Assembly: GCF_030253575.1 (NCBI RefSeq)
Contig: NC_080568.1
Span: 30,779,001 to 30,843,000, forward strand
Length of the DNA stretch: 64,000 nt
DNA from: Rhododendron vialii
Taxonomy: Eukaryota > Streptophyta > Magnoliopsida > Ericales > Ericaceae
Direction: 5' to 3'
Shown here piece by piece: positions 1 through 64,000 of this stretch (position 1 is its first letter; every line of letters begins with the position of its first letter). A program made the position numbers and the translations under genes. The notes below the pieces were generated by a model. That model was not told the DNA's origin, did no database searches, and worked only from the letters and a program-made list of their open reading frames with translations.

Positions 1-51
1 AAAAAATCATTGAATCCCTGTGTCGTGCAATAGCGCTTGACACGTGTACCC

Positions 52-169
52 CCACGTGGTTGCGGTGGGCCCACTTATAAGACAGAATGTTTTCACCCCG
101 TCCCTAATTAATTATTACTACGAATTTGAATCAATCAACACGCCACGTGGTTGCGGTGGGCCCACTTAT
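52..169. repeat. Direct repeat with G-box cores
   Basis: A 27-bp segment at 52-78 recurs at 143-169; both contain CCACGTGGTTGCGGTGGGCC. A further CACGTG lies at about 41-46. CACGTG is the plant G-box bound by bZIP and bHLH factors. The repeat may be regulatory, but it is over 2 kb from the nearest start codon and could equally be a transposon remnant. No gene is visible in 1-428. Confidence 0.45.
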
Positions 170-427
170 GAGGATTTGCTCAGTGATCTATGCTCAGAAT
201 GCATGTCTAATCCCCAGTGATGTCAATCTTAAGATTGTATAGGAGTAGATTCTTTTCGGATGAAATTATTGTGCAATTTTGTGATTAAAATTTTAAAAAA
301 ATCAAAAATACAGGACAATTTTTTGTTTTTTCGAGCTGTCAAAAATTCAAGATGGAAAAGATTTGACCTCATGATTTGTGAGCTTTTTTGGTCAACTACA
401 ATTTAAAATGAAAAATAAAGAAGACTC

Positions 428-668
428 AAGCCCGTTCCAGAACTAAAAAAAAAGTCTTTATTTTTTAAAAAGGTAATTTTAAACTCAAAAATTATGAATT
501 TATTAAAATTTAAAAATATGCAATATAGATCTTATTTGAAAGATCTTGATAAGATCTTTTATACGATGCCAAAAAATTGAAAAATTATTTTTTATTTACA
601 TTATTTTTGAGTTTAAAAATATGAAATGAGCTGCTTATTTTTTAATAAGGTTTCTGGAACGGGGCTTA
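428..668. mobile_element. MITE with inverted ends
   Basis: The ends AAGCCCGTTCCAGAA and TTCTGGAACGGGGCTT are inverted, and the arms continue inward (AAACTCAAAAAT / ATTTTTGAGTTT). The centre holds a short palindrome, AAAGATCTTGATAAGATCTTT. The same core occurs in the element at 34921-35164, so the two appear related. I could not define the target duplication, so the superfamily is open. Confidence 0.6.
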
Positions 669-1190
669 GTTACGTTGAAAATTATATTCATGAGCTAATG
701 ATTAGTACTCTCTCTGTCCATGATTGTTGGTTCACTTTTATTACTTCACACAACTTAAAAAATCACATGAAGAAATTTGAGTTCTAATTGATTGTTAGAA
801 TATTTGGGTTATTTGTCACTCGTAACTTTTGAAACAACTCACATGCACATCGAGTAAATCTCTGAGAGACTAATCCCAACATTAATTTATATGGGGCGCT
901 TTCTAAGAGAAATTTAACAAGATTTGAAATACGAGACTTTCGAGGTCATTAATATTTGTTTTCTCAACGTAAAATTCTTCTGAAAATCTTAATTATATTT
1001 ATAGCCGATGAACATGATTTTTAAATAATTTCATGATCTCAAAAAACTTTCTTACTACAAAATTAACGATTTCGAACTTTAAAAGGGTTTGGAAAAAGCA
1101 CACAAAAAGTAAATAGTACTAACCCTCCCTCACAAAAAACTCAACAGTACCCACTTTTCCCTCCACAGGACAGAGCGATCGAACCACCGA
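669..1190. other. Intergenic, nothing recognised
   Basis: AT-rich sequence with no open frame of family character, no tRNA-like fold and no clear inverted repeat. It lies upstream of the CT-rich leader of the TPD1-like gene and may include distal promoter sequence. Confidence 0.4.
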
Positions 1191-2371
1191 ATTAAAACCC
1201 CTCACAGAGAATGAGACAAACATTCGTTTTCAAAAAAACCCTAATTCTCTCCCTCCCTCTCTCTCTCTCTCTACCTACACACAGGCAGCAGTGAGCACGC
1301 ACGCGTCTCGGAGCTGATTTCTCTCTCTCTCTCTCTCTAAACCTCGATTGTGTGATCATAAGGCGGCAGGCAAAGGTGAGTCTCCTCTCATCAAACATGC
1401 ATCGCTTCAAATCAGCTTTTTCCTCTGTAGCTCTTCTGCTTTATCATTTCTAGCTAACCACGTTCTCTGCCATTCTTGTCCACAACCTCCTCTTCCATCT
1501 CTCTGTACATTGTCGCCTCTTCTCTCTCTCAGAGCTAATTGCGCTGGATTCTGCTATTTCAATGCTTCCTTGAATATTGCTGTGTGTTGTTCTTTTGTCT
1601 GTCTTTTCCGTTTCCATACAAAGCATTAACTCCTTCTCCACGATTTCGAGAAATTGCACTCAGAGCCTTGTTTCCACTCTTACAATATGAGAGAGATGAT
1701 TCGAAGGCGATGCACATGGCCGTCGACGCGGTTATTTTGAGGCAAGTCAAACTTAGCTAGTCTCGAGTCTCATGGATTCTGCCTGACCAGTAATCGTTCA
1801 TCGCCATGGCTGTTTCGGCTGTACTTCTTTTTTTCTGATTTGAAATAGTTTTATGAATATACGTCTCTCTCTCTCTCTGTCTCAAAATCCATGAGAATCA
1901 TGAGCGAGGAGTCAACTCGTGAGTCACGCTTTTAGAAAAAAGAAAAAGAAAAGAAATAAAACTCGTGAGTCATGAGTCTATCAAAGGATTTTTGCCTAAA
2001 TCAGTTGTTCATCGCCATGGTGACTTTGGCGGTGTTTATGTTTGATTGTTTTTGATACGTTTTCAAAATATAAATGCGTCCAGAATCATCCATAAATGTG
2101 CACAGATTCATGATTCATGTTTGATTGATTTGGCTACGATTTGATTCCTCTCTTTAACTCCAACGGTTCGGTCCCCTCTCTCTCTGTCTCTCTAGCTCGA
2201 AGATAAGGCGGTGTACGATTCGGCAACCTCCGCTTCCGAGTCAAACTCGCTGACTCGCGGATCAACTCGGTTGCTCTCTCTCGAAGCGGCTGCGAGAAAT
2301 CACTGTTTCAGCTGGTCGATTGGCTCGTATCCGTTTCTGTAAACACCTTTAGGCGTTAGTAATCATCGGCT
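1190..2371 (+). promoter_or_regulatory. Probable leader region of the TPD1-like gene
   Basis: The stretch is rich in CT runs (about 1250-1275, 1320-1338, 1865-1880, 2175-2195), as plant 5' untranslated leaders often are. A good donor-like site (GCAAAG/GTGAGT) lies near 1375, and CT-rich acceptor-like tracts ending in AG lie near 2195. A leader intron is therefore possible. Short open frames here lack family character. The evidence is composition and splice-like sites only; RNA reads would decide. Confidence 0.35.
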
Positions 2372-5300
2372 ATGAGGACTACTACTCCACCATCATCATC
2401 ATCATTAAGGCGGCGGAGAATCGCTTTGGTCGCGGCGACGATCGCGCTTGGAATCCTCCTCCTCATGATTGCGCCCCATACAGGTGTGTTTACCGAAGAT
2501 TCTATTCTTATCATTCTCCATTATTATACGCACATATACATATATACATACAGTATACTCTAGATTTTTCCTATATTTTAGGCCTCGTTAAATAATATTC
2601 TTACATTGTTCTATATTTCAGGCCTTATTTGTTTATGAGGCCTCTCTTCACGCGACAGTTGGGTCTGCTCCATTGATTTTCTTTATCCAACTACTTTTCG
2701 CCTTGTTCTTGTCACTATTGATGTATAAATACAATATAGTTTAGATTTTGCTACTGTGTTTTAGGCCTTGTACGTATAAATACATTATAATCTACAGAGT
2801 TTGGTATTTTAGGGCTTATAAGCTTATTTGTTTTCCTTTCAAAAAAAAAGCTTATTTGTTTATGAGGCTACTGTTCACGCCACAGTTGGGTCTCCTTTGT
2901 AAATTTCTAATCTAACTACTTTTCGCATTGTTCTTGTCGTTATTGATGAATAATGGAGTAAATTAGTAACTACTAACTACCACTGTCAAGATTCATTTAT
3001 TCGATCATTATTTTCCTTTTTCAGGTCCTCGTTCTGGTCAACGTTCTGTACAGATTTTGAATCCTGTGGCGTCCTCTGTGGGAACCAACGCCACTCTCTC
3101 TCTTCCTCATCGCAAGCTCCTCCAACGTGGTAAGCTCACAAAAAAAATTTAAACATAGATCGTCTCTATTCATCTTCAAACTTCTGTTTTCTGGCTCGTT
3201 TTGAATATGGCTGCGCAAATGACCTGCGCTGAGCCTGAGTATTCAAGTGTTTGATCTTGGCTTGGTCAAAACTAGGTAGGCGTGAGTCGAGCCCATATAA
3301 TCGAGCTCAAGCCGTTTAGTATCGAGGTGTTCGAGCTCCGTTTGCTAACTAAAGGAGCCTCTGTTAACGAGTTGAATTGTTATAAATGTGTCGGCTTGAT
3401 TTGCTAATCGAACTTAAAACTCGAGCTTGACTCGTTTTCTAACAAGCTGAGTCGAGCTGCAAACGGCCGAGCACCAAACTACTCCTGAACAAGTCGGTTC
3501 GTTTGCACCCTATTAATTTTTGGGACCAATGGAATCTCTGATGCTCTGCGTTTTGCCTCTTCCTGTTTTCTGATACTGTTTCGTTCCCTCACCTCTTCAC
3601 TTTTTCCGTATCCAATTACTTGCAAACGATGCACGTTCAGCGATCCGACACTGAGCAACATTGCTCAGACGACGCGTACGGTTCTGTTGCGTTGGAGGGA
3701 TGTGGGCGTTTTTAGTATTTGAGTCTTGCATTTATGTTAACGTGCGCCTTTGGCAAAACTTGCCTCCCCCATGGGGATATATTTGTATGGGATTATTAGG
3801 TGTCATCAATTCTTTGGCCTGTCAATATGAGAGCATATTGCGCGCCAAGCACAAGTTAGCATTAATTCTTTTGTTTCCTAAGCTGGCAATTTTGTATGAC
3901 AGTACTTAAATGTGGAAATTCATGGTTAGATTTAAAAGGAAAAAAAAGTCATGGTTTGCTGAAAAGTTGTACCATGAGTGCATGTTAGCCTTTTCTTTGA
4001 TTACCAATGCTGGCAAATGAATTTGAACGAAAAGCATTTTTCTTTAATTTACCTCTCAAAATTTGGGTACATTCCTGTCCTAGTCCCTGTACTTCTCCCA
4101 AAATCTTAATTTGGTCCCTGTACCTTAAATTTGTCTGGTTGTAACTTTTAATTAAATTTTGTCTCTGATTCTGTACATCCCCTTTATTGCATTGTTTTAT
4201 GAGTGATGAGATTATCTGTTCACGTGCTGGTGTTCACAATACTTATTTTTTGGTTACTGAAGCTTTACATTTTGATACTAGTGCCAAATTATTTGTTTGC
4301 TGAAAAGTTTTAGGGCTTGTTCGTTTTGGATCTCACATTGAATTTTTTCTCTCTTTACTCTTTTGCCACTAGCTCATGTTAGCATTTCGACATCTATTAC
4401 CATTGTTGGAAATCAATGTGCACAAAACGCATCCTGCCCCACGTTTGCCTTTTTGGATAGATTTGTTCATTCCTTTTTGCTTTATGATCATTATTATTAC
4501 CTCTTGCAATGTTTAATTTGTCCGTTTGGTGGCTTGGACCCTTGCATTGATGCTTATTCTGCCCCATGGACAAGTCAGCTGCATTAATCCTCTGTTTCCT
4601 AAGCTGGCAAATTTTTTTATGGCAGTGCATTAACATGGAAGTTCATGGTTGGCAAAAAAAATTTGTTTGATTACCGACGTTGAAAAATTAATTTGAACGA
4701 AAAGCATTTTACCCCCCATTTAGCATTTTTCTTTGATTTACCTCTTAAAAACTTGGGGTAAATTTTAGTCATAGTCCCTGCACTTCTCCACAAATCTCAA
4801 TTTAAAATCGCATGGTTGTGACTCTAGATTCAATTTTATCTCAGATTGATCCAGTTGATTACCTCCCTACAGCGCATAGTTCTTTGAATCATTGCCTATT
4901 AGCGTCCAAAAGTTCGCAACACTGATTTGATTTTCTAACTAAGCTTTACCTTTTGATACTTGTTACCAAATTATTTGTTGGCCGAAAAGTTGCACCACTA
5001 GTGCAACTTGACGTTGATTACCATTGTTTCCTTTTTGATCACATCATTGATTACCACTGTTGGACTCAATATGAACGAAATGCATCATGCCCCACGGTTT
5101 TATTAGCCTTTTTTGATGGATTTGTTCCTTTTCTTTTTGCTTTCTCATATCTCTTGCAAAGTTTAATTTGTCCTTTTGGTGCCTTTTTCTTTTACTACTT
5201 GGCTTTTAGTGGTGTTTTCCCCCCAACCATTTCCCTCTACCATTTTCCCATTAGCAAAATTGGTCCCTGTATCTCTATATTGCTTGATTCGGACATTGTA

Positions 5301-6068
5301 TTGTAAAAACTCGTCCTTAATTGGTCGGATTGCAATGTCGCACGTCTTTTACGAATACTTCTTAGATTTATTGTCTATCAAGTGCACGTCTATTATTCTT
5401 TGTTACTCTAATAAACCTCAAGCCCATTATTATATTCGCTCCAAGCACGATTTCGCGATATTACTAATGTTAGCGATTACAAAGGTGAAAATCAATGCGA
5501 ACGAAATGCATTATGCCCTACATTAGCCATTTTTCAATAGATTACTTCCTTCCCTTTTCCCCCTTCTATTTAATCATACCTCTTGCAAAGTTCAATTTGT
5601 CCTATTGGTAGCTTTTCTTGACGCTTTACTTTTCTTTCGCTGCTGTGTCCCCACTGCCAATCCTTCTGTACCGACCAATTTTCCCCCCAATTGGCTCACT
5701 CATTTTGTATGCATCTCCTTTATGCAGCAGCAGAAGTGGAACCAAACCGAATCTGGGGAGACAAGTGTTCGAAATCAGACATAGTGATTAACCAGGGCCC
5801 CACCCCGCCCCTCCCCAGCGGCATCCCCACCTACACGGTCGAGATCATGAACGTCTGCATCTCCGGCTGCGACATCGCCGGCATCCACCTCAGCTGCGGC
5901 TGGTTCAGCTCCGCCCGCCTAATCAACCCCCGCATCTTCAAACGCCTCCGTTTCAACGACTGCCTCGTCAACGACGGCAAGCCTCTCGTTAACGGCAACA
6001 CCATCTCGTTCCAGTACGCCAACACCTTCCACTACCCGCTCTCCGTCTCCTCTGTCGTCTGCCGATGA
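2372..6068 (+). CDS. TPD1-like secreted cysteine-rich protein
   Basis: Homologue of TAPETUM DETERMINANT1, in Arabidopsis a small secreted ligand of the EMS1/EXS receptor kinase that specifies tapetal cells in anthers. Exons: 2372-2483, 3025-3129 and 5728-6068; they join in frame to give 185 aa, close to TPD1 (about 176 aa). Residues 13-17 are basic and about 18-35 form a hydrophobic signal or anchor segment. A variable middle contains HRKLLQR, possibly a processing site. The C-terminal domain of about 110 aa carries the family signature: DKCSKSDIVINQG, the VEIMNVC...GCDIAGIHLSCGWF block, the FNDCLVNDGKPL block and a terminal SVVCR, with six cysteines in all. The last exon is clearly GC-richer than its surroundings. 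Its acceptor is a triple CAG run, so the first residues of exon 3 may vary. Which TPD1/TDL1 paralogue this is cannot be told here. Confidence 0.9.
3210..3490. repeat. Degenerate GAGCTCGAGC-type repeat in intron 2
   Basis: Many short runs of CGAGCTC, GAGTCGAGC and CTCGAGCTTGACTCG occur here. Similar text is seen at 7090-7340 and, more clearly, at 28545-28800. In many plants this composition marks old non-autonomous hAT-type elements. Ends and target duplications are not visible, so the class is inferred. Confidence 0.35.
3940..5660. repeat. Diverged tandem copies inside TPD1-like intron 2
   Basis: Three to four diverged copies of a unit of about 0.5 kb lie head to tail. Each carries in order a CATGTTAGC or GATTACCA block, an ATGAACGAAATGCAT-like block, a CCC(C/T)AC block, GATTTGTTC, and CTTGCAAAGTTTAATTTGTCC. 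Copies begin near 3985, 4370, 5040 and 5480. Open frames within them are not conserved between copies, so this is non-coding intron expansion. Confidence 0.55.
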
Positions 6069-7790
6069 CATACTGATCACACTGGAGACCAAAAACAGAT
6101 ACACGGGATCATACATATGAAGCTTTAAAGCAGAACTATATATATCTATCCCTCTTAGATTTTTGTCATCTTGCTTTATTGCTTTATATGTTTGGTCCTC
6201 TGAGGATTTTTGTTTTTTTGGGAGATGTCATGCTCATGTAAATGACAGAGAGACAAGAGTATACTGAGTTTTTGAGGGTCTATAATTAGTTGGAAATTAT
6301 CTTAATAGATAGATGAGAAATTATTCGGTGATCCAGGACTAACGGTACTAGAGTCCTTACGATTATACAAATTTGTGGTTTCTACGTATGTATTTGTATG
6401 AAGCGTAAAGACTCTGAAATCATTGATTCCGGATCATTGAATAACTTTTCGGAAAGATTGAGGGAGGTATAGAGTTTCCATTTGGGTCCAAGGTTCATGG
6501 ATTTGAGGGGTTTTGGTGGGATGGGTGTTTATCAGCTTCCATCTCTTGATATTTTTGGTGATAATATATATCTAATGGAATACTTGCTTATTTGTGAATG
6601 GTGTGGCATTGAAATTTCGAAAGTGGAATTCTTAGTTTTGGTAGTTCTTTTTAATCATGTTGATGATGCTGTGAATGCTGTTTTTACTCTTTATTTATGG
6701 CAAAAGGTCTTCTTGCTTGAATTATTATTGAGTTAAAAAGCACACGGGATTTGCATGTGGAGACTCTGTTGCCTTCAATTTCTCATTTTGGACTGTTTTC
6801 GTTTACCTGTTTGTTGACCACTTAGGTTCTCTTGTGATTGGTAGCTTCATTGTGTTTGTGTTCAGGATAGTCCTTCTTGCTACTGCCAATTGCATCCGAG
6901 CGAGGCTATTGCTTGTTGACAGTGACAACTAGACAATTTTTGACAGTGGACATTATCTTGCTAGCTATGGCTAATAATCTGGTCCCATTATCATTCTACT
7001 TGGCAGCATGTTATTTGTTGAAGTAAATCTGTATTTTTGTTGACTTTTTTTCAATTAGATATTGAACCTGTAAATGTGTAAAGAAGATTAGCGGAGCTGA
7101 GTTTTGTAGTATTTGGGTTTTACTTGTTTACTAAACAAGCCCAAAACTTGTGCTCTTAATGAGTAGAGTCCATTTACTTAACGAGTCCCTCAAAATGCAC
7201 CGAGTCTGAACAAACGAGCGAAGTTTTTCCGAGCCAAAATTTAAGTACTGCTCATTTACTACACGAATCTAAAATTTAAGTTCAAAATTGGCTTAATTAC
7301 TAAATGAGTGGAGCCAAGCCTAGCCTTGCACTGCGCTCGCACTTTCTATCCTCGCTCTCGCGGAATTTAGTAATTTAGGATGTGTTTAAAAGATGCTATC
7401 ACGCGCTCGCACCAAGACCCGTAAGCAAATTATGAGATTTATGCATTGTCACGTGGTGCCGGAACAACCATATATTTTAGTGGAATCCACATAAAATGTT
7501 CCATGACCTCTGGTGCAAGCCCTTTGGGCTTTCTGTCGTGGTGCCACTCTTTAGTGGTGAGACTCTTGGGCCTGCGGCAGCTGGGCTGGCTTCTCCATCG
7601 GGAGTTTGGGGTATTTATGTGTGTATGTTTAAAGGATCCATTATGCCTCTCCCTAGTTAGCAATTGTCTAAGTGAGTTGTATGTGAAATTACCCTCCTGC
7701 CCTCGTTCAAAACATAAGGGCTGTGTTTATTTCCCATTTTTGTTTTGTTAGTGGGTGGAGAGAAAAATAGAGTAGTGATTAGAGAGATGG
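6069..7790. other. Intergenic, TPD1-like 3' flank
   Basis: The first few hundred bases presumably hold the 3' untranslated region. An 84-codon open frame at 6482-6736 has no family features and is not called a gene. At 7090-7340 there is a degenerate repeat with the GAGTCGAGC composition described at 3210-3490. The rest shows nothing I recognise. Confidence 0.4.
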
Positions 7791-7794
7791 GTAA

Positions 7795-8740
7795 GAGCAT
7801 CTCCAACCCATGCTCTATTCCTCCATTTGAGAGTATGGAACTCCTCCAATCCATTCTCTCAAGTTTCCTCTATTTGAGAGGATGGGATTTTGATCCTTCA
7901 TATTTAGAAAGTAGGAGAAAATATAGAGGATCCCCTCTATAACACTATTTACCTTTTAAAATAGCATTTGTATCCTTATGAGCTTTTATTTATGTCAACC
8001 ATATCCTTTCACCCTTGCACGTTTATGTCAATCTTTTAACACTGTCTACACTTCTAGAAAATTGGAGTAAAGAACAAGTGGGAGGGAGGGGGAAATGTAG
8101 TGGAAGCCATGGGGTCTACAAAAACAGGAGTAAAAAACAGGAGGATAATTTGTTTTGCTGTAGCAGAGGTTAATTTTAGAGGGAATTTTTGGAGGGTGAT
8201 TTTGGAGGGAATTTGTAGAGGTTAATTTTGGAGAAAAAATTTTAGAGAGAAAAATAGAGAGTTTGTGGTTGGAGTAAATAAGAATAGTGATTTCTTCTAA
8301 AATCACTTTATGAATAAAATAGAGTATTTTGATACTCTCAAATAGAATATTGGATTGAAGACCCATACTCTATATATCTATTTGAGAGTATCAAAGCATT
8401 CCAACCCATCTTCTCAACCTTCCTCAATTTGAGAGTATTGAATTTTGATCCTCTATATTTAGAAGGTAAGAGAAAATATAGAGGATCATATCCATAATAC
8501 TATTCATCTTTTTAAAAAACATTTTTGTCCTTGTAAGCTTTTATTACTAAATTTTTATACCAACCATATCCTTATGAGAGTATAAAAAAAAGATTTTTTT
8601 TTTTGTAAAGTGATTTTAGAGGAAAAAGTAGAGAATTTGTGATTGGAGTAAATAGGAATTGTGATTTCCTCTAAAATCACTTTATGAATAAAATAAAATA
8701 TTTTGATACTCTCAAATAGAATATTAGATTGAAAATGCTC
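7795..8740. mobile_element. Composite PIF/Harbinger-like MITE
   Basis: The element begins GAGCATCTCC and ends AAAATGCTC, flanked by TAA on both sides (7792-7794 and 8741-8743), the TWA duplication expected of PIF/Harbinger-type elements. Inside, the left half (to about 8370) and the right half (from about 8385) repeat one another, sharing TTTTGATCCT, GGAGAAAATATAGAGGATC and ATCACTTTATGAATAAAAT. It therefore looks like two related elements fused or nested, 946 bp in all. No transposase frame is present. Confidence 0.65.
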
Positions 8741-9080
8741 TAATGAGTAGAGATAGATAGAGAGGGATGAAAAAATAATAATTAAAAAAATAAAATAATA
8801 ATTGAAGAAAGAAATAAAGTAATAATTGAAAAACAAAATTAAAATTAAATTAAAATGGTAAACAAACACAAAATGTTCCAACCCAACGACGTCTCTATGT
8901 GGGCCAGAGTACTGGTAATTTTAAACTTTATATTGCAGCAGTCGATCAACAAATCTAAACCCTTCGTTTTGGCTCACAGTTTTTGACCTTCCAATCCATC
9001 AACGGTGGCGGTAGCGTTTGGTGGGTTCTCTTCTTATCTTCAACTCTGCCAAGGGGTTTTAGAGAGAGAGAGAAGCAACA
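8741..9080. other. GSA upstream region
   Basis: The left part (to about 8880) is an A-rich AATAATTGAA run resembling 38510-38700 and probably belongs to the element hosting the MITE before it. The last 200 bases are the likely promoter and leader of the aminomutase gene, with an AGAGAGAGAGAG run at 9062-9073 just before the start codon. Confidence 0.4.
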
Positions 9081-12000
9081 ATGGCAGCAGGGGTAGGGCT
9101 ATCATGGCCTTTGAAAATCGCTCGAATACCCAGTTCCATCCCTCCCTCATCACCTTCTCGATCCCCTGCCCGCAGTGTAGTCAGAATGGCGGTCTCTCTC
9201 GACGAGAAACAGAAGACTTTCTCTCTCAAGAAGTCTGAAGAAGCTTTCAACGCCGCCAAGGTAATTGCTCTGGCTGTGATGCCTTCAAAATTGATGTGGA
9301 TTTTGGTTAATTCGTTTGAATATCTAGTTCAGTTGATTAATTCTGAGATTTCTGCTCAACAATGATTACATGGTTGGTATAAAACTGTGGTTTGTGGAAT
9401 TCCATTTTGCTTTTATTTCGATACTTGGTGTAATTGATAGCACTGGAGATTTGCTGCTTGGAAATTGGTAAAGATAGTTCTTGTTGTGTTGCTCTTTTGA
9501 ATTGCAGTGAACTGAAACATTGGTTTTGCTTGAAATTGGTATTAGTTGGGCCCCTAGACGGTTTGTATGGTAAGGTCCCGTCACTAAGACAAAATTGGGT
9601 CATAGGCAGCTACATTGGTTATAACTAACAACCCTTTGGCCCTAATTGATTGGCTGGACTCGACATGAGATTGGATTACGAATCTGTGAGGGGCGCATTT
9701 TTGGGCTGGATTACGTATCCATCGATAACCAAACCCATGAAACAGGTGTTTAGTCTGGCGAGAGTACCTGATCGGTCTGGTGTGATTACTCATTCTAGGA
9801 GATTAAAATCTCGTGACTAGTAGTTTGGTCAATTAAAGAGGACGTTGGAGAGTCACCAAATCGCAAATACCACTTCAGTTCATAACCCGTTTTGATTAGA
9901 CATTATGCTGGCATCAGTATCACTTCAAGTCATGACAACACCACTTTGATTCATAAACATTAAACAGTTCGCTTCTTAGTACTTTAGCGCAAAAGTTGCA
10001 TATAGCGCAAACGCTTTGAATTTTGCCTAATGTAGGAAATAATTATGCTTTTCCACAGAGCACTAGTCACCTGTAGAAGTGTATCGCTTTTGGTCCTGTT
10101 TTAATTCTTCTAATGGTGGTATGTCTTGGATAAGAAAGGTAATCCGTGTTTTGTCGTTAAAATATAACCTGCTAGAATTAGTTCATTACATAATCAGTCC
10201 ACCATTAATAGAAGGTAAGCATATGCAGGTGAATACTGTGTGCACTGAGTGAAGACAGCAGTGTTTTAGTCTAGAAAGTTTAGAATGATTGAGAAACTTG
10301 ACCAAATGTATCAGTTCTTTGGGTGTGGAAGTGAATAGTTTGACATATTTTGGTTTGCAAGAGAAAACTACTCCTCTTGAATAAAAAAATGGTATGTGAT
10401 TTGAGGGACAGGGCTACACATTTCTGAGTTCCATATAACCATGCATGTCATTACTTGGTAGATAAGGACATGCCATAAAGTGTCAAAACAGTGAAAGGAT
10501 GTAATAACTTTGTAATATGTGCTGCAATAGTAGTGCTTGTAAGAAAGAGAAGATGAAAAAAAACATATCATTTTGGCACTTATTTTCATTTAGTTTTGTC
10601 AACTGTTGTATAAACCCCTGTTAGCTTGCTTGGAGTCGTTGTGCTGATCTTGACTCTTGGGAATTCATATCCTGAGAAATTCTCCCAGTCCGATTCTTAC
10701 GATCAACAAGTGGTTGTTTGAACAGCTCCATGAACCATGCTTAGGAGCTATATAACCTATATTGATTTTAGAGGCAGGCAGGGGTGACGCTATGTAGAAC
10801 CCAGAGGGTTCATGTGAACCCACTCAACTTTGAAAAACTTCTACTCTGCATATGATAGTTTTGCTGTTCAAGTATGTGATGGGTTAAATGAATCCACTGA
10901 ATCTTTTTGTATGAACCTCGTTTCCTGATCCATGTCAAGAACTACTTTAGGGTTCGAAGAGATGAAGAGTGTTTCAAGCGCCACTTGGGACTTACGAGAG
11001 TAGCCTAATGTAGAGTTCTGAAGATAATATTATCAGGTGGTGTTGTCCTTGTAAAGTTAGAAGAATTGGGTTTTCTGAATGAATGACACGTAGCTTAATG
11101 GGAGAAGTCAAAAATTCTGGAGTTTCTAGATGGATGACAAGTCATTTATTGTACTGTACCATACCATTAGAACATAGGACTAACATGGCCAAATATTCTG
11201 GCACTTCAAAAGGCTGTAGCCCCGCCATTGTCATTATTGTCACTACTCGTCTTGGGTGTTGAGTGGCTTGAGCCTAAGAAAATGGTCTCCTTCTTTATCT
11301 GGAGAGTAGATTGTATCAAAACACTGGTCATCTACATTAATGTGCCAATTGGACTGAATTTTGGTCTTCGATGCACCTATTGCTACTCTTAAGGAAATTT
11401 TTTGAACCCACTGGATGCATTTCCGGGCGTTGCCCCTGGTGGCAGGGGTACTAAAATGACCTGAAAGGAATATTGTTAATATTAGAAATGGATTGAAGTA
11501 TCGCATTTCAGAACTTGCTGTTCATGAGATGGATGGAGCTAGTTTGAAGTCATTTTGTGGCCACACCCCTTCAGGTTCATATTGAGTCATTGACTGTAAC
11601 ATAGCCTTCTACTTTATGTTTTGTCGATTTGTGTTGGAATTCAACTCAACCTCATCCTTATTGTGGAAGGAGTTTCTCATTAAGTACTCCTATCATGTTA
11701 GAAGAGTAAAAGACTTTCCTAGTCCAATTTGATGACAATAAGGATTTCCGATTTTGTACTGGTGGAAGGGGCATAGATTGGCCTAAAATGCACTTGTTTG
11801 AAGTTGCAGTGGACTGAATATTAGTTTTGAGAACATTCATTTGCTAGATGGAAGTATGGATCTCAATTACGTTGTTATACACCTGCATCTCTTCATTTCT
11901 GATGGCTTCATGGAACTTCATACTGATTGTAACAAGTTTAGTTTGTCCCTAGAATTATATCTGGATTCAACTATACTGAGCCCTAGTCTTTTTGAGGTTG

Positions 12001-14072
12001 GTCGACGACGGTACTTATTTCAAATTTCTTCTTAACTAGTTTTTCTACTGTTGACAGGAGTTGATGCCTGGTGGTGTAAATTCTCCGGTACGTGCTTTCA
12101 AATCAGTCGGTGGACAGCCAATTGTAATGGATTCTGTCAAGGGCTCTCACATGTGGGATATAGATGGCAATGAGTACATTGATTACGTTGGTTCATGGGG
12201 ACCAGCTATAATTGGTCACGCAGATGATGAGGTTCCATTCCTTCTCCTATCCTTAATAGCCAAAATTTGCACAAGTAAAACTTCCATCTAGAGGTTATCT
12301 GGATACTGGACACTGAAAAAATCAGACTCGCCCATTTTGGGTTGCTTCTTTTTGTGCTATACTTTTTGGATCCATTGACTTGTAAGTTGCAACAGTTTCT
12401 AGCGTTTCCTCGTCAGAACTTGGTGCTTTCTCAGATGATAATTTAGACTCGTCCTTTGACAAAGAGCATAACCGGTAGCCAAGGTTGTTAACTTGTGAAA
12501 TGTTTATCGTACTCCTTTAAAAATATGATTTCATATTGGGGGACGATTTCCATCAGTTTATATCAAGTCCTCTCATCAGGAAAAAGGGTGCCAAAGTTGG
12601 CTGCCCTTTGTTACTAAAGATTAACGAATACAAAGGGAAAAGGAATTGTAGGATCTAACTGTAAACTTTTCCCTAGCTACTCGATTTGATAAGATGAATC
12701 CGATGGTGGAATATCGTTAAAAGTCTCGACAGATGATGACGATTGATCAAAATTTTGTTTCGGCATATTGTTCTGTTTAGCTAGAAAAGGAAATATTTCA
12801 GAAACATTTGGGAAATGCTGCGAAAATGTACCCGTTACATAATGAAAATGTCAAAAGAATGCAAATGTACGAAACTGTCATTGTTGAACATTTCTAATAG
12901 GTCAACGGAAGTATCAACCATTTCAATGGAAACAAACTGGAATTTAGTTCCTTGGTGATTATGCGAAAAATCATCGTCTTCTTGCTCTATATTTTACTCT
13001 GCAGGTACTTGCAGCCTTAGCTGAAACAATGAAGAAGGGAACAAGCTTTGGTGCTCCGTGTCTTTTGGAAAATGTTCTTGCAGAAATGGTCATCTCAGCT
13101 GTTCCAAGTATAGAAATGGTCCGTATGGTCAACTCGGGCACGGAAGCATGCATGGGTGTTATTCGCTTGGCCCGCGCCTTCACCAGGCGGGAAAAGATCA
13201 TCAAGTTCGAGGGTTGCTACCACGGCCATGCAGACCCCTTTCTTGTCAAGGCGGGAAGTGGGGTCGCCACCCTAGGGCTCCCTGATTCCCCCGGAGTGCC
13301 CAAAGGAGCCACATATGAAACTCTAACATCCCCCTTTAACGACATCTCCACTGTCAAAAACCTCTTCGACTCGAACAAAGGAGAGATTGCCGCAGTTATA
13401 CTCGAACCCGTGGTTGGGAACTCGGGCTTCATTGCTCCCAAACCTGGTTTCCTTTCTGACCTCCGCGAAGTTACTAAACAAAATGATACTCTTTTGGTGT
13501 TCGACGAGGTTATGACTGGGTTCCGCTTGTCTTACGGTGGGGCCCAGGAGTATTTTGGTATAACGCCTGACTTAACAACACTCGGGAAGATCATCGGTGG
13601 CGGCCTTCCAGTGGGTGCCTACGGAGGGAGGAGAGAGATTATGGAGATGGTGGCTCCGGCAGGTCCAATGTACCAAGCCGGGACCCTCAGTGGAAACCCA
13701 TTGGCTATGACCGCTGGAATCCACACTCTAAAACGATTGAAAGAGCCAGGACGTTACGAGTACCTAACCAAAGTCACAAGCGAGCTTGTTGTGGGCATCG
13801 TTGATGCTGGAAAGAAGGCCGGGCACGCGATTTGTGGTGGGTGTGTAGGCGGGATGTTCGGGTTTTTCTTCACTGAGGGGCCTGTTTACGAATTCGCTGA
13901 TGCAAAGAAGAGTGACACCGCAAAATTCGCTAAGTTTTACCGGGGGATGCTTGAGGAAGGGGTTTACTTTGCGCCTTCACAGTTTGAGGCCGGTTTCACT
14001 AGCTTAGCGCATACCCCAGAGGATATCCAACGGACAATAGAAGCAGCCGAGAAGGTTTTCCGGCAACTTTAA
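9081..14072 (+). CDS. GSA: Glutamate-1-semialdehyde 2,1-aminomutase, plastid
   Basis: PLP enzyme (EC 5.4.3.8) converting glutamate-1-semialdehyde to 5-aminolevulinate in the plastid C5 pathway, the entry to chlorophyll and haem. Exons: 9081-9260, 12058-12231 and 13005-14072 (60, 58 and 355 codons plus stop), all phase 0, giving 473 aa, the usual plant length. The first 35 residues or so are rich in Ser, Pro and Arg with no acidic residues, as in a plastid transit peptide. The mature part has [55 protein letters not shown] and the Schiff-base motif [17 protein letters not shown], with the PLP lysine at about residue 313. The C-terminus has ASLAHT-like SLAHTPEDI. No residue appears lost and no frame break is seen. 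Intron 1 (2.8 kb) carries a hAT-type insertion. It is called functional. Confidence 0.97.
10779..11438. mobile_element. Non-autonomous hAT element in GSA intron 1
   Basis: The ends CAGGGGTGACGC and GGGCGTTGCCCCTG are inverted, and sub-terminal GTTCATGTGAACCCACT pairs with TTGAACCCACTGG-type text at the other end. The flanks GAGGCAGG (10771-10778) and GTGGCAGG (11439-11446) form an 8-bp target duplication with one mismatch, as expected for hAT. It is 660 bp with no transposase frame. Confidence 0.6.
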
Positions 14073-16448
14073 AGCAATGGTCTCCCTATGATGCCATTTT
14101 TTTTTTTTGGCTCTCTCTCAAAGTCCACTTTTTGTAGTTGATTGGCGCGAGTTTTCGAATGTTTACTTTGATTGAGAGAAATGTAACCCAGCATTGTACC
14201 GTGTTAAATTGTTTATTGTGTTATCTAATGTTCAATAAGTTTGTTACCACCGGCACTTGTTGGGATCACAGTTGAGGTTCTACCATATTTTGAACTCTGG
14301 GCACACGAGAATGTAGGAGATGGGGTCTGTTCATTTTGGTCTTTTTTTTGTTAGCTTCCAGGTATATATGATTTAGGTACTATTTGATGGTTTCTCTCTT
14401 TTTTTAACCAAATAGATGCTCTAACTCAGCAGGTTTTTGTAAATAACATTAGACAACTTGTGAAATTTAAAGGAGATATCGTTAGGTTTCCATTTTATCC
14501 TTTGTTTCAAACGTTTTAAAACATCAAATGGAGTATGATATAGGAAGGAAAAGAATTCCATATTTGTGGTGAAATAGCCATATAAGGTAGTATTGAATTA
14601 CAAAACCATTATCCCACAATTTAAGGAAAGGTCAACCAAAAACTTTCCTATCCGATTGTTTTGGTTAAATATTTTGCAAAAAAAAAAATAAGAAAAATAA
14701 AAGTTAATTTTGTCAACCACTCAATTTGTGCCACTTGTTGCATCCACGTTTTTCCTCACTAAAGGACCTTTTTGCTTTTATACATAAGAGAAGATACACA
14801 GGAAATTGGACTCTAGAATTGTAAGTAGTTAAGTTATTTGGCTAGTGACTCAAATAATTTTACCCTTGTTCTTCGAAAATTTCTCTCAACTTTTTCATTA
14901 AACGCAACCATTTCCTAGTTACTAAAAAAAAAGGGTCAAATAACAACATCGAGTTGTATTATTATACACAAAAGGAAAGAATACATAAAAATGAAGGTGT
15001 GTTTTGTGTTGAATTTTTTCGTTAAACATAAACAATTCTACTTTCTAAAAGAAAAAAAACAAAACAAAAAGTCACTATATAAATTGTATCATACACAAAA
15101 GGAAAGAACATATAAAAATGACAGTGTGTTTGTGTTGATAAAATTTAGCTTAATTCAATCAGTTCAACTCTTCCGAATAAAGATCCTGGATGCACCTTTG
15201 CTTAGATACATCCCGAAAACTAAAGTCTATGAGTCCATTCATATAGGTACATACATTGCGTACACACGCGTTCTAGCCTCATATTGGGCTCTAAAAAATG
15301 ATCCAAGCCACTCATTTTATTCAAAATAATTTGTTTAAGGTTCCTGTAAAAAATAAACTCAATCAAATATCCGTAAAAATGTTTACAAAACATCTAACTT
15401 TGCTTAATCCTGGCATAGTTTATGAAGAAAAGTTGGATGTTTCGTATATGCCTTTACAGATTTTAGATAGATTTTATTACTCGTAAGGGCCCTAAATAAC
15501 CCATTTTGAACAAAATGAGCGGCTCGGATCAATTTTTTGGAATCCAAGATGGGTCAAAAGCGTGTATGTATCCAATGTATATACCTCTAGCAAAGCTGGA
15601 TACACATCCCTTGTTTCAAAGGAAGATGGTATACCATCTTCTCAAAACATACATGCACATTACTTTTTTAACTCCCCATTTGTAGTCTTGAAAGCATCGC
15701 TAGCTTTCCAATTATTCTGAATAATTCTGAGGAATATTCATCATTGGATGTTGTCAACAAGCCTATTAGGCTATCAGCACTAGAAAAGTTGAGACCCTCA
15801 GTACTCACTTTCCAGTCATTCAACACTACACAGGGAATCTCAATCTCTTCAACATATGCCATTTTGGATTTTTGGCAGAGCCAAAAGTTTGTTTGGTTTG
15901 GTATTTGGCCTACAGGGATCTTCCCCCTTGAGGCAAAAATGGACATATCCACTTGAATAAATGAAGTGCTTGTACCCAAAAATTGCTCAATTGAGAAGAG
16001 AAAAGTGGAGCAAATGGGTTGGCTTCACTACAATCAATAATGACATATTGCTTTTACTTCACTGTCTCTTCTGACTCTTCTTGGCAGAAAATCTCCAACC
16101 AAATTCATTATTGAAATTGAGATTCACACCCCATTTTTAGAGTGCAAATAATAATTTATGGATTGCAAAAATTACGGTACGAATATAAACTTCGAAGCTT
16201 TATGGCGTTTACAAGTACTAACCCTAAGCACACACGTCTAGTTTCCACCTCTTATTGTTCTATGTATTTTTAAGAGACTTGTCATTCGTAAACTAGAAAG
16301 TTGCATAAGTACCTATTTTATGGAATCTCTCTAAAAATCTTCAAATTAATTACTGTATGAGCCTCAATGGAATTCACTATTTTGGACAGTCAGTCACTGT
16401 CCAAAATATACTTAACTTAATCAATACGGTTGGGGATACTCTAATGTA
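14073..16448. other. Intergenic after GSA
   Basis: The first 200 bases are the likely 3' untranslated region. At about 14965-15150 a segment of about 120 bp (ATACACAAAAGGAAAGAA ... GTGTGTTTTGTGTTGA) is tandemly duplicated with divergence. An open frame on the minus strand at 15668-15979 is listed separately. No other gene is recognised. Confidence 0.4.
15668..15979 (-). other. Unassigned 103-codon open frame
   Basis: The predicted protein has balanced amino-acid composition, including tryptophans and cysteines (FWLCQKSKMAYVEE, CVVLNDWKVS), and lacks the low complexity of chance frames here. I do not recognise a family. It could be an exon of a decayed gene or a fragment of a retroelement polyprotein. 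No convincing partner exons were found on either side. A chance frame cannot be excluded. Confidence 0.2.
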
Positions 16449-16680
16449 CTCCTTCCGTCTCTATTTAATTGTTTTCTACAGTTTTGCATGCATTTTCAAC
16501 GGTTTATATCTCTTGAAGTATATTATGTTTTATGTTTTTAAAATTATTGTCTTATAGAAAAAATTGAGATATATCAAATAGAATCCATATTGCATATTTT
16601 TAGCAATATACGTTGAGATATATAAGCCATTAAAAATGCACACAAAACCGTCATGGACAATTAAATAAGGACGGAGAGAG
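16449..16680. mobile_element. Stowaway-type MITE
   Basis: The ends CTCCTTCCGTCTCTATTTAA and TTAAATAAGGACGGAGAGAG are inverted and flanked by TA on both sides (16447-16448, 16681-16682), the Tc1/Mariner target. At 232 bp with the classic CTCCNTCCGTC terminus, this is a typical Stowaway element with no coding capacity. Confidence 0.8.
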
Positions 16681-16791
16681 TAACATATTACATGGGTTTA
16701 GCAAACTTTTGCAATACCCAAACAGGAACCAACTTCAGCAACTTTATTTTATCCAGAGTGTCTACCCAAAAAATAAGGGCCGGACTATTTG

Positions 16792-16883
16792 CAACTGCGA
16801 ATTTGCTATATGCAGTCAATTCATAAGAAGGAATCCAAAAATTTCCTCTTATGAATTAACTACATGCAGTAAATTCGCAGTTG
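16792..16883. repeat. Near-perfect 92-bp hairpin
   Basis: CAACTGCGAATTTGC and GCAGTAAATTCGCAGTTG bracket inverted CAATTCATAAGAAGGA / TCCTCTTATGAATTAA arms around a loop of about ten bases. It is probably a very short foldback MITE. No target duplication was defined. Confidence 0.5.
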
Positions 16884-17039
16884 TATTTAGCAGCACCCAA
16901 AAATAAGAAGAAAACAGAGAAAATAGCTCTAGATTTCTCATTAAATAATCTGTATACTCCATTTCGAATGAATGTCCAATTCGTAACATGTGGGTCACCC
17001 AAGTTTTGGATTGGCCACCCGACATCCTTTCAGGTTTCT

Positions 17040-17220
17040 TAAGAGCATCAAAAAAAGTATCCATCAGCGGAGGTTAGGGGGATCGAGTTAGCAAATTAGT
17101 CCACAGGTAACTATAACTCTAAACCCCAACCACATCTCATGTGACTCAAACCCGGACCTCCACTGAAAAAGGCGATGAGTGATGCCAAGTGAGCTAAGAG
17201 CTCATGGGCTAAGAGTATCA
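17040..17220 (-). mobile_element. tRNA-derived SINE-like repeat
   Basis: Read on the minus strand it gives GAGCTCTTAGCTCACTTGGC, resembling a tRNA A box region, followed about 40 bases on by GGTCCGGGTTTGAGTC, a B-box match. This A-to-B arrangement is that of plant SINEs. The tail and target duplication were not resolved. Confidence 0.45.
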
Positions 17221-17269
17221 ATTAAGTATTATATAAGTTTGGACTCTGTTTTTGAGAAATCCACTGAAA

Positions 17270-17465
17270 TAACTAGCCAACAGGCTTGTAGCCGGCTCAA
17301 CGATACTTCTTCACCTCTTCCATATGGAAGGTGAGGGTTCGATTCTTACTAGGAGCATGAGAGTTTGTGGTGGTTGATGTCCATTGGGCTTACCCCACCC
17401 GTATGCCGCATAGCGGTACCCACTCCTATAGGAGTAGGTTAGATATCTATCGAGTGACAAAAAAA
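17270..17465 (+). mobile_element. tRNA-derived SINE-like repeat
   Basis: The sequence GGTGAGGGTTCGATTCTTAC contains the RNA polymerase III B box (GGTTCGATTC), preceded by a degenerate A-box-like stretch near 17290. It is followed by text ending in ATCGAGTGACAAAAAAATA, a short A-rich tail. This is consistent with a plant SINE; family unknown. Confidence 0.45.
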
Positions 17466-17886
17466 TATAAATTTAACATGCAAAGTGTAAAGGACAATAC
17501 ATGCGGAATAGAATGCAAAGAGAAAAGACACAGATATTTTACGTAGGCCCTTGGATAGTCAGTAAAGATTAAATTAAACCGTATCAAGTATAACAAACCC
17601 AACAATTTTAGCTTCTTTTTTTCGCTTACTTTTATTGTTAGTGAACTATTTTACTAAGACATCTGATTTTTTTGATTTGTCTTGATGAGAGACATCAGAA
17701 AGTTAACTAATTTAAACCGAATTATGTTTTTTAGAAAAGGCAAACAAAAGCCCAAAAAATCTATCTGTTTTAATTTGCTTTTTGTCTTTAGTGATTTTTT
17801 TGTTAGCCATTAGCTCTTTTCATCCAAACAAATCGAAAAACAAGAAGAATTTTCCACCCATAACTAACAAAAAATTTAAAAGAGAT

Positions 17887-18352
17887 AAAAACCAGCCAAT
17901 TTTCTATAATCTAGGCCAAAGGAACTAAAGTTTTTGAAATCGATTGGTTATCTTTTCTTGAGTATGTCGATGTAATTTGGTTTTTATAAGTAGAGGAGTG
18001 CTACGGACAAAGAAAATTGACAAAGAAAATATCCTTAAAGTGTACATGAACGACTCAGATTCACTATGCAGTGCATCTGAGCCGTTCATGTATACTTTAA
18101 GGGTATTTTCTTTATCCAAAAACCAGCCAATTTTCTATAATCTAGGCCAAAGGAACTAAAGTTTTTGAAATCGATTGGTTATCTTTTCTTGAGTATGTCG
18201 ATGTAATTTGGTTTTTATAAGTAGAGTAGTGCTAGGAACAAAGAAAATTGACAAAAAAAATACCCTTAAAGTGTACATGAACGACTCAGATTCACTGTGC
18301 AGTACATCTGAGCCGTTCATGTACATTTTAAGGGTATTTTCTTTATCCATTT
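17887..18352. repeat. Tandem duplication of a 231-bp unit with hairpin
   Basis: The unit starting AACCAGCCAATTTTCTATAA at about 17890 recurs at about 18121 with few changes, a period of 231. Each unit ends in a hairpin: AAAGTGTACATGAACGACTC pairs with GAGCCGTTCATGTA(C/T)A, flanked by AAAGAAAAT / ATTTTCTTT. The hairpin alone looks like a small MITE, and the duplication includes its left flank, so it copied a previously inserted element. Open frames on both strands here are by-products of the palindrome. Confidence 0.7.
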
Positions 18353-19467
18353 TTTTTGCACCTAACATTTCTCTTATAAGTATCTGACACATCTGATATT
18401 GTTGAGGACATAGCCAGCTCATCTGCAACTAATAAACTCTAGAATATCTATACCAATCGATCAGTTGCGTAAAGCCTACGATAGCAACCAAACCGGGAAA
18501 AGTGTAACACGACAATCCTTAATTATTACAAAGAGAAATCATTGAATCATAGGGAGCCTAATAAATGCATTATTATGTCAGGAGGCCTAACCGAACCCAC
18601 TGCCACATTGTTGCTTGATTATGGAACAATATTCTATCACTTGCCCATTTTACAAGGGACAAAAACTTTGTACAAAATTTGGACAGAATTTAGAGAGACA
18701 TTTGAAAGTACGGTGTATTAAAAATTTAACAACTTCTCCAAAAGGACAAATATTTCTAAACAAAAAATGATAGGATCCATGACATCCGGACCATAAAAGT
18801 GAATCTAAACCATTTATTCACTTTCATGATCCGGATATCATGAATTGTAATCTGGACAATTTATTTACTTTCATGGACACTTTTATGGTCTGAATATCAT
18901 GAATTGTACCAGTCCTCTTTCCAAACAGAAACCTGAAAGGAGGTCAAGGTGGTCTATCATATAGAGTAATCTAGGAAATTGATTTCTACGTGCATTCCCA
19001 TTTTCTCCATTGGCACCCCCTTTTTTTATTTTTATTTTTATTCATGTTAAAAATTACTAAAATTACTCTTACCTCTTGAATCACTTTTGTCATATGAAGG
19101 ACAATTTCGTACTTTTAAGTGAGTAAAGACAAAAACAAAGGGAGTGCCTGTGAAAATCATTTCCCATAATTTATCAAGTCGATTCTTGTTGTTTCTCTGT
19201 TTGACAAAACAGGGTAGAAATTAAAAAGTGTAATCGTGACCACCACACAAGATAAAACCATAGACTAAGCCACCCCATTTCGTCATCTCCCCTGCTTCTC
19301 GACCTCTTCGTCTTGAACACCAGTGTTTAACCACCACCTCACAGCTCTCCACCACCTCCTTCTCATATCTGAAAACCCCTTTTGTCATCTCCGCTCTGTT
19401 TTCTGTAAGCTGTTGTATATATCTGTAGGTAATTTTTTAGTAATTCTATCAAAAACGCCTCACTTAG
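18353..19467. other. Intergenic with short inverted repeats
   Basis: At 18770-18925 the motifs CATGA(C)ATCCGGACCATAAAAGTG and CACTTTTATGGTCTGAATATC occur in both orientations, suggesting a decayed foldback element. The rest has no recognised gene. The stretch 19320-19467 precedes the LINE insertion and contributes the chance start of an open frame that runs into it. Confidence 0.4.
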
Positions 19468-20155
19468 AAGATGACACAGTAGTTCACAGCTCAATTACGG
19501 AGGTAGCGGAGTTTGAAGATGGCTTTTGGAATCTTTCTGAAGTTGGCTTTTTAAATAATGAGGAAGTTGAGAGTATCCAATTGATTGTTGACCTTGACCT
19601 CAATCCAGCAAAAAAGGTCAAGGATTATGAGAAAAGAAAATGGAAGCAGAGGTTGATTGAACAATTTTTAAGCATTCCTAAGTCCAAGAAGAAAGACGGA
19701 AAAAACAAGCAAAGTATTGCCGTTGCAGCTGCTGCTTTACCAATTTCTTCTGAAGGGACTAACAAGATTTACATAAATGAGGCTCAGGCTGTTTGGTCAT
19801 TAAATAAGATCACGGGCCTTCATTATATAGGTGATGAGAAGGAAGTTATTTGTAGAAACATGATTATGGAAGCGGAAGTCGGGCCAACACGATGTTTGAT
19901 CTTTAATAAGTGCTCTTTGGGTGTTGTGTGCTTTTGTTGGGTTTTGGGTGTGGTGTTTCTTTTTTGGGTTTTGGTCTTGGAAGTCAACCTAGATTTTTCT
20001 TCTTCTCTCCCTTCAGGTTTTAGCGGTATATGATTGTCGGATTTAGTTATGCTCTTGCTCCGGTTTGATGTCTCATTCTCAGGGTCTTAATTTTTAATCT
20101 TTGTAATATATTTTCAAAATTTTAATAAATTTCTTTTGCCGTTCAAAAAAAGTTT
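19468..20155 (+). mobile_element. 5'-truncated LINE with target duplication
   Basis: The element is flanked by GCCTCACTTAG (19457-19467 and 20156-20166), an 11-bp target duplication. Its 3' end has ATTTTAATAAATTTCTTTTG, then a short A run, typical of plant LINE tails. The upstream half is an open frame (to 20033) with EKRKWKQRLIEQFL, NEAQAVWSLNKITGLHYIGD and similar text. It resembles the acidic linker between gag-like ORF1 and endonuclease in plant LINEs, where an EA-x-W-x-x-x-K-x-x-GL pattern recurs. Endonuclease and reverse transcriptase are missing, so an internal deletion as well as 5' truncation is likely. Confidence 0.7.
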
Positions 20156-20389
20156 GCCTCACTTAGCTACTTAATTAAAAATCAACAAATATCCCAATTT
20201 TAATTTTTGAAACATCTAAATCCTATCCTCGTAGTTGTTGGATCATGGGCCTCTCCAAATTTGGCATGGTATCAAGCACCGGCAAGCTTTCATTTTCAAT
20301 CAATGCAATTAGCAGTTTTAGTAGTATAATTTAAGGAAAGTTGGCCACATTGCCCTGAGGAAATTATACTGCTTTAGTCTGGATATAAG

Positions 20390-20637
20390 GAGAAATTTTT
20401 CAGTGCCGGGTGGGTACCACGTCACTCGGCTGACGTGGTGCCCAAGAGGGCACATTCCGTCTAAAAGTGTGTTGGACGTCAAATTGAAACACTTTCTCTC
20501 CTCTCATCCCCTCACTCTCTCTCCTCTTTCTCACTCTTTTTCCTCTCTTCAAATCCGAGCCGTCTAAAACCGAAATAGATGACCCGGATGGACCGAGCGG
20601 GCACCACGTGGTACCCGCTGGCACTGAAAAATTTCTC
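20390..20637. mobile_element. Mutator-like MITE
   Basis: The ends GAGAAATTTTTCAGTGCC and GGCACTGAAAAATTTCTC are perfect inverted repeats, extending imperfectly to about 33 bp (GGGTACCACGT). The flanks GGATATAAG (20381-20389) and GGATATAGG (20638-20646) are a 9-bp target duplication with one mismatch, pointing to the Mutator superfamily. It is 248 bp and non-coding. The large LTR element inserted four bases past its right duplication. Confidence 0.75.
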
Positions 20638-20650
20638 GGATATAGGAATG

Positions 20651-21354
20651 TGTTTACACCATATTTTAGCAAGATGGTCATTACTAATCGACTGGACTAA
20701 ATAATGACACGCGGCAACAGTTAATGAATCAGCTTGATTACCGCTCGATAACAACAAAGTGCCAAATGGACTGATGACTAGTCAAGAATGTGCATCATAG
20801 TTGGGGACCCGTGGCAATTAGACAAGGCACAAGTGAAACAAACACATCTACAGACATGATGATGGGTAGTTGAAAAAACAAGCACATCATGAGAGAAATA
20901 ACTGCCATGTAGATCGTGGAGCAAGATGAGGAAGTACAAAGGCAGTAACCGTCCAATTCAAATCGAAGGAGGGAATTCCATCTGGTTTGAATTTCAAGTC
21001 GAAGACAGCCTATAAATACAAGAATATAAGACATTTAGAACCCCCAATCAATCGCCCAAAGGCTTCTATTTTTATCTGTACTTTACATTTTTTGCTCTAG
21101 GAGTAGCTTGTAACGTAACTGTCTGTTCGATTGTGTTCTCATCGTCGATCGACTTCTACCTCGAAGAATAATAAAGTCCATTTTGTTATTCTTCTTTCAT
21201 CTCCATTCACTTCATTAAGTTTGCTTCTAGAAAAGTCCTGAAATACGGCTAGGAACCAAACTCCACCACCACAAACACCCACATTCCAGCACACACACAC
21301 ACACGCAACAACTCTTAATCAATTCGTCGACTGCAAGTAAAAAATAGACAAACA
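20651..21354 (+). repeat. 5' LTR of the large element
   Basis: Begins TGTTTACACC and ends GACAAACA. It contains a likely TATA region (CCTATAAATACAAG near 21010) and an AATAATAAAG polyadenylation-like signal near 21168. Text near its right end includes a CA repeat longer than in the 3' copy. Confidence 0.88.
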
Positions 21355-21667
21355 ATTTTGGCGCTAGAAGGAGGGCATCTTACTAATTTGGAAGTAATGG
21401 CACACGAAGTCAGGAAATTGGTTCAAGTTTTGACTTCTTTGTGGCAAATCCACAAGATGGCTTAGCCCAAGAATTTTCGACTCTATTACGAAGGTTGATT
21501 GCACCAGGACAAGGAGAAATTCCTTCTTCCAATGGTTTGCTTAACGACAGGAGAACTCCAGAAACTTCAGATATGCCTGGGGGGCATCCTCAACAGGTAT
21601 ATACTAATCCTACTTTTGAACCTCTAAATGGGGCGAATTGAATTCCATTAGGGTCCAGTCAACTTAG

Positions 21668-22133
21668 TGTAACACCCCGTCCCACATTGGAAGTCTACAT
21701 GGATGATCTTGGGCATATAACAAACCTTGTGGGCTACTACTAGTACCTTGTGCTTAAGTTTTTGGGCCATGTGGTGTGGCCTGTGGATCAAAATCAGGGG
21801 TACTGGGCCAGTGGTCTGCTGGGGGTGTTACAGGTGGTATCAGAGCCATCCATGTGCACGACCATGTGGGCCTTGGAGTTTGGTTTGATTTGGTTGTTGG
21901 TTTGATTTGTATTGGTGATTATAGTGCTCAACCCCTCGCGAGGGTGCGAGGCTATAAAGTTGGGGAGATTGTAACACCCCGTCCCACATCGGAAGTCTAC
22001 ATGGATGATCTTGGGCATATAACAAACCTTGTGGGCTACTACTAGTACCTTGTGCTTAAGCTTTTGGGCCATGTGGTGTGGCCTGTAGATCAAAATCAGG
22101 GTACTGGGCCAGTGGTCTGCTGGGTGTGTTACA
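21668..22133 (+). mobile_element. TRIM element nested in the LTR element
   Basis: Terminal direct repeats 21668-21832 and 21970-22133 (165 and 164 bp, about 97% identical by eye) begin TGTAACACCCCGTCCCACAT and end GTGTTACA. Directly after the left repeat is TGGTATCAGAGC (21835-21846), the classic primer-binding site for initiator methionine tRNA. Directly before the right repeat is GTTGGGGAGAT, a polypurine tract. The target duplication CTTAG is perfect (21663-21667, 22134-22138). At 466 bp with no coding capacity it meets every criterion of a terminal-repeat retrotransposon in miniature. Confidence 0.92.
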
Positions 22134-23787
22134 CTTAGGCCTAGCCCAACAAGGCCAACAAATTTTTATCAACCAGTTCCAAATACTAGTGGAAGTAATG
22201 GAATTGGAAGTCAATATGGTAATGGCCAAAATGGAAATATTCCCATTGGTTTCAAAGTACCGCCTGGATTTGGTACTAATCAAAGTCAATATGTGTCTCC
22301 TATGGTACACTACACGGCAACCACAAGGGCCCCAAAACCATTTGTTCAATTGTTGATCAAAAGTATTCGTAAGAAGTATAGATTTTTCAAAAGCCATCTG
22401 TATTGGTATCCGTATTGGTTTTGGTTGAAATATGCCCAGTTTTGGTTAAGATGTGTAGATAGTGTTCATTGCTTTTCTACAATTTTGGGCAAATATAAGT
22501 GGCCAAATTGGCCACAGTTTTGTCCGCACCATCACTAAATTGGAAGTGATGGCAAAAATCAAATGTGGAAATGAAAGCCTTGCGTGAAAGGCTTGAACAT
22601 TTTGCGGAGATGGAATAACGGCCATTTATTGGCCAACTCTTGAATCATTCTGGATAAAGAAAAGAACCAACAGAAGTGGATAATGGCTTGATAGATAATG
22701 GCCAATTCTTGAATCTGTTTGCATATATGGATGATATTTGGAAGAAGCAAGTGTAATATTGAGAAATGACAGAATTCTGCCTTGCATGAAAGGCTTGAAT
22801 AATTTGAAATTGACCCATTAAACATATGGCCATAAATTAGACAAGTGGCTATGAAGTATAGCCAAATGGCCGTGAATTAGAACCCTACAGTGGTGCATGG
22901 AGGCAGAAATTCATCTTTGGATATATGGCAACGATTGGATTGGTTGCTTGGTCCAGTCGATTTTGAACATTTTGCAGTCGATAATGGACATGCGGAGACT
23001 TATAATTTTGGATGCCACCTGTGTTTGTAAAGGCCTTCATAGTTTATGAATTTCAACTGTTTTAAAAAAGAGGCCATGGTTCATCATTGGCGACTGAAAT
23101 TTTTTGAAAGGTCGTGTTGGCATCTATGTCTCCTTCATCCAGATTTTTGTAAGGATGATTGAAATGAGAAATAACCCTCTTTTGATATCAAGTTTGCATG
23201 GGGGGCAAACTCATCTTTAGAAGAGCCAATTTGGTTCAAAAGTTTGAAACTCAAAGCAAGTCGAATCGTGAAAATTATAATTCGACTAGAGTTTTTAATT
23301 TAGACCATGAATGGTCGAAATAAAAAATGATCCCTCCACTCTATCTATACGGGTTAAGAATAGTAAAAACTTAACCATGAAGTATGAGTTCAAGTCAATC
23401 ATAGCTGCGACTCATGAACAACCATATGTTTGATACGAATTTTTGATCGGCGTTGTTCATATGTTCAAGGCCTCTTGTATTGGCTGTGTTTGGAATTAAT
23501 TTGCCCAGCGTGGATTTATAGTTGTAATCCACAATTGATAAAAATTATAGACAATGCTCTCTGTTTTTGTACAGTTGTGGGCATTAGTGAGCTATTTGGC
23601 CAAAGTTAGGGGGCAATGCTTCCACCATAAAATTACCACCCCTCGATATCAACAGAGGGGTGATTGATAAATATCATGTACTTTTTATTAGTGCATTAGT
23701 TATAAATTATCACGCTTTATATAGGCGATGAGTTCTAGGTGTTATATTTACCAAAGTTAATTCTTAATTCAGGTAAATAGGGGGCAT

Positions 23788-24485
23788 TATTTACACCATA
23801 TTTTAGCAAGATGGTCATTACTAATCGACTGGACTAAATAATGACACGCGGCAACAGTTAATGAATCAGCTTGATTACCGCTCGATAACAACAAAGTGCC
23901 AAATGGACTGATGACTAGTTAAAAATGTGCATCATAGTCGGGGACCTGTGGCAATTAGACAAGGCACAAGTGAAACAAACACATCTACAGACGTGATGAT
24001 GGGTAGTTGAAAAAACAAGCACATCATGAGAGAAATAACTGCCATGTAGATCGTGGAGCAAGATGAGGAAGTACAAAGGCAGTAACCGTCCAATTCAAAT
24101 CGAAGGAGGGAATTTCATCTGGTTTGAATTTCAAGTCGAAGACAGCCTATAAATACAAGAATATAAGACATTTAGAACCCCCAATCAATCGCCCAAAGGC
24201 TTCTATTTTTATCTGTACTTTACATTTCTTGCTCTAGGAGTAGCTTGTAACGTAACTGTCTGTTCGATTGTGTTCTCATCGTCGATCGACTTCTACCTGG
24301 AAGAATAATAAAGTCCATTTTGTTATTCTTCTTTCATATCCATTCACTTCATTAAATTTGCTTTCAGAGAAGTCCTGAAATACGGTTAGGAACCAAACTC
24401 CACCACCACAAACACCCACATTCCAGCACACACACGCAACAACTCTTAGTCGATTCATCGACTGCAAGTAAAAAATAGACAAACA
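23788..24485 (+). repeat. 3' LTR of the large element
   Basis: Copy of 20651-21354 beginning TATTTACACC (terminal TG changed to TA) and ending GACAAACA. By eye about twenty substitutions and a CA-repeat length change separate the pair, implying an insertion that is recent but not brand-new. Confidence 0.88.
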
Positions 24486-25038
24486 GAATGTTTACAAGAA
24501 TGGTACTTCCACAACATGTGGGGCGTGCAATACCTAGTACTTTTACCACTTTATTATACAAGAAGTCAACTGTATTTATTAACAAAAATATAGTAGCAAA
24601 ATAGTTTTAGATTAGACGTCCTAGAGAAATGTTAAACATGTTCAAATTAAAAAAAAAAAAAGAAGAGTCAATTTATTATTAAGATATCCGTTAATTTTCA
24701 TGCTTCTGCGAAAGGAATGCTCAGCCGAGTCATTCTGATACTACTGTTATTTCTAGAGAATGCGAGGATGTTCAATTGACTGTGTATCCTGTTCAGCTTC
24801 ATATGTGAGGCATAATATTTTCTTACTACTTTTTTAAGGGGTCATATTATTAAGATACTTAAAACCGGTTGCACGCTTTTTTTTTATTTATAAAAATGGG
24901 TGCATAAAAAAATTACAACAAGCTTAAGCTCGAACAACTTCTTCCGCCCTTACGGCCCCGTTTGTTTGCGGTAAAAAAATTGAAGAGAATATGAGAATAT
25001 AACAAGAGTGGATATGGTGGTAGGAAACTACTCGATCA

Positions 25039-25118
<80 letters not shown>

Positions 25119-25389
25119 GAATATAACAAGAGTGGATATGGTGGTAGAAAACTACTCGATCAAACGAGAGAGAGAGAGAGATGGCTTCCAATTACTTGGA
25201 TCGAGAGATGGTTTCCAATTACTTGGATCGACTAAGATATGTAGTAGTCAAGTACATAAACATAATCAAACGTAGAAATAATTAACTATAGAATTACATA
25301 ACCACTTGGACACACAAATTAACCCTTAAGTACCCAAATAATAAATTTCCCATTAATTTGGCTTAGCCAGCTTATAAATTCCCCATCGA
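24486..25389. other. Intergenic with GA microsatellite
   Basis: Long GA runs occupy about 25024-25115 and 25166-25182. The segment GAATATAACAAGAGTGGATA at about 24990 is repeated at about 25118 together with the following ACTACTCGATCAAACGAGAG, so the GA tract lies within a duplicated unit. The last bases before 25390 are the presumed 3' untranslated region of the minus-strand SWEET gene. Confidence 0.6.
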
Positions 25390-27542
25390 TTAATTTGCCT
25401 TAGCCAACACAAGCTCTGCAGCAGTATGATCGTCCAGTTCATTGGCAGCACAAAGCGCCAGTGGAACGGTCTCTTGACAAACGGCCACCATCTCGCTCAG
25501 CATCGCGACATCGATCACTTGATCCGCAATCACTTGCTTCTCCAGCATTTGATGAGCATCGATCGTGGCCATGATCTTTTGCCCCTCGAGGACCAATGCT
25601 AATTTCTTCGTGCCTTTTCTCTTGTAAATCCCGTAAAGCACCATCTGAATTATCCCGAAGATGAAGCCAAGCACATTTGGAATCTGTGATTCACGAGTAT
25701 AATGAGAGGATCTTGATTAATGAAAAAACTTATAAGAAGTGTAGTTTAGGGGTACTGTTTGTATGGTACTTACAGCAACGTTGAAGTCTTTGATTAGAAG
25801 GCCGTAGAAGAACCACATGACCGCGTTCAGAGTGAGGGAAAGGGATAGGGAAAAGGGCATGTACTCTATGCTTTGGGTTCGTATCACTTGTTTCTGGAAA
25901 ATAAAGAAGCAAAATCGTGAATAATTACAGGAGAAATAACACGTACCCATAAAGTTTATTTAGTTATTCTTTTTCGTGCAGAAAACTACTCAGAATGTTG
26001 CTCAGATGAACATGATATCGATTCATCTCGCACAAAAATTCAAAGGCATGTATATATATAAGCACATTTACCAATATGCAGAGAGGTGCAACAAATACGC
26101 TCACAGAAAACACCAGGCAAATCCAACCAACAATCTGGAGGCAAGTTGGGCCTTTTGCAAGAAATTGAGTTAGGATAACGATTAGGCTGAAACCGACAGT
26201 CATCAGCGAAAGTAGTTTGATTGTGTAGACCTGAAATGTTTAGGCCAAACTAATTAGTAGTAGTCTATTGCAATAGGAAAAGAGAACATAGTACTTCTGC
26301 ATATTGTCTTCGGATACAGAAATGATACGGACCAGGACACTCAGTCCAGGAAACTCAATCAACGGTCCAAATTCAAAGAAGCTCTTCCGGGGAAGAGTTC
26401 TGGACCGTTGATTGGGTTTCCTAAAGGTCTGTTTCTGATATTCTTGTACAAACGTGGTAACAAAAGATGTTTTTCGGTTGTAATACCTTAGTCATCTTGG
26501 GTGCATAGAAGAGGTAAACGACGATGTAAACCGTCTCGACCAAGCAACCAAATGAGTTGATAGTGATGATAAGAATGCCATCGCTGTCCTTGAGAAATGC
26601 ATAGTACATCAACAACATGGCACTGAACAAGGCAACAACGTAGGGGACTGATTGGAACCCTTCAGTTGATTTCTTCTTGTATATTTTGTAGAAGGTTGGC
26701 CTGATCAGTTTGAAGGGTTTAAAAAAGAGTGTTACTTCATCAAATTAACCCAATGGTTATAGCAAGAATTTCGGGGAGAAATTTTCTGGATAGTGAACGG
26801 GAGAGAAAAAACACTTACAGCGGTGAAAGAAACACGAAGAATGAGATAACGTTTCCTACAATAGACAAAAAAAAACAGCAAACTGTTAGATAAGTGTGCA
26901 TGATAATAGAGGAGATTAAGATAAATAAAACATGTTGCTTAAGCTATTTAAGTAGTTAATGTTGTGAAAATTATGACTAATATCTAGCTATGCTCATCCT
27001 TTTTTTTACAGACATTTCATACCCATTAGATAAGAAAGTAATTTTCCGTCAAAAAAAAAAAAGAAAAAAGATTACAAAGTAATTAGTAGTCTCGAAGCAC
27101 CTCAGATGTGCATGTACTTAGAGTTATAGACCAAGAGGGTGCACAATCCCTAACAACGTGAGTCACTCAGGTCAGCTCTACCCACTCATAATTGCTACTC
27201 TTGTTGGTAAAGTGACACCTTGTTAGCGTGCTGTGTTGGTACGTACTCAAAGACTAGAGACTACTGAGTATCCTAGATATAGGCTAATGACGAACTTAAC
27301 AAGCATATGTTGAATCCAAAAACTTATAGTATTCCGGAGCTCAGTAAAAACCATGATGATCGTGTGTAGCATCTTTCGGGTAATAATTGTCATGTCGGAC
27401 CCTTAAATCACATTCCTTTATCTAGTGAAAATCCACCATCATATGAGGCTCTAAAACTAAGAAGAAAACCATGAAAGTAGAAGAATTAATATACCTAGAA
27501 GGCCAAATGCAAAGGCCAAATTGTGGGAAGAGAAACCACCCA

Positions 27543-27543
<1 letters not shown>
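25390..27543 (-). CDS. SWEET sugar transporter (clade III-like)
   Basis: Membrane uniporter of the MtN3/saliva family that moves sugars down their gradient; clade III members (SWEET9-15) mainly carry sucrose at the plasma membrane. Exons in transcription order: 27495-27543, 26819-26855, 26487-26700, 26072-26230, 25774-25893 and 25390-25683. All junctions are GT-AG and the frame joins to 290 aa. First MtN3 repeat: [19 protein letters not shown], then [14 protein letters not shown]. Second repeat: [28 protein letters not shown] and [17 protein letters not shown]. Seven hydrophobic segments are consistent with the fold. The hydrophilic tail is short and quite unlike that of the gene at 43739-46103. 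Clade assignment rests on the motifs and length, not on a tree. A (CT/GA) repeat lies in the leader. Confidence 0.93.
26325..26430. repeat. Foldback repeat in SWEET intron 3
   Basis: AGGAAACTCAATCAACGGTCC pairs imperfectly with GGACCGTTGATTGGGTTTCC around a loop rich in CTCTTCCGGGGAAGAG. It is likely a small MITE inserted in the intron between exons 3 and 4. Confidence 0.45.
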
Positions 27544-27544
<1 letters not shown>

Positions 27545-27578
<34 letters not shown>

Positions 27579-27585
27579 GCTCTCT
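27545..27585. repeat. CT microsatellite in SWEET leader
   Basis: A pure CT run about 35 bases long lies immediately upstream of the minus-strand SWEET start codon, so it is transcribed as a GA tract in the leader. Confidence 0.7.
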
Positions 27586-27695
27586 CTCCTCTCTCAAATT
27601 CAACAAGACAATACTATATCACAGTGATACTCTCAGAAGAAAAACTGCTAATTTTCTCACTCAAGCACAGTACCTAAGAGTCCGAGCTAGTCCCA

Positions 27696-27703
27696 TTTAT
27701 ATA
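27696..27703 (-). promoter_or_regulatory. TATA box of the minus-strand SWEET
   Basis: On the minus strand the sequence reads CTATATAAATGG, about 155 bases upstream of the start codon. The distance fits a leader of about 120 bases that includes the GA tract. Confidence 0.55.
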
Positions 27704-27719
27704 GAGGGTATAAACTGCC

Positions 27720-29534
27720 CATAGTAGTATCCTAGAAATTAAGCCAAATTTAAAAATCAATGCAACAGTGGATGCCAAATTTAAAAGACCCTTTTTGTTA
27801 TTTGGGTTACAGTTGTTTAATAGAGCCCTTTATCACATTTTCTATGAATATCACAAATGGTCCCTGAAAATGCATGCCTTTTTTCTATTGCCAATGCCAA
27901 AATTTGCCAATTTGGGTTGGTTTTGTAGCAAGCAATGAGAAGGTTTCACCAGATGAATTTAATTCCATTGTGGACTGCGAGCCCAAGACCCCCGTGGGCT
28001 CCACCTGGCCCCTTTATGATGTGTCCCCCACCTATCCAATTGGGACTTAATAAGGCTTACAACTCACAGTTTCCGTTTTGGGAAGGGTTGGATTCCTCAG
28101 CGTGGTTCTAGGTTTTCCTCCTACTCAGCAATTCACCAGCCAATTGAGTCACGCCACATTGAACCCTCGTCAATCGTGGGATTACCATGACAGCTGCTCA
28201 TCGACATTCGGCATGCAGTCCTCTGACATCTTACTGCCAGATCAATTTATCATTAGATATATCCTTCATTTGATTCGATTGTTTATTTGTCTTTCTGTGT
28301 GCACTTTGTTTTTAGATTTGATTGTTTATTTGTCTTTTTGTATGCACTTTGTCCTTTTTAGTTGTATTACTTGCACGCGGTAGGTTGTATTATTCACATC
28401 ATCAATGAATTTCTATCTCTTACCGACATCGGATGAATTATTGCGCTCGGGTACTTCATTCTATTTGGGAGAAAAAGTGCCCCAATACTTCTTTTCTATC
28501 CATCCAATATCAAAATAGCTAGTTAATTTGCACTAACGTACATAGTGTTGCAAACAAATCAAGCTGCTCGTGGCTCGGCTTGACTTGTTTAGTAATTGGG
28601 TCGAGCTCGAACTTGAGTTTTAGGTTTGTGTAGTAAATGACCCGAGCTCAATACTCTAATGCATGCTCAGCTCGATTAGAAAAAGTTTGGCTCGTTTGAA
28701 TAGGCTCGACTCATTTATGGAGGCTTGTTTAGTAAATCAAGCAAGCCTGACTCGTTTACAAGCGAGTCAAGCTCGAGCTCAACAAACCAAGCTCAAAACA
28801 CTATATTGCTAAGCAAAGTACGAAATGGAGACCAAAAAAAAAAAAAAATCATCACAGAGAAAATAGAATAACTTATGAAGTTCAACCCGAACGTCAGATT
28901 CACGTGCGAATAACGACAGAGTTACCTTAATGAAAGGAAAGAGTTCGGTGAGCCAACAGTATTACACTAAGTTGTTACTATTTTCTAAGTACTTATTTCT
29001 CGTCTTATGAAACGGATCATTCTCTCACAAAATATCACTTTTAAATTAAAAAATAAGTATTTTAGTTAATAGAACACATCCAAAATTCTCTCTCACGTAA
29101 AATTCTGACGTAGTTCTAAAATGTCCATTTACCTTAGAATATTTTTATATAACCAATCAAGTCAAGATATCTGCTAATAATGAGTTGGACAACGACTTAG
29201 GATTTTGCACCCCCATACTTGATATCAATCTACTCACTAATCGAGCTCAACGGGTTATAATAATAAAGTGAGACGAATCCTAAACCACATAATTCGTGTG
29301 CACGAGCATTGGCAGGAGCGTGAAAACATTTTTTAAACACATTCAAACTACTAAAATTCATAAGAAAGAGAATTGAAAGCACGGGTGCAAAACATTTTGA
29401 AAAATTATATGAGTAAGGGACCCGAAACTCAGCAGCGGGAGCTATTTATGGTGGTCCATTTATATGAATGTTTTTTTTTGTTATCAGCAATCCAGTACCA
29501 AGGACTCAAGCCATGTGGAAGGTTGTGTCATATC
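27720..29534. other. Intergenic upstream of the minus-strand SWEET
   Basis: Proximal part is promoter territory. At 28545-28800 there is a repeat dense in GAGCTCGAGC-like words, alike in composition to 3210-3490. A T-rich stretch follows. No gene is recognised. Confidence 0.4.
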
Positions 29535-30251
29535 TAGGGGTGGCAAACGGGCGGGTTTGGGTCAAATTGGGTAAGTTGTTAGTGGGTTGGGTCTTTAATG
29601 GGTCATTGACCCATTTAGACCCGTTAACTATAAGTCTAATTACCCATACCCAACCCGACCCATTTATTTTAAAGCAAACCCGACCCGCCCATTAACCCAA
29701 TTATATATAAACTAAAAATTATGATCGAAAAATTAGAAAAGTAAAAAAAAATTATGATCGAAACTCATAAATTTTTTCAAAAAGACGAGAATAAGTAATT
29801 TTTCTTTTCTTATTGATTTTTTTTTGTCTTTATTCAAAAAGTTATAAGTTTCGATCAAATTTTTTTACTTTTCTGATTCCTCTCATCAAAACAAATTAAT
29901 AAGTCACAAAAATATGACACAAAACAAAAAAAATGCAAAAAAAAATTGAATAAGGACAAAAAAATAAGTCAATTTTTTAATCCAAACCCTTTGCGGGACT
30001 ACCATGAGAGAAATTTATTCACGGCGGAGCACAATTTCACGGGTCCATTCGCGCAATTAATGGATGAGATGTGTTTTCAATTTTGACTGGTCAAAATAAT
30101 TGTTACCGGTCACAATTGATTTTTAATTCGGACCATTCAAAATATTTTTGGACCCGTGTGATGTAGCACAAAACAATTGAATAAAAGAGGGAGAAGGCCA
30201 TGCTCCTGTGGGGGGGAAAGAGAGAGAGATGGGGGGGGGGGGGGGGCAGGG

Positions 30252-30291
<40 letters not shown>

Positions 30292-30581
30292 GGGGGAAAG
30301 AGAGAGAGAGGGGGGGGGGGGGGGGCAGAGAGGGGCAGGGGGAGGGAGAGAGAGAGATGGAATTTGGGACCAATTAAGAGATGGAATTTGGTGGGTTACT
30401 TTCATTGCCCATTGGGTCATTTAAGTTGACCCAATTAATGCTCAATTATGACTCAATTAATAATGGGTTAGTTGGGTTTGAACCCATTCTTACCCAACTA
30501 ATAAATGGGTTGGGTTGGGTCTATTTTCTAGTTGATGGGTCTGGGTTTGTTAATGGGTCTGAGTTCAATTTGCCACCCCTA
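29535..30581. mobile_element. Non-autonomous hAT element
   Basis: Ends TAGGGGTGGCAAAC and ATTTGCCACCCCTA are inverted and flanked by a perfect 8-bp duplication GTCATATC (29527-29534, 30582-30589), diagnostic of hAT. Sub-terminal regions are full of GGGTTGGGT / ACCCAACCC words in both orientations. Near the middle is a foldback-like GGACCCGTG segment and a long GA and poly-G tract (about 30195-30360). No transposase frame exists; proteins predicted in the GA/G tract are low-complexity artefacts. Confidence 0.85.
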
Positions 30582-30625
30582 GTCATATCCCAAGACATTA
30601 TTTGCACTAAAGTTGTATGGAAGGT

Positions 30626-30944
30626 CGTTCTCTTGTTTTTGCTTGCTTGTGCATGTTTTCAGTTTCTTTTGTAAGGGTTAGCTTAATTAAGATGTTTTTT
30701 CAGGGGGCTGTTTTGTTTGTTTGTTAGTGGAGGTGTTCTTTTTTCTTTGTTTCCTTTCTGCAGGGTGTTGGAGTGCTGGAGGCGTTTCCCTTTCAGGTAT
30801 AGGTGTGTCGGGGTTGGTTCTTTTCTTTTGTTGACTTCTTGCCAACGTCTTTTTGGTCTTAGGTAAATTTTTGCTGCCCTTATTCCTTTTAATCTTTGTT
30901 CTTTTTTAGAAATTAATAAAATTTCTTTTGCTGAAAAAAAAAGC
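30626..30944 (+). mobile_element. Short LINE 3' tail with target duplication
   Basis: Flanked by TGTATGGAAGGT (30614-30625 and 30945-30956), a 12-bp duplication. Ends in TTAATAAAATTTCTTTTGCT then an A run. About 319 bp of LINE 3' untranslated sequence with no coding region. Confidence 0.7.
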
Positions 30945-30956
30945 TGTATGGAAGGT

Positions 30957-31308
30957 TGGGCTTCCGATGGAGCTGCGCCCAACCCATTTTTTTGAATCAA
31001 CTTGGTACTTGAAGAGAATATCAAAATCAAATCAATCAACTTCTGCAATTCTAGGTTCCTCAAGTACTTTTTAAGGTCTGACTACATGGAATGTTTTTCA
31101 GTCTTTTTTCGTTTCGTAAATGAATCGAAATGAGCCAAATTTCTAGGCCGTTCATGCACAATGTGATTTGTTTGCAGCCCCTATGAGGGACTATATTTCT
31201 TATAATGAAAAGTGAACGATGTCCCCACAGTTTGTAGTTTGTGCTTCAATGGGCCTCAAAATGCGTATACCGTAGTTCTCTCTTCTTAATAAACCTCCGC
31301 ATAGCATC
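30957..31308. other. Intergenic, nothing recognised
   Basis: Between a LINE tail and a foldback element. No open frame or repeat structure that I can support. Confidence 0.35.
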
Positions 31309-31452
31309 GTGCTGTGCGATATTTGAGCCGTCCGTTCGGTAATTCTATGGTCCAAATTTCATCTCAGCAATAAACGGCTCCGATGCTGCACAGTAGAGAT
31401 GAGATTTGGACCGTTAAATTACCGAACGGACGGCTCGGATGCTGCACAGCAC
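31309..31452. repeat. 144-bp foldback MITE
   Basis: Left arm GTGCTGTGCGAT...GAGCCGTCCGTTCGGTAATT pairs with AATTACCGAACGGACGGCTC...GCTGCACAGCAC. The arms cover most of the element. The target duplication was not resolved. Confidence 0.55.
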
Positions 31453-32645
31453 TATCCACATTTCGGCTCTTGGACATTTGGGTGGGATAATGTAGAGTCC
31501 CCACAAGGAAGCTTTTGATCATTAATCCACTTGATGGCATGTGTGAGAGAGGGTGATGATTTTTTAGCTCGTTGGGTATAGACGAACTATAAGAGGAGTG
31601 ACTTGGGGTTTCTACTTTTATTAACATTCAGCTCATCTGATTAGCTAGCCAACAGGAGAGTCCTAAATTGCTCTCGATAGAATGACAAACACTAAGTGTG
31701 AGAATTATCGACACGATCTGTTAACACGACACAAACCTAACATGAAATTAGAGGGTTTAGGTCGATCACTTTTCGACACAATCACGAATATTATACGACC
31801 AGCTATCACGAATTTTAAATGGGATGAATAAGGGTTAATTAAACTTTTAATTTCGTGTGTCGACCCGTTAACCCCAAAATGACACGACTCGATGATATCA
31901 ACAATGCCAACCAATAGCCCGTACTTGTGTAATTCGTTAATTAGCTAGCTATTAGTTTTTGATTCCTTTGAATTCCTCAATCAGCCGATCGAAGATTTGA
32001 TTTTCCAAAATCATACTGGATCAACTTTGTGGAATTGTGGTTTCATATGCAGTAAGCACTACTGGTTTCACATGCACCAATCAAACCCAAACACAGCATA
32101 ACCTACCACACTAATGACCGTTCCGATCAATTTGAGAAGTACGTACCATGAAAAGCCGCAATATCACAGGAATATTGTATCGATCTCCTCAGAAATAATT
32201 AACCGCTAGAAATCATTTGAGCCCTTAAAGTAGCCAAGGAGAAAGACAAACAAGAATTTATGTGATTTGGTCATAAAGTGTAATTCGATTCGTCAAACAA
32301 AGTAAAAAAAATCTTATCAATGGTGACCTTAAACAATTTATTTAGTGATGTGATTAGTGTGCAAAACATCCAATAGAAAATGCTTAATTAATTAGTTAAG
32401 CCCACTCAATCAGAGTAATGCTAACACTCCGGGTACATGCAGTTCATTTTTTAAAATTATTTCTTCGAAACTTCTATTAAGTTTTTTTATTTTATTTTTT
32501 GGATTGGCGAAAGTAATATTTTGTTAAGGGATTGGAAAAAAGGAAATTCAAATCAAAGATTGGAAATTACATCCATAAGAGGCAAAGCCAAATACACATG
32601 CTGGCCTAAAAGCCTAGATCATACAAATAAAGCCCAAAAAAAAGA

Positions 32646-32777
32646 GAGAAAATGACGGTCTAGGACATATTTTGATAATTAATATCTACCAAGGACATGC
32701 TGTGAACAATTGTTAATGCTGAAAATGTCCTTGGCGGCTATTAATTATCAAAATACGTCATTGGCCGTCATTTTCCC
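32646..32777. mobile_element. Palindromic GAAAATGACGG MITE, copy 1
   Basis: Arms AAATGACGG...TTTTGATAATTAATA and TATTAATTATCAAAA...CCGTCATTTTC nearly meet at the centre (GAACAATTGTTAATGC). It is 132 bp, non-coding. Copies 2 and 3 are at 32793-32924 and 37007-37137. Confidence 0.7.
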
Positions 32778-32792
32778 AAAAAAAAACATAAA

Positions 32793-32924
32793 GGGAAAAT
32801 GACGGCCCATAACGTGTTTTGATAATTAATATCTTCCAAGGACATGCTAAGAACAATTGCTAATGCTGAAAATATCATTGACAGGTATTAATTATCGAAA
32901 CATGTCTTTGGCCATCATTTTTCC
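32793..32924. mobile_element. Palindromic GAAAATGACGG MITE, copy 2
   Basis: Begins GGGAAAATGACGGCC and ends GGCCATCATTTTTCC, same internal order and length as copy 1, just 15 bases downstream in the same orientation. Either a tandem duplication or two insertions into one site preference. Confidence 0.7.
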
Positions 32925-33607
32925 AAACATAAAACCCACCAAAGTTTTGGTGAGCTAGGCCCAGCCTAAGAAACCCAAAACAAACCCTAATCTATTGAAG
33001 ATCGTCCTCCCAGCCGCCCACCAAAGTGGGGTTTCTACAATTTTATTATATATTAACAATTAGCTCATCTGATTAATTAGCTAGCCAACAGGAGAGTCGT
33101 AAATTGCTCTAGATAGCATAACAAGCACTATGGGCGAGAATTCTCCACACCAACCTAACATGAAATTAGAAGATTTAGGTCGATCACTTCTCAACATAAA
33201 CACGAATATGATACGATCCGCATAAAACTAAAATGGAATGAATACAAGTTAAACTTTTAATTTTTCATGTCGACCCGTTAACCCAAAATAGCACGGCATG
33301 ACGATATCAACATGCAATGCCAACCAATAGCCCGTACTTTGTGTTTCATTAGCGATTAGTTTTGATTCTTTTGAATTCCTCAATTAGTCGAAGAAATTTA
33401 ATTTATTCAAAATCATACTTGATCGACTTGTATAAGAAAAAATATCAACGTAATTATTGAAGGACAAACCATGCATGTCATCATCATATATACTCCTACA
33501 ACCCATCACAGAATTAGGTTGCTGTTGGGATTGGAGAATTTGGTTCCCGTTACTACTATAATACAACCCATCACAAAATTGAGAGAAACTTATTTTTGGA
33601 ATAGCTA

Positions 33608-33785
33608 GAGATAGCCTATTTACGGAGCTGTGTAATCTCAGTCGTCCGTTTCGGCAATCAATGGTCTGGATTTTAAAAAAGGCTATTTGCACAAATAGTT
33701 AAACTATTCGTGCGAATAGTTTTTTTAAAATCCGGACCGTCTAAAATACTTTTGAATGACCGAAATTGAGCTCCGTAAACATTTA
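33608..33785. repeat. Foldback MITE, TTACGGAGCT family
   Basis: TTTACGGAGCTGTG...CAATCAATGGTCTGGATTTT pairs with AAAATCCGGACCGTC...GAGCTCCGTAAAC. It is related to 46795-46965, which shares CAATCAATGGT(T/C)TGGATTT, AGTTAAACT and the outer GGAGC(T)C / CGATTGAGCG pairing. Confidence 0.5.
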
Positions 33786-33869
33786 TTTACATATGCTTTG
33801 TTAACAAGATTTTCTCCACAAAATTATGGAAAGACATGCAAGGCATGCATATTTCAGTTTTTGGTGTTT

Positions 33870-34013
33870 TTTTTTTTTGCACGTGTTTTGCTTGTACGTA
33901 TATGGGCACCAACTTAGTAGGGATTTATCTGCCTAGCCTCGTTGTTTCGATCTTCCCGTAGCTCTCGATGTATCCGTTATCGAGTTTCGCAATAAACTTC
34001 TTTTCGCCCATAA
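33870..34013 (+). mobile_element. LINE 3' tail fragment
   Basis: Ends TTCGCAATAAACTTCTTTTC, then an A run, as in other LINE tails of this window. Its left boundary and target duplication are not clear. Confidence 0.4.
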
Positions 34014-34059
34014 AAAAACATTTCAATCTGCATCCAAAATATCCTTCTAAACCTTTTTT

Positions 34060-34288
34060 CTAAACTAGTGTTTGTCGGGTGGTTTGGACTGCTTTGGGGC
34101 TTTAAGTCTGTTTTAGTTCTTGGTTGTTTTTGGTTTTTAGGGTTCTTGGCTGCTTTCGATTTTTGGTGTTCGGTTATCGTCTTGCCTGCTTTTAGGTCTC
34201 GGGTGGCTTTTTCCTGGTATGCCCTTGATCATTTTAATATTTGTAATCCTTTATAAAAATTAATAAATTCTTTTGGTTAGAAAAAAAA
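34060..34288 (+). mobile_element. LINE 3' tail fragment
   Basis: T- and G-rich sequence ending TAAAAATTAATAAATTCTTTTG and a run of As. The 62-codon frame within is a by-product. Target duplication not resolved. Confidence 0.5.
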
Positions 34289-34920
34289 ATTGTTCGTGGA
34301 ATTGTGGTTTCACATGCACTAAGCACTACGGTTCCGATCCAATCAAACCCACACACCTTAACCTACCACACTAACGATCGTTAAAAGCCGCTATATATAT
34401 ATATATATATATATATATCACAGAAATGTACCAATCTCCTCTTAAATTAACCGCTAGAAATCGTTTGAGGCCTTAAAGTAGTCAAAGGAGAAAGAAAAAC
34501 AAGAATTTATGTGATTTGGTCATAAAGTTTAATTCGTTTCGTCAACAAAGAAAAAAATCTTATCAGTAGTGATCTTAACAATTTATTTAGTGAAGAGATT
34601 AGTGTGCAAAACATTCATACAAAATTCTTAATTAATTATTTCTTCCACACTTCTATTAATTTTTTTTATTTTATTGGCGAAAGTAACATTTTATTAAGGA
34701 AATGAGGAAAAGGGAATTCCAACCAAAAATTGAAATTACATCCATAAGGGGCAAAGCCCATTACACCTGATGACCTAAAGCCCATATAATACAAATAAAG
34801 CTCAAAACACCATATGACCTAAAAGTTTAAATATTACAATTAAGCACAAAAAAGAAACATATAACCCAGCAAAGTGCGCTAGGCACAGCCCAAGAAATCC
34901 AAAACAAACCCTAATCTATT

Positions 34921-35164
34921 CAGGTGGTGTTCCACTTTTGTGGAAAAAGAATTTTTTGAAAAAGAAAGCAATTTCAAGCTCAAAAATCATGTATTTACGC
35001 AAATAATTTTTCTACCAATATGAATTTTGTTTGATAGATCTCATTAAGATCTTTTAAACGGTGCAAAAAAAAATTAAAAAAATATTTTTATTTTCATTAT
35101 ATTTGAGTTTGAAATTACATTCGTTTGAAAAAAAAATACTTTTTGAAAAAGTGGAACACCACCT
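34921..35164. mobile_element. MITE with CAGGTGGTGTTCC ends
   Basis: Perfect inverted ends CAGGTGGTGTTCCACTTTT / AAAAGTGGAACACCACCTG. The core (GATAGATCTCATTAAGATC, then TTTTAAACGGTGC) matches that of the element at 428-668. The related copy 1 reads ...CTAATCTATTGAAGATCGTC... without the insert, providing an empty site. Confidence 0.75.
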
Positions 35165-35255
35165 GATGATTGTCCTCCCTGCCGCCCACCACAGCCAACC
35201 ATAGATCAGACAGTCAACCACCAACACTAAACTTCTAATAAGTTTGCGGAATTGT

Positions 35256-35402
35256 TTATGAGGCCCTTGGGTGTTTGGGAAGTGTTTAGGGCGTTTGCCT
35301 TCAGGTGTTTTATCCAACCTTGGTTATATTCCCCTTGCCCTTCCTAAATTGTTGTAACATTTAACAAGTTTTCTTAATAAAATGTTAGTTAAAAAGAAAA
35401 AG
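35256..35402 (+). mobile_element. 147-bp LINE 3' tail with 14-bp target duplication
   Basis: Flanked by GTTTGCGGAATTGT at 35242-35255 and 35403-35416, a perfect 14-bp duplication. The body ends TTCTTAATAAAATGTTAG and an A-rich tail. It is an extremely 5'-truncated LINE copy. Confidence 0.75.
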
Positions 35403-35439
35403 GTTTGCGGAATTGTGCTTGCATAAGCATTAAGCACTA

Positions 35440-35573
35440 AAATCAACTAGGTTTAACTAAGTTGGTCAGGACTCTTGCATCTCATTAGAAGGTCAGGAGT
35501 TCGAGTCTTCCCACCTGCGTGTGGGTGTTCCTCCCTTAGAGGGTTTTTTCTTTCTTTCTTTGTTTCTACCCTG
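35440..35573 (+). mobile_element. tRNA-derived SINE-like repeat
   Basis: TTTAACTAAGTTGGTCAGGA looks like a tRNA A-box region, and GGAGTTCGAGTCTTCCC about 40 bases later is a B-box match. The tail is a T-rich TTTTTTCTTTCTTTCTTTG stretch. Target duplication not resolved. Confidence 0.5.
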
Positions 35574-35576
35574 TAA

Positions 35577-36161
35577 GAGCATCCACAGTAGATTAATCAA
35601 ATTTGGATAATCAAAAGTTGTCACATCATCTTTTGATTATCCATTTAAGGGGTTGCTAAGGTTAGCAATGTAGATGTCCATAGTGACATAATCAACACTG
35701 AATAATCGAAACTTGTCACATCACATTTTTAACCTGTAAAAATCTAAAATTATCATCATATAAAATAATTTTTTTAAAATAGTTTTCAAAATAATAAAAA
35801 TAGGTTATTAGAAATAGAAAATAATTTTTCAAAACCTTTTTATTTTGAAAAAACACTTTTCCAAAAACGTTTAAATTTTTTTTTTAATAAAAAACAATTT
35901 TTGAAAACTAGTTTAACTGTTTTCAAAAAAATAAAAAAACTTATAAAAATGTTTTTCTTAGAAACATTGTTGAGAGAGAGAGAGGGAGAAAATGTTTTGG
36001 TTATTGGCAAAAGATTGTTAGTTTTGATTATCCAAAAGTCAAAATTTGATGAGTTGCTAAGAGGTTGTTAAGATTGATTATGCCACTGTGAGCACTTTTT
36101 TTGAGAGAACATTGCTAAGTTTAGCAACTTTATGGTTTTGGTTATTCCACTGTAGATGCTC
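35577..36161. mobile_element. PIF/Harbinger-like MITE
   Basis: Inverted ends GAGCATCCACAGTAG / CCACTGTAGATGCTC with TAA target duplications (35574-35576, 36162-36164). Internal GGTTGCTAAGGTTAGCAATG occurs in related form in the next element. It is 585 bp, AT-rich and non-coding. Confidence 0.75.
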
Positions 36162-36221
36162 TAATAGACTTATTTTTTGTATTGGTTGAGTTATTGGGCT
36201 TGGTTATCTCATGAACTCTTA

Positions 36222-36989
36222 GGCCATCCACAGTGGTATAATCAAAAAAGAATAACCAAAAGTTGACACATCAGCTTTTGATTATTCACTTAAGAGGTTG
36301 CTAAGCTTAACAATGTTAAGCTTCACTATGGTCACTTCTAGTCCATAATCAAAATATGGGGTCAACTACAATTTCATTCTCTCTCCCCCCTGTTTCCCGT
36401 CATTCACTTCCCTCAATTTATATTTTTTATAAGTTAAAATATATCGATTCCCTCTCTTAATTTTGAAAAAAAAATCGGTGACTTCCTTACCTCCTATTAT
36501 GATTTTTTTTTCCGGGGGTGGGTAGTAGAAACAAGAAAGAAGAGTGAAATACCTTAATCCGGCGACGATGAATTGAATTGTAGATGATTGAGAGATATGA
36601 GTTTCACTTTTGGAGGAAAATAAAGAGAAATAGTTTGTTGGCGAAGTGAAAAAGATATAGAGAGCGAAAAAGCTTGGCTACATAAAATTTTTATTCTTCA
36701 ATTTTATTTTTTTAACCAAAAAAAAAAAAGAGTGGGCGAAGAATAGAAGAAGAAAATACTAGTTGAAACACGTGTGTATACAAATTTTGGAATTAGTTAA
36801 CTTATGTGGTGTAGGATCCACAAATTTTGATTATTGAAAAAGGTTGTTAGTTTTGGTTATCCAAAACCCAAAATTTGATTATTTCTAAGGATGTTGCTAA
36901 GTTTGATTATACCATTGTGAGTAGTCTTTTGCACAAACATTGTTAACTTTAAAAACAATTGGTATTTGATTATACCACTGTGGATGGCC
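36222..36989. mobile_element. PIF/Harbinger-like MITE
   Basis: Inverted ends GGCCATCCACAGTGG / CCACTGTGGATGGCC with TTA duplications (36219-36221, 36990-36992). It shares the ATAATCAAAAGTTG...GTTGCTAAG subterminal text with 35577-36161. It is 768 bp with no transposase frame. Confidence 0.75.
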
Positions 36990-37006
36990 TTACAATTGAA
37001 ATTTAG

Positions 37007-37137
37007 GGGAAAATGACGGCCATAAATGTGTTTTGATAATTAATACCCGCCAAGGATATTTTCAGCATTAACAAATGTTCTTAGCTTGTCATTGGCGGGT
37101 ATTAATTATCAAAACACGTCCTCGACCGTCATTTTCC
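37007..37137. mobile_element. Palindromic GAAAATGACGG MITE, copy 3
   Basis: GGGAAAATGACGGCC ... GACCGTCATTTTCC, 131 bp, with inner arms TTTTGATAATTAATACCCGCC / GGCGGGTATTAATTATCAAAA, the best preserved hairpin of the three copies. Confidence 0.7.
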
Positions 37138-37224
37138 ATTGATTTTAGTGTCCCGGGCTTGTACTATGTACTTCATATCTGATGTAAAATAATCTTTTTT
37201 ACCGATTGAAAATAAATAAATAAA

Positions 37225-37870
37225 AAACATTAAGCACTAGGGTTCCGATCCAATCAAACACAAACACAGTTTAACCTACGACTCCAGTGATCGTTAAGTT
37301 TGTATTGGAATCAGATCGTCATTCTCAATTTTAGAAGTACTATGAAAAGCCGCAATGACACAGTATCGATCTCCTAATAAATTAATCGCTAGAAACCATT
37401 TGAAGTAGTATTAAAGTAGCAAAAGGAGAAAGAAAAGCAAGAATTTATGTGATTTGGTGATAAAATATAATCTGATTCGATCGACAATCAAGAAAATATC
37501 TCATTATTGGCGACTTTAACAATTTGTTTAGTGAAGAGATTAGAGTGCAAAACATAGTACATACAAAATGCTTAGTTAATTAAGCCCACTCAACAGTAAT
37601 GCTAGTCGTGATCAACTCTAAGAGTTCAGTGGAGTGATCTTGGATTGAGACTTAGGAGTTTGTTTCTTTTTAAGATTTTAGATTTGATTCTCCTTGCCCC
37701 CAACGCTTGGAGTCACCTCGCCCCTCACAAGTACGTGTAAAACAACTGTGGGAGAGAAGTTGTAGGGATTAATCCGAGGTGCGCCGGAACACCCAGCATG
37801 TCACGACTCACGAGGATGTCCGTACTAACACTCCAGGAGTCCAGGTACCTGTAGTTCATTTGTCCCACCG
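37225..37870 (+). repeat. Triplicated unit, copy 3 (partial)
   Basis: Carries the middle landmarks of copies 1 and 2: CATTAAGCACTAGGGTTCCG, AAAAGCCGCAATGACACAG, AAGAATTTATGTGATTTGG, AATTAAGCCCACTCAA and, after a SINE-like insert, CTAACACTCCAGGAG...TGTAGTTCATTT (compare 32425-32450). Confidence 0.6.
37618..37825 (+). mobile_element. SINE-like insert in copy 3
   Basis: This segment separates GTAATGCTA from CTAACACTCC, which are adjacent in copy 1, so it is an insertion. It contains GATTCTCCTTGCCCCCAA and GGATTAATCCGAGGTGCGCC, the kind of text seen in plant SINEs of the Au group. Family placement is from memory of sequence style only. Confidence 0.4.
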
Positions 37871-37988
37871 TTTGTAATAAAAAAAATGAGTCATTATCAT
37901 GAATATCTTTAGGAGTGTTTCTTTTCTTTTCTGTTTTTAGGTCAGGCGATAGGGTTTTTAAGGGTTAATTATTTGGAGTTACAACAAG

Positions 37989-38965
37989 AATCGAGCACCT
38001 CTTCCATAAGGAATCGGAGTCCGGCTCCTCTCCAATCCCATAAGAATTGGAGGATCCTTCAAATCTACATTCAAAGGTCAGGATTAATCCATTAACTAAT
38101 CTATTTTTTTTTCTTAATTTTAACTCACGTGATACTCTACGGGCACACAATTATCTCTGTTAACCCTTTCTCTAAAGTATTTGTCTCTTACCCAGGCTCT
38201 TACCCATCATGTGCTCCTTTGTCAACAAAGTATCTCTTTTTAAAAAAAAGGGAGCTCATTTTTTGGTAAAAAGTTGCTACTGATTGAGGGAACATTCTTG
38301 GTGGAGCCAACGAGGGATCGTAGTCTCGATGTTATTTTGCATTTTTCGATCTCTGTTTGGATTTCAGATTTGTGAAGCCTCATTCAATTCTAAACATAAA
38401 AAATAAAAATAAAAATTACAAAGGCTTCATAGAAGATAAAAGTTCATCCATCCAACCTCTAAATGTTTTGTTTGGTTAGGAGTTTAGTTTAATTTAGTTT
38501 TGGTAGTGGGTGGAGAAAGAAATAGAGTAATGATTGAAGATAAGAGTAATGATTGGATAGAGATGAGAAAGTAATAATTGAAAAAATAGGATAATGATTA
38601 GAGAAATAAATAGAGTAATAATTGAAAACAAAATTAAAACTAAAATTCAAATGTTAACGTAATGATTGGAGAAAGAAATAGAGTAATGATTGAAAACAAA
38701 ATTAAAACTAAAACTCAAATGTTAACCAAACAAAGCAAGCACCACCACTTGAGTACTGAAGGGAAAACCTTAGATAATGAAGGGAAGTCATATTAGTTAA
38801 TTGGGTGCTCATTGAGTAGCACTTGAGGTAAAATTAGGAAAGGAAAAGAAATAGATAAGTTAATGGATTAATCCTGACTTTTGGATGTGGAATTGGAGGA
38901 TCCTTCAATTTCTATGGGATTGAAGAGGAGCCGGACTCAAGGAATCGAGCTCAGGAGTCAAGACC
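37989..38965. mobile_element. Long-armed inverted-repeat element hosting another repeat
   Basis: Left arm about 37989-38115 (GAGTCCGGCTCCTC...GGAGGATCCTTCAA...AGTCAGG-like...AATCCATTAACTAATCTATT) matches the reverse complement of about 38845-38965. Arms of over 100 bp around a spacer of about 0.7 kb suggest a Mutator-like or foldback element. A second element (38465-38735) lies in the spacer. Confidence 0.5.
38465..38735. mobile_element. MITE with TTTGTTTGGTTA ends
   Basis: TTTGTTTGGTTA at the left and TAACCAAACAAA at the right are inverted; the inside is repeats of GTAATGATTG(G)A. The tail of the same kind occurs at 8741-8870, so a second copy there probably hosts the MITE at 7795-8740. Confidence 0.45.
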
Positions 38966-38999
38966 TCTTCCTTAGAAGTAAGATTTGTGTTCGACGATT

Positions 39000-39831
39000 T
39001 TCTAGTCCTAAAATAATAGATTGCCCCAAGTGTAGGGCTGAGACCGACATAGCACAATATCTAGTAAATTCGAAGTCAAATCCACAGAGACGGTGATGTG
39101 TGCTAACTAAAAACTAGGGTTGTTACTGATTAAAATAGGCTCTTAGGTAGTCACCCCTTGTCGATTGGTTGAAATTAACTAAAGCTTAGGAAAATATTTA
39201 TTCTTTTCAAATAATTAAAAAAGAGGTACGATCGTAGGATTCATAGCACTCGTAATCAGTTCGGACTTAACCGCTCCATTCGATGTTCTTAAAAACATTC
39301 GACTTTAGAGAGAAAAAGATACCCCGAGAGATGCAAATCTTAATGGTCTCCGTTTACCCATGCGCAGCATGGAATGAGTTTTGGTCCCTCATTCCCCGTT
39401 CATATGGGCTCCGACAATGCCTTAGTTCGTCTAATGGATGTTCTTTATTAACCTAAAATTGCTTTTTCAAATAGGAGCAGTGCCCGGATTGGTCACGGCG
39501 TGCTGTCACCTCGCAATCTTACCTAAACGACTACTCACTAATCATTGAACAAGAAACACAAGAAACCCTAACATGCTTCTATTACGCAAAATGAAAAATA
39601 AACAAGAAATATCAACTAATCAAGTACCAGCGAATAACTTTTATTAAAAACAGAAATTAAAACTAGTTACCGGAGTACGAATAATTGAACAAAGCATCAA
39701 AAACTTAAAAGAAAAAGAGAATACTAAACAATATTGACCTCAGCCCCTGTTCTTCGTTCCCGGCAGCCCAGTTCGGTTCTATTTCGTCCGTGCAAAAAAA
39801 AAATCCATTTATCTGTTGCTGTCTTCTTTTA
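39000..39831. other. Probable degraded retroelement sequence
   Basis: The stretch GCCCCAAGTGTAGGGC...AATCCACAGAGACGG and the text following resemble repeats widely spread in plant genomes and often seen in retroelements. With 40194-40540 it may be one element split by the MITE at 39832-40193. No LTR pair or coding domain was found here, so this is tentative. Confidence 0.3.
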
Positions 39832-40193
39832 GAGCATCCGCACCAGACTAGCCTCCTCCCTCTTTAAACTAAACTAACGAGGGAAAACCTCCAAAACACT
39901 CAAAAAAGCCCCAGCATCAGACTCAACAAATCCATTATCAAATTACAGAATTTATAAAATTGCTACAGTTACTTGGCTGATGAAACGAGTAATTATTCAC
40001 TCATTTTCTAATAAATGTCAATATTTTATTGGGGGAGATGGTGGACCTCTTCTTGTGAATATTTTATTGTGAATAGAGTGAGAATAAAGAGTCTGATTTC
40101 TGTATAATTATGTGAAAGTCACTAGCTAAAGTAAAAAAATGAGTTTTGAGGATTAATTTGGTCCAAAATTTGCTAAGCCTGGTGCGGATGTTC
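39832..40193. mobile_element. PIF/Harbinger-like MITE
   Basis: Inverted ends GAGCATCCGCACCAG / CTGGTGCGGATGTTC with TTA on both sides (39829-39831, 40194-40196). It is 362 bp, non-coding, with the same GAGCATC terminus as 7795-8740 and 35577-36161. Confidence 0.75.
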
Positions 40194-40872
40194 TTATACA
40201 GTAAAATACTACTCGTATAACTCTATTCTTATGCTGCCGTCAACGTCGTGGGCCACGTTAGTTGCCAAAAATTGGCTTAGGCCCAATTCCTTCACTTGGT
40301 CGCATCAGTGAATCAACCACGGCTTCCTCACTCCATATTGACCTCCAAATGAGCTAGCTTCGAACACTGTTTAATATTTCCCTTTTACACATTCTTTTTA
40401 TCAAATCAGCCAAATACCTATAACACAAAAATTAAGCATTAAAATACCAAGTAATAAAATAAATAGACTTAGCGATGATAAATTATGAGGCGCTTATGTG
40501 AACATTTATGCGCCTATCAATTTGAGTAACGAACCAACCACACTAGGTTGTGATGTTCTTTAGGAGTGCGCTTGATTAGGAAGACAAAAGATGAAAATAA
40601 AGATGGCATAATGTGCAATTACTATTGCAATTTTTGTTTTTTGTTTTTTTTTTTTTGATAGGCAACAAAAGTTATTGCAATATTTGATGAGGAATTTTTT
40701 GGTAGAATTAGGGAAACAGTTATGTATCATAAGTTTTCATGAATTGAATCTATTTGATGTTTTAAAGAGAGGAATTGGCCTAATAGTTAAAGTTTGGAAT
40801 TCAGGAGTTTGCTCCCTCTAAAGTTTCATGAGATTCAAAACTCTTAGGAAAGGAAAGAGCTTGGGTATATCA

Positions 40873-40908
<36 letters not shown>

Positions 40909-42100
40909 CCGGCCCATGATATTGAAACATGGGAAAGGAAAAAGAAAAACCTCCAACAACAAAGCATTGGAAGGTGGAAAAAAAAATCGAAAAACAAGAA
41001 AGGCCGAAACAGGTGGCCCAATTACAGAAACAGAAACCATACAAAACCAGATATGGCCATGTTTGTAGATCATTGCCCGGTGCAAAAATATCTGAGCTAT
41101 TGGACAACAAATATATAGCCACTAAAGTAGCCGTAAATATATTAATGAAGAAAACCTCAATGATTTGTTCAATTAACTGTTAATTAAGATCAATGATACC
41201 GCACGCTAATTTTGATTACTATACTAATTTGTTTTAAACATATTGATTACTATTCCAATTTCTTTTAAACATCTTGACTAATACTCCCTGCATCCCTATT
41301 TAAATTACCACTATTCCATTTTGGGTTGTCTCAAAATAAGTGTCCATTTTGAAAACTTAATTAGTAAAGCGAAGGTAAAAGTTGATGTGGAAAGCATAAA
41401 GTGAAGGATAATTTCAGAAAATGGAGGTAAAAATTGATATGGAAAGTATAAAGTGAAGAGAAAAATTGATGGAAAAAATGTAAAGTAGAGGTGAAAGTTA
41501 ATTTCTAAAATTGCGTGTTTTTTTTAACTGAAACATTTAAAAAGGACCGGAAATAGTATTAAAATGATTATAAGAGATACACTCAAAAGGGGAAACCTTA
41601 TCCCTTTCAAATCAAATTATTTTACTCTTCTCCACTTTAGTGCAACTCTATCCACCCCTAACTAGGACAGATGGTCATGCCATCATGAACTTAAAATAAT
41701 CAATTATTTTGCATCCAAACTAGTAGAAAATTACAGTAAAAGCTAGGGAAAAGGAAATTGGAAGAAATAGAAAAAAGCATTCAAGCTCTCGTATTTTATA
41801 CTCTCCACCTTGATACTCCACAATCCATTCTAAAGTTCTCACGAGGACAGATGGGCACACAATGAAGTCAAATAATTCATTCTTTTGTATCCTAACTAAT
41901 TAAAAAAAAAAACACAATTGGAGTATAGAGAGTTGGAGAGAGAAAAATCTCAAGGAGTTTTGTCGAGCAAAAAAAACCCCACACGTTCAATTATCACTAC
42001 CAGCAAAAAAACCCTTGGGTCACTAGAGATTTGTGTGGAAGATGATTGCAGGCTTTGCAATTAGTCGATATGCTTGTAAGTTGGTTTGGACACTCGATTA
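40194..42100. other. Intergenic, mixed decayed repeats
   Basis: 40194-40540 may continue the degraded retroelement. A GA run lies at 40875-40906. About 41283-41556 has TACTCCCTGCATCCCTATTT at one side and GGACCGGAAATAGTA at the other, a decayed Stowaway-like pair. Repeats of AGTTGATGTGGAAAG(C)ATAAAGTGAAG occur at 41380-41480. No gene is recognised. Confidence 0.4.
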
Positions 42101-42124
42101 TCAGCAGCACTACAGTCACCGAAG

Positions 42125-42465
42125 GCAAAATGCGGTGGCCGGCCACCACACGCCATTTGGAGTCCATTCCGGACCCCACACGGATGATCCGATCCGTTCA
42201 ATAATTTTAAAAAAAAAACCGAGTGGGTCTGGCAAAAAATTAGCTCGATCCGATATGTGTAGGTGTTCAGATGAAGCTTCTCATCTTTGAAAAATCGGAA
42301 AAAAATAGAAAGATTGGTTTTTCAATTCCTACACATATCGGATCAAGCTGATTTTTCGCGATGCCGACTCAGTTTTTTTTTTCTAAAATTATTGAACAGT
42401 TCGGATTATCCATGCGAGGCCCAGAGTAAATCCTCATGGCGTGCGGTGGCCGGCTACCACATTTT
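42125..42465. repeat. Foldback element
   Basis: TGCGGTGGCCGGCCACCACA at the left and GTGCGGTGGCCGGCTACCAC at the right form partly inverted arms. Inner pairs GATCCGATATGTGTAGG / CCTACACATATCGGATC and TCAATAATTTTA / TAAAATTATTGAAC are clear. It is a MITE of about 340 bp. Confidence 0.5.
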
Positions 42466-42841
42466 GGATTCGGTGGCTGTAGATTTTTGATCGATTGTAG
42501 GGGAGACTGGAGAGTAAGAGTAGTCTGATGTTATGGGAAAGGTCGAACTTGATCAATGGAGTTGTCAGGAGATCTATGGTGCCACTTGTGAATGAATACA
42601 AGAGAGAGATGCCAACTCAGGTTTTTTTTTCTAAAATTATTGAACAGTTTGGATTACCCGTGCGAGGCTCAGAGTAAATCTTTATGGCGTGCAGTGGCCG
42701 GACACCACATTTTGGATTCGGTGGCCGTAGATTTTTGATCGATTGTAGGGGAGACTGGAGAGTTAGAGTAGTCCGATGTTATGGGAAAGGTCGTGATCAA
42801 TGGAGTTGTCAGGAGATCTATGGTGCCACTTGTGAATTAAT

Positions 42842-42855
<14 letters not shown>
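42360..42855 (+). repeat. Tandem duplication, 248-bp period
   Basis: GATGCC(G/A)ACTCAG at 42360 recurs at 42608, and the following text to TACAAGAGAGAGA matches with few changes. The first copy includes the right part of the foldback element. The second is followed by a GA run (42845-42878). Confidence 0.7.
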
Positions 42856-42882
<27 letters not shown>

Positions 42883-43648
42883 GGATGAAACCCACTAGTA
42901 GGGAAATAATGTGACAGCTAAAAAGCCTATGAGATGGAACGCAATAGCGTTTGGTAGCTGATCATCGATCATGGTCTCAAAGCTTAACACAATCTCTTCC
43001 AGTACGGCGCTTCATCACACTTGTCATCACTAGAGATCTCTCTCAAAGGCATGATTTTTTGGTTGTGATTTTGGGTCAATTTGGGTTATGATTCTTTGGT
43101 TGGTTAATTAGTACTACATGATTGGAATGACGGGAAGAACGAAACAAGGGAAAAAGTTTACACACTCGCCTCTTAAAAATGGGTACCATATACATCTATT
43201 GTATGATTTATGTACAACATTTTGGTGTTTCATAACTTTTATTCTAAAAACTCGTATCATTTTCAATAATAGGATTCATAACATTTTTACAATGATTCAT
43301 TGTAATATTGGCCGGCCCAAACGCCTGATTACAAAGAAGAAGAAAAATTGCTCGTGAGAGATATGGGCAGTACAGAAACTAAATAATATATGAAATCATG
43401 TTAGACTTTATTTCACATTACTCAAATATTAAAAGTCACTTAAACTTGGTCAGTGTGTTATAGAGACTACTTTTTCAATCAATTGTTTTTAAGTTGGACA
43501 CCTTCAAGAAAAAGAAAAAAAAAGGGACACCTGTTGGTTAATTTGGCATACGTCTATGTGGCAGTTTCAATACCTAGTGGGTGCTGATCTGTCAGCATCT
43601 GGCTATACCATTCACCAGGGCCTCATTCCTACACCCTCTAGTCTCTTT

Positions 43649-43657
43649 CTATAAATA
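43649..43657 (+). promoter_or_regulatory. TATA box of the plus-strand SWEET
   Basis: CTATAAATA lies 82-90 bases before the start codon, suggesting a leader of about 55-60 bases composed mostly of the GA run at 43692-43738. Confidence 0.6.
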
Positions 43658-43691
43658 GATTGGCCTTTGAATTGTGTGACATTGCTTGATT

Positions 43692-43695
43692 GAGA

Positions 43696-43738
<43 letters not shown>
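43692..43738 (+). repeat. GA microsatellite in SWEET leader
   Basis: An almost pure GA run directly abuts the start codon of the plus-strand SWEET. A tract of this kind also lies in the leaders of the minus-strand SWEET, the NO VEIN-like gene and GSA. Confidence 0.75.
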
Positions 43739-43743
<5 letters not shown>

Positions 43744-46103
43744 CATTTGCTGTATTCAGGATTCATGGGTTTTCACATTTGGCATAATAGGTAGGTCCAA
43801 ACGAGTGCAAAAGAATAAAGTTTGTTTTACGAAAATGGAATTTCAAATTCTTCCATTAATTTAAAAGTTGGATGATTCTCATGGGTACTTTTGTATTTAG
43901 CACTATTTCTAGTTTGTTTACATGCTATTAGTAGTAACCTTCCTTCACTTGCCATCTACAATTTTCCCTGATAATTAAATAGAGAACTAAATCTTTCCAT
44001 TTTTAAAATGTTTGCATGCAGGCAATATTGTCTCCTTCATGGTCTACCTTGCTCCAGCGTATGTTTTTATCACTCCTATCTTTTTTATTATGGTTAATTT
44101 GTTACTTTATGTTAAGATTCAATGAAAGGAATAGTACTAACTAAATTTCAAAATTTTCCCGAATTTCGCATGCAGACCAACATTCTACCGGATTATCAAG
44201 CGAAAATCAACCGAAGGGTTCCAGTCGTTCCCTTATTTGGTTGCACTTTTTAGTTCTATGCTATGGATATACTACGCCTCTCTTAAGCCCAATGCTTACC
44301 TTCTCATTAGCATCAACGCTGTTGGTTGTGTCGTAGAGACTATCTATATCGCTCTATACATTGCTTACGCACCGAAGAAAGCGAGGGTATCGTCAAAACT
44401 TCTTATTTAGCTGTTATTTTTCAGAATTACGGTTTCGCATAACACTTTTGAGGATTTGTTTTCGAAAGTTAAACACCCATATCCTTTTTATATTAAACTT
44501 GTATTCAAGCTCAGATAGATTTTGAGAATTAAAAAAAAAAAAAAAAGGGTAAATATTCAAAAAAAAAAAATATTTTCATTATTTTCATAAATTTTGCAGA
44601 TGTTGACCGTGAGCTTCTTGCTTCTGTTCAACTTTGGGGTATTTTCTGTGGTGGTTCTTTCCTCCCACTTCATAGCAAAAGGAACCTTTCGACTCCAATT
44701 ACTCGGGTGGATTTGCCTTGCGGTTTCTGCTAGTGTATTTGCTGCACCTCTGAGCATTATTGTAAGTATATTCATTTTTTTTTGCAATGCATATGGTCTC
44801 TCATACATCGGACGGCTCCAAACATAGTTATGTGTGTTCGGAAATGTGTTTGTAGAATGCAACTTTGACTAAGGGTGACCATTGTGGCGTAGTGTATTGA
44901 ATCAATATACTCTCATGAGATGTCATGCATGTGAAGTATTGAATCAATATATATACTCTTATGAGATGTCATGCATGTGAAATAAAACGGAATCTATTAG
45001 GATTTTATTTCACAATCCAAACCATTCATTTTGCAAGTTTCGATGTTTGGGTCATCTATGTCAAAAATTAGGTTGATCGGGAAAAGATATTTATCCTATT
45101 TGTCTCAACTCTCAAGAGTGATCTTGAAGTATTAGGTCTAACCGCTCATTGATCTTAAGATAGATATATGATTCGATCAAGCTTCTACCCATGTCTGAGC
45201 AATCTGGTTTTTAATTACGTGGAAGAGTTGTTCATGAAGTTATGAGCGGCTGGGATTGTGGAATTTGACGATGATGGGGCCTATTTTACGCTGCATTAGG
45301 AATCATCACAGAGTCGTAACTTGTATCATACTATTAGTATTTTTTTTGTTGCATTATTTAAGGCTATGTTTGATTTTGTGATGATAATATGCTATGTTAT
45401 GATGCAGAGACAAGTCATACGCACTAAAAGCGTGGAGTTCATGCCATTTACGTTGTCATTTTTTCTCACATTAAACGCGATTACATGGTTCTTCTACGGT
45501 TTATTGCTCAAGGACTTGTATGTCACGGTTAGTCTCCCATTCTACGAAAGAATAACCACACAAATTATCATCGGTTTTTACCTCTCCTATTTTTTTGGGG
45601 GTGATTTAGTAGAAAAATTCAAACATCTTTCATGTTTTGTTTACGTTTTTAATTTCTCAAGTCAAGATGAATCAAAAAGGTAAAACAATTTTAAAATAAC
45701 TGTCGTAAAAAAAGTTACTTTCTTTAGACACCCAATTAAACACAAGGTTAACCTACGTATAAAAAGATTCTTACACTAATAATTATTGATGTCATTCCCC
45801 CTAATTAATTCATTTTGTTTTCCCCTCTAAATTAATTTACAGGTACCAAATGTTCTAGGTTTTGTCTTTGGGGTACTTCAAATGGTTCTTTATCTCATCT
45901 ACAAGAACTGCAACAGAGTTCCAGAGGAGGAGCAGCAAAAACTGCCATCAACTGTGAAACTAGAAACCATCATAATAAGTGTCGATCGGGTGCATTCGGT
46001 GCCTGATCATTTCGGTGAAGATGAACAAGGAAATGATCTAAACAAGCACGGAAAAACCAGTTGTGATGAAGAAATTGGCATGGATGCCTCCAATCAAGTT
46101 TAA
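43739..46103 (+). CDS. SWEET sugar transporter (clade III-like)
   Basis: Second MtN3/saliva-family sugar uniporter. Exons: 43739-43790, 44022-44058, 44176-44386, 44600-44761, 45408-45527 and 45843-46103, in frame, 280 aa. Exon 2 (37 bp) and exon 5 (120 bp) have the same lengths as in the gene at 25390-27543 and all intron phases agree. Features: [91 protein letters not shown] and [17 protein letters not shown]. The C-terminal tail is hydrophilic and acidic (about 55 residues, ending ASNQV), as in many clade III members where it is cytosolic. The gene points away from its partner, with 16 kb of repeats between. Which SWEET number applies cannot be decided here. Confidence 0.94.
44895..44985 (+). 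repeat. Short tandem repeat in SWEET intron 4
   Basis: GTATTGAATCAATATACTCT...ATGAGATGTCATGCATGTGAA occurs twice in tandem (starting about 44892 and 44937), with a TATA insertion in the second copy. Confidence 0.6.
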
Positions 46104-47230
46104 TCAGTTGACACTGATGAGTAACATATAGTATATCGTACGTCCTTCAATTAAATGTCGTTAAAGCTTCACTTTATTTAGGTTGCCGATTTTGCCACTC
46201 CCTTTTTTGTTAACGTCACTCCCGTGTATTTTTGTACCAAAAATACTTGCAGAAGAGTGACATTAATAAAAAAGAGAGTAGCAAAATCATTTCCCTTTAT
46301 TTACTACTCGTTTCCATTTTGTTTCGCATGTGTACGGATGTCACAACTTGTATTTATACAAGTAATTGCCTTCCGGCACGGACACATCTTTAGGTCATTA
46401 TTAATATTACTGTTCTGATCAGGCTAAGCTCGTTTGTTGGCTTCACGAGTTGTGTTGGCATCTATAGGATGAGAGTTTATATCGTCTTGTTTCACGTGTA
46501 TTGATAATGGAAGTCGTACCGTCACAACTTGTTTTTTTTTTGGAGGATTTCAATTCCAGCTCGAAAAACGTTTTTCCCGAGCCTATTTCTATGGTCGGGA
46601 CTATTCATGTTTAGAACTCATGGAGAGCATCAAGCATGCAAAAAAACCAATTAAGTTGATCTCACATCGTTTGATATAATTTCACAATAGCTAGTTGAAA
46701 TGGTTTCAATCAGTGTAGCACTCTTGTTATTATCTTTTAAAATATGCGTATTCTGAAATTATGTCAAAAGATGAAAGAAAACTTATTCAAGGCTCCTATT
46801 CACGGCTCCGCGCAATCTTAGCCGTTCGTTTCAGCAATCAATGGTTTGGATTTAAAAAAAAAAAAACTCTTTCAATGAAGAGTTAAACTCTTCCAACGAA
46901 TGGTTTCTTTAAAATTCGAACCGTCCAAAACACTTTTGGACGTGCGCGATTGAGCGCCTTAAAGTACATTCACGGCTCTGCCATAAGAAAGTTTTTCTCT
47001 CAAAAGATATTCAATCAACTTTCACAACATGGCCGGAAACTTGTACACTTTGGCTATGAACTTTGTTATTCTGGCCGCAAACTTTGACATCATGGCCGCA
47101 CACGAACATTGTGTACCTTAATAAAAACAAAGAAGATTGGATCAAGTACAGTTTACTCATATTCAATTGAGCTAATTTTTTTTATAGAGCCACTTGAAAA
47201 AATATTTTAAAATTTATCAATGGATTGGAT
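46104..47230. other. Intergenic after the plus-strand SWEET
   Basis: Starts with the likely 3' untranslated region. At 46795-46965 there is a foldback MITE (TTCACGGCTCCGCGCAATC...AGTTAAACT...GCGCGATTGAGCGCC), related to 33608-33785. No further gene. Confidence 0.45.
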
Positions 47231-47383
47231 TAGGCCTGTCAATGGGCCGATCCGGATCCGACAGATATGAATCTGATACGACCCAAATCCAATTCGAATC
47301 CGATGAGACTAGAATCCGACAGTGGTAATCCAAATCCGAAAATCCGAATCCGATCCGAAAACTTTTGTACTTCAAAAATTTTA

Positions 47384-47427
<44 letters not shown>

Positions 47428-47647
47428 TTCCAAAAAAAAGTTCAAAAAAATAAAAATAAAAATACAACTTCTTAAACATTTTTTTTTCAAAATAAAAATT
47501 TTACTTTTAAAAAAAAAGAAGAAGTTTGGATTCGTTTTATAACAGATTTAATCCGATCCGTATTTGGATTACCGGATTTAGATTATCGGATCGACGTTAT
47601 TGGATTTGGATCGAATCTAGATCGGATCCGGTCCATTGATAAGCCTA
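47231..47647. mobile_element. hAT-type MITE, TAGGCCTGTCAAT family
   Basis: Ends TAGGCCTGTCAATGGGCC / GGTCCATTGATAAGCCTA are inverted, with flanks GATTGGAT (47223-47230) and GATTGTAT (47648-47655), an 8-bp duplication with one mismatch. The interior has GATCCGATCC-type words and a TA microsatellite (47384-47423). A second copy lies at 53657-54125. Confidence 0.75.
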
Positions 47648-47941
47648 GATTGTATCATATGTCTGGGACCGGTAGTTTGCCCCACACGACGTTGTACACA
47701 GTACACCTACAAGTCTTGGTCGGTAGACTTGGTACCCTTAGCCATAGTACGACACGACTTGTAACACGCCCATAAGCGTGAGTCAAATTTTTTGATAACT
47801 CAAGTGTCCGAGTCAGGTTACGCGCACTCTTAATCGTGGGCCTAGTTGAGAGAGTATTGTAGAACGACAAGGGATGGCACAATAAAACTCGATTAACGAA
47901 TAGGTTCGGAATATTCCGCGGAATGAATGTTCAAACCAAAA

Positions 47942-49794
47942 CGTCACACCCCACCCCGGGCCAGCACTCAAATGAGCCAAAACCGACGTGAGGGTGCAAC
48001 ATCAACCACCAACCCATTCCTATAACTTAAGTTCTAGCAATTAAGTTAACCAACGGCCATTTTATTGATAACGCAACATATATCGTTCTTGCAAACACAG
48101 TGGAAGTCTCAAGAAAGCAATAAACTATATAACAAACTAAATATCAACATAGGCTGCAATTACATCTCTATCTACAATATTTCACCAAAATCAGTCCAGC
48201 CTTCCCGACATGCTACCCTAAGCGAGGGTACAACCATACGATGATCAGCAGTGGATATCTACAACGCCTGTAAAACTGGATTTCAAAATGGAATCCGGGA
48301 GTGTTTATGAGACATAGATGTAATTCCATATTAAAGGTACAACTAAAAGATAATCTCAACTTGTAACAGTTTATCGAGAAACCAAAAGCAATTGAAAACA
48401 ACATCGGGTACACGGCCAATAATTTAAGGCATAAAGCCAATCACTGGGCACACAGCCAATAACTTAAGGCATAAAAGTCTTTTGGCATAAAGCCAATCAC
48501 CGGGCACTAAGCCAACATTCAAGTTCAATTCAATATAGAACAACATCTATGAATCAAACACTCACCTTGTACTCCAAAAGAAAGTACTACTATGGTTTCG
48601 GTGCTCCTTGATTCACCGACTCGTCACCTATCCATAAGCCAAATGTTTTAATATAGAAATACTTGAAAGGCTTTAACAAATGCATTAATAATGTCTTGCA
48701 CCAACTCAACTAGATAACAAATGTCAAAACAATCCTATTTATGCTTAGAATACCCTAACTTCAAATAAAATCATAACATGAATCCAAACATGTGCTGATT
48801 CCGCATAGAAACATCTCAAAACAGTTCCAATTTCGACAAATCACTATGCGTCGAGTCTTTTATCATTATCGAACGATTTTGGTGTCAAAAGCTTCGCAAG
48901 AGGATGTACTTCAAGAGTTATGAAGGAATCAAGACCAAATTCAAACTATAAGGATGGGAAAATTGACAAACATAACAGATTCACAAATTTGTTTCAAAAC
49001 AGATTCTCAAGATCAAACCAACATTCAAAAATTCACAATAAATTGAGTTCTTAACATTTTCAAGTGATTCTAAAGCCAAAACATCACCAACTTAACAATA
49101 CTTAAGACTCATAAGATCTCATGTCCACCCAGCATGCTTAATCTTGAGGAATTTCATGAAGAACACAAGCCAAAAGCTGTCCAGAATTTCAGAAGTATCA
49201 AAACCTGAACTTTAATTCAAAAACTGTTATAATCTAGAAAGCACCACAACACAACCCATACATATTCAGAAAGATATACAAGTCTAGTTTCAGAATCAAG
49301 AAACGGTGCATAAAACCGATACCTGAGCTAGAAATTATGCCCGTTTTTCCAACACATGTCTGTGCTGCCAGCACAGACGCGAACCAGACACCAGTTCAAT
49401 TCATGATTTTTATCTTTTTCCACTTTTCTCAGAACATTCTGAAATTTTTACAGCATAAACTACACTCACAGGGGCATCTACAGTAAAATTATCAGAAAAT
49501 AACATGATCGGAACGTTGATGAGAGAAATTCGTCAAAACAGGACAAATTATTAATTTGGTTCAAACACAGTTTTGCATAACCATAAGATGCACGAATTTT
49601 TTGGAATAAAACTCAACTACAACTTCAAAAACCCTCACCCATGGATTCAATTCAGCGCATATTAGATGCAAAACAAGAAACCTAGCATGAGAAATAGGAA
49701 ATTCAACACTTAAAGAGATGTAAATTACCAAATTAAGCTTGAATACAACATAACCCTAATTCCTCCTCCTTCTTCTTCCTCTTTCTCTCCTCAC

Positions 49795-49827
<33 letters not shown>

Positions 49828-50019
49828 ACGTAGGAGACAACTCCTTCCCTGATGGGTTTTCTTTTCTTTTCTTTTTCTTTTGTTTTAAAAGAAACACACA
49901 CGCACACAACACCTCAGCACACACACGGCGCATATGCACAATTCTAAAAAAAATTGCACTTTAGTCTTTTAAGTTATTAAATGTAGCATAAAAGCACCTC
50001 ATATAATAAGAGTGTTACA
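47942..50019 (+). mobile_element. Probable solo LTR
   Basis: Begins (C)GTCACACCCCACCCCGGGC, close to the TGTCACACCCC start of long plant gypsy LTRs, with TG apparently mutated to CG, and ends GTGTTACA. The flanks are CCAAAA on both sides (47936-47941 and 50020-50025). The interior has no coding region but the CGGGCAC(A/T)(C/A)AGCCAAT motifs repeated at 48400-48520. About 2.1 kb. It ends some 320 bases upstream of the NO VEIN-like start codon. A CT microsatellite lies at 49795-49827. Confidence 0.6.
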
Positions 50020-50252
50020 CCAAAATGTGTGCAATTTTGCTTCGTAAACAGTACTGAGAGCAAAACCTCTCGTAAACGTGGGAAAATCAAACGAAACATT
50101 AGTGGAGATTCCCAAATGAACCGACGAATTCATCGAACACATTCGAAGCTAGCAGCTGTGTCTTTTCCCCTTCATCTGCCTTCTTCTTATGTCTCTTCTC
50201 ATTCTACTGTCTCTTTACTTCCTTCCCCCTACCAACCTCAATTCCCTCCTCC

Positions 50253-50260
50253 ATATATAA
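50253..50260 (+). promoter_or_regulatory. TATA box of the NO VEIN-like gene
   Basis: CCATATATAAACACC lies about 85 bases before the start codon. A CT run at 50285-50307 follows in the leader. The box is about 235 bases past the probable solo LTR. Confidence 0.55.
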
Positions 50261-50341
50261 ACACCTCATTCCAATGATCATTTACTCTCTCTCTCTCTCT
50301 CTCTCTCCATTTGAGTAATCTATTGATTGTTTTGAGTGAAA

Positions 50342-53300
50342 ATGGCGACGCCGAGAGAGTACATAGAAGAGATCAGGAAGAAGAAGTTCAAGATCGGAGA
50401 AGAACCGGATCCGAAGAACGAAGACTTGCATCATGCCGTCAACTACCTCTCTGCTGAACTCTATACCAAAGATGTCCATTTTCTCATGGAGCTCATCCAA
50501 GTAATACATACATGAATATTTATATCTACAATAACGTGTGGTCGGCATTCTTTGGTTGAACTCATCATCAATCAAATATATATCGTATATCGTTTATTTA
50601 TTTATTTTTTACATATTCTTCACCTCTATCTAACATCTTCTACCAAGGATCGCTTCACCCGTCATGTACATACCAAGCAAGAATATTAATTAGCGAACCG
50701 AATTATACGATATGTACATGTATTTTTTTGTGTTTGTCAGGTAAGATTTATTTAAACATAATGCGTTTAAAGACACCTATCGATTTTATCTCCGATTGTA
50801 TCGAATTGTAAGATCGTATCACGTATTGTAGGACTTTGACAAATTAACTTTTCGTAAGAATTTAAGTACATGTCATGTAATGTAATGTACGTACCTGTTT
50901 CTATTTTTGTGACAGAATGCAGAGGACAATGAGTACCTGGAAGGAGTAAAACCATCACTGGAGTTTGTGATAACGTCGCGGGACATAACGGCCACCAGAG
51001 TTTCCGTGACGTTGCTGCTACTCAACAACGAGAAGGGGATTTCTTTTTCTTTTTTTTTTATCGGCAAAAAATGAAAATTTTATTAAAAATGGGGAGAGGG
51101 AAGAGGGGATCCAACAAAAAGTTGAAATACATCGCTAACGGGTAAAGACCCAAACACCGAAGGGTCTACAAGGGATTACAACATAGAAACAATAAAGCCC
51201 AACCCAACACCCAAGTAAAACAATACAGCCCAAACACCCAAATTCCGGCCCAACCCTGGACCGGCCCACCCAAGCCAACCCCCATAACCCTAACCACAAC
51301 GGCAGCCACCACCGTACAAGACACCGGAGGCCCCAACCTCGCCGTTAAGCTGATCCGGCCGCTCCCAGATGTAGCAATCGGCAGCTGGAATCCGGCCTAC
51401 GAGAGAGACCACTGAGGCAGCCACGGCAAGGGTACCAAGACCAACCACCAAAAAAACCCCAAGCTTCATGATCAAACAAGCAGAACGAGAAGGGGATTTC
51501 TGCGAGGAACATAGAGTCCATTTGCTGTGTTGGGCGCTCCACCAAGAAAGGCAACCGTAAAAGTGGTTATATTGGCGAGAAAGGTTTCCTTCAAACTAAC
51601 TTCTTAAGTTTTCGTTAACCTCTCTTTTTTATTTTTTATTTTTTATACATTGTATCATGAGCGGGGGCTAGTGAGGGTGTTAGGAGTTAGTATTACCACA
51701 AGAGGTTGATCTCCATCCATAGGAATCGAACCCGCGACCTCTCACCTCCAAAGGGAGCTACACAAGTTGGTCAGCTTTTGTTAACCAATCATTCTACCTC
51801 TACACCTACTTACACATCCAATTACACATTCCCACTCACAATAGCGGAGGAGCCCACATATACTACACACCCAATGTGCCTATTGTGAATAGGGATGTGT
51901 AAGTGGGTATGAAATTAAAATTTTTGTTTGTCAACTTTACTCCACTTGAAATCATGTATTAGTATATGCATGGTACGTACGTATTCGAAAATATTACTAC
52001 CCGTAACTAAACATTTTTAAAAATATTCAAAATAAAGTAAAAAATTCAAAAGCAATTGATAATGCCAAAACTAATATTGTTTCTGCCAAAATAACAGTGA
52101 TGATTCCTCGTTGACTTACTTATTTGCCCCTGCTATGACTTTTCAACCTCATCTTTGCAAATGTTCTCTCTCTCTCAGACTCAGACACACCGAAACACAC
52201 CCACTCACACGCGCTCTCTCTCTCTCCCTCTTCTCCAAAACCCACTTTTTGGCATTTCCCCCAAATTTCACCACATTTCCTCCCCCAAAACAGAAGCCAA
52301 AGCAACAAAATGACGGGATTAAATCCTCCGCCCTTAGTGATTTTGGTTTCTGATAATAGCAGAAGAAAAAGATAGCAACAATTTAATTCTTTCTTCTTTA
52401 CGATTCCATTTTGCAGTCAGAGGAGGGAAAAAATAATAGGCCGAGGTAACTAAGCATGATCATCTAACATCAAATGATTTAGATCCCAAAATACAATTGA
52501 ATGTGATTCCATGGTAATTGGTACCCAATTTTCTTCATGGAACTGATATCATATACGTTCATATTTTACCAAGTGGAGTGCCTATGCGAATAAAGAATAT
52601 GAACTAGAGCCTTCATGAGAGAGAGAGAGAGAGAGAGAGATAACGGGTGGTGGTCGATCGGGAGGAGCTTGTCACCATGTGTTGAAGTGGGGGCTAATTT
52701 GAGAGAGGAAACCGGAGAAACTTTTGGGATCCTTTGGGGGAGAGCTCAAAAATGGTTTTTGGAGAGAGAGAGTGTCGGAGGGAGAGAGAAACTGAATATT
52801 TGCAAAGATGAGGTTGAAAAATTAAGGATGTAGCTGGGGCAAATAAGTAGTAATTCAGTGAGAAGCCACCACTAATATTTTGGCAGGAACATTTTTGGTT
52901 TTAGCAGGAACAATATTAGTTTTGACATTATCAACTGCCAAGTTCAAAAGTTGGCTTCTGGAGCTTTTCATCTTGGGTATTTCTAAACATATTTGAGTAA
53001 AAATAAAAAAAAAAAAATTGGTTTTTTCAATTTCTCTAATCGAGATGAATTAACAATATATAAAAATTCGGTGTGAAACTAACAAAATGAGTATTTTTTT
53101 AAATAAAGACAACACCTTTTAGCCCGAAAAATTTAGCAGAACAGGGCCAAAAGACCACTACTGTAAGGCCCTGTTCAGCTAAATAAGCAAAGTTGTTTAT
53201 TTTTTTCGTATTTGTTAGTTTGTCGTCATTTTTTTGAATAAATATTGCATTGTCATGACGAGAGGAATTTAAAAAATAAAAAATTATGATCGAAATCTAA

Positions 53301-56300
53301 TTTTTTGAATAAAGATAAAAAAAAATTAGCTTATTGGCTTATTTTTGTCTTTATTCAAAAATAATTAAGTTTGGATCGTAATTTTTTACTTTTTAAATTC
53401 CTTTTGTCAATGACGATGCAATAATCTTCAAAAATTTGATGAAAAACTAACAAATACGAAAAAAATTAGAATAAGAACAAAAAAATAAACTACTTGACTT
53501 ATTTAGCCAAACGGGGTTAAATACCATAACGAAACAAAAGCTTTCGCGCAGAAAAAATATTCGAACCTGATTTGAACTATCGCCTGTCGCCCGAGATAGA
53601 TAAAACACGATCTTGTGAAACGTTTGCCAACGGCTACCGCTCCCCAAATATGACAGTAGGCCTGTCAATAGGCCAGATCCGACAGATCCGAATCCCATAA
53701 AACCCAAATCCGATCCGGATCTGATAAGACTCGAATCCGATAGTGGTAATCCGAATCCGAAAACTTCGGATCTGATCCGAAAATCCGAAAACTTTTTTTA
53801 CTTCAAAAATTTTGGCAAAAAAAAAAAAAACGGAGTATATATTTTCAAAAAAAAATATTTTCTGAAAAAAATTTAAAAAAATTTAAAATAAAAAGTAAAA
53901 ACAAAAATACAACTTCTTAAACATTTTTTTTTTCAAAATTAAAAATTTACTGTTTTTTTAAAAAAAATTTAAAAAATTTAAAAACATAAAGTTCGGATTC
54001 GGATTGATAACGGATTTAATCCGATCCGATTCAAATCCGATCTGATCCGTATTTGAATTACCGGATTCGGATTATCGGATTGATATTATCGGATCCGGAT
54101 CGGATCCGGTCCATTGACAGACCTATATGACAGCAACAATTTTTCCGACGGTAATATCTTCATGATCAATGTCTTTTATCAAACTTGTTTCAGTTTAAAA
54201 TGATTAGTTCGACTCGTCCTTCTATGGTCTTCAATCTGCAACGGGACTGGTGCATACGTTTTTTCGTCCGCCAACTGTTCGATCATAGTATGCATCAGCT
54301 AAACACCCTTCATTACATATGCTGGAATAAAGAAGTATTGGGTGGCTACTTTGGGTCTAATTATTAGTCAGTGCTCCACATGCATAGCCACCTGGTGCTC
54401 CGGGACACTCTTAACATCACACATTCTCGTGAGGTCTACGGCTAAACGTATGGACCCGACATATGTGTGTGTCTTCGTAAATCGTTCATCTGGATCACTG
54501 ATTCTTGAACTAAAGGTAATGAGAAATGTGTTATGTATTCGTAAATTGTTCATGCTTGTCTGAGTTGTGCAAGTAAAAGAGTTTGAAAACTTTGGAGTTG
54601 TGTTTGTTAAAAAGTTTGAGATATGCTAGAGTTAGAGATCTTTCCTACACATTTTTCCTCCATTGGGTATGCAAAGAAGAAAGCTCTTCTCACTTTCTTT
54701 TAATTTTTCTTTCCTCCTTTTCTAAGCCTCCTTCGATCCTTCCTTAAAATCTAGTCATGTAGTTATGTTCCTTCTCTGTTTTCTTTCTGTTTCATCGCAC
54801 AACCAAACGGGCGAAATAATATCAGTCCTCCCAAAACTTATCTTTGCTTACTTCCACTTCCTTTTCCAAATAGAACGCTTCTCCAATCCGAACATGGTGA
54901 GTTCTCAATTTAATTCAGGATACAGAGCCCCTTTTTTTTAAGTGGTCTCCAGTGTGGAATAAATGAGGACTAAAGGATGAGTATGAATATTTGCGCTCTT
55001 ATTAATCAGTTATTTCTTTCTTACTTTTTCTTCTTAGTGACTGAACATGTTAAAAGTAAGTTTGACACCTACCTCCCCTTTCGACTTGTATACCTTTTTC
55101 ATGTCAAATGTGAGTGTTATATTCCTTTACTTCGTGAGTTCATTAGGACCAGATTTGAGTTCCATTGCCTGACTACTTGTGGAGGATTTCAGTATTGCTT
55201 TCTAAAACAAGTTTTTCTCTGTAATTTCAGGTATTGGATTCAAGAGTGTGTTTCTCATCACATCTCAGCCTTACGTGTTTAGTAATGGCTATCAAATAAG
55301 ATTTAATGAAGAACCTTGTCCACAGTGCAAAGTTGGATACATTGTCCCTGAATGGGTAGATCAAGACCCGATTCTTTCCAACATAAAGCAAGTATATGGT
55401 TCTGGCACTTCTCTTCCCACCACAATAATTGTGTTGCCTCTGAAGCCCGACAAGGTTATACCTGTGAAGCAGCAACTCTCCAGTGTTCATCCTGAACTTC
55501 TTTTATTTCTTTCGAAGATAAAGAGGCTTTCAATCAAGGAAGATAACAAGGATTCTAAGCTTAATTCTGTGACTGCAATATCAATTTCAAGCGAGACTAA
55601 TTTTGCTACAAGGAAGAACATCGATGCTGAGTCCTTTCTGCTCCATCTCTCTGCCAATGAAAAAGGTGACAACTTGGAAAAAGAATGCAGCTACCATATG
55701 TGGAGGCAGAGGTTTCCTGTTAAGCAGGAAAATATAGTGGAAAGAAGAATGGATGTGGAAGAGTTGGTGATCACTTTGGCTTTTCCAAATGGGCAGCGCC
55801 TCAACAGAGGCATGCAAACTCCTGGAATCTACGCGTTCCTCCCTACAGAGATGGTTACAAATTTTCCCTTTATAATTCAGGCAGATTTTCTTCTAGCGTC
55901 GTCAAGGGAAACCATCCTCTTGGATAACAAATGGAACCAAGGGATTCTTGACAATGTGCCCTCTGCTTTTATTTCTGCATTAATTTCGCTGGTGAAATCA
56001 GTAGAAGATGCTCCAGCATCTAGCCTACCTCGTATGTTTGAGTTCTTACCTATCAACAGCTCTCCTTATCCCCAGTTGAATGTTGTTCGGGAAAAAATCA
56101 AAGCAAAATTGTTGGATGAAACTATAATACCTTGTGAGTCATACACGGAGCATAAGCTTTTTCGTAAACCCGGTGAAGTATGGAGGCTAATGCCTGCTTT
56201 TTGGAGCATATTAGATAAGGCGAGGAAGGAGGAAGGGCTGAGCTTGCACAATGTTTCTTCCAATGGGCGATATGTGCTTAGTTCTTCATTCGATAGAAAG

Positions 56301-59300
56301 GACTATGACCACATATTAAATTTCTTGGGATTGAAACTTGTAGAGGACGAATGGTATGCAAACTGCCTCCGGTTAACTAATCTCATGTTGGGAGTGTCAG
56401 AGGAGGTGTATTTGGATATTCTGTTGTTTCTAGCTGAGAAATGGAGTTCTAATTTTCAGAGAACTAACATCAGAAACATACCACTTCTGAAGTATGTGAA
56501 TCTCAATGGGGATGTGTCTTTTTACACTGTAAATAATGTTTCCCAGAAGATTGTGGTTCTTCTATCCCGTGAACCTCATCAGATATCATGGCTGATTGAT
56601 TGGAACCAGGAATTTAGAATTGGCCGGCTTTTCTTACCTAAATCTACACAAGAAGCCATCCATCGATGTTCGAAGAGGCAGACACTATTGGAATGGCTCT
56701 CAAAAGAGCTGAAGGTTGATGCTGTTAATGTCTACCAATATACAGCTTTACTTGCTAAATCACTATTTATTGATCGGAAGCTTGTTATTACTTATGTTCA
56801 CTTCTTATATCACTCACTTACAAAGAACCATTTGTCTTGGATGGAGGTTAATCATTTATGTCGTAGTATGCCACTAGTGGACAACTATGGGCGGTTGATG
56901 GCACAAGGTAAAGGGGTTCTTGTTCCTGCTATTGGAAGCAAATGGTTCAGTCTGATTGGTTCGAATCCTTGGAGATACCAAGGTTTTGTTGAGCTAGGAG
57001 AAGACTATTTGCATTCGGGCACATTTGCTGGTGTATGTACTCCTGAGAAGCAGCTTATTTCTTTCCTTAAAAGTAATCTTGGAGCCTCTGACGTCCCTGA
57101 TTTATCTCCTCCAGATGTTGCTATTCCTACAATGTGTTCCCCGCTTACCAAGCAAAACACGTTCTTGCTTTTGGATTGGATTCGTAACAGGAAACGAAAG
57201 GGCGTTGAACTGCCCAGAAATTTCTTGTCATGCATTAAGAACGGAAGCTGGATGAAGATTTCTCTGAGCGGCAGTCCTGGCTATAGGCCTCCATCTCAGT
57301 CATTCCTACCAACCTCATCATGGGGCCAACTTCTGCAAAACGAATGTGTGCTTGTTGATATCCCAATAATCGATCGGAGTTTTTATGGGGATGAAATAGA
57401 TGGATACAAAGAAGAGTTGCGAGCAATAGGAGTGATGTTTGAATATGGAGAGGCTTGTCAATTTGTTGGGAAGCATCTCATGTCTCTGATGGCTTCCTCT
57501 ACTCTGACGAGAGGGAATGTGGTTTCGATACTGAAGTTTATTAAGTTTTTGAAGGATAAATTTCTTTCTGCTGAAGAATTTATCCGTAGTATCAGATTAG
57601 GAAAATGGTTGAAAACTTCACTTGGCTACAGGTCCCCTGTTGGATCTGTTTTGTATGATGATGAATGGAGAGTTGCATCACAGATCAGCGACATCCCATT
57701 TATTGATCGAGACTACTACGGTGAGGAAATCGTTGGTTTCAAAACTGAACTCCAGCTGCTGGGTGTTGTTATTAGCTTCGGTCAAAATTACCAGGTTGTG
57801 TCTGATCATCTAAAATCTCCAGCTCACATCAATGCTCAAACTGCTGAATCCGGACTTTTTGTACTGGAATGTTTACAGCTTCTGAAATCATCTGACAAGT
57901 TTGTTCAAGCGTTTAGAAACAACAAATTTTTGAAGACAAACATGGGTTACACGTATCCAGTTGGGTCATATCTGTTGAATCCTGCATGGGGTTTCCTTCT
58001 TCGTGTTTTCAATTGCTTCCCATCTATTGACGAAAACTTCTATGGGAACAGCATCGTCTTGTACAAGAATGGGTTGAAGCAATTGGGGGTCGTAGTGGAT
58101 TTTGAGGAGGCAACCATAGCATTTGTTCGCGTATTCAGGCAGCAATCGGCACTACCTTCCATTAATAAAGACAATGTTCTATCACTCCTGGCATGTTACA
58201 GAAAGCTACAGGGTACAACTTTTGAGTTCCCTGATGAGCTGAAGAGATGTATCTGTAAGGTTAAATGGGTACGAACTCGCCTAGGTGATTGCAGAGCTCC
58301 AAGGGATTGCATTCTGTTTGGCCCTGATTGGGAATCTCTCTCTGGTATCTCTTTGCTTCCCTTTATTGATGATACTGACAGTTACTATGGCAAGGGCATC
58401 GGCCGTGAATTTATAGAGGAGCTAAAGAGTATAGGAGTTGTTGTTGCTTTGAAGGATGGTTTCAGGTTTGTGGCTGCTGGCCTTTCTTTACCCCTTGATC
58501 CTAGTAGAATTACTCCTGCAAATGTGTATTCTTTACTAGAATGTGTCCGCAACTTTCAGCAACAGAAGCATGAGACTTTGCCTGATTCATTTTTGAAGAA
58601 AATTGGTAATGGATGGTTGAAAACCCACTCTGGCTATAGGACTCCTGAGAAGTGTCTGCTGTTCGATTCTGATTGTGGTTCATTCTTACAGCCAGATGAT
58701 GGACCATTCATTGATGAAGAATTCTATGGCTCCAAAATTACATTCTATGCTAAAGAGCTCAGTTCAATAGGCGTCACTGTTGAAGCTAGAAATGGATGTC
58801 ACCTGCTTGCTGATCACATAAAATTTCATTCCAAGTTCACTACTATCGTTCGAACCTATAGTTACTTGATGAACTTCAACTGGGTGCCTAACAGCGGAGA
58901 TACAAGAATGATTTGGATTCCAAATGGAAGTGATGATGGAGTGTGGGTAAAACCGGGAGAATGTGTTCTCTCAGATGAGGATAATCTCTTTTGTATGCAG
59001 TTGAAGGTGTTGGAGAAACACTATGAGAAAAATTTACTTAAGTTTTTCTCAAATGTTTTGGGAGTTAAAGCCCATCCTTCACTTGACGACTATTGTTTTC
59101 TTTGGAAGCAATGGGAGTGTTCTGGGAAGCCACTTTCGCCTGCGACTTGTCATGCCTTTTGGAAATTTGTAACAGATAACTGGAGTTCGAGGACAGAGAA
59201 GACTCTTGTTGATAATTTATTGAAACTGCCTGTATATTCTTCTTCAGGTGAAATTTTGTTGTATAAAAGGCAAGATGTTTTCATTGCTGATGACCTTCAG

Positions 59301-60032
59301 CTGAAGGATCTTTTCGAACAGTGGCCAATATTTGTCTGGTTTCCTCAGGCGAGCTCACCATCCCTCCCTCGGTTCAAGCTTCTTGAGGTTTACAGCAAAA
59401 TTGGCATCCGAAACATTTCTGAATGCGTGAGGAAAGAAGAAACATCTGCAATGGATGGTGGTGGGCCAAATCAAGGAAGTCCTAGGGACAATTTGATTGG
59501 GAAAGGGCTGATTAGGCTCATTCTCGGGTTTCTAGCTGGTCCAACTCTCCGAATGGAAGCAGAGAATAGGCATGAAGCTGTCAGATGCCTAATTAATCTA
59601 ACTGTGCTTGAGACACCACAGCCAATTATGATTGGCTATAGTTTAACTCTCTCTTCTGGAGAAAACTTGAAAGCAGAAGCAAAACCGATGATCCGTTGGG
59701 AAAAGGATAGTAAAAGGTTATTTGTGAAGAATTTGGACAGGTCAGGTGGACATAGAAGTAACATTGAATATGCTACATATTTTTCTGAAGCAATAGCCAG
59801 GGGATTGCTGTGGGAGAAGGAAGATTCTATTGACCAACTGGCTGAACTGATCAAATTGGGATTCCTTGTGGAATTTGATGAGTGTGCAATTGGGTTCTTG
59901 ATGAAGACCAAGAATCTGCAGCTGTTTTTGGAGGATGACAGGTTCCTCTCTTCGGCCTTTCCTTTTAGATTCTGGGGATTACCCGCCTCAATCGTCGATT
60001 TCTGCATGCATTTCTACAGTAGGTTTTTTTGA
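50342..60032 (+). CDS. NO VEIN-like protein, exon 2 interrupted by a LINE tail
   Basis: Relative of Arabidopsis NO VEIN, a plant nuclear protein needed for vascular and auxin-dependent patterning, with an N-terminal GHKL/Bergerat-type ATPase-like region. Exons: 50342-50500; 50916-51044 plus 51502-51583 (one exon of 211 bp split by an insertion); 55231-60032. Ignoring the insert, the frame is continuous for 1723 aa, shorter than NO VEIN itself (about 2700 aa) and nearer its shorter paralogues. Start ATPREYIEEIRKKKFKIG is family-like. Motifs: N-box ELIQNAEDNEY (50-60), NNEKGIS (90-96), GEKGIGFKS (121-129), then a long region with repeated FIDRDYYGEEI-type units (RSFYGDEI, ENFYGNSI, EEFYGSKI). 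As read, the insert brings a TGA at 51072-51074, giving about 105 aa. It may be a pseudogene allele, or splicing may bypass the insert. The intact 1600-codon last exon argues that the lesion is recent or tolerated. Confidence 0.88.
51045..51483 (-). mobile_element. LINE 3' tail inserted in a coding exon
   Basis: A perfect 18-bp duplication AACGAGAAGGGGATTTCT flanks it (51027-51044, 51484-51501). The poly-A end is at the left, seen as TTTTCTTTTTTTTTT, so the element is antisense to the gene; in its own sense it ends TTTTTAATAAAATTTTCATT, then TTTGCCGAT and As. It is 439 bp, all 3' untranslated type. The 61-codon minus frame at 51290-51475 has no family features. Confidence 0.88.
51621..51779 (-). 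mobile_element. SINE in NO VEIN-like intron 2
   Basis: On the minus strand it contains AGCTCCCTTTGGAGG then GAGGTCGCGGGTTCGATTCC, a good B box, and ends in ATACAATGTATAAAAAATAA and an A-rich tail. GTTAACC lies at both sides (51614-51620, 51780-51786), a plausible target duplication. Confidence 0.6.
52053..52942. mobile_element. 890-bp element with long inverted ends
   Basis: The first 120 bases (CAATTGATAATGCCAAAACT...TTATTTGCCCC...TTTTCAACCTCATCTTTGCA) match the reverse complement of the last 150 or so. TTCAAAAG lies at both sides (52045-52052, 52943-52950), extended to nine with one mismatch. Long arms with such a duplication suggest Mutator-like. CT and GA runs lie in the arms (52170-52220, 52619-52641). 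No transposase frame. Confidence 0.65.
53168..53517. mobile_element. MITE with CCCTGTTCAGCTAAATAAG ends
   Basis: Left CCTGTTCAGCTAAATAAGC pairs with right CTTATTTAGCCAAACGGGG; the inner arms also pair (TTATGATCGAAAT / TTGGATCGTAATTTTT). About 350 bp in intron 2 of the NO VEIN-like gene. Flanking TAA at both sides may be the target duplication. Confidence 0.55.
53657..54125. mobile_element. hAT-type MITE, TAGGCCTGTCAAT family, copy 2
   Basis: Ends TAGGCCTGTCAATAGGCC / GGTCCATTGACAGACCTA, perfect 8-bp duplication TATGACAG (53649-53656, 54126-54133). Interior GATCCGAATCCGA-type words as in 47231-47647. It is 469 bp in intron 2 of the NO VEIN-like gene. Confidence 0.85.
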
Positions 60033-60321
60033 ATTACTGCTGTTTGGAAGTGTGAGAAAATATGTCCATCTCCTCTGAAGTATGTGATGATGGAGGGCTC
60101 GTTTTGGTCAAAAAACAAAAGCATTAGATAAACAGCTGTTTTGTATTAGCTATGCAATGTTCTGCTGATGTTTTCTGAAGTAGTTTTGATAAAACCTTGT
60201 TACTGGGGTTATTTTGTTTGGTATGTAAGGTGATGAATTGTAAGCCTTAAATTTTGTTGGCTTTGGCCCTTAACCTTCTGTTTCACTCCTCCTCTGTTGC
60301 AATTGTTGTGCATATCATTTC

Positions 60322-60362
<41 letters not shown>

Positions 60363-61137
60363 ATCAGATTACAATGAGAGTTCTGAAGTTTAATTTATAG
60401 ATTTTCGATTTACTAGTTTCCAGGGAAAGATAGAATAAAACCTTTATCCCCTTACATTTTAGGCCTGATATCCACTTTATCTCACAACTTAAGGTCTACT
60501 CTCTGCATGCCTACCAAATCCTAAAATTATCTTTAGATGCAGTGAAACATTGGCGTGGAAGCCGATTCCAAAGGAAGTCCTAGAGCTTTGGAACTATGTT
60601 CAAGAGTAAGATTAACCTTTTCATTGGAAGGGAATCATATGAAATAGAATCTTTTGTGTGCCTTTTTGTACAGTGTTTGGATGGATAATCATACTTGGAA
60701 GAAGATTAATTGATCTCATACTTTCCAACAGAAAACCTACGGTCTATGGGCTCGAGTCCACTTCAGGTTAGTCGTGTACATTTCAAGTCAACCGGATACA
60801 AACAATTACTAGAAAGGTTGAAATCGTCAACTTCGGATTACACGAGTTTAATTTGAACACAAACTATTCAATTTCTATATTGTCAGGCCATGTCTAGTCG
60901 TGATCGTGTTAGAAAAAAGCCAATCCAAATTCGTTAATCTCGTGTAATGTTCCAACTAGATGTTACATTTGATTCGTAACAAAAGGCATACAAAACAGAT
61001 ATGACGCAAATCCAACCGAGTTTTAAATTTGAACATATAAAAGCCTACCCTCTGTTCACCTCTGTAAGCCAAATTAACAGAACCCATCTCATCTTCACTC
61101 GCACACACACACACCACTTGCTTTTCATCCCACCAAG

Positions 61138-61196
<59 letters not shown>

Positions 61197-61742
61197 GTGT
61201 GTGTGTGTGAGAGAGTGTCTGTGCAACCCTAGAAAGAGAGAAGCACATGAACAAACCCAAACCTCAAACCTAATTTGAACAAACCCATCTGCAATATGGA
61301 AAAGGTAGCATAAAATGGTGATCAGGTGAAAGACATATCGTACAAAAATATTGAACAAACCCATCTCTCCCAAAACTGAAAAATACCAAAATATTGTTCC
61401 AAAAATCAGTTTCCGAACAAAGCTGAAATTCTGATGATGCCTAACAATCTTAAACATAGAAATCGACATGAAATCCTTCTCACCGCCTACTAACTATACC
61501 TTTGTTGTCTAACCACTAGCTATGGTCGCGTGGGTCTTTTGCCTTCAAGACACACCACAGTTTGAATAGATGTCAAACCAACATGATGCTCTTTGCCTTG
61601 CAATAGGGTACTAGAAATTGTATGACTAAAAGCAAAAGTTTACATTGGGTAACAAAAAGGATAACAATTCCATTGAAAAGTAACAGAAGACTACAAGTAA
61701 TAAAATGGGACAACGAAGACAACCGGCCCATGTTCATGGTGT
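60033..61742. other. Convergent intergenic region
   Basis: Holds the 3' untranslated ends of the NO VEIN-like gene (left) and TIM8 (right). CT microsatellites at 60325-60358 and 61140-61193, the latter followed by GTGTGTGTGTG. No other gene recognised. Confidence 0.5.
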
Positions 61743-63996
61743 TCAGGGCATGGAATTCATCGACTGAAGGCGTTTCATGATAATCATACTCAGATCAAGA
61801 GAGCGCTGAGCACAGTTGGAAAGGCAAGAAGATTCACCAGAGCTGAACTTGCTTCCAGGAGTACTAGTAATGCATTTGTCCCAGCATACGCTTGTAAGCT
61901 TTGCCACCATTTCGTTAACCATGGCCTTTTGCTTTTCTTGCTGCATGAATAGATTCAGAAATTGTAACCCCATAACGGTGAGAAACGGTTAGGTTCCCAG
62001 AAAGCTGAACATAGAAAAATAAACAAACTCTATCTAAGTTCCAACAAGGTCTGAACATAGAAACTAAAGGCAGGTGGGTAACTGATAATTCTCGTGGTTC
62101 TGAGTAACACAAGTTTTCTAACACCAACTGCATGTCTTACTAATCAACCCAAAAGATTCAATTCATCTGGAATGCACTTTTCAACCCATCATATATAGAT
62201 TACCAGTTGAATATAAGACAGCTTTGAGAATCCCCCGGCGAGTCCTACTGTAAGTACCCCCATTAAAAACTACCCACTCAATCTACGGTATTCCATGTCT
62301 GGATCAACTACACATGAGCCACATTCTACTCTCAAGGACACTTCCACTATTACATCAAAGCATCAAGTCTTGTATCTCTATCCCAGCACATTCAATCAGG
62401 CCCTAATAATCATCATCGAAACAAGTTGGCTTTAATAAATAACCTACACCCTCAAATATTTTCCAACACTAGGCTCTAGACATCTAAACCAACAGGAAAA
62501 AAAATTCCTACCTTTTGGAACTCATCTGTCTCCACATTTTATCTCCAACAAAACTGTCATTTATTTATTGGTTCTGTCCAATCATAGTGTACGAAAAAGC
62601 ATAAAAAAATATTGTATCCATCTCATAATTTCCTTGTAATGAATAGGATTATGCCACTTGGCCATAGTTCCAAAACTCTACAATCGGATTTGGTTTTCCA
62701 CAGTCCAAAAGTACCAATGTCTCAGTATGCTTTAAGACAATTTGACGATTTCGAAGGGCATAGGAGAAGCAGGCCTAACATCTTGTGGGGTACAACAGAA
62801 GAGTGAGGATCAGAACAGAGTGCGCTTTCAGGTTAGTAAAAGCAAATAATTCAGGAAAACCAGCCCAAAGCAGTAGACATAAATAAGTCTCAGTTCCTCA
62901 GCTGAGGAAAAATGGAGCCATTGCAACACATGATATTAAGTTCCGGTTAACCTTCACCAGCCTTTCATTTGCAATTATGTGGTTCGATTGCATGAAATGA
63001 TACATAAAAGAGATCCCTTGCCTTTTTCTATGCAAATACCACTATATTCTTTTTGGCATTTTCCTTTAGCCTGTATTTGGATAAAGTATTTTTGGAGAAA
63101 TTAATGGAGAGAAACGAAAAGATGAATGAAGTGAAAAACGTAGCACGTTCATTCTTAATTTCCCATCATTTTCCTTTCCCTTGATACATCTCTCAACAAA
63201 TCAATAATCTATCTCCATTTGCACAGATGTAAATATCAACGAAGGGGTCAATGACAATAGCTCAAACTTTTTGAAGCTTTCATATGGATTTCTTTATGTA
63301 ATACAAGGGTCCCAACAAAATACATCTCTTCTACCTCTAAGTCAACTTCCACTCAAGTTTCACAAGCCACCCATAGCTAAACCTCCACTATTACCGTTCA
63401 ACACACGTGAAATCTCCCCAATTGGAATTCACATCTATCAAAACAGAGCCCTAATGTTGCCAAAACAATTAACAAAACAAAATTCCTTTGACTTCAACTC
63501 TCTTTTTAGTTCGGCGAAAGTCAGAAGTGTTAGTTGTAATTTGTGAAGTTAAAACCCAGTCAACGTGGAAGTACATGGTGCCTACCATTCGGCTATCAAT
63601 CCACTTGCATTTCACTTCAACTTCCTTTTCACAACTCCATACAAGGCTGGCTAAGAACGTAATTTCACCTCAAATTCCTATAAAACAAAAAAACTTAGAA
63701 AAACTCTGTTTTATGCTAGAAACCCTTTCTCATCCATTATTTCATACACTAAATGGCCAAAACTTGGACTCCGAAAAAGAGCACCGAATAACCAAAATCA
63801 CCTCCAAATTTTATTGCAAACAGGAATAAAATGCCTCAAAAATAATGGATCGTAGCTACATCCTTGTGAGCTGACGATACTGGAGCAAGTGCATAAAGTG
63901 ATATACACACATATAGATACAGAAATATAATGGAAGTCTGAAACGTACAGTGATGAAGTGCTCCAGTTCAGCAGAATTTAAAGCAGAAGGATCCAT
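61743..63996 (-). CDS. TIM8: Mitochondrial import chaperone TIM8
   Basis: Small Tim of the mitochondrial intermembrane space that partners Tim13 to escort hydrophobic precursors to the inner membrane. Exon 1 is 63949-63996 and exon 2 is 61743-61940; the single intron is 2.0 kb, phase 0. The 81-aa product starts MDPSALNSAELEHFITQEKQ and has the twin CX3C motif at C35-WDK-C39 and C55-LSN-C59, 15 residues apart, which is the Tim signature. KLTSVCWDKCI and KFSSGESSCLSNCA are strongly TIM8-like. There is no presequence, as expected for Mia40-imported proteins. The start codon is four bases from the window edge, so the promoter is outside. Convergent with the NO VEIN-like gene. Confidence 0.96.
61941..63948 (-). 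other. TIM8 intron
   Basis: A 2.0-kb intron with donor GTACGT at 63943-63948 and acceptor TTCATGCAG at the 61941 end. No transposon with clear ends and no second gene were recognised inside. Two open frames of 91 and 113 codons near 63271-63829 show no family character. Confidence 0.6.
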
Positions 63997-64000
63997 TGAA

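Follow-up and report, generated by a model that had tools for sequence, protein, structure and literature searches.

A probable LINE tail splits the N-terminal domain of a plant sacsin/GHKL-type gene in Rhododendron vialii

Introduction

The sacsin and GHKL-type families have several members in plants, and NO VEIN of Arabidopsis carries a GHKL-type domain. NO VEIN would also be expected to match the NOV C-terminal domain, which is a Pfam family in its own right. Among the elements that can disrupt such genes, L1-type LINEs leave target-site duplications of ~7-20 bp, and both target duplication and 5′ truncation are typical of the L1-clade LINEs of flowering plants. LINEs of flowering plants are reported to belong almost exclusively to the L1 clade, nearly all with poly(A) ends (PMC3747384). 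A plant gene broken by such an element is BrCER2 of Chinese cabbage, where BrLINE1-RUP is a partial 130-bp LINE-1 copy in a coding exon that brings in a premature stop (PMC10368883).

Here we describe a comparable arrangement in a 64-kb stretch of Rhododendron vialii DNA (the window), in which a 439-bp insert lies within a coding exon. It is very likely that this insert represents the antisense, 5′-truncated tail of a plant L1-type LINE, which would have entered by target-primed insertion and thereby created a young loss-of-function allele of a sacsin/GHKL-type ATPase gene.

Results

The affected gene comprises three exons (50342-50500, 50916-51583 and 55231-60032), all bordered by GT/AG. Its parts and those of the insertion are listed below.

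50342..50500, plus strand: exon 1, 53 codons, ending ...HFLMELIQ and followed by a GT donor
50916..51026, plus strand: 5′ part of exon 2, with the rest of the N-box (NAEDNEY)
51027..51044, plus strand: target-site duplication, left copy (NEKGIS codons), 18/18 identical to the right copy
51045..51483, minus strand: 439-bp putative retroposon insert, a 5′-truncated LINE-like tail antisense to the gene, with AATAAA and an A tract on the minus strand
51072..51074, plus strand: premature in-frame TGA within the insert
51484..51501, plus strand: target-site duplication, right copy, 18/18 identical to the left copy
51502..51583, plus strand: 3′ part of exon 2 (ARNIESICCVGRSTKKGNRKSGYIGEK), followed by a GT donor
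55231..60032, plus strand: exon 3, starting GIGFKSVFLIT and open until the stop at 60030-60032

Exon 2 measures 668 nt with the insert and 211 nt without it. As sequenced, the frame runs into the TGA at 51072-51074, which stops translation after 105 residues and lies 509 nt upstream of the end of exon 2. Removal of the insert and one duplicate restores an empty site, and the three exons then encode 1723 aa without an internal stop, the last exon alone accounting for 1600 codons. The break falls after NNEKGIS, between ELIQNAEDNEY and GEKGIGFKS. The preliminary description of this locus had claimed the frame reopened by that removal, the open remaining exons with 1600 codons in the last, the position of the break, the TGA met on reading through at 51072 and a perfect 18-bp target duplication around a 439-bp insert, and each of these was reproduced.

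The two copies of the duplication, 51027-51044 and 51484-51501, are a direct repeat on the plus strand with 18/18 identity. The identity stops at each end, the adjacent outside bases being C and G on the left and T and G on the right, which fixes the length of the duplication at exactly 18 bp, within the ~7-20 bp range of LINEs. None of 20 simulated 64-kb windows and none of 3000 simulated 900-bp stretches, all generated by a first-order Markov model trained on the window, contained an 18-bp direct repeat at 100-1500 bp spacing, although real DNA is less random than such a model. The window itself contains 30 maximal exact runs of at least 18 bp at this spacing, dinucleotide runs excluded; 27 of them sit within longer duplications, and the 51027/51484 pair is one of only three that are isolated. 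The other two lie within an inverted-repeat arm (38044) and within a tandem array (38511).

Several other features were recorded in the window. Intron 2 holds a MITE-like foldback element at 52055-52914, with 74% similarity between its inverted arms, 52055-52188 and 52772-52914. Repeat copies at 53657-54128 and 47231-47650 are 70% alike over 488 columns, the former being rich in GGATCCGGATC-like words. A 700-bp direct duplication pairs 20653-21354 with 23790-24485 at 96.7% identity, and an aminotransferase class-III exon at 12948-14072 (Pfam 1.8e-55) is presumably that of a glutamate-1-semialdehyde aminomutase.

Profile searches of the joined N-terminus (225 residues) identified the domain that the insert divides. 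The empty-site join matched NF047352, the sacsin N-terminal ATP-binding-like model, with 63.8 bits (1.5e-17, residues 46-139; curated cut-off 50 bits) and Pfam SACS with 46.7 bits (4.8e-12, residues 41-143; cut-off 32.8). Scores above the curated cut-off were obtained with the join only, since the separate parts reached 18.4 bits before the break and 38.4 bits after it against NF047352. HATPase_c_3 (17.2 bits, cut-off 25) and two HSP90-family models stayed below cut-off in the joined N-terminus. Residue 96 is the last before the insertion, which places the break within the NF047352 and the SACS match alike, and solved sacsin N-terminal domains align over the break with no insertion there, albeit weakly (E 0.014 to 0.018). 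Because the profiles and the solved domains span the join, it very probably represents the ancestral exon, with the break inside the domain.

These matches bear out the GHKL assignment made in the preliminary description; the accompanying name of the gene fared less well. "NO VEIN-like" had been an assumed label, and the NOV C-terminal domain was not reported by Pfam in exon 3 at E values up to 0.01, so that the broken gene is best read as plant sacsin/GHKL-type rather than as NO VEIN-like. A literature search found no paper on NO VEIN together with GHKL. For exon 3 taken whole, neither Pfam (E 0.01) nor NCBIfam (E 1) yielded a family, and when only its first 399 residues were searched, SACS appeared at E 0.033, below cut-off. 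A search of the exon 3 protein against viral contigs returned no match. A pattern search of the same protein (55230-60029) revealed at least four diverged repeats around a FYG...ELxxIGV motif, in a region where Pfam places no family.

The long open frame of exon 3 provides an indirect view of the age of the insertion. A stop would arise from 687 of the 14400 single-base changes possible in the 1600 codons that end at 60029. If the exon were unconstrained, divergence of 0.5%, 1% and 2% would leave it free of stops with a chance of 0.32, 0.10 and 0.01, respectively; with indels counted at an assumed 0.1 per substitution, the frame would stay intact with a chance of 0.047 at 0.5% and 0.002 at 1%. 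These low chances leave three readings: a young insertion, a locus still in use, or a segregating allele. Youth of the insertion is thus an indirect inference, and continued use of the locus would also fit the intactness of exon 3.

A gene that was already dispensable, through a redundant paralogue or as an old pseudogene, would have suffered little from the insertion. The presence of several family members in plants is in keeping with such redundancy. A search of the 64-kb window for loci matching the broken gene returned its own locus only. Against prior dispensability stand the 1600 open codons of exon 3, with the no-stop chances given above for 1% and 2% divergence and lower ones once frameshifts are admitted, so that any decay would have to be recent. 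We regard prior dispensability as possible but rather unlikely.

The anatomy of the insert resembles that of a LINE 3′ end. On the minus strand, AATAAA is followed ~25 nt later by a terminal A tract, interrupted by one G, that stands beside the duplication. GC content is 49.7% in the insert versus 35.5% in intron 2, and the putative nick site shows a pyrimidine/purine junction, TTTCT/G. Two places in the window are related to the tail.

34660..34914, minus strand: diverged relative of the insert tail; local alignment score 141, or 123 without the poly-T; 69.8% over 116 columns
32503..32637, minus strand: weaker relative of the insert tail; score 84 without the poly-T

The score of 141 compares with a best of 101 among 191 random window stretches, which remained of 200 drawn after nine near the insert or near 34660-34914 had been dropped. 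When the poly-T-free tail was aligned with 416 tiled stretches, the two relatives scored 123 and 84, the best unrelated stretch 66 and the median stretch 31. Both relatives are diverged, and the region of 32503-32637 is duplicated with 34634-34807 at 81% identity; because they lie in one local duplication, they possibly stem from one event. For the older tail at 34660, a search for a target duplication gave nothing above an 11-mer. Overall, the clear match at 34660-34914 and the weaker one at 32503-32637 suggest that the insert tail belongs to a repeat family with a common 3′ end.

Searches for coding capacity were less favourable to a LINE. Ten stop-free stretches were compared with Pfam, two overlapping the insert (101 aa on the minus strand, 89 aa on the plus strand) and eight on the minus strand in 32401-39000, and none matched a reverse transcriptase. 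The sole matches among the ten were both below cut-off: DUF2891 at E 0.012, the only one from the insert-overlapping stretches, and an endonuclease/exonuclease family at E 0.14. The earlier claim of a LINE tail therefore stands as far as the anatomy and the diverged relatives in the window go, with no backing from these ten stretches; because no reverse transcriptase was found, we can only infer that the insert is of LINE origin.

Much the same anatomy might result if LINE enzymes had moved a different poly(A) retroposon, such as a SINE or a processed pseudogene fragment derived from a cellular mRNA's 3′ end. Any polyadenylated RNA shares AATAAA and poly-A, neither of the two longest frames listed for the insert matches a reverse transcriptase, and the L1 machinery of flowering plants is presumed to move mRNAs as well (PMC3747384). 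The relationship of the tail to other places in the window argues against such an origin, since it probably marks a repeat family. A tRNA-derived SINE was rejected, as simple patterns disclosed no A-box or B-box in the insert and ARAGORN no tRNA in the window. Rfam returned nothing at gathering score for the window, and a comparison of the insert with plasmids gave no match. Taken together, this origin is unlikely, and a LINE tail is the identification we prefer.

Splicing could in principle bypass the insert. We combined 23 donors with 45 acceptors into single introns no shorter than 70 nt and scored them with hand-written matrices. Frame was kept by 43 donor-acceptor pairs, and 0 of the 43 restored the 1723-residue protein. 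The insert was accordingly rejected as a normal intron, on the grounds that none of these listed in-frame single GT-AG introns yields the full protein and that its borders, TTTTC...GCAG, lie within an exact duplication. Skipping of exon 2 was likewise rejected as a rescue, because the frame then closes at residue 76. Within exon 3, an in-frame Met first occurs at 55698, and the protein read from that codon gave no NCBIfam match at E 1.

The best combined score among the 43 in-frame pairs belongs to the exon 1 donor joined to the CAG at the right end of the insert, whose AG is the insert's last (51483). The in-frame product of 1686 aa would lack 37 residues holding most of the N-box but keep a match of the domain's second half to NF047352 (39.2 bits). 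This score does not reach the curated cut-off of 50, and the 51483 acceptor scores 0.3 versus 4.6 and 4.7 for the native acceptors of the gene, again by the hand-written matrices. Rescue by this route has a slim chance at best. Slighter still is the prospect that the LINE junction supplies an acceptor at the duplication from which an in-frame, N-box-less and ATP-binding-dead sacsin-like chaperone would be made and kept under selection. It is hardly probable that the insert reflects a faulty assembly or a haplotype-specific allele merged into the reference, as the exact duplication and the retroposon anatomy are the expected trace of a real insertion.

Discussion

The common 3′ end, the duplication and the putative nick at GATTTCT/GCG together speak for a LINE tail that entered by target-primed reverse transcription. 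The plus strand would have been nicked at this site in coding exon 2, and a poly(A) RNA copied from the nick by target-primed reverse transcription. The copy, antisense to the gene, would have been cut short at its 5′ end, and the 18-bp duplication left behind. The insert separates the N-box of the nucleotide-binding domain from its GEKGIGF motif and shifts the frame, and translation stops after 105 residues, with the next exon junction 509 nt downstream. The transcript would probably be lost to nonsense-mediated decay or yield a useless fragment. The simplest interpretation of the locus is that its message decays and its function is lost, and the insertion most likely knocks out the affected gene copy.

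The allele would thus constitute a clean natural knockout of one plant sacsin/GHKL allele. If it is fixed and has no paralogue, the gene would be dispensable in Rhododendron vialii; if it segregates, it would offer a ready marker and a null allele. The insertion mechanism is already known, and the mutation is of an ordinary kind that is well preserved here.

Residues 41-145 of the empty-site protein match the HSP90-like domain of the sacsin N-terminus over the break (NF047352, Pfam SACS, PDB 5v44-5v47). Unlike sacsin, the plant protein has 1723 aa, and its whole last exon is without a Pfam (E 0.01) or NCBIfam (E 1) match. NO VEIN of Arabidopsis would have a GHKL-type domain in common with it; the NOV C-terminal domain was not reported in exon 3 by Pfam at E values up to 0.01. 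The insert shares a poly(A) 3′ end with the L1-clade LINEs of flowering plants (PMC3747384); it differs from them as a copy without the reverse-transcriptase part, likened by anatomy. As with BrLINE1-RUP in BrCER2, a LINE-like piece within a plant coding exon leads to a premature stop. For BrLINE1-RUP a source element and a mapped phenotype are reported, and its insertion was accompanied by a deletion of 40 bp without any target duplication (PMC10368883), whereas the Rhododendron insert, known from its sequence, is flanked by an intact duplication of 18 bp.
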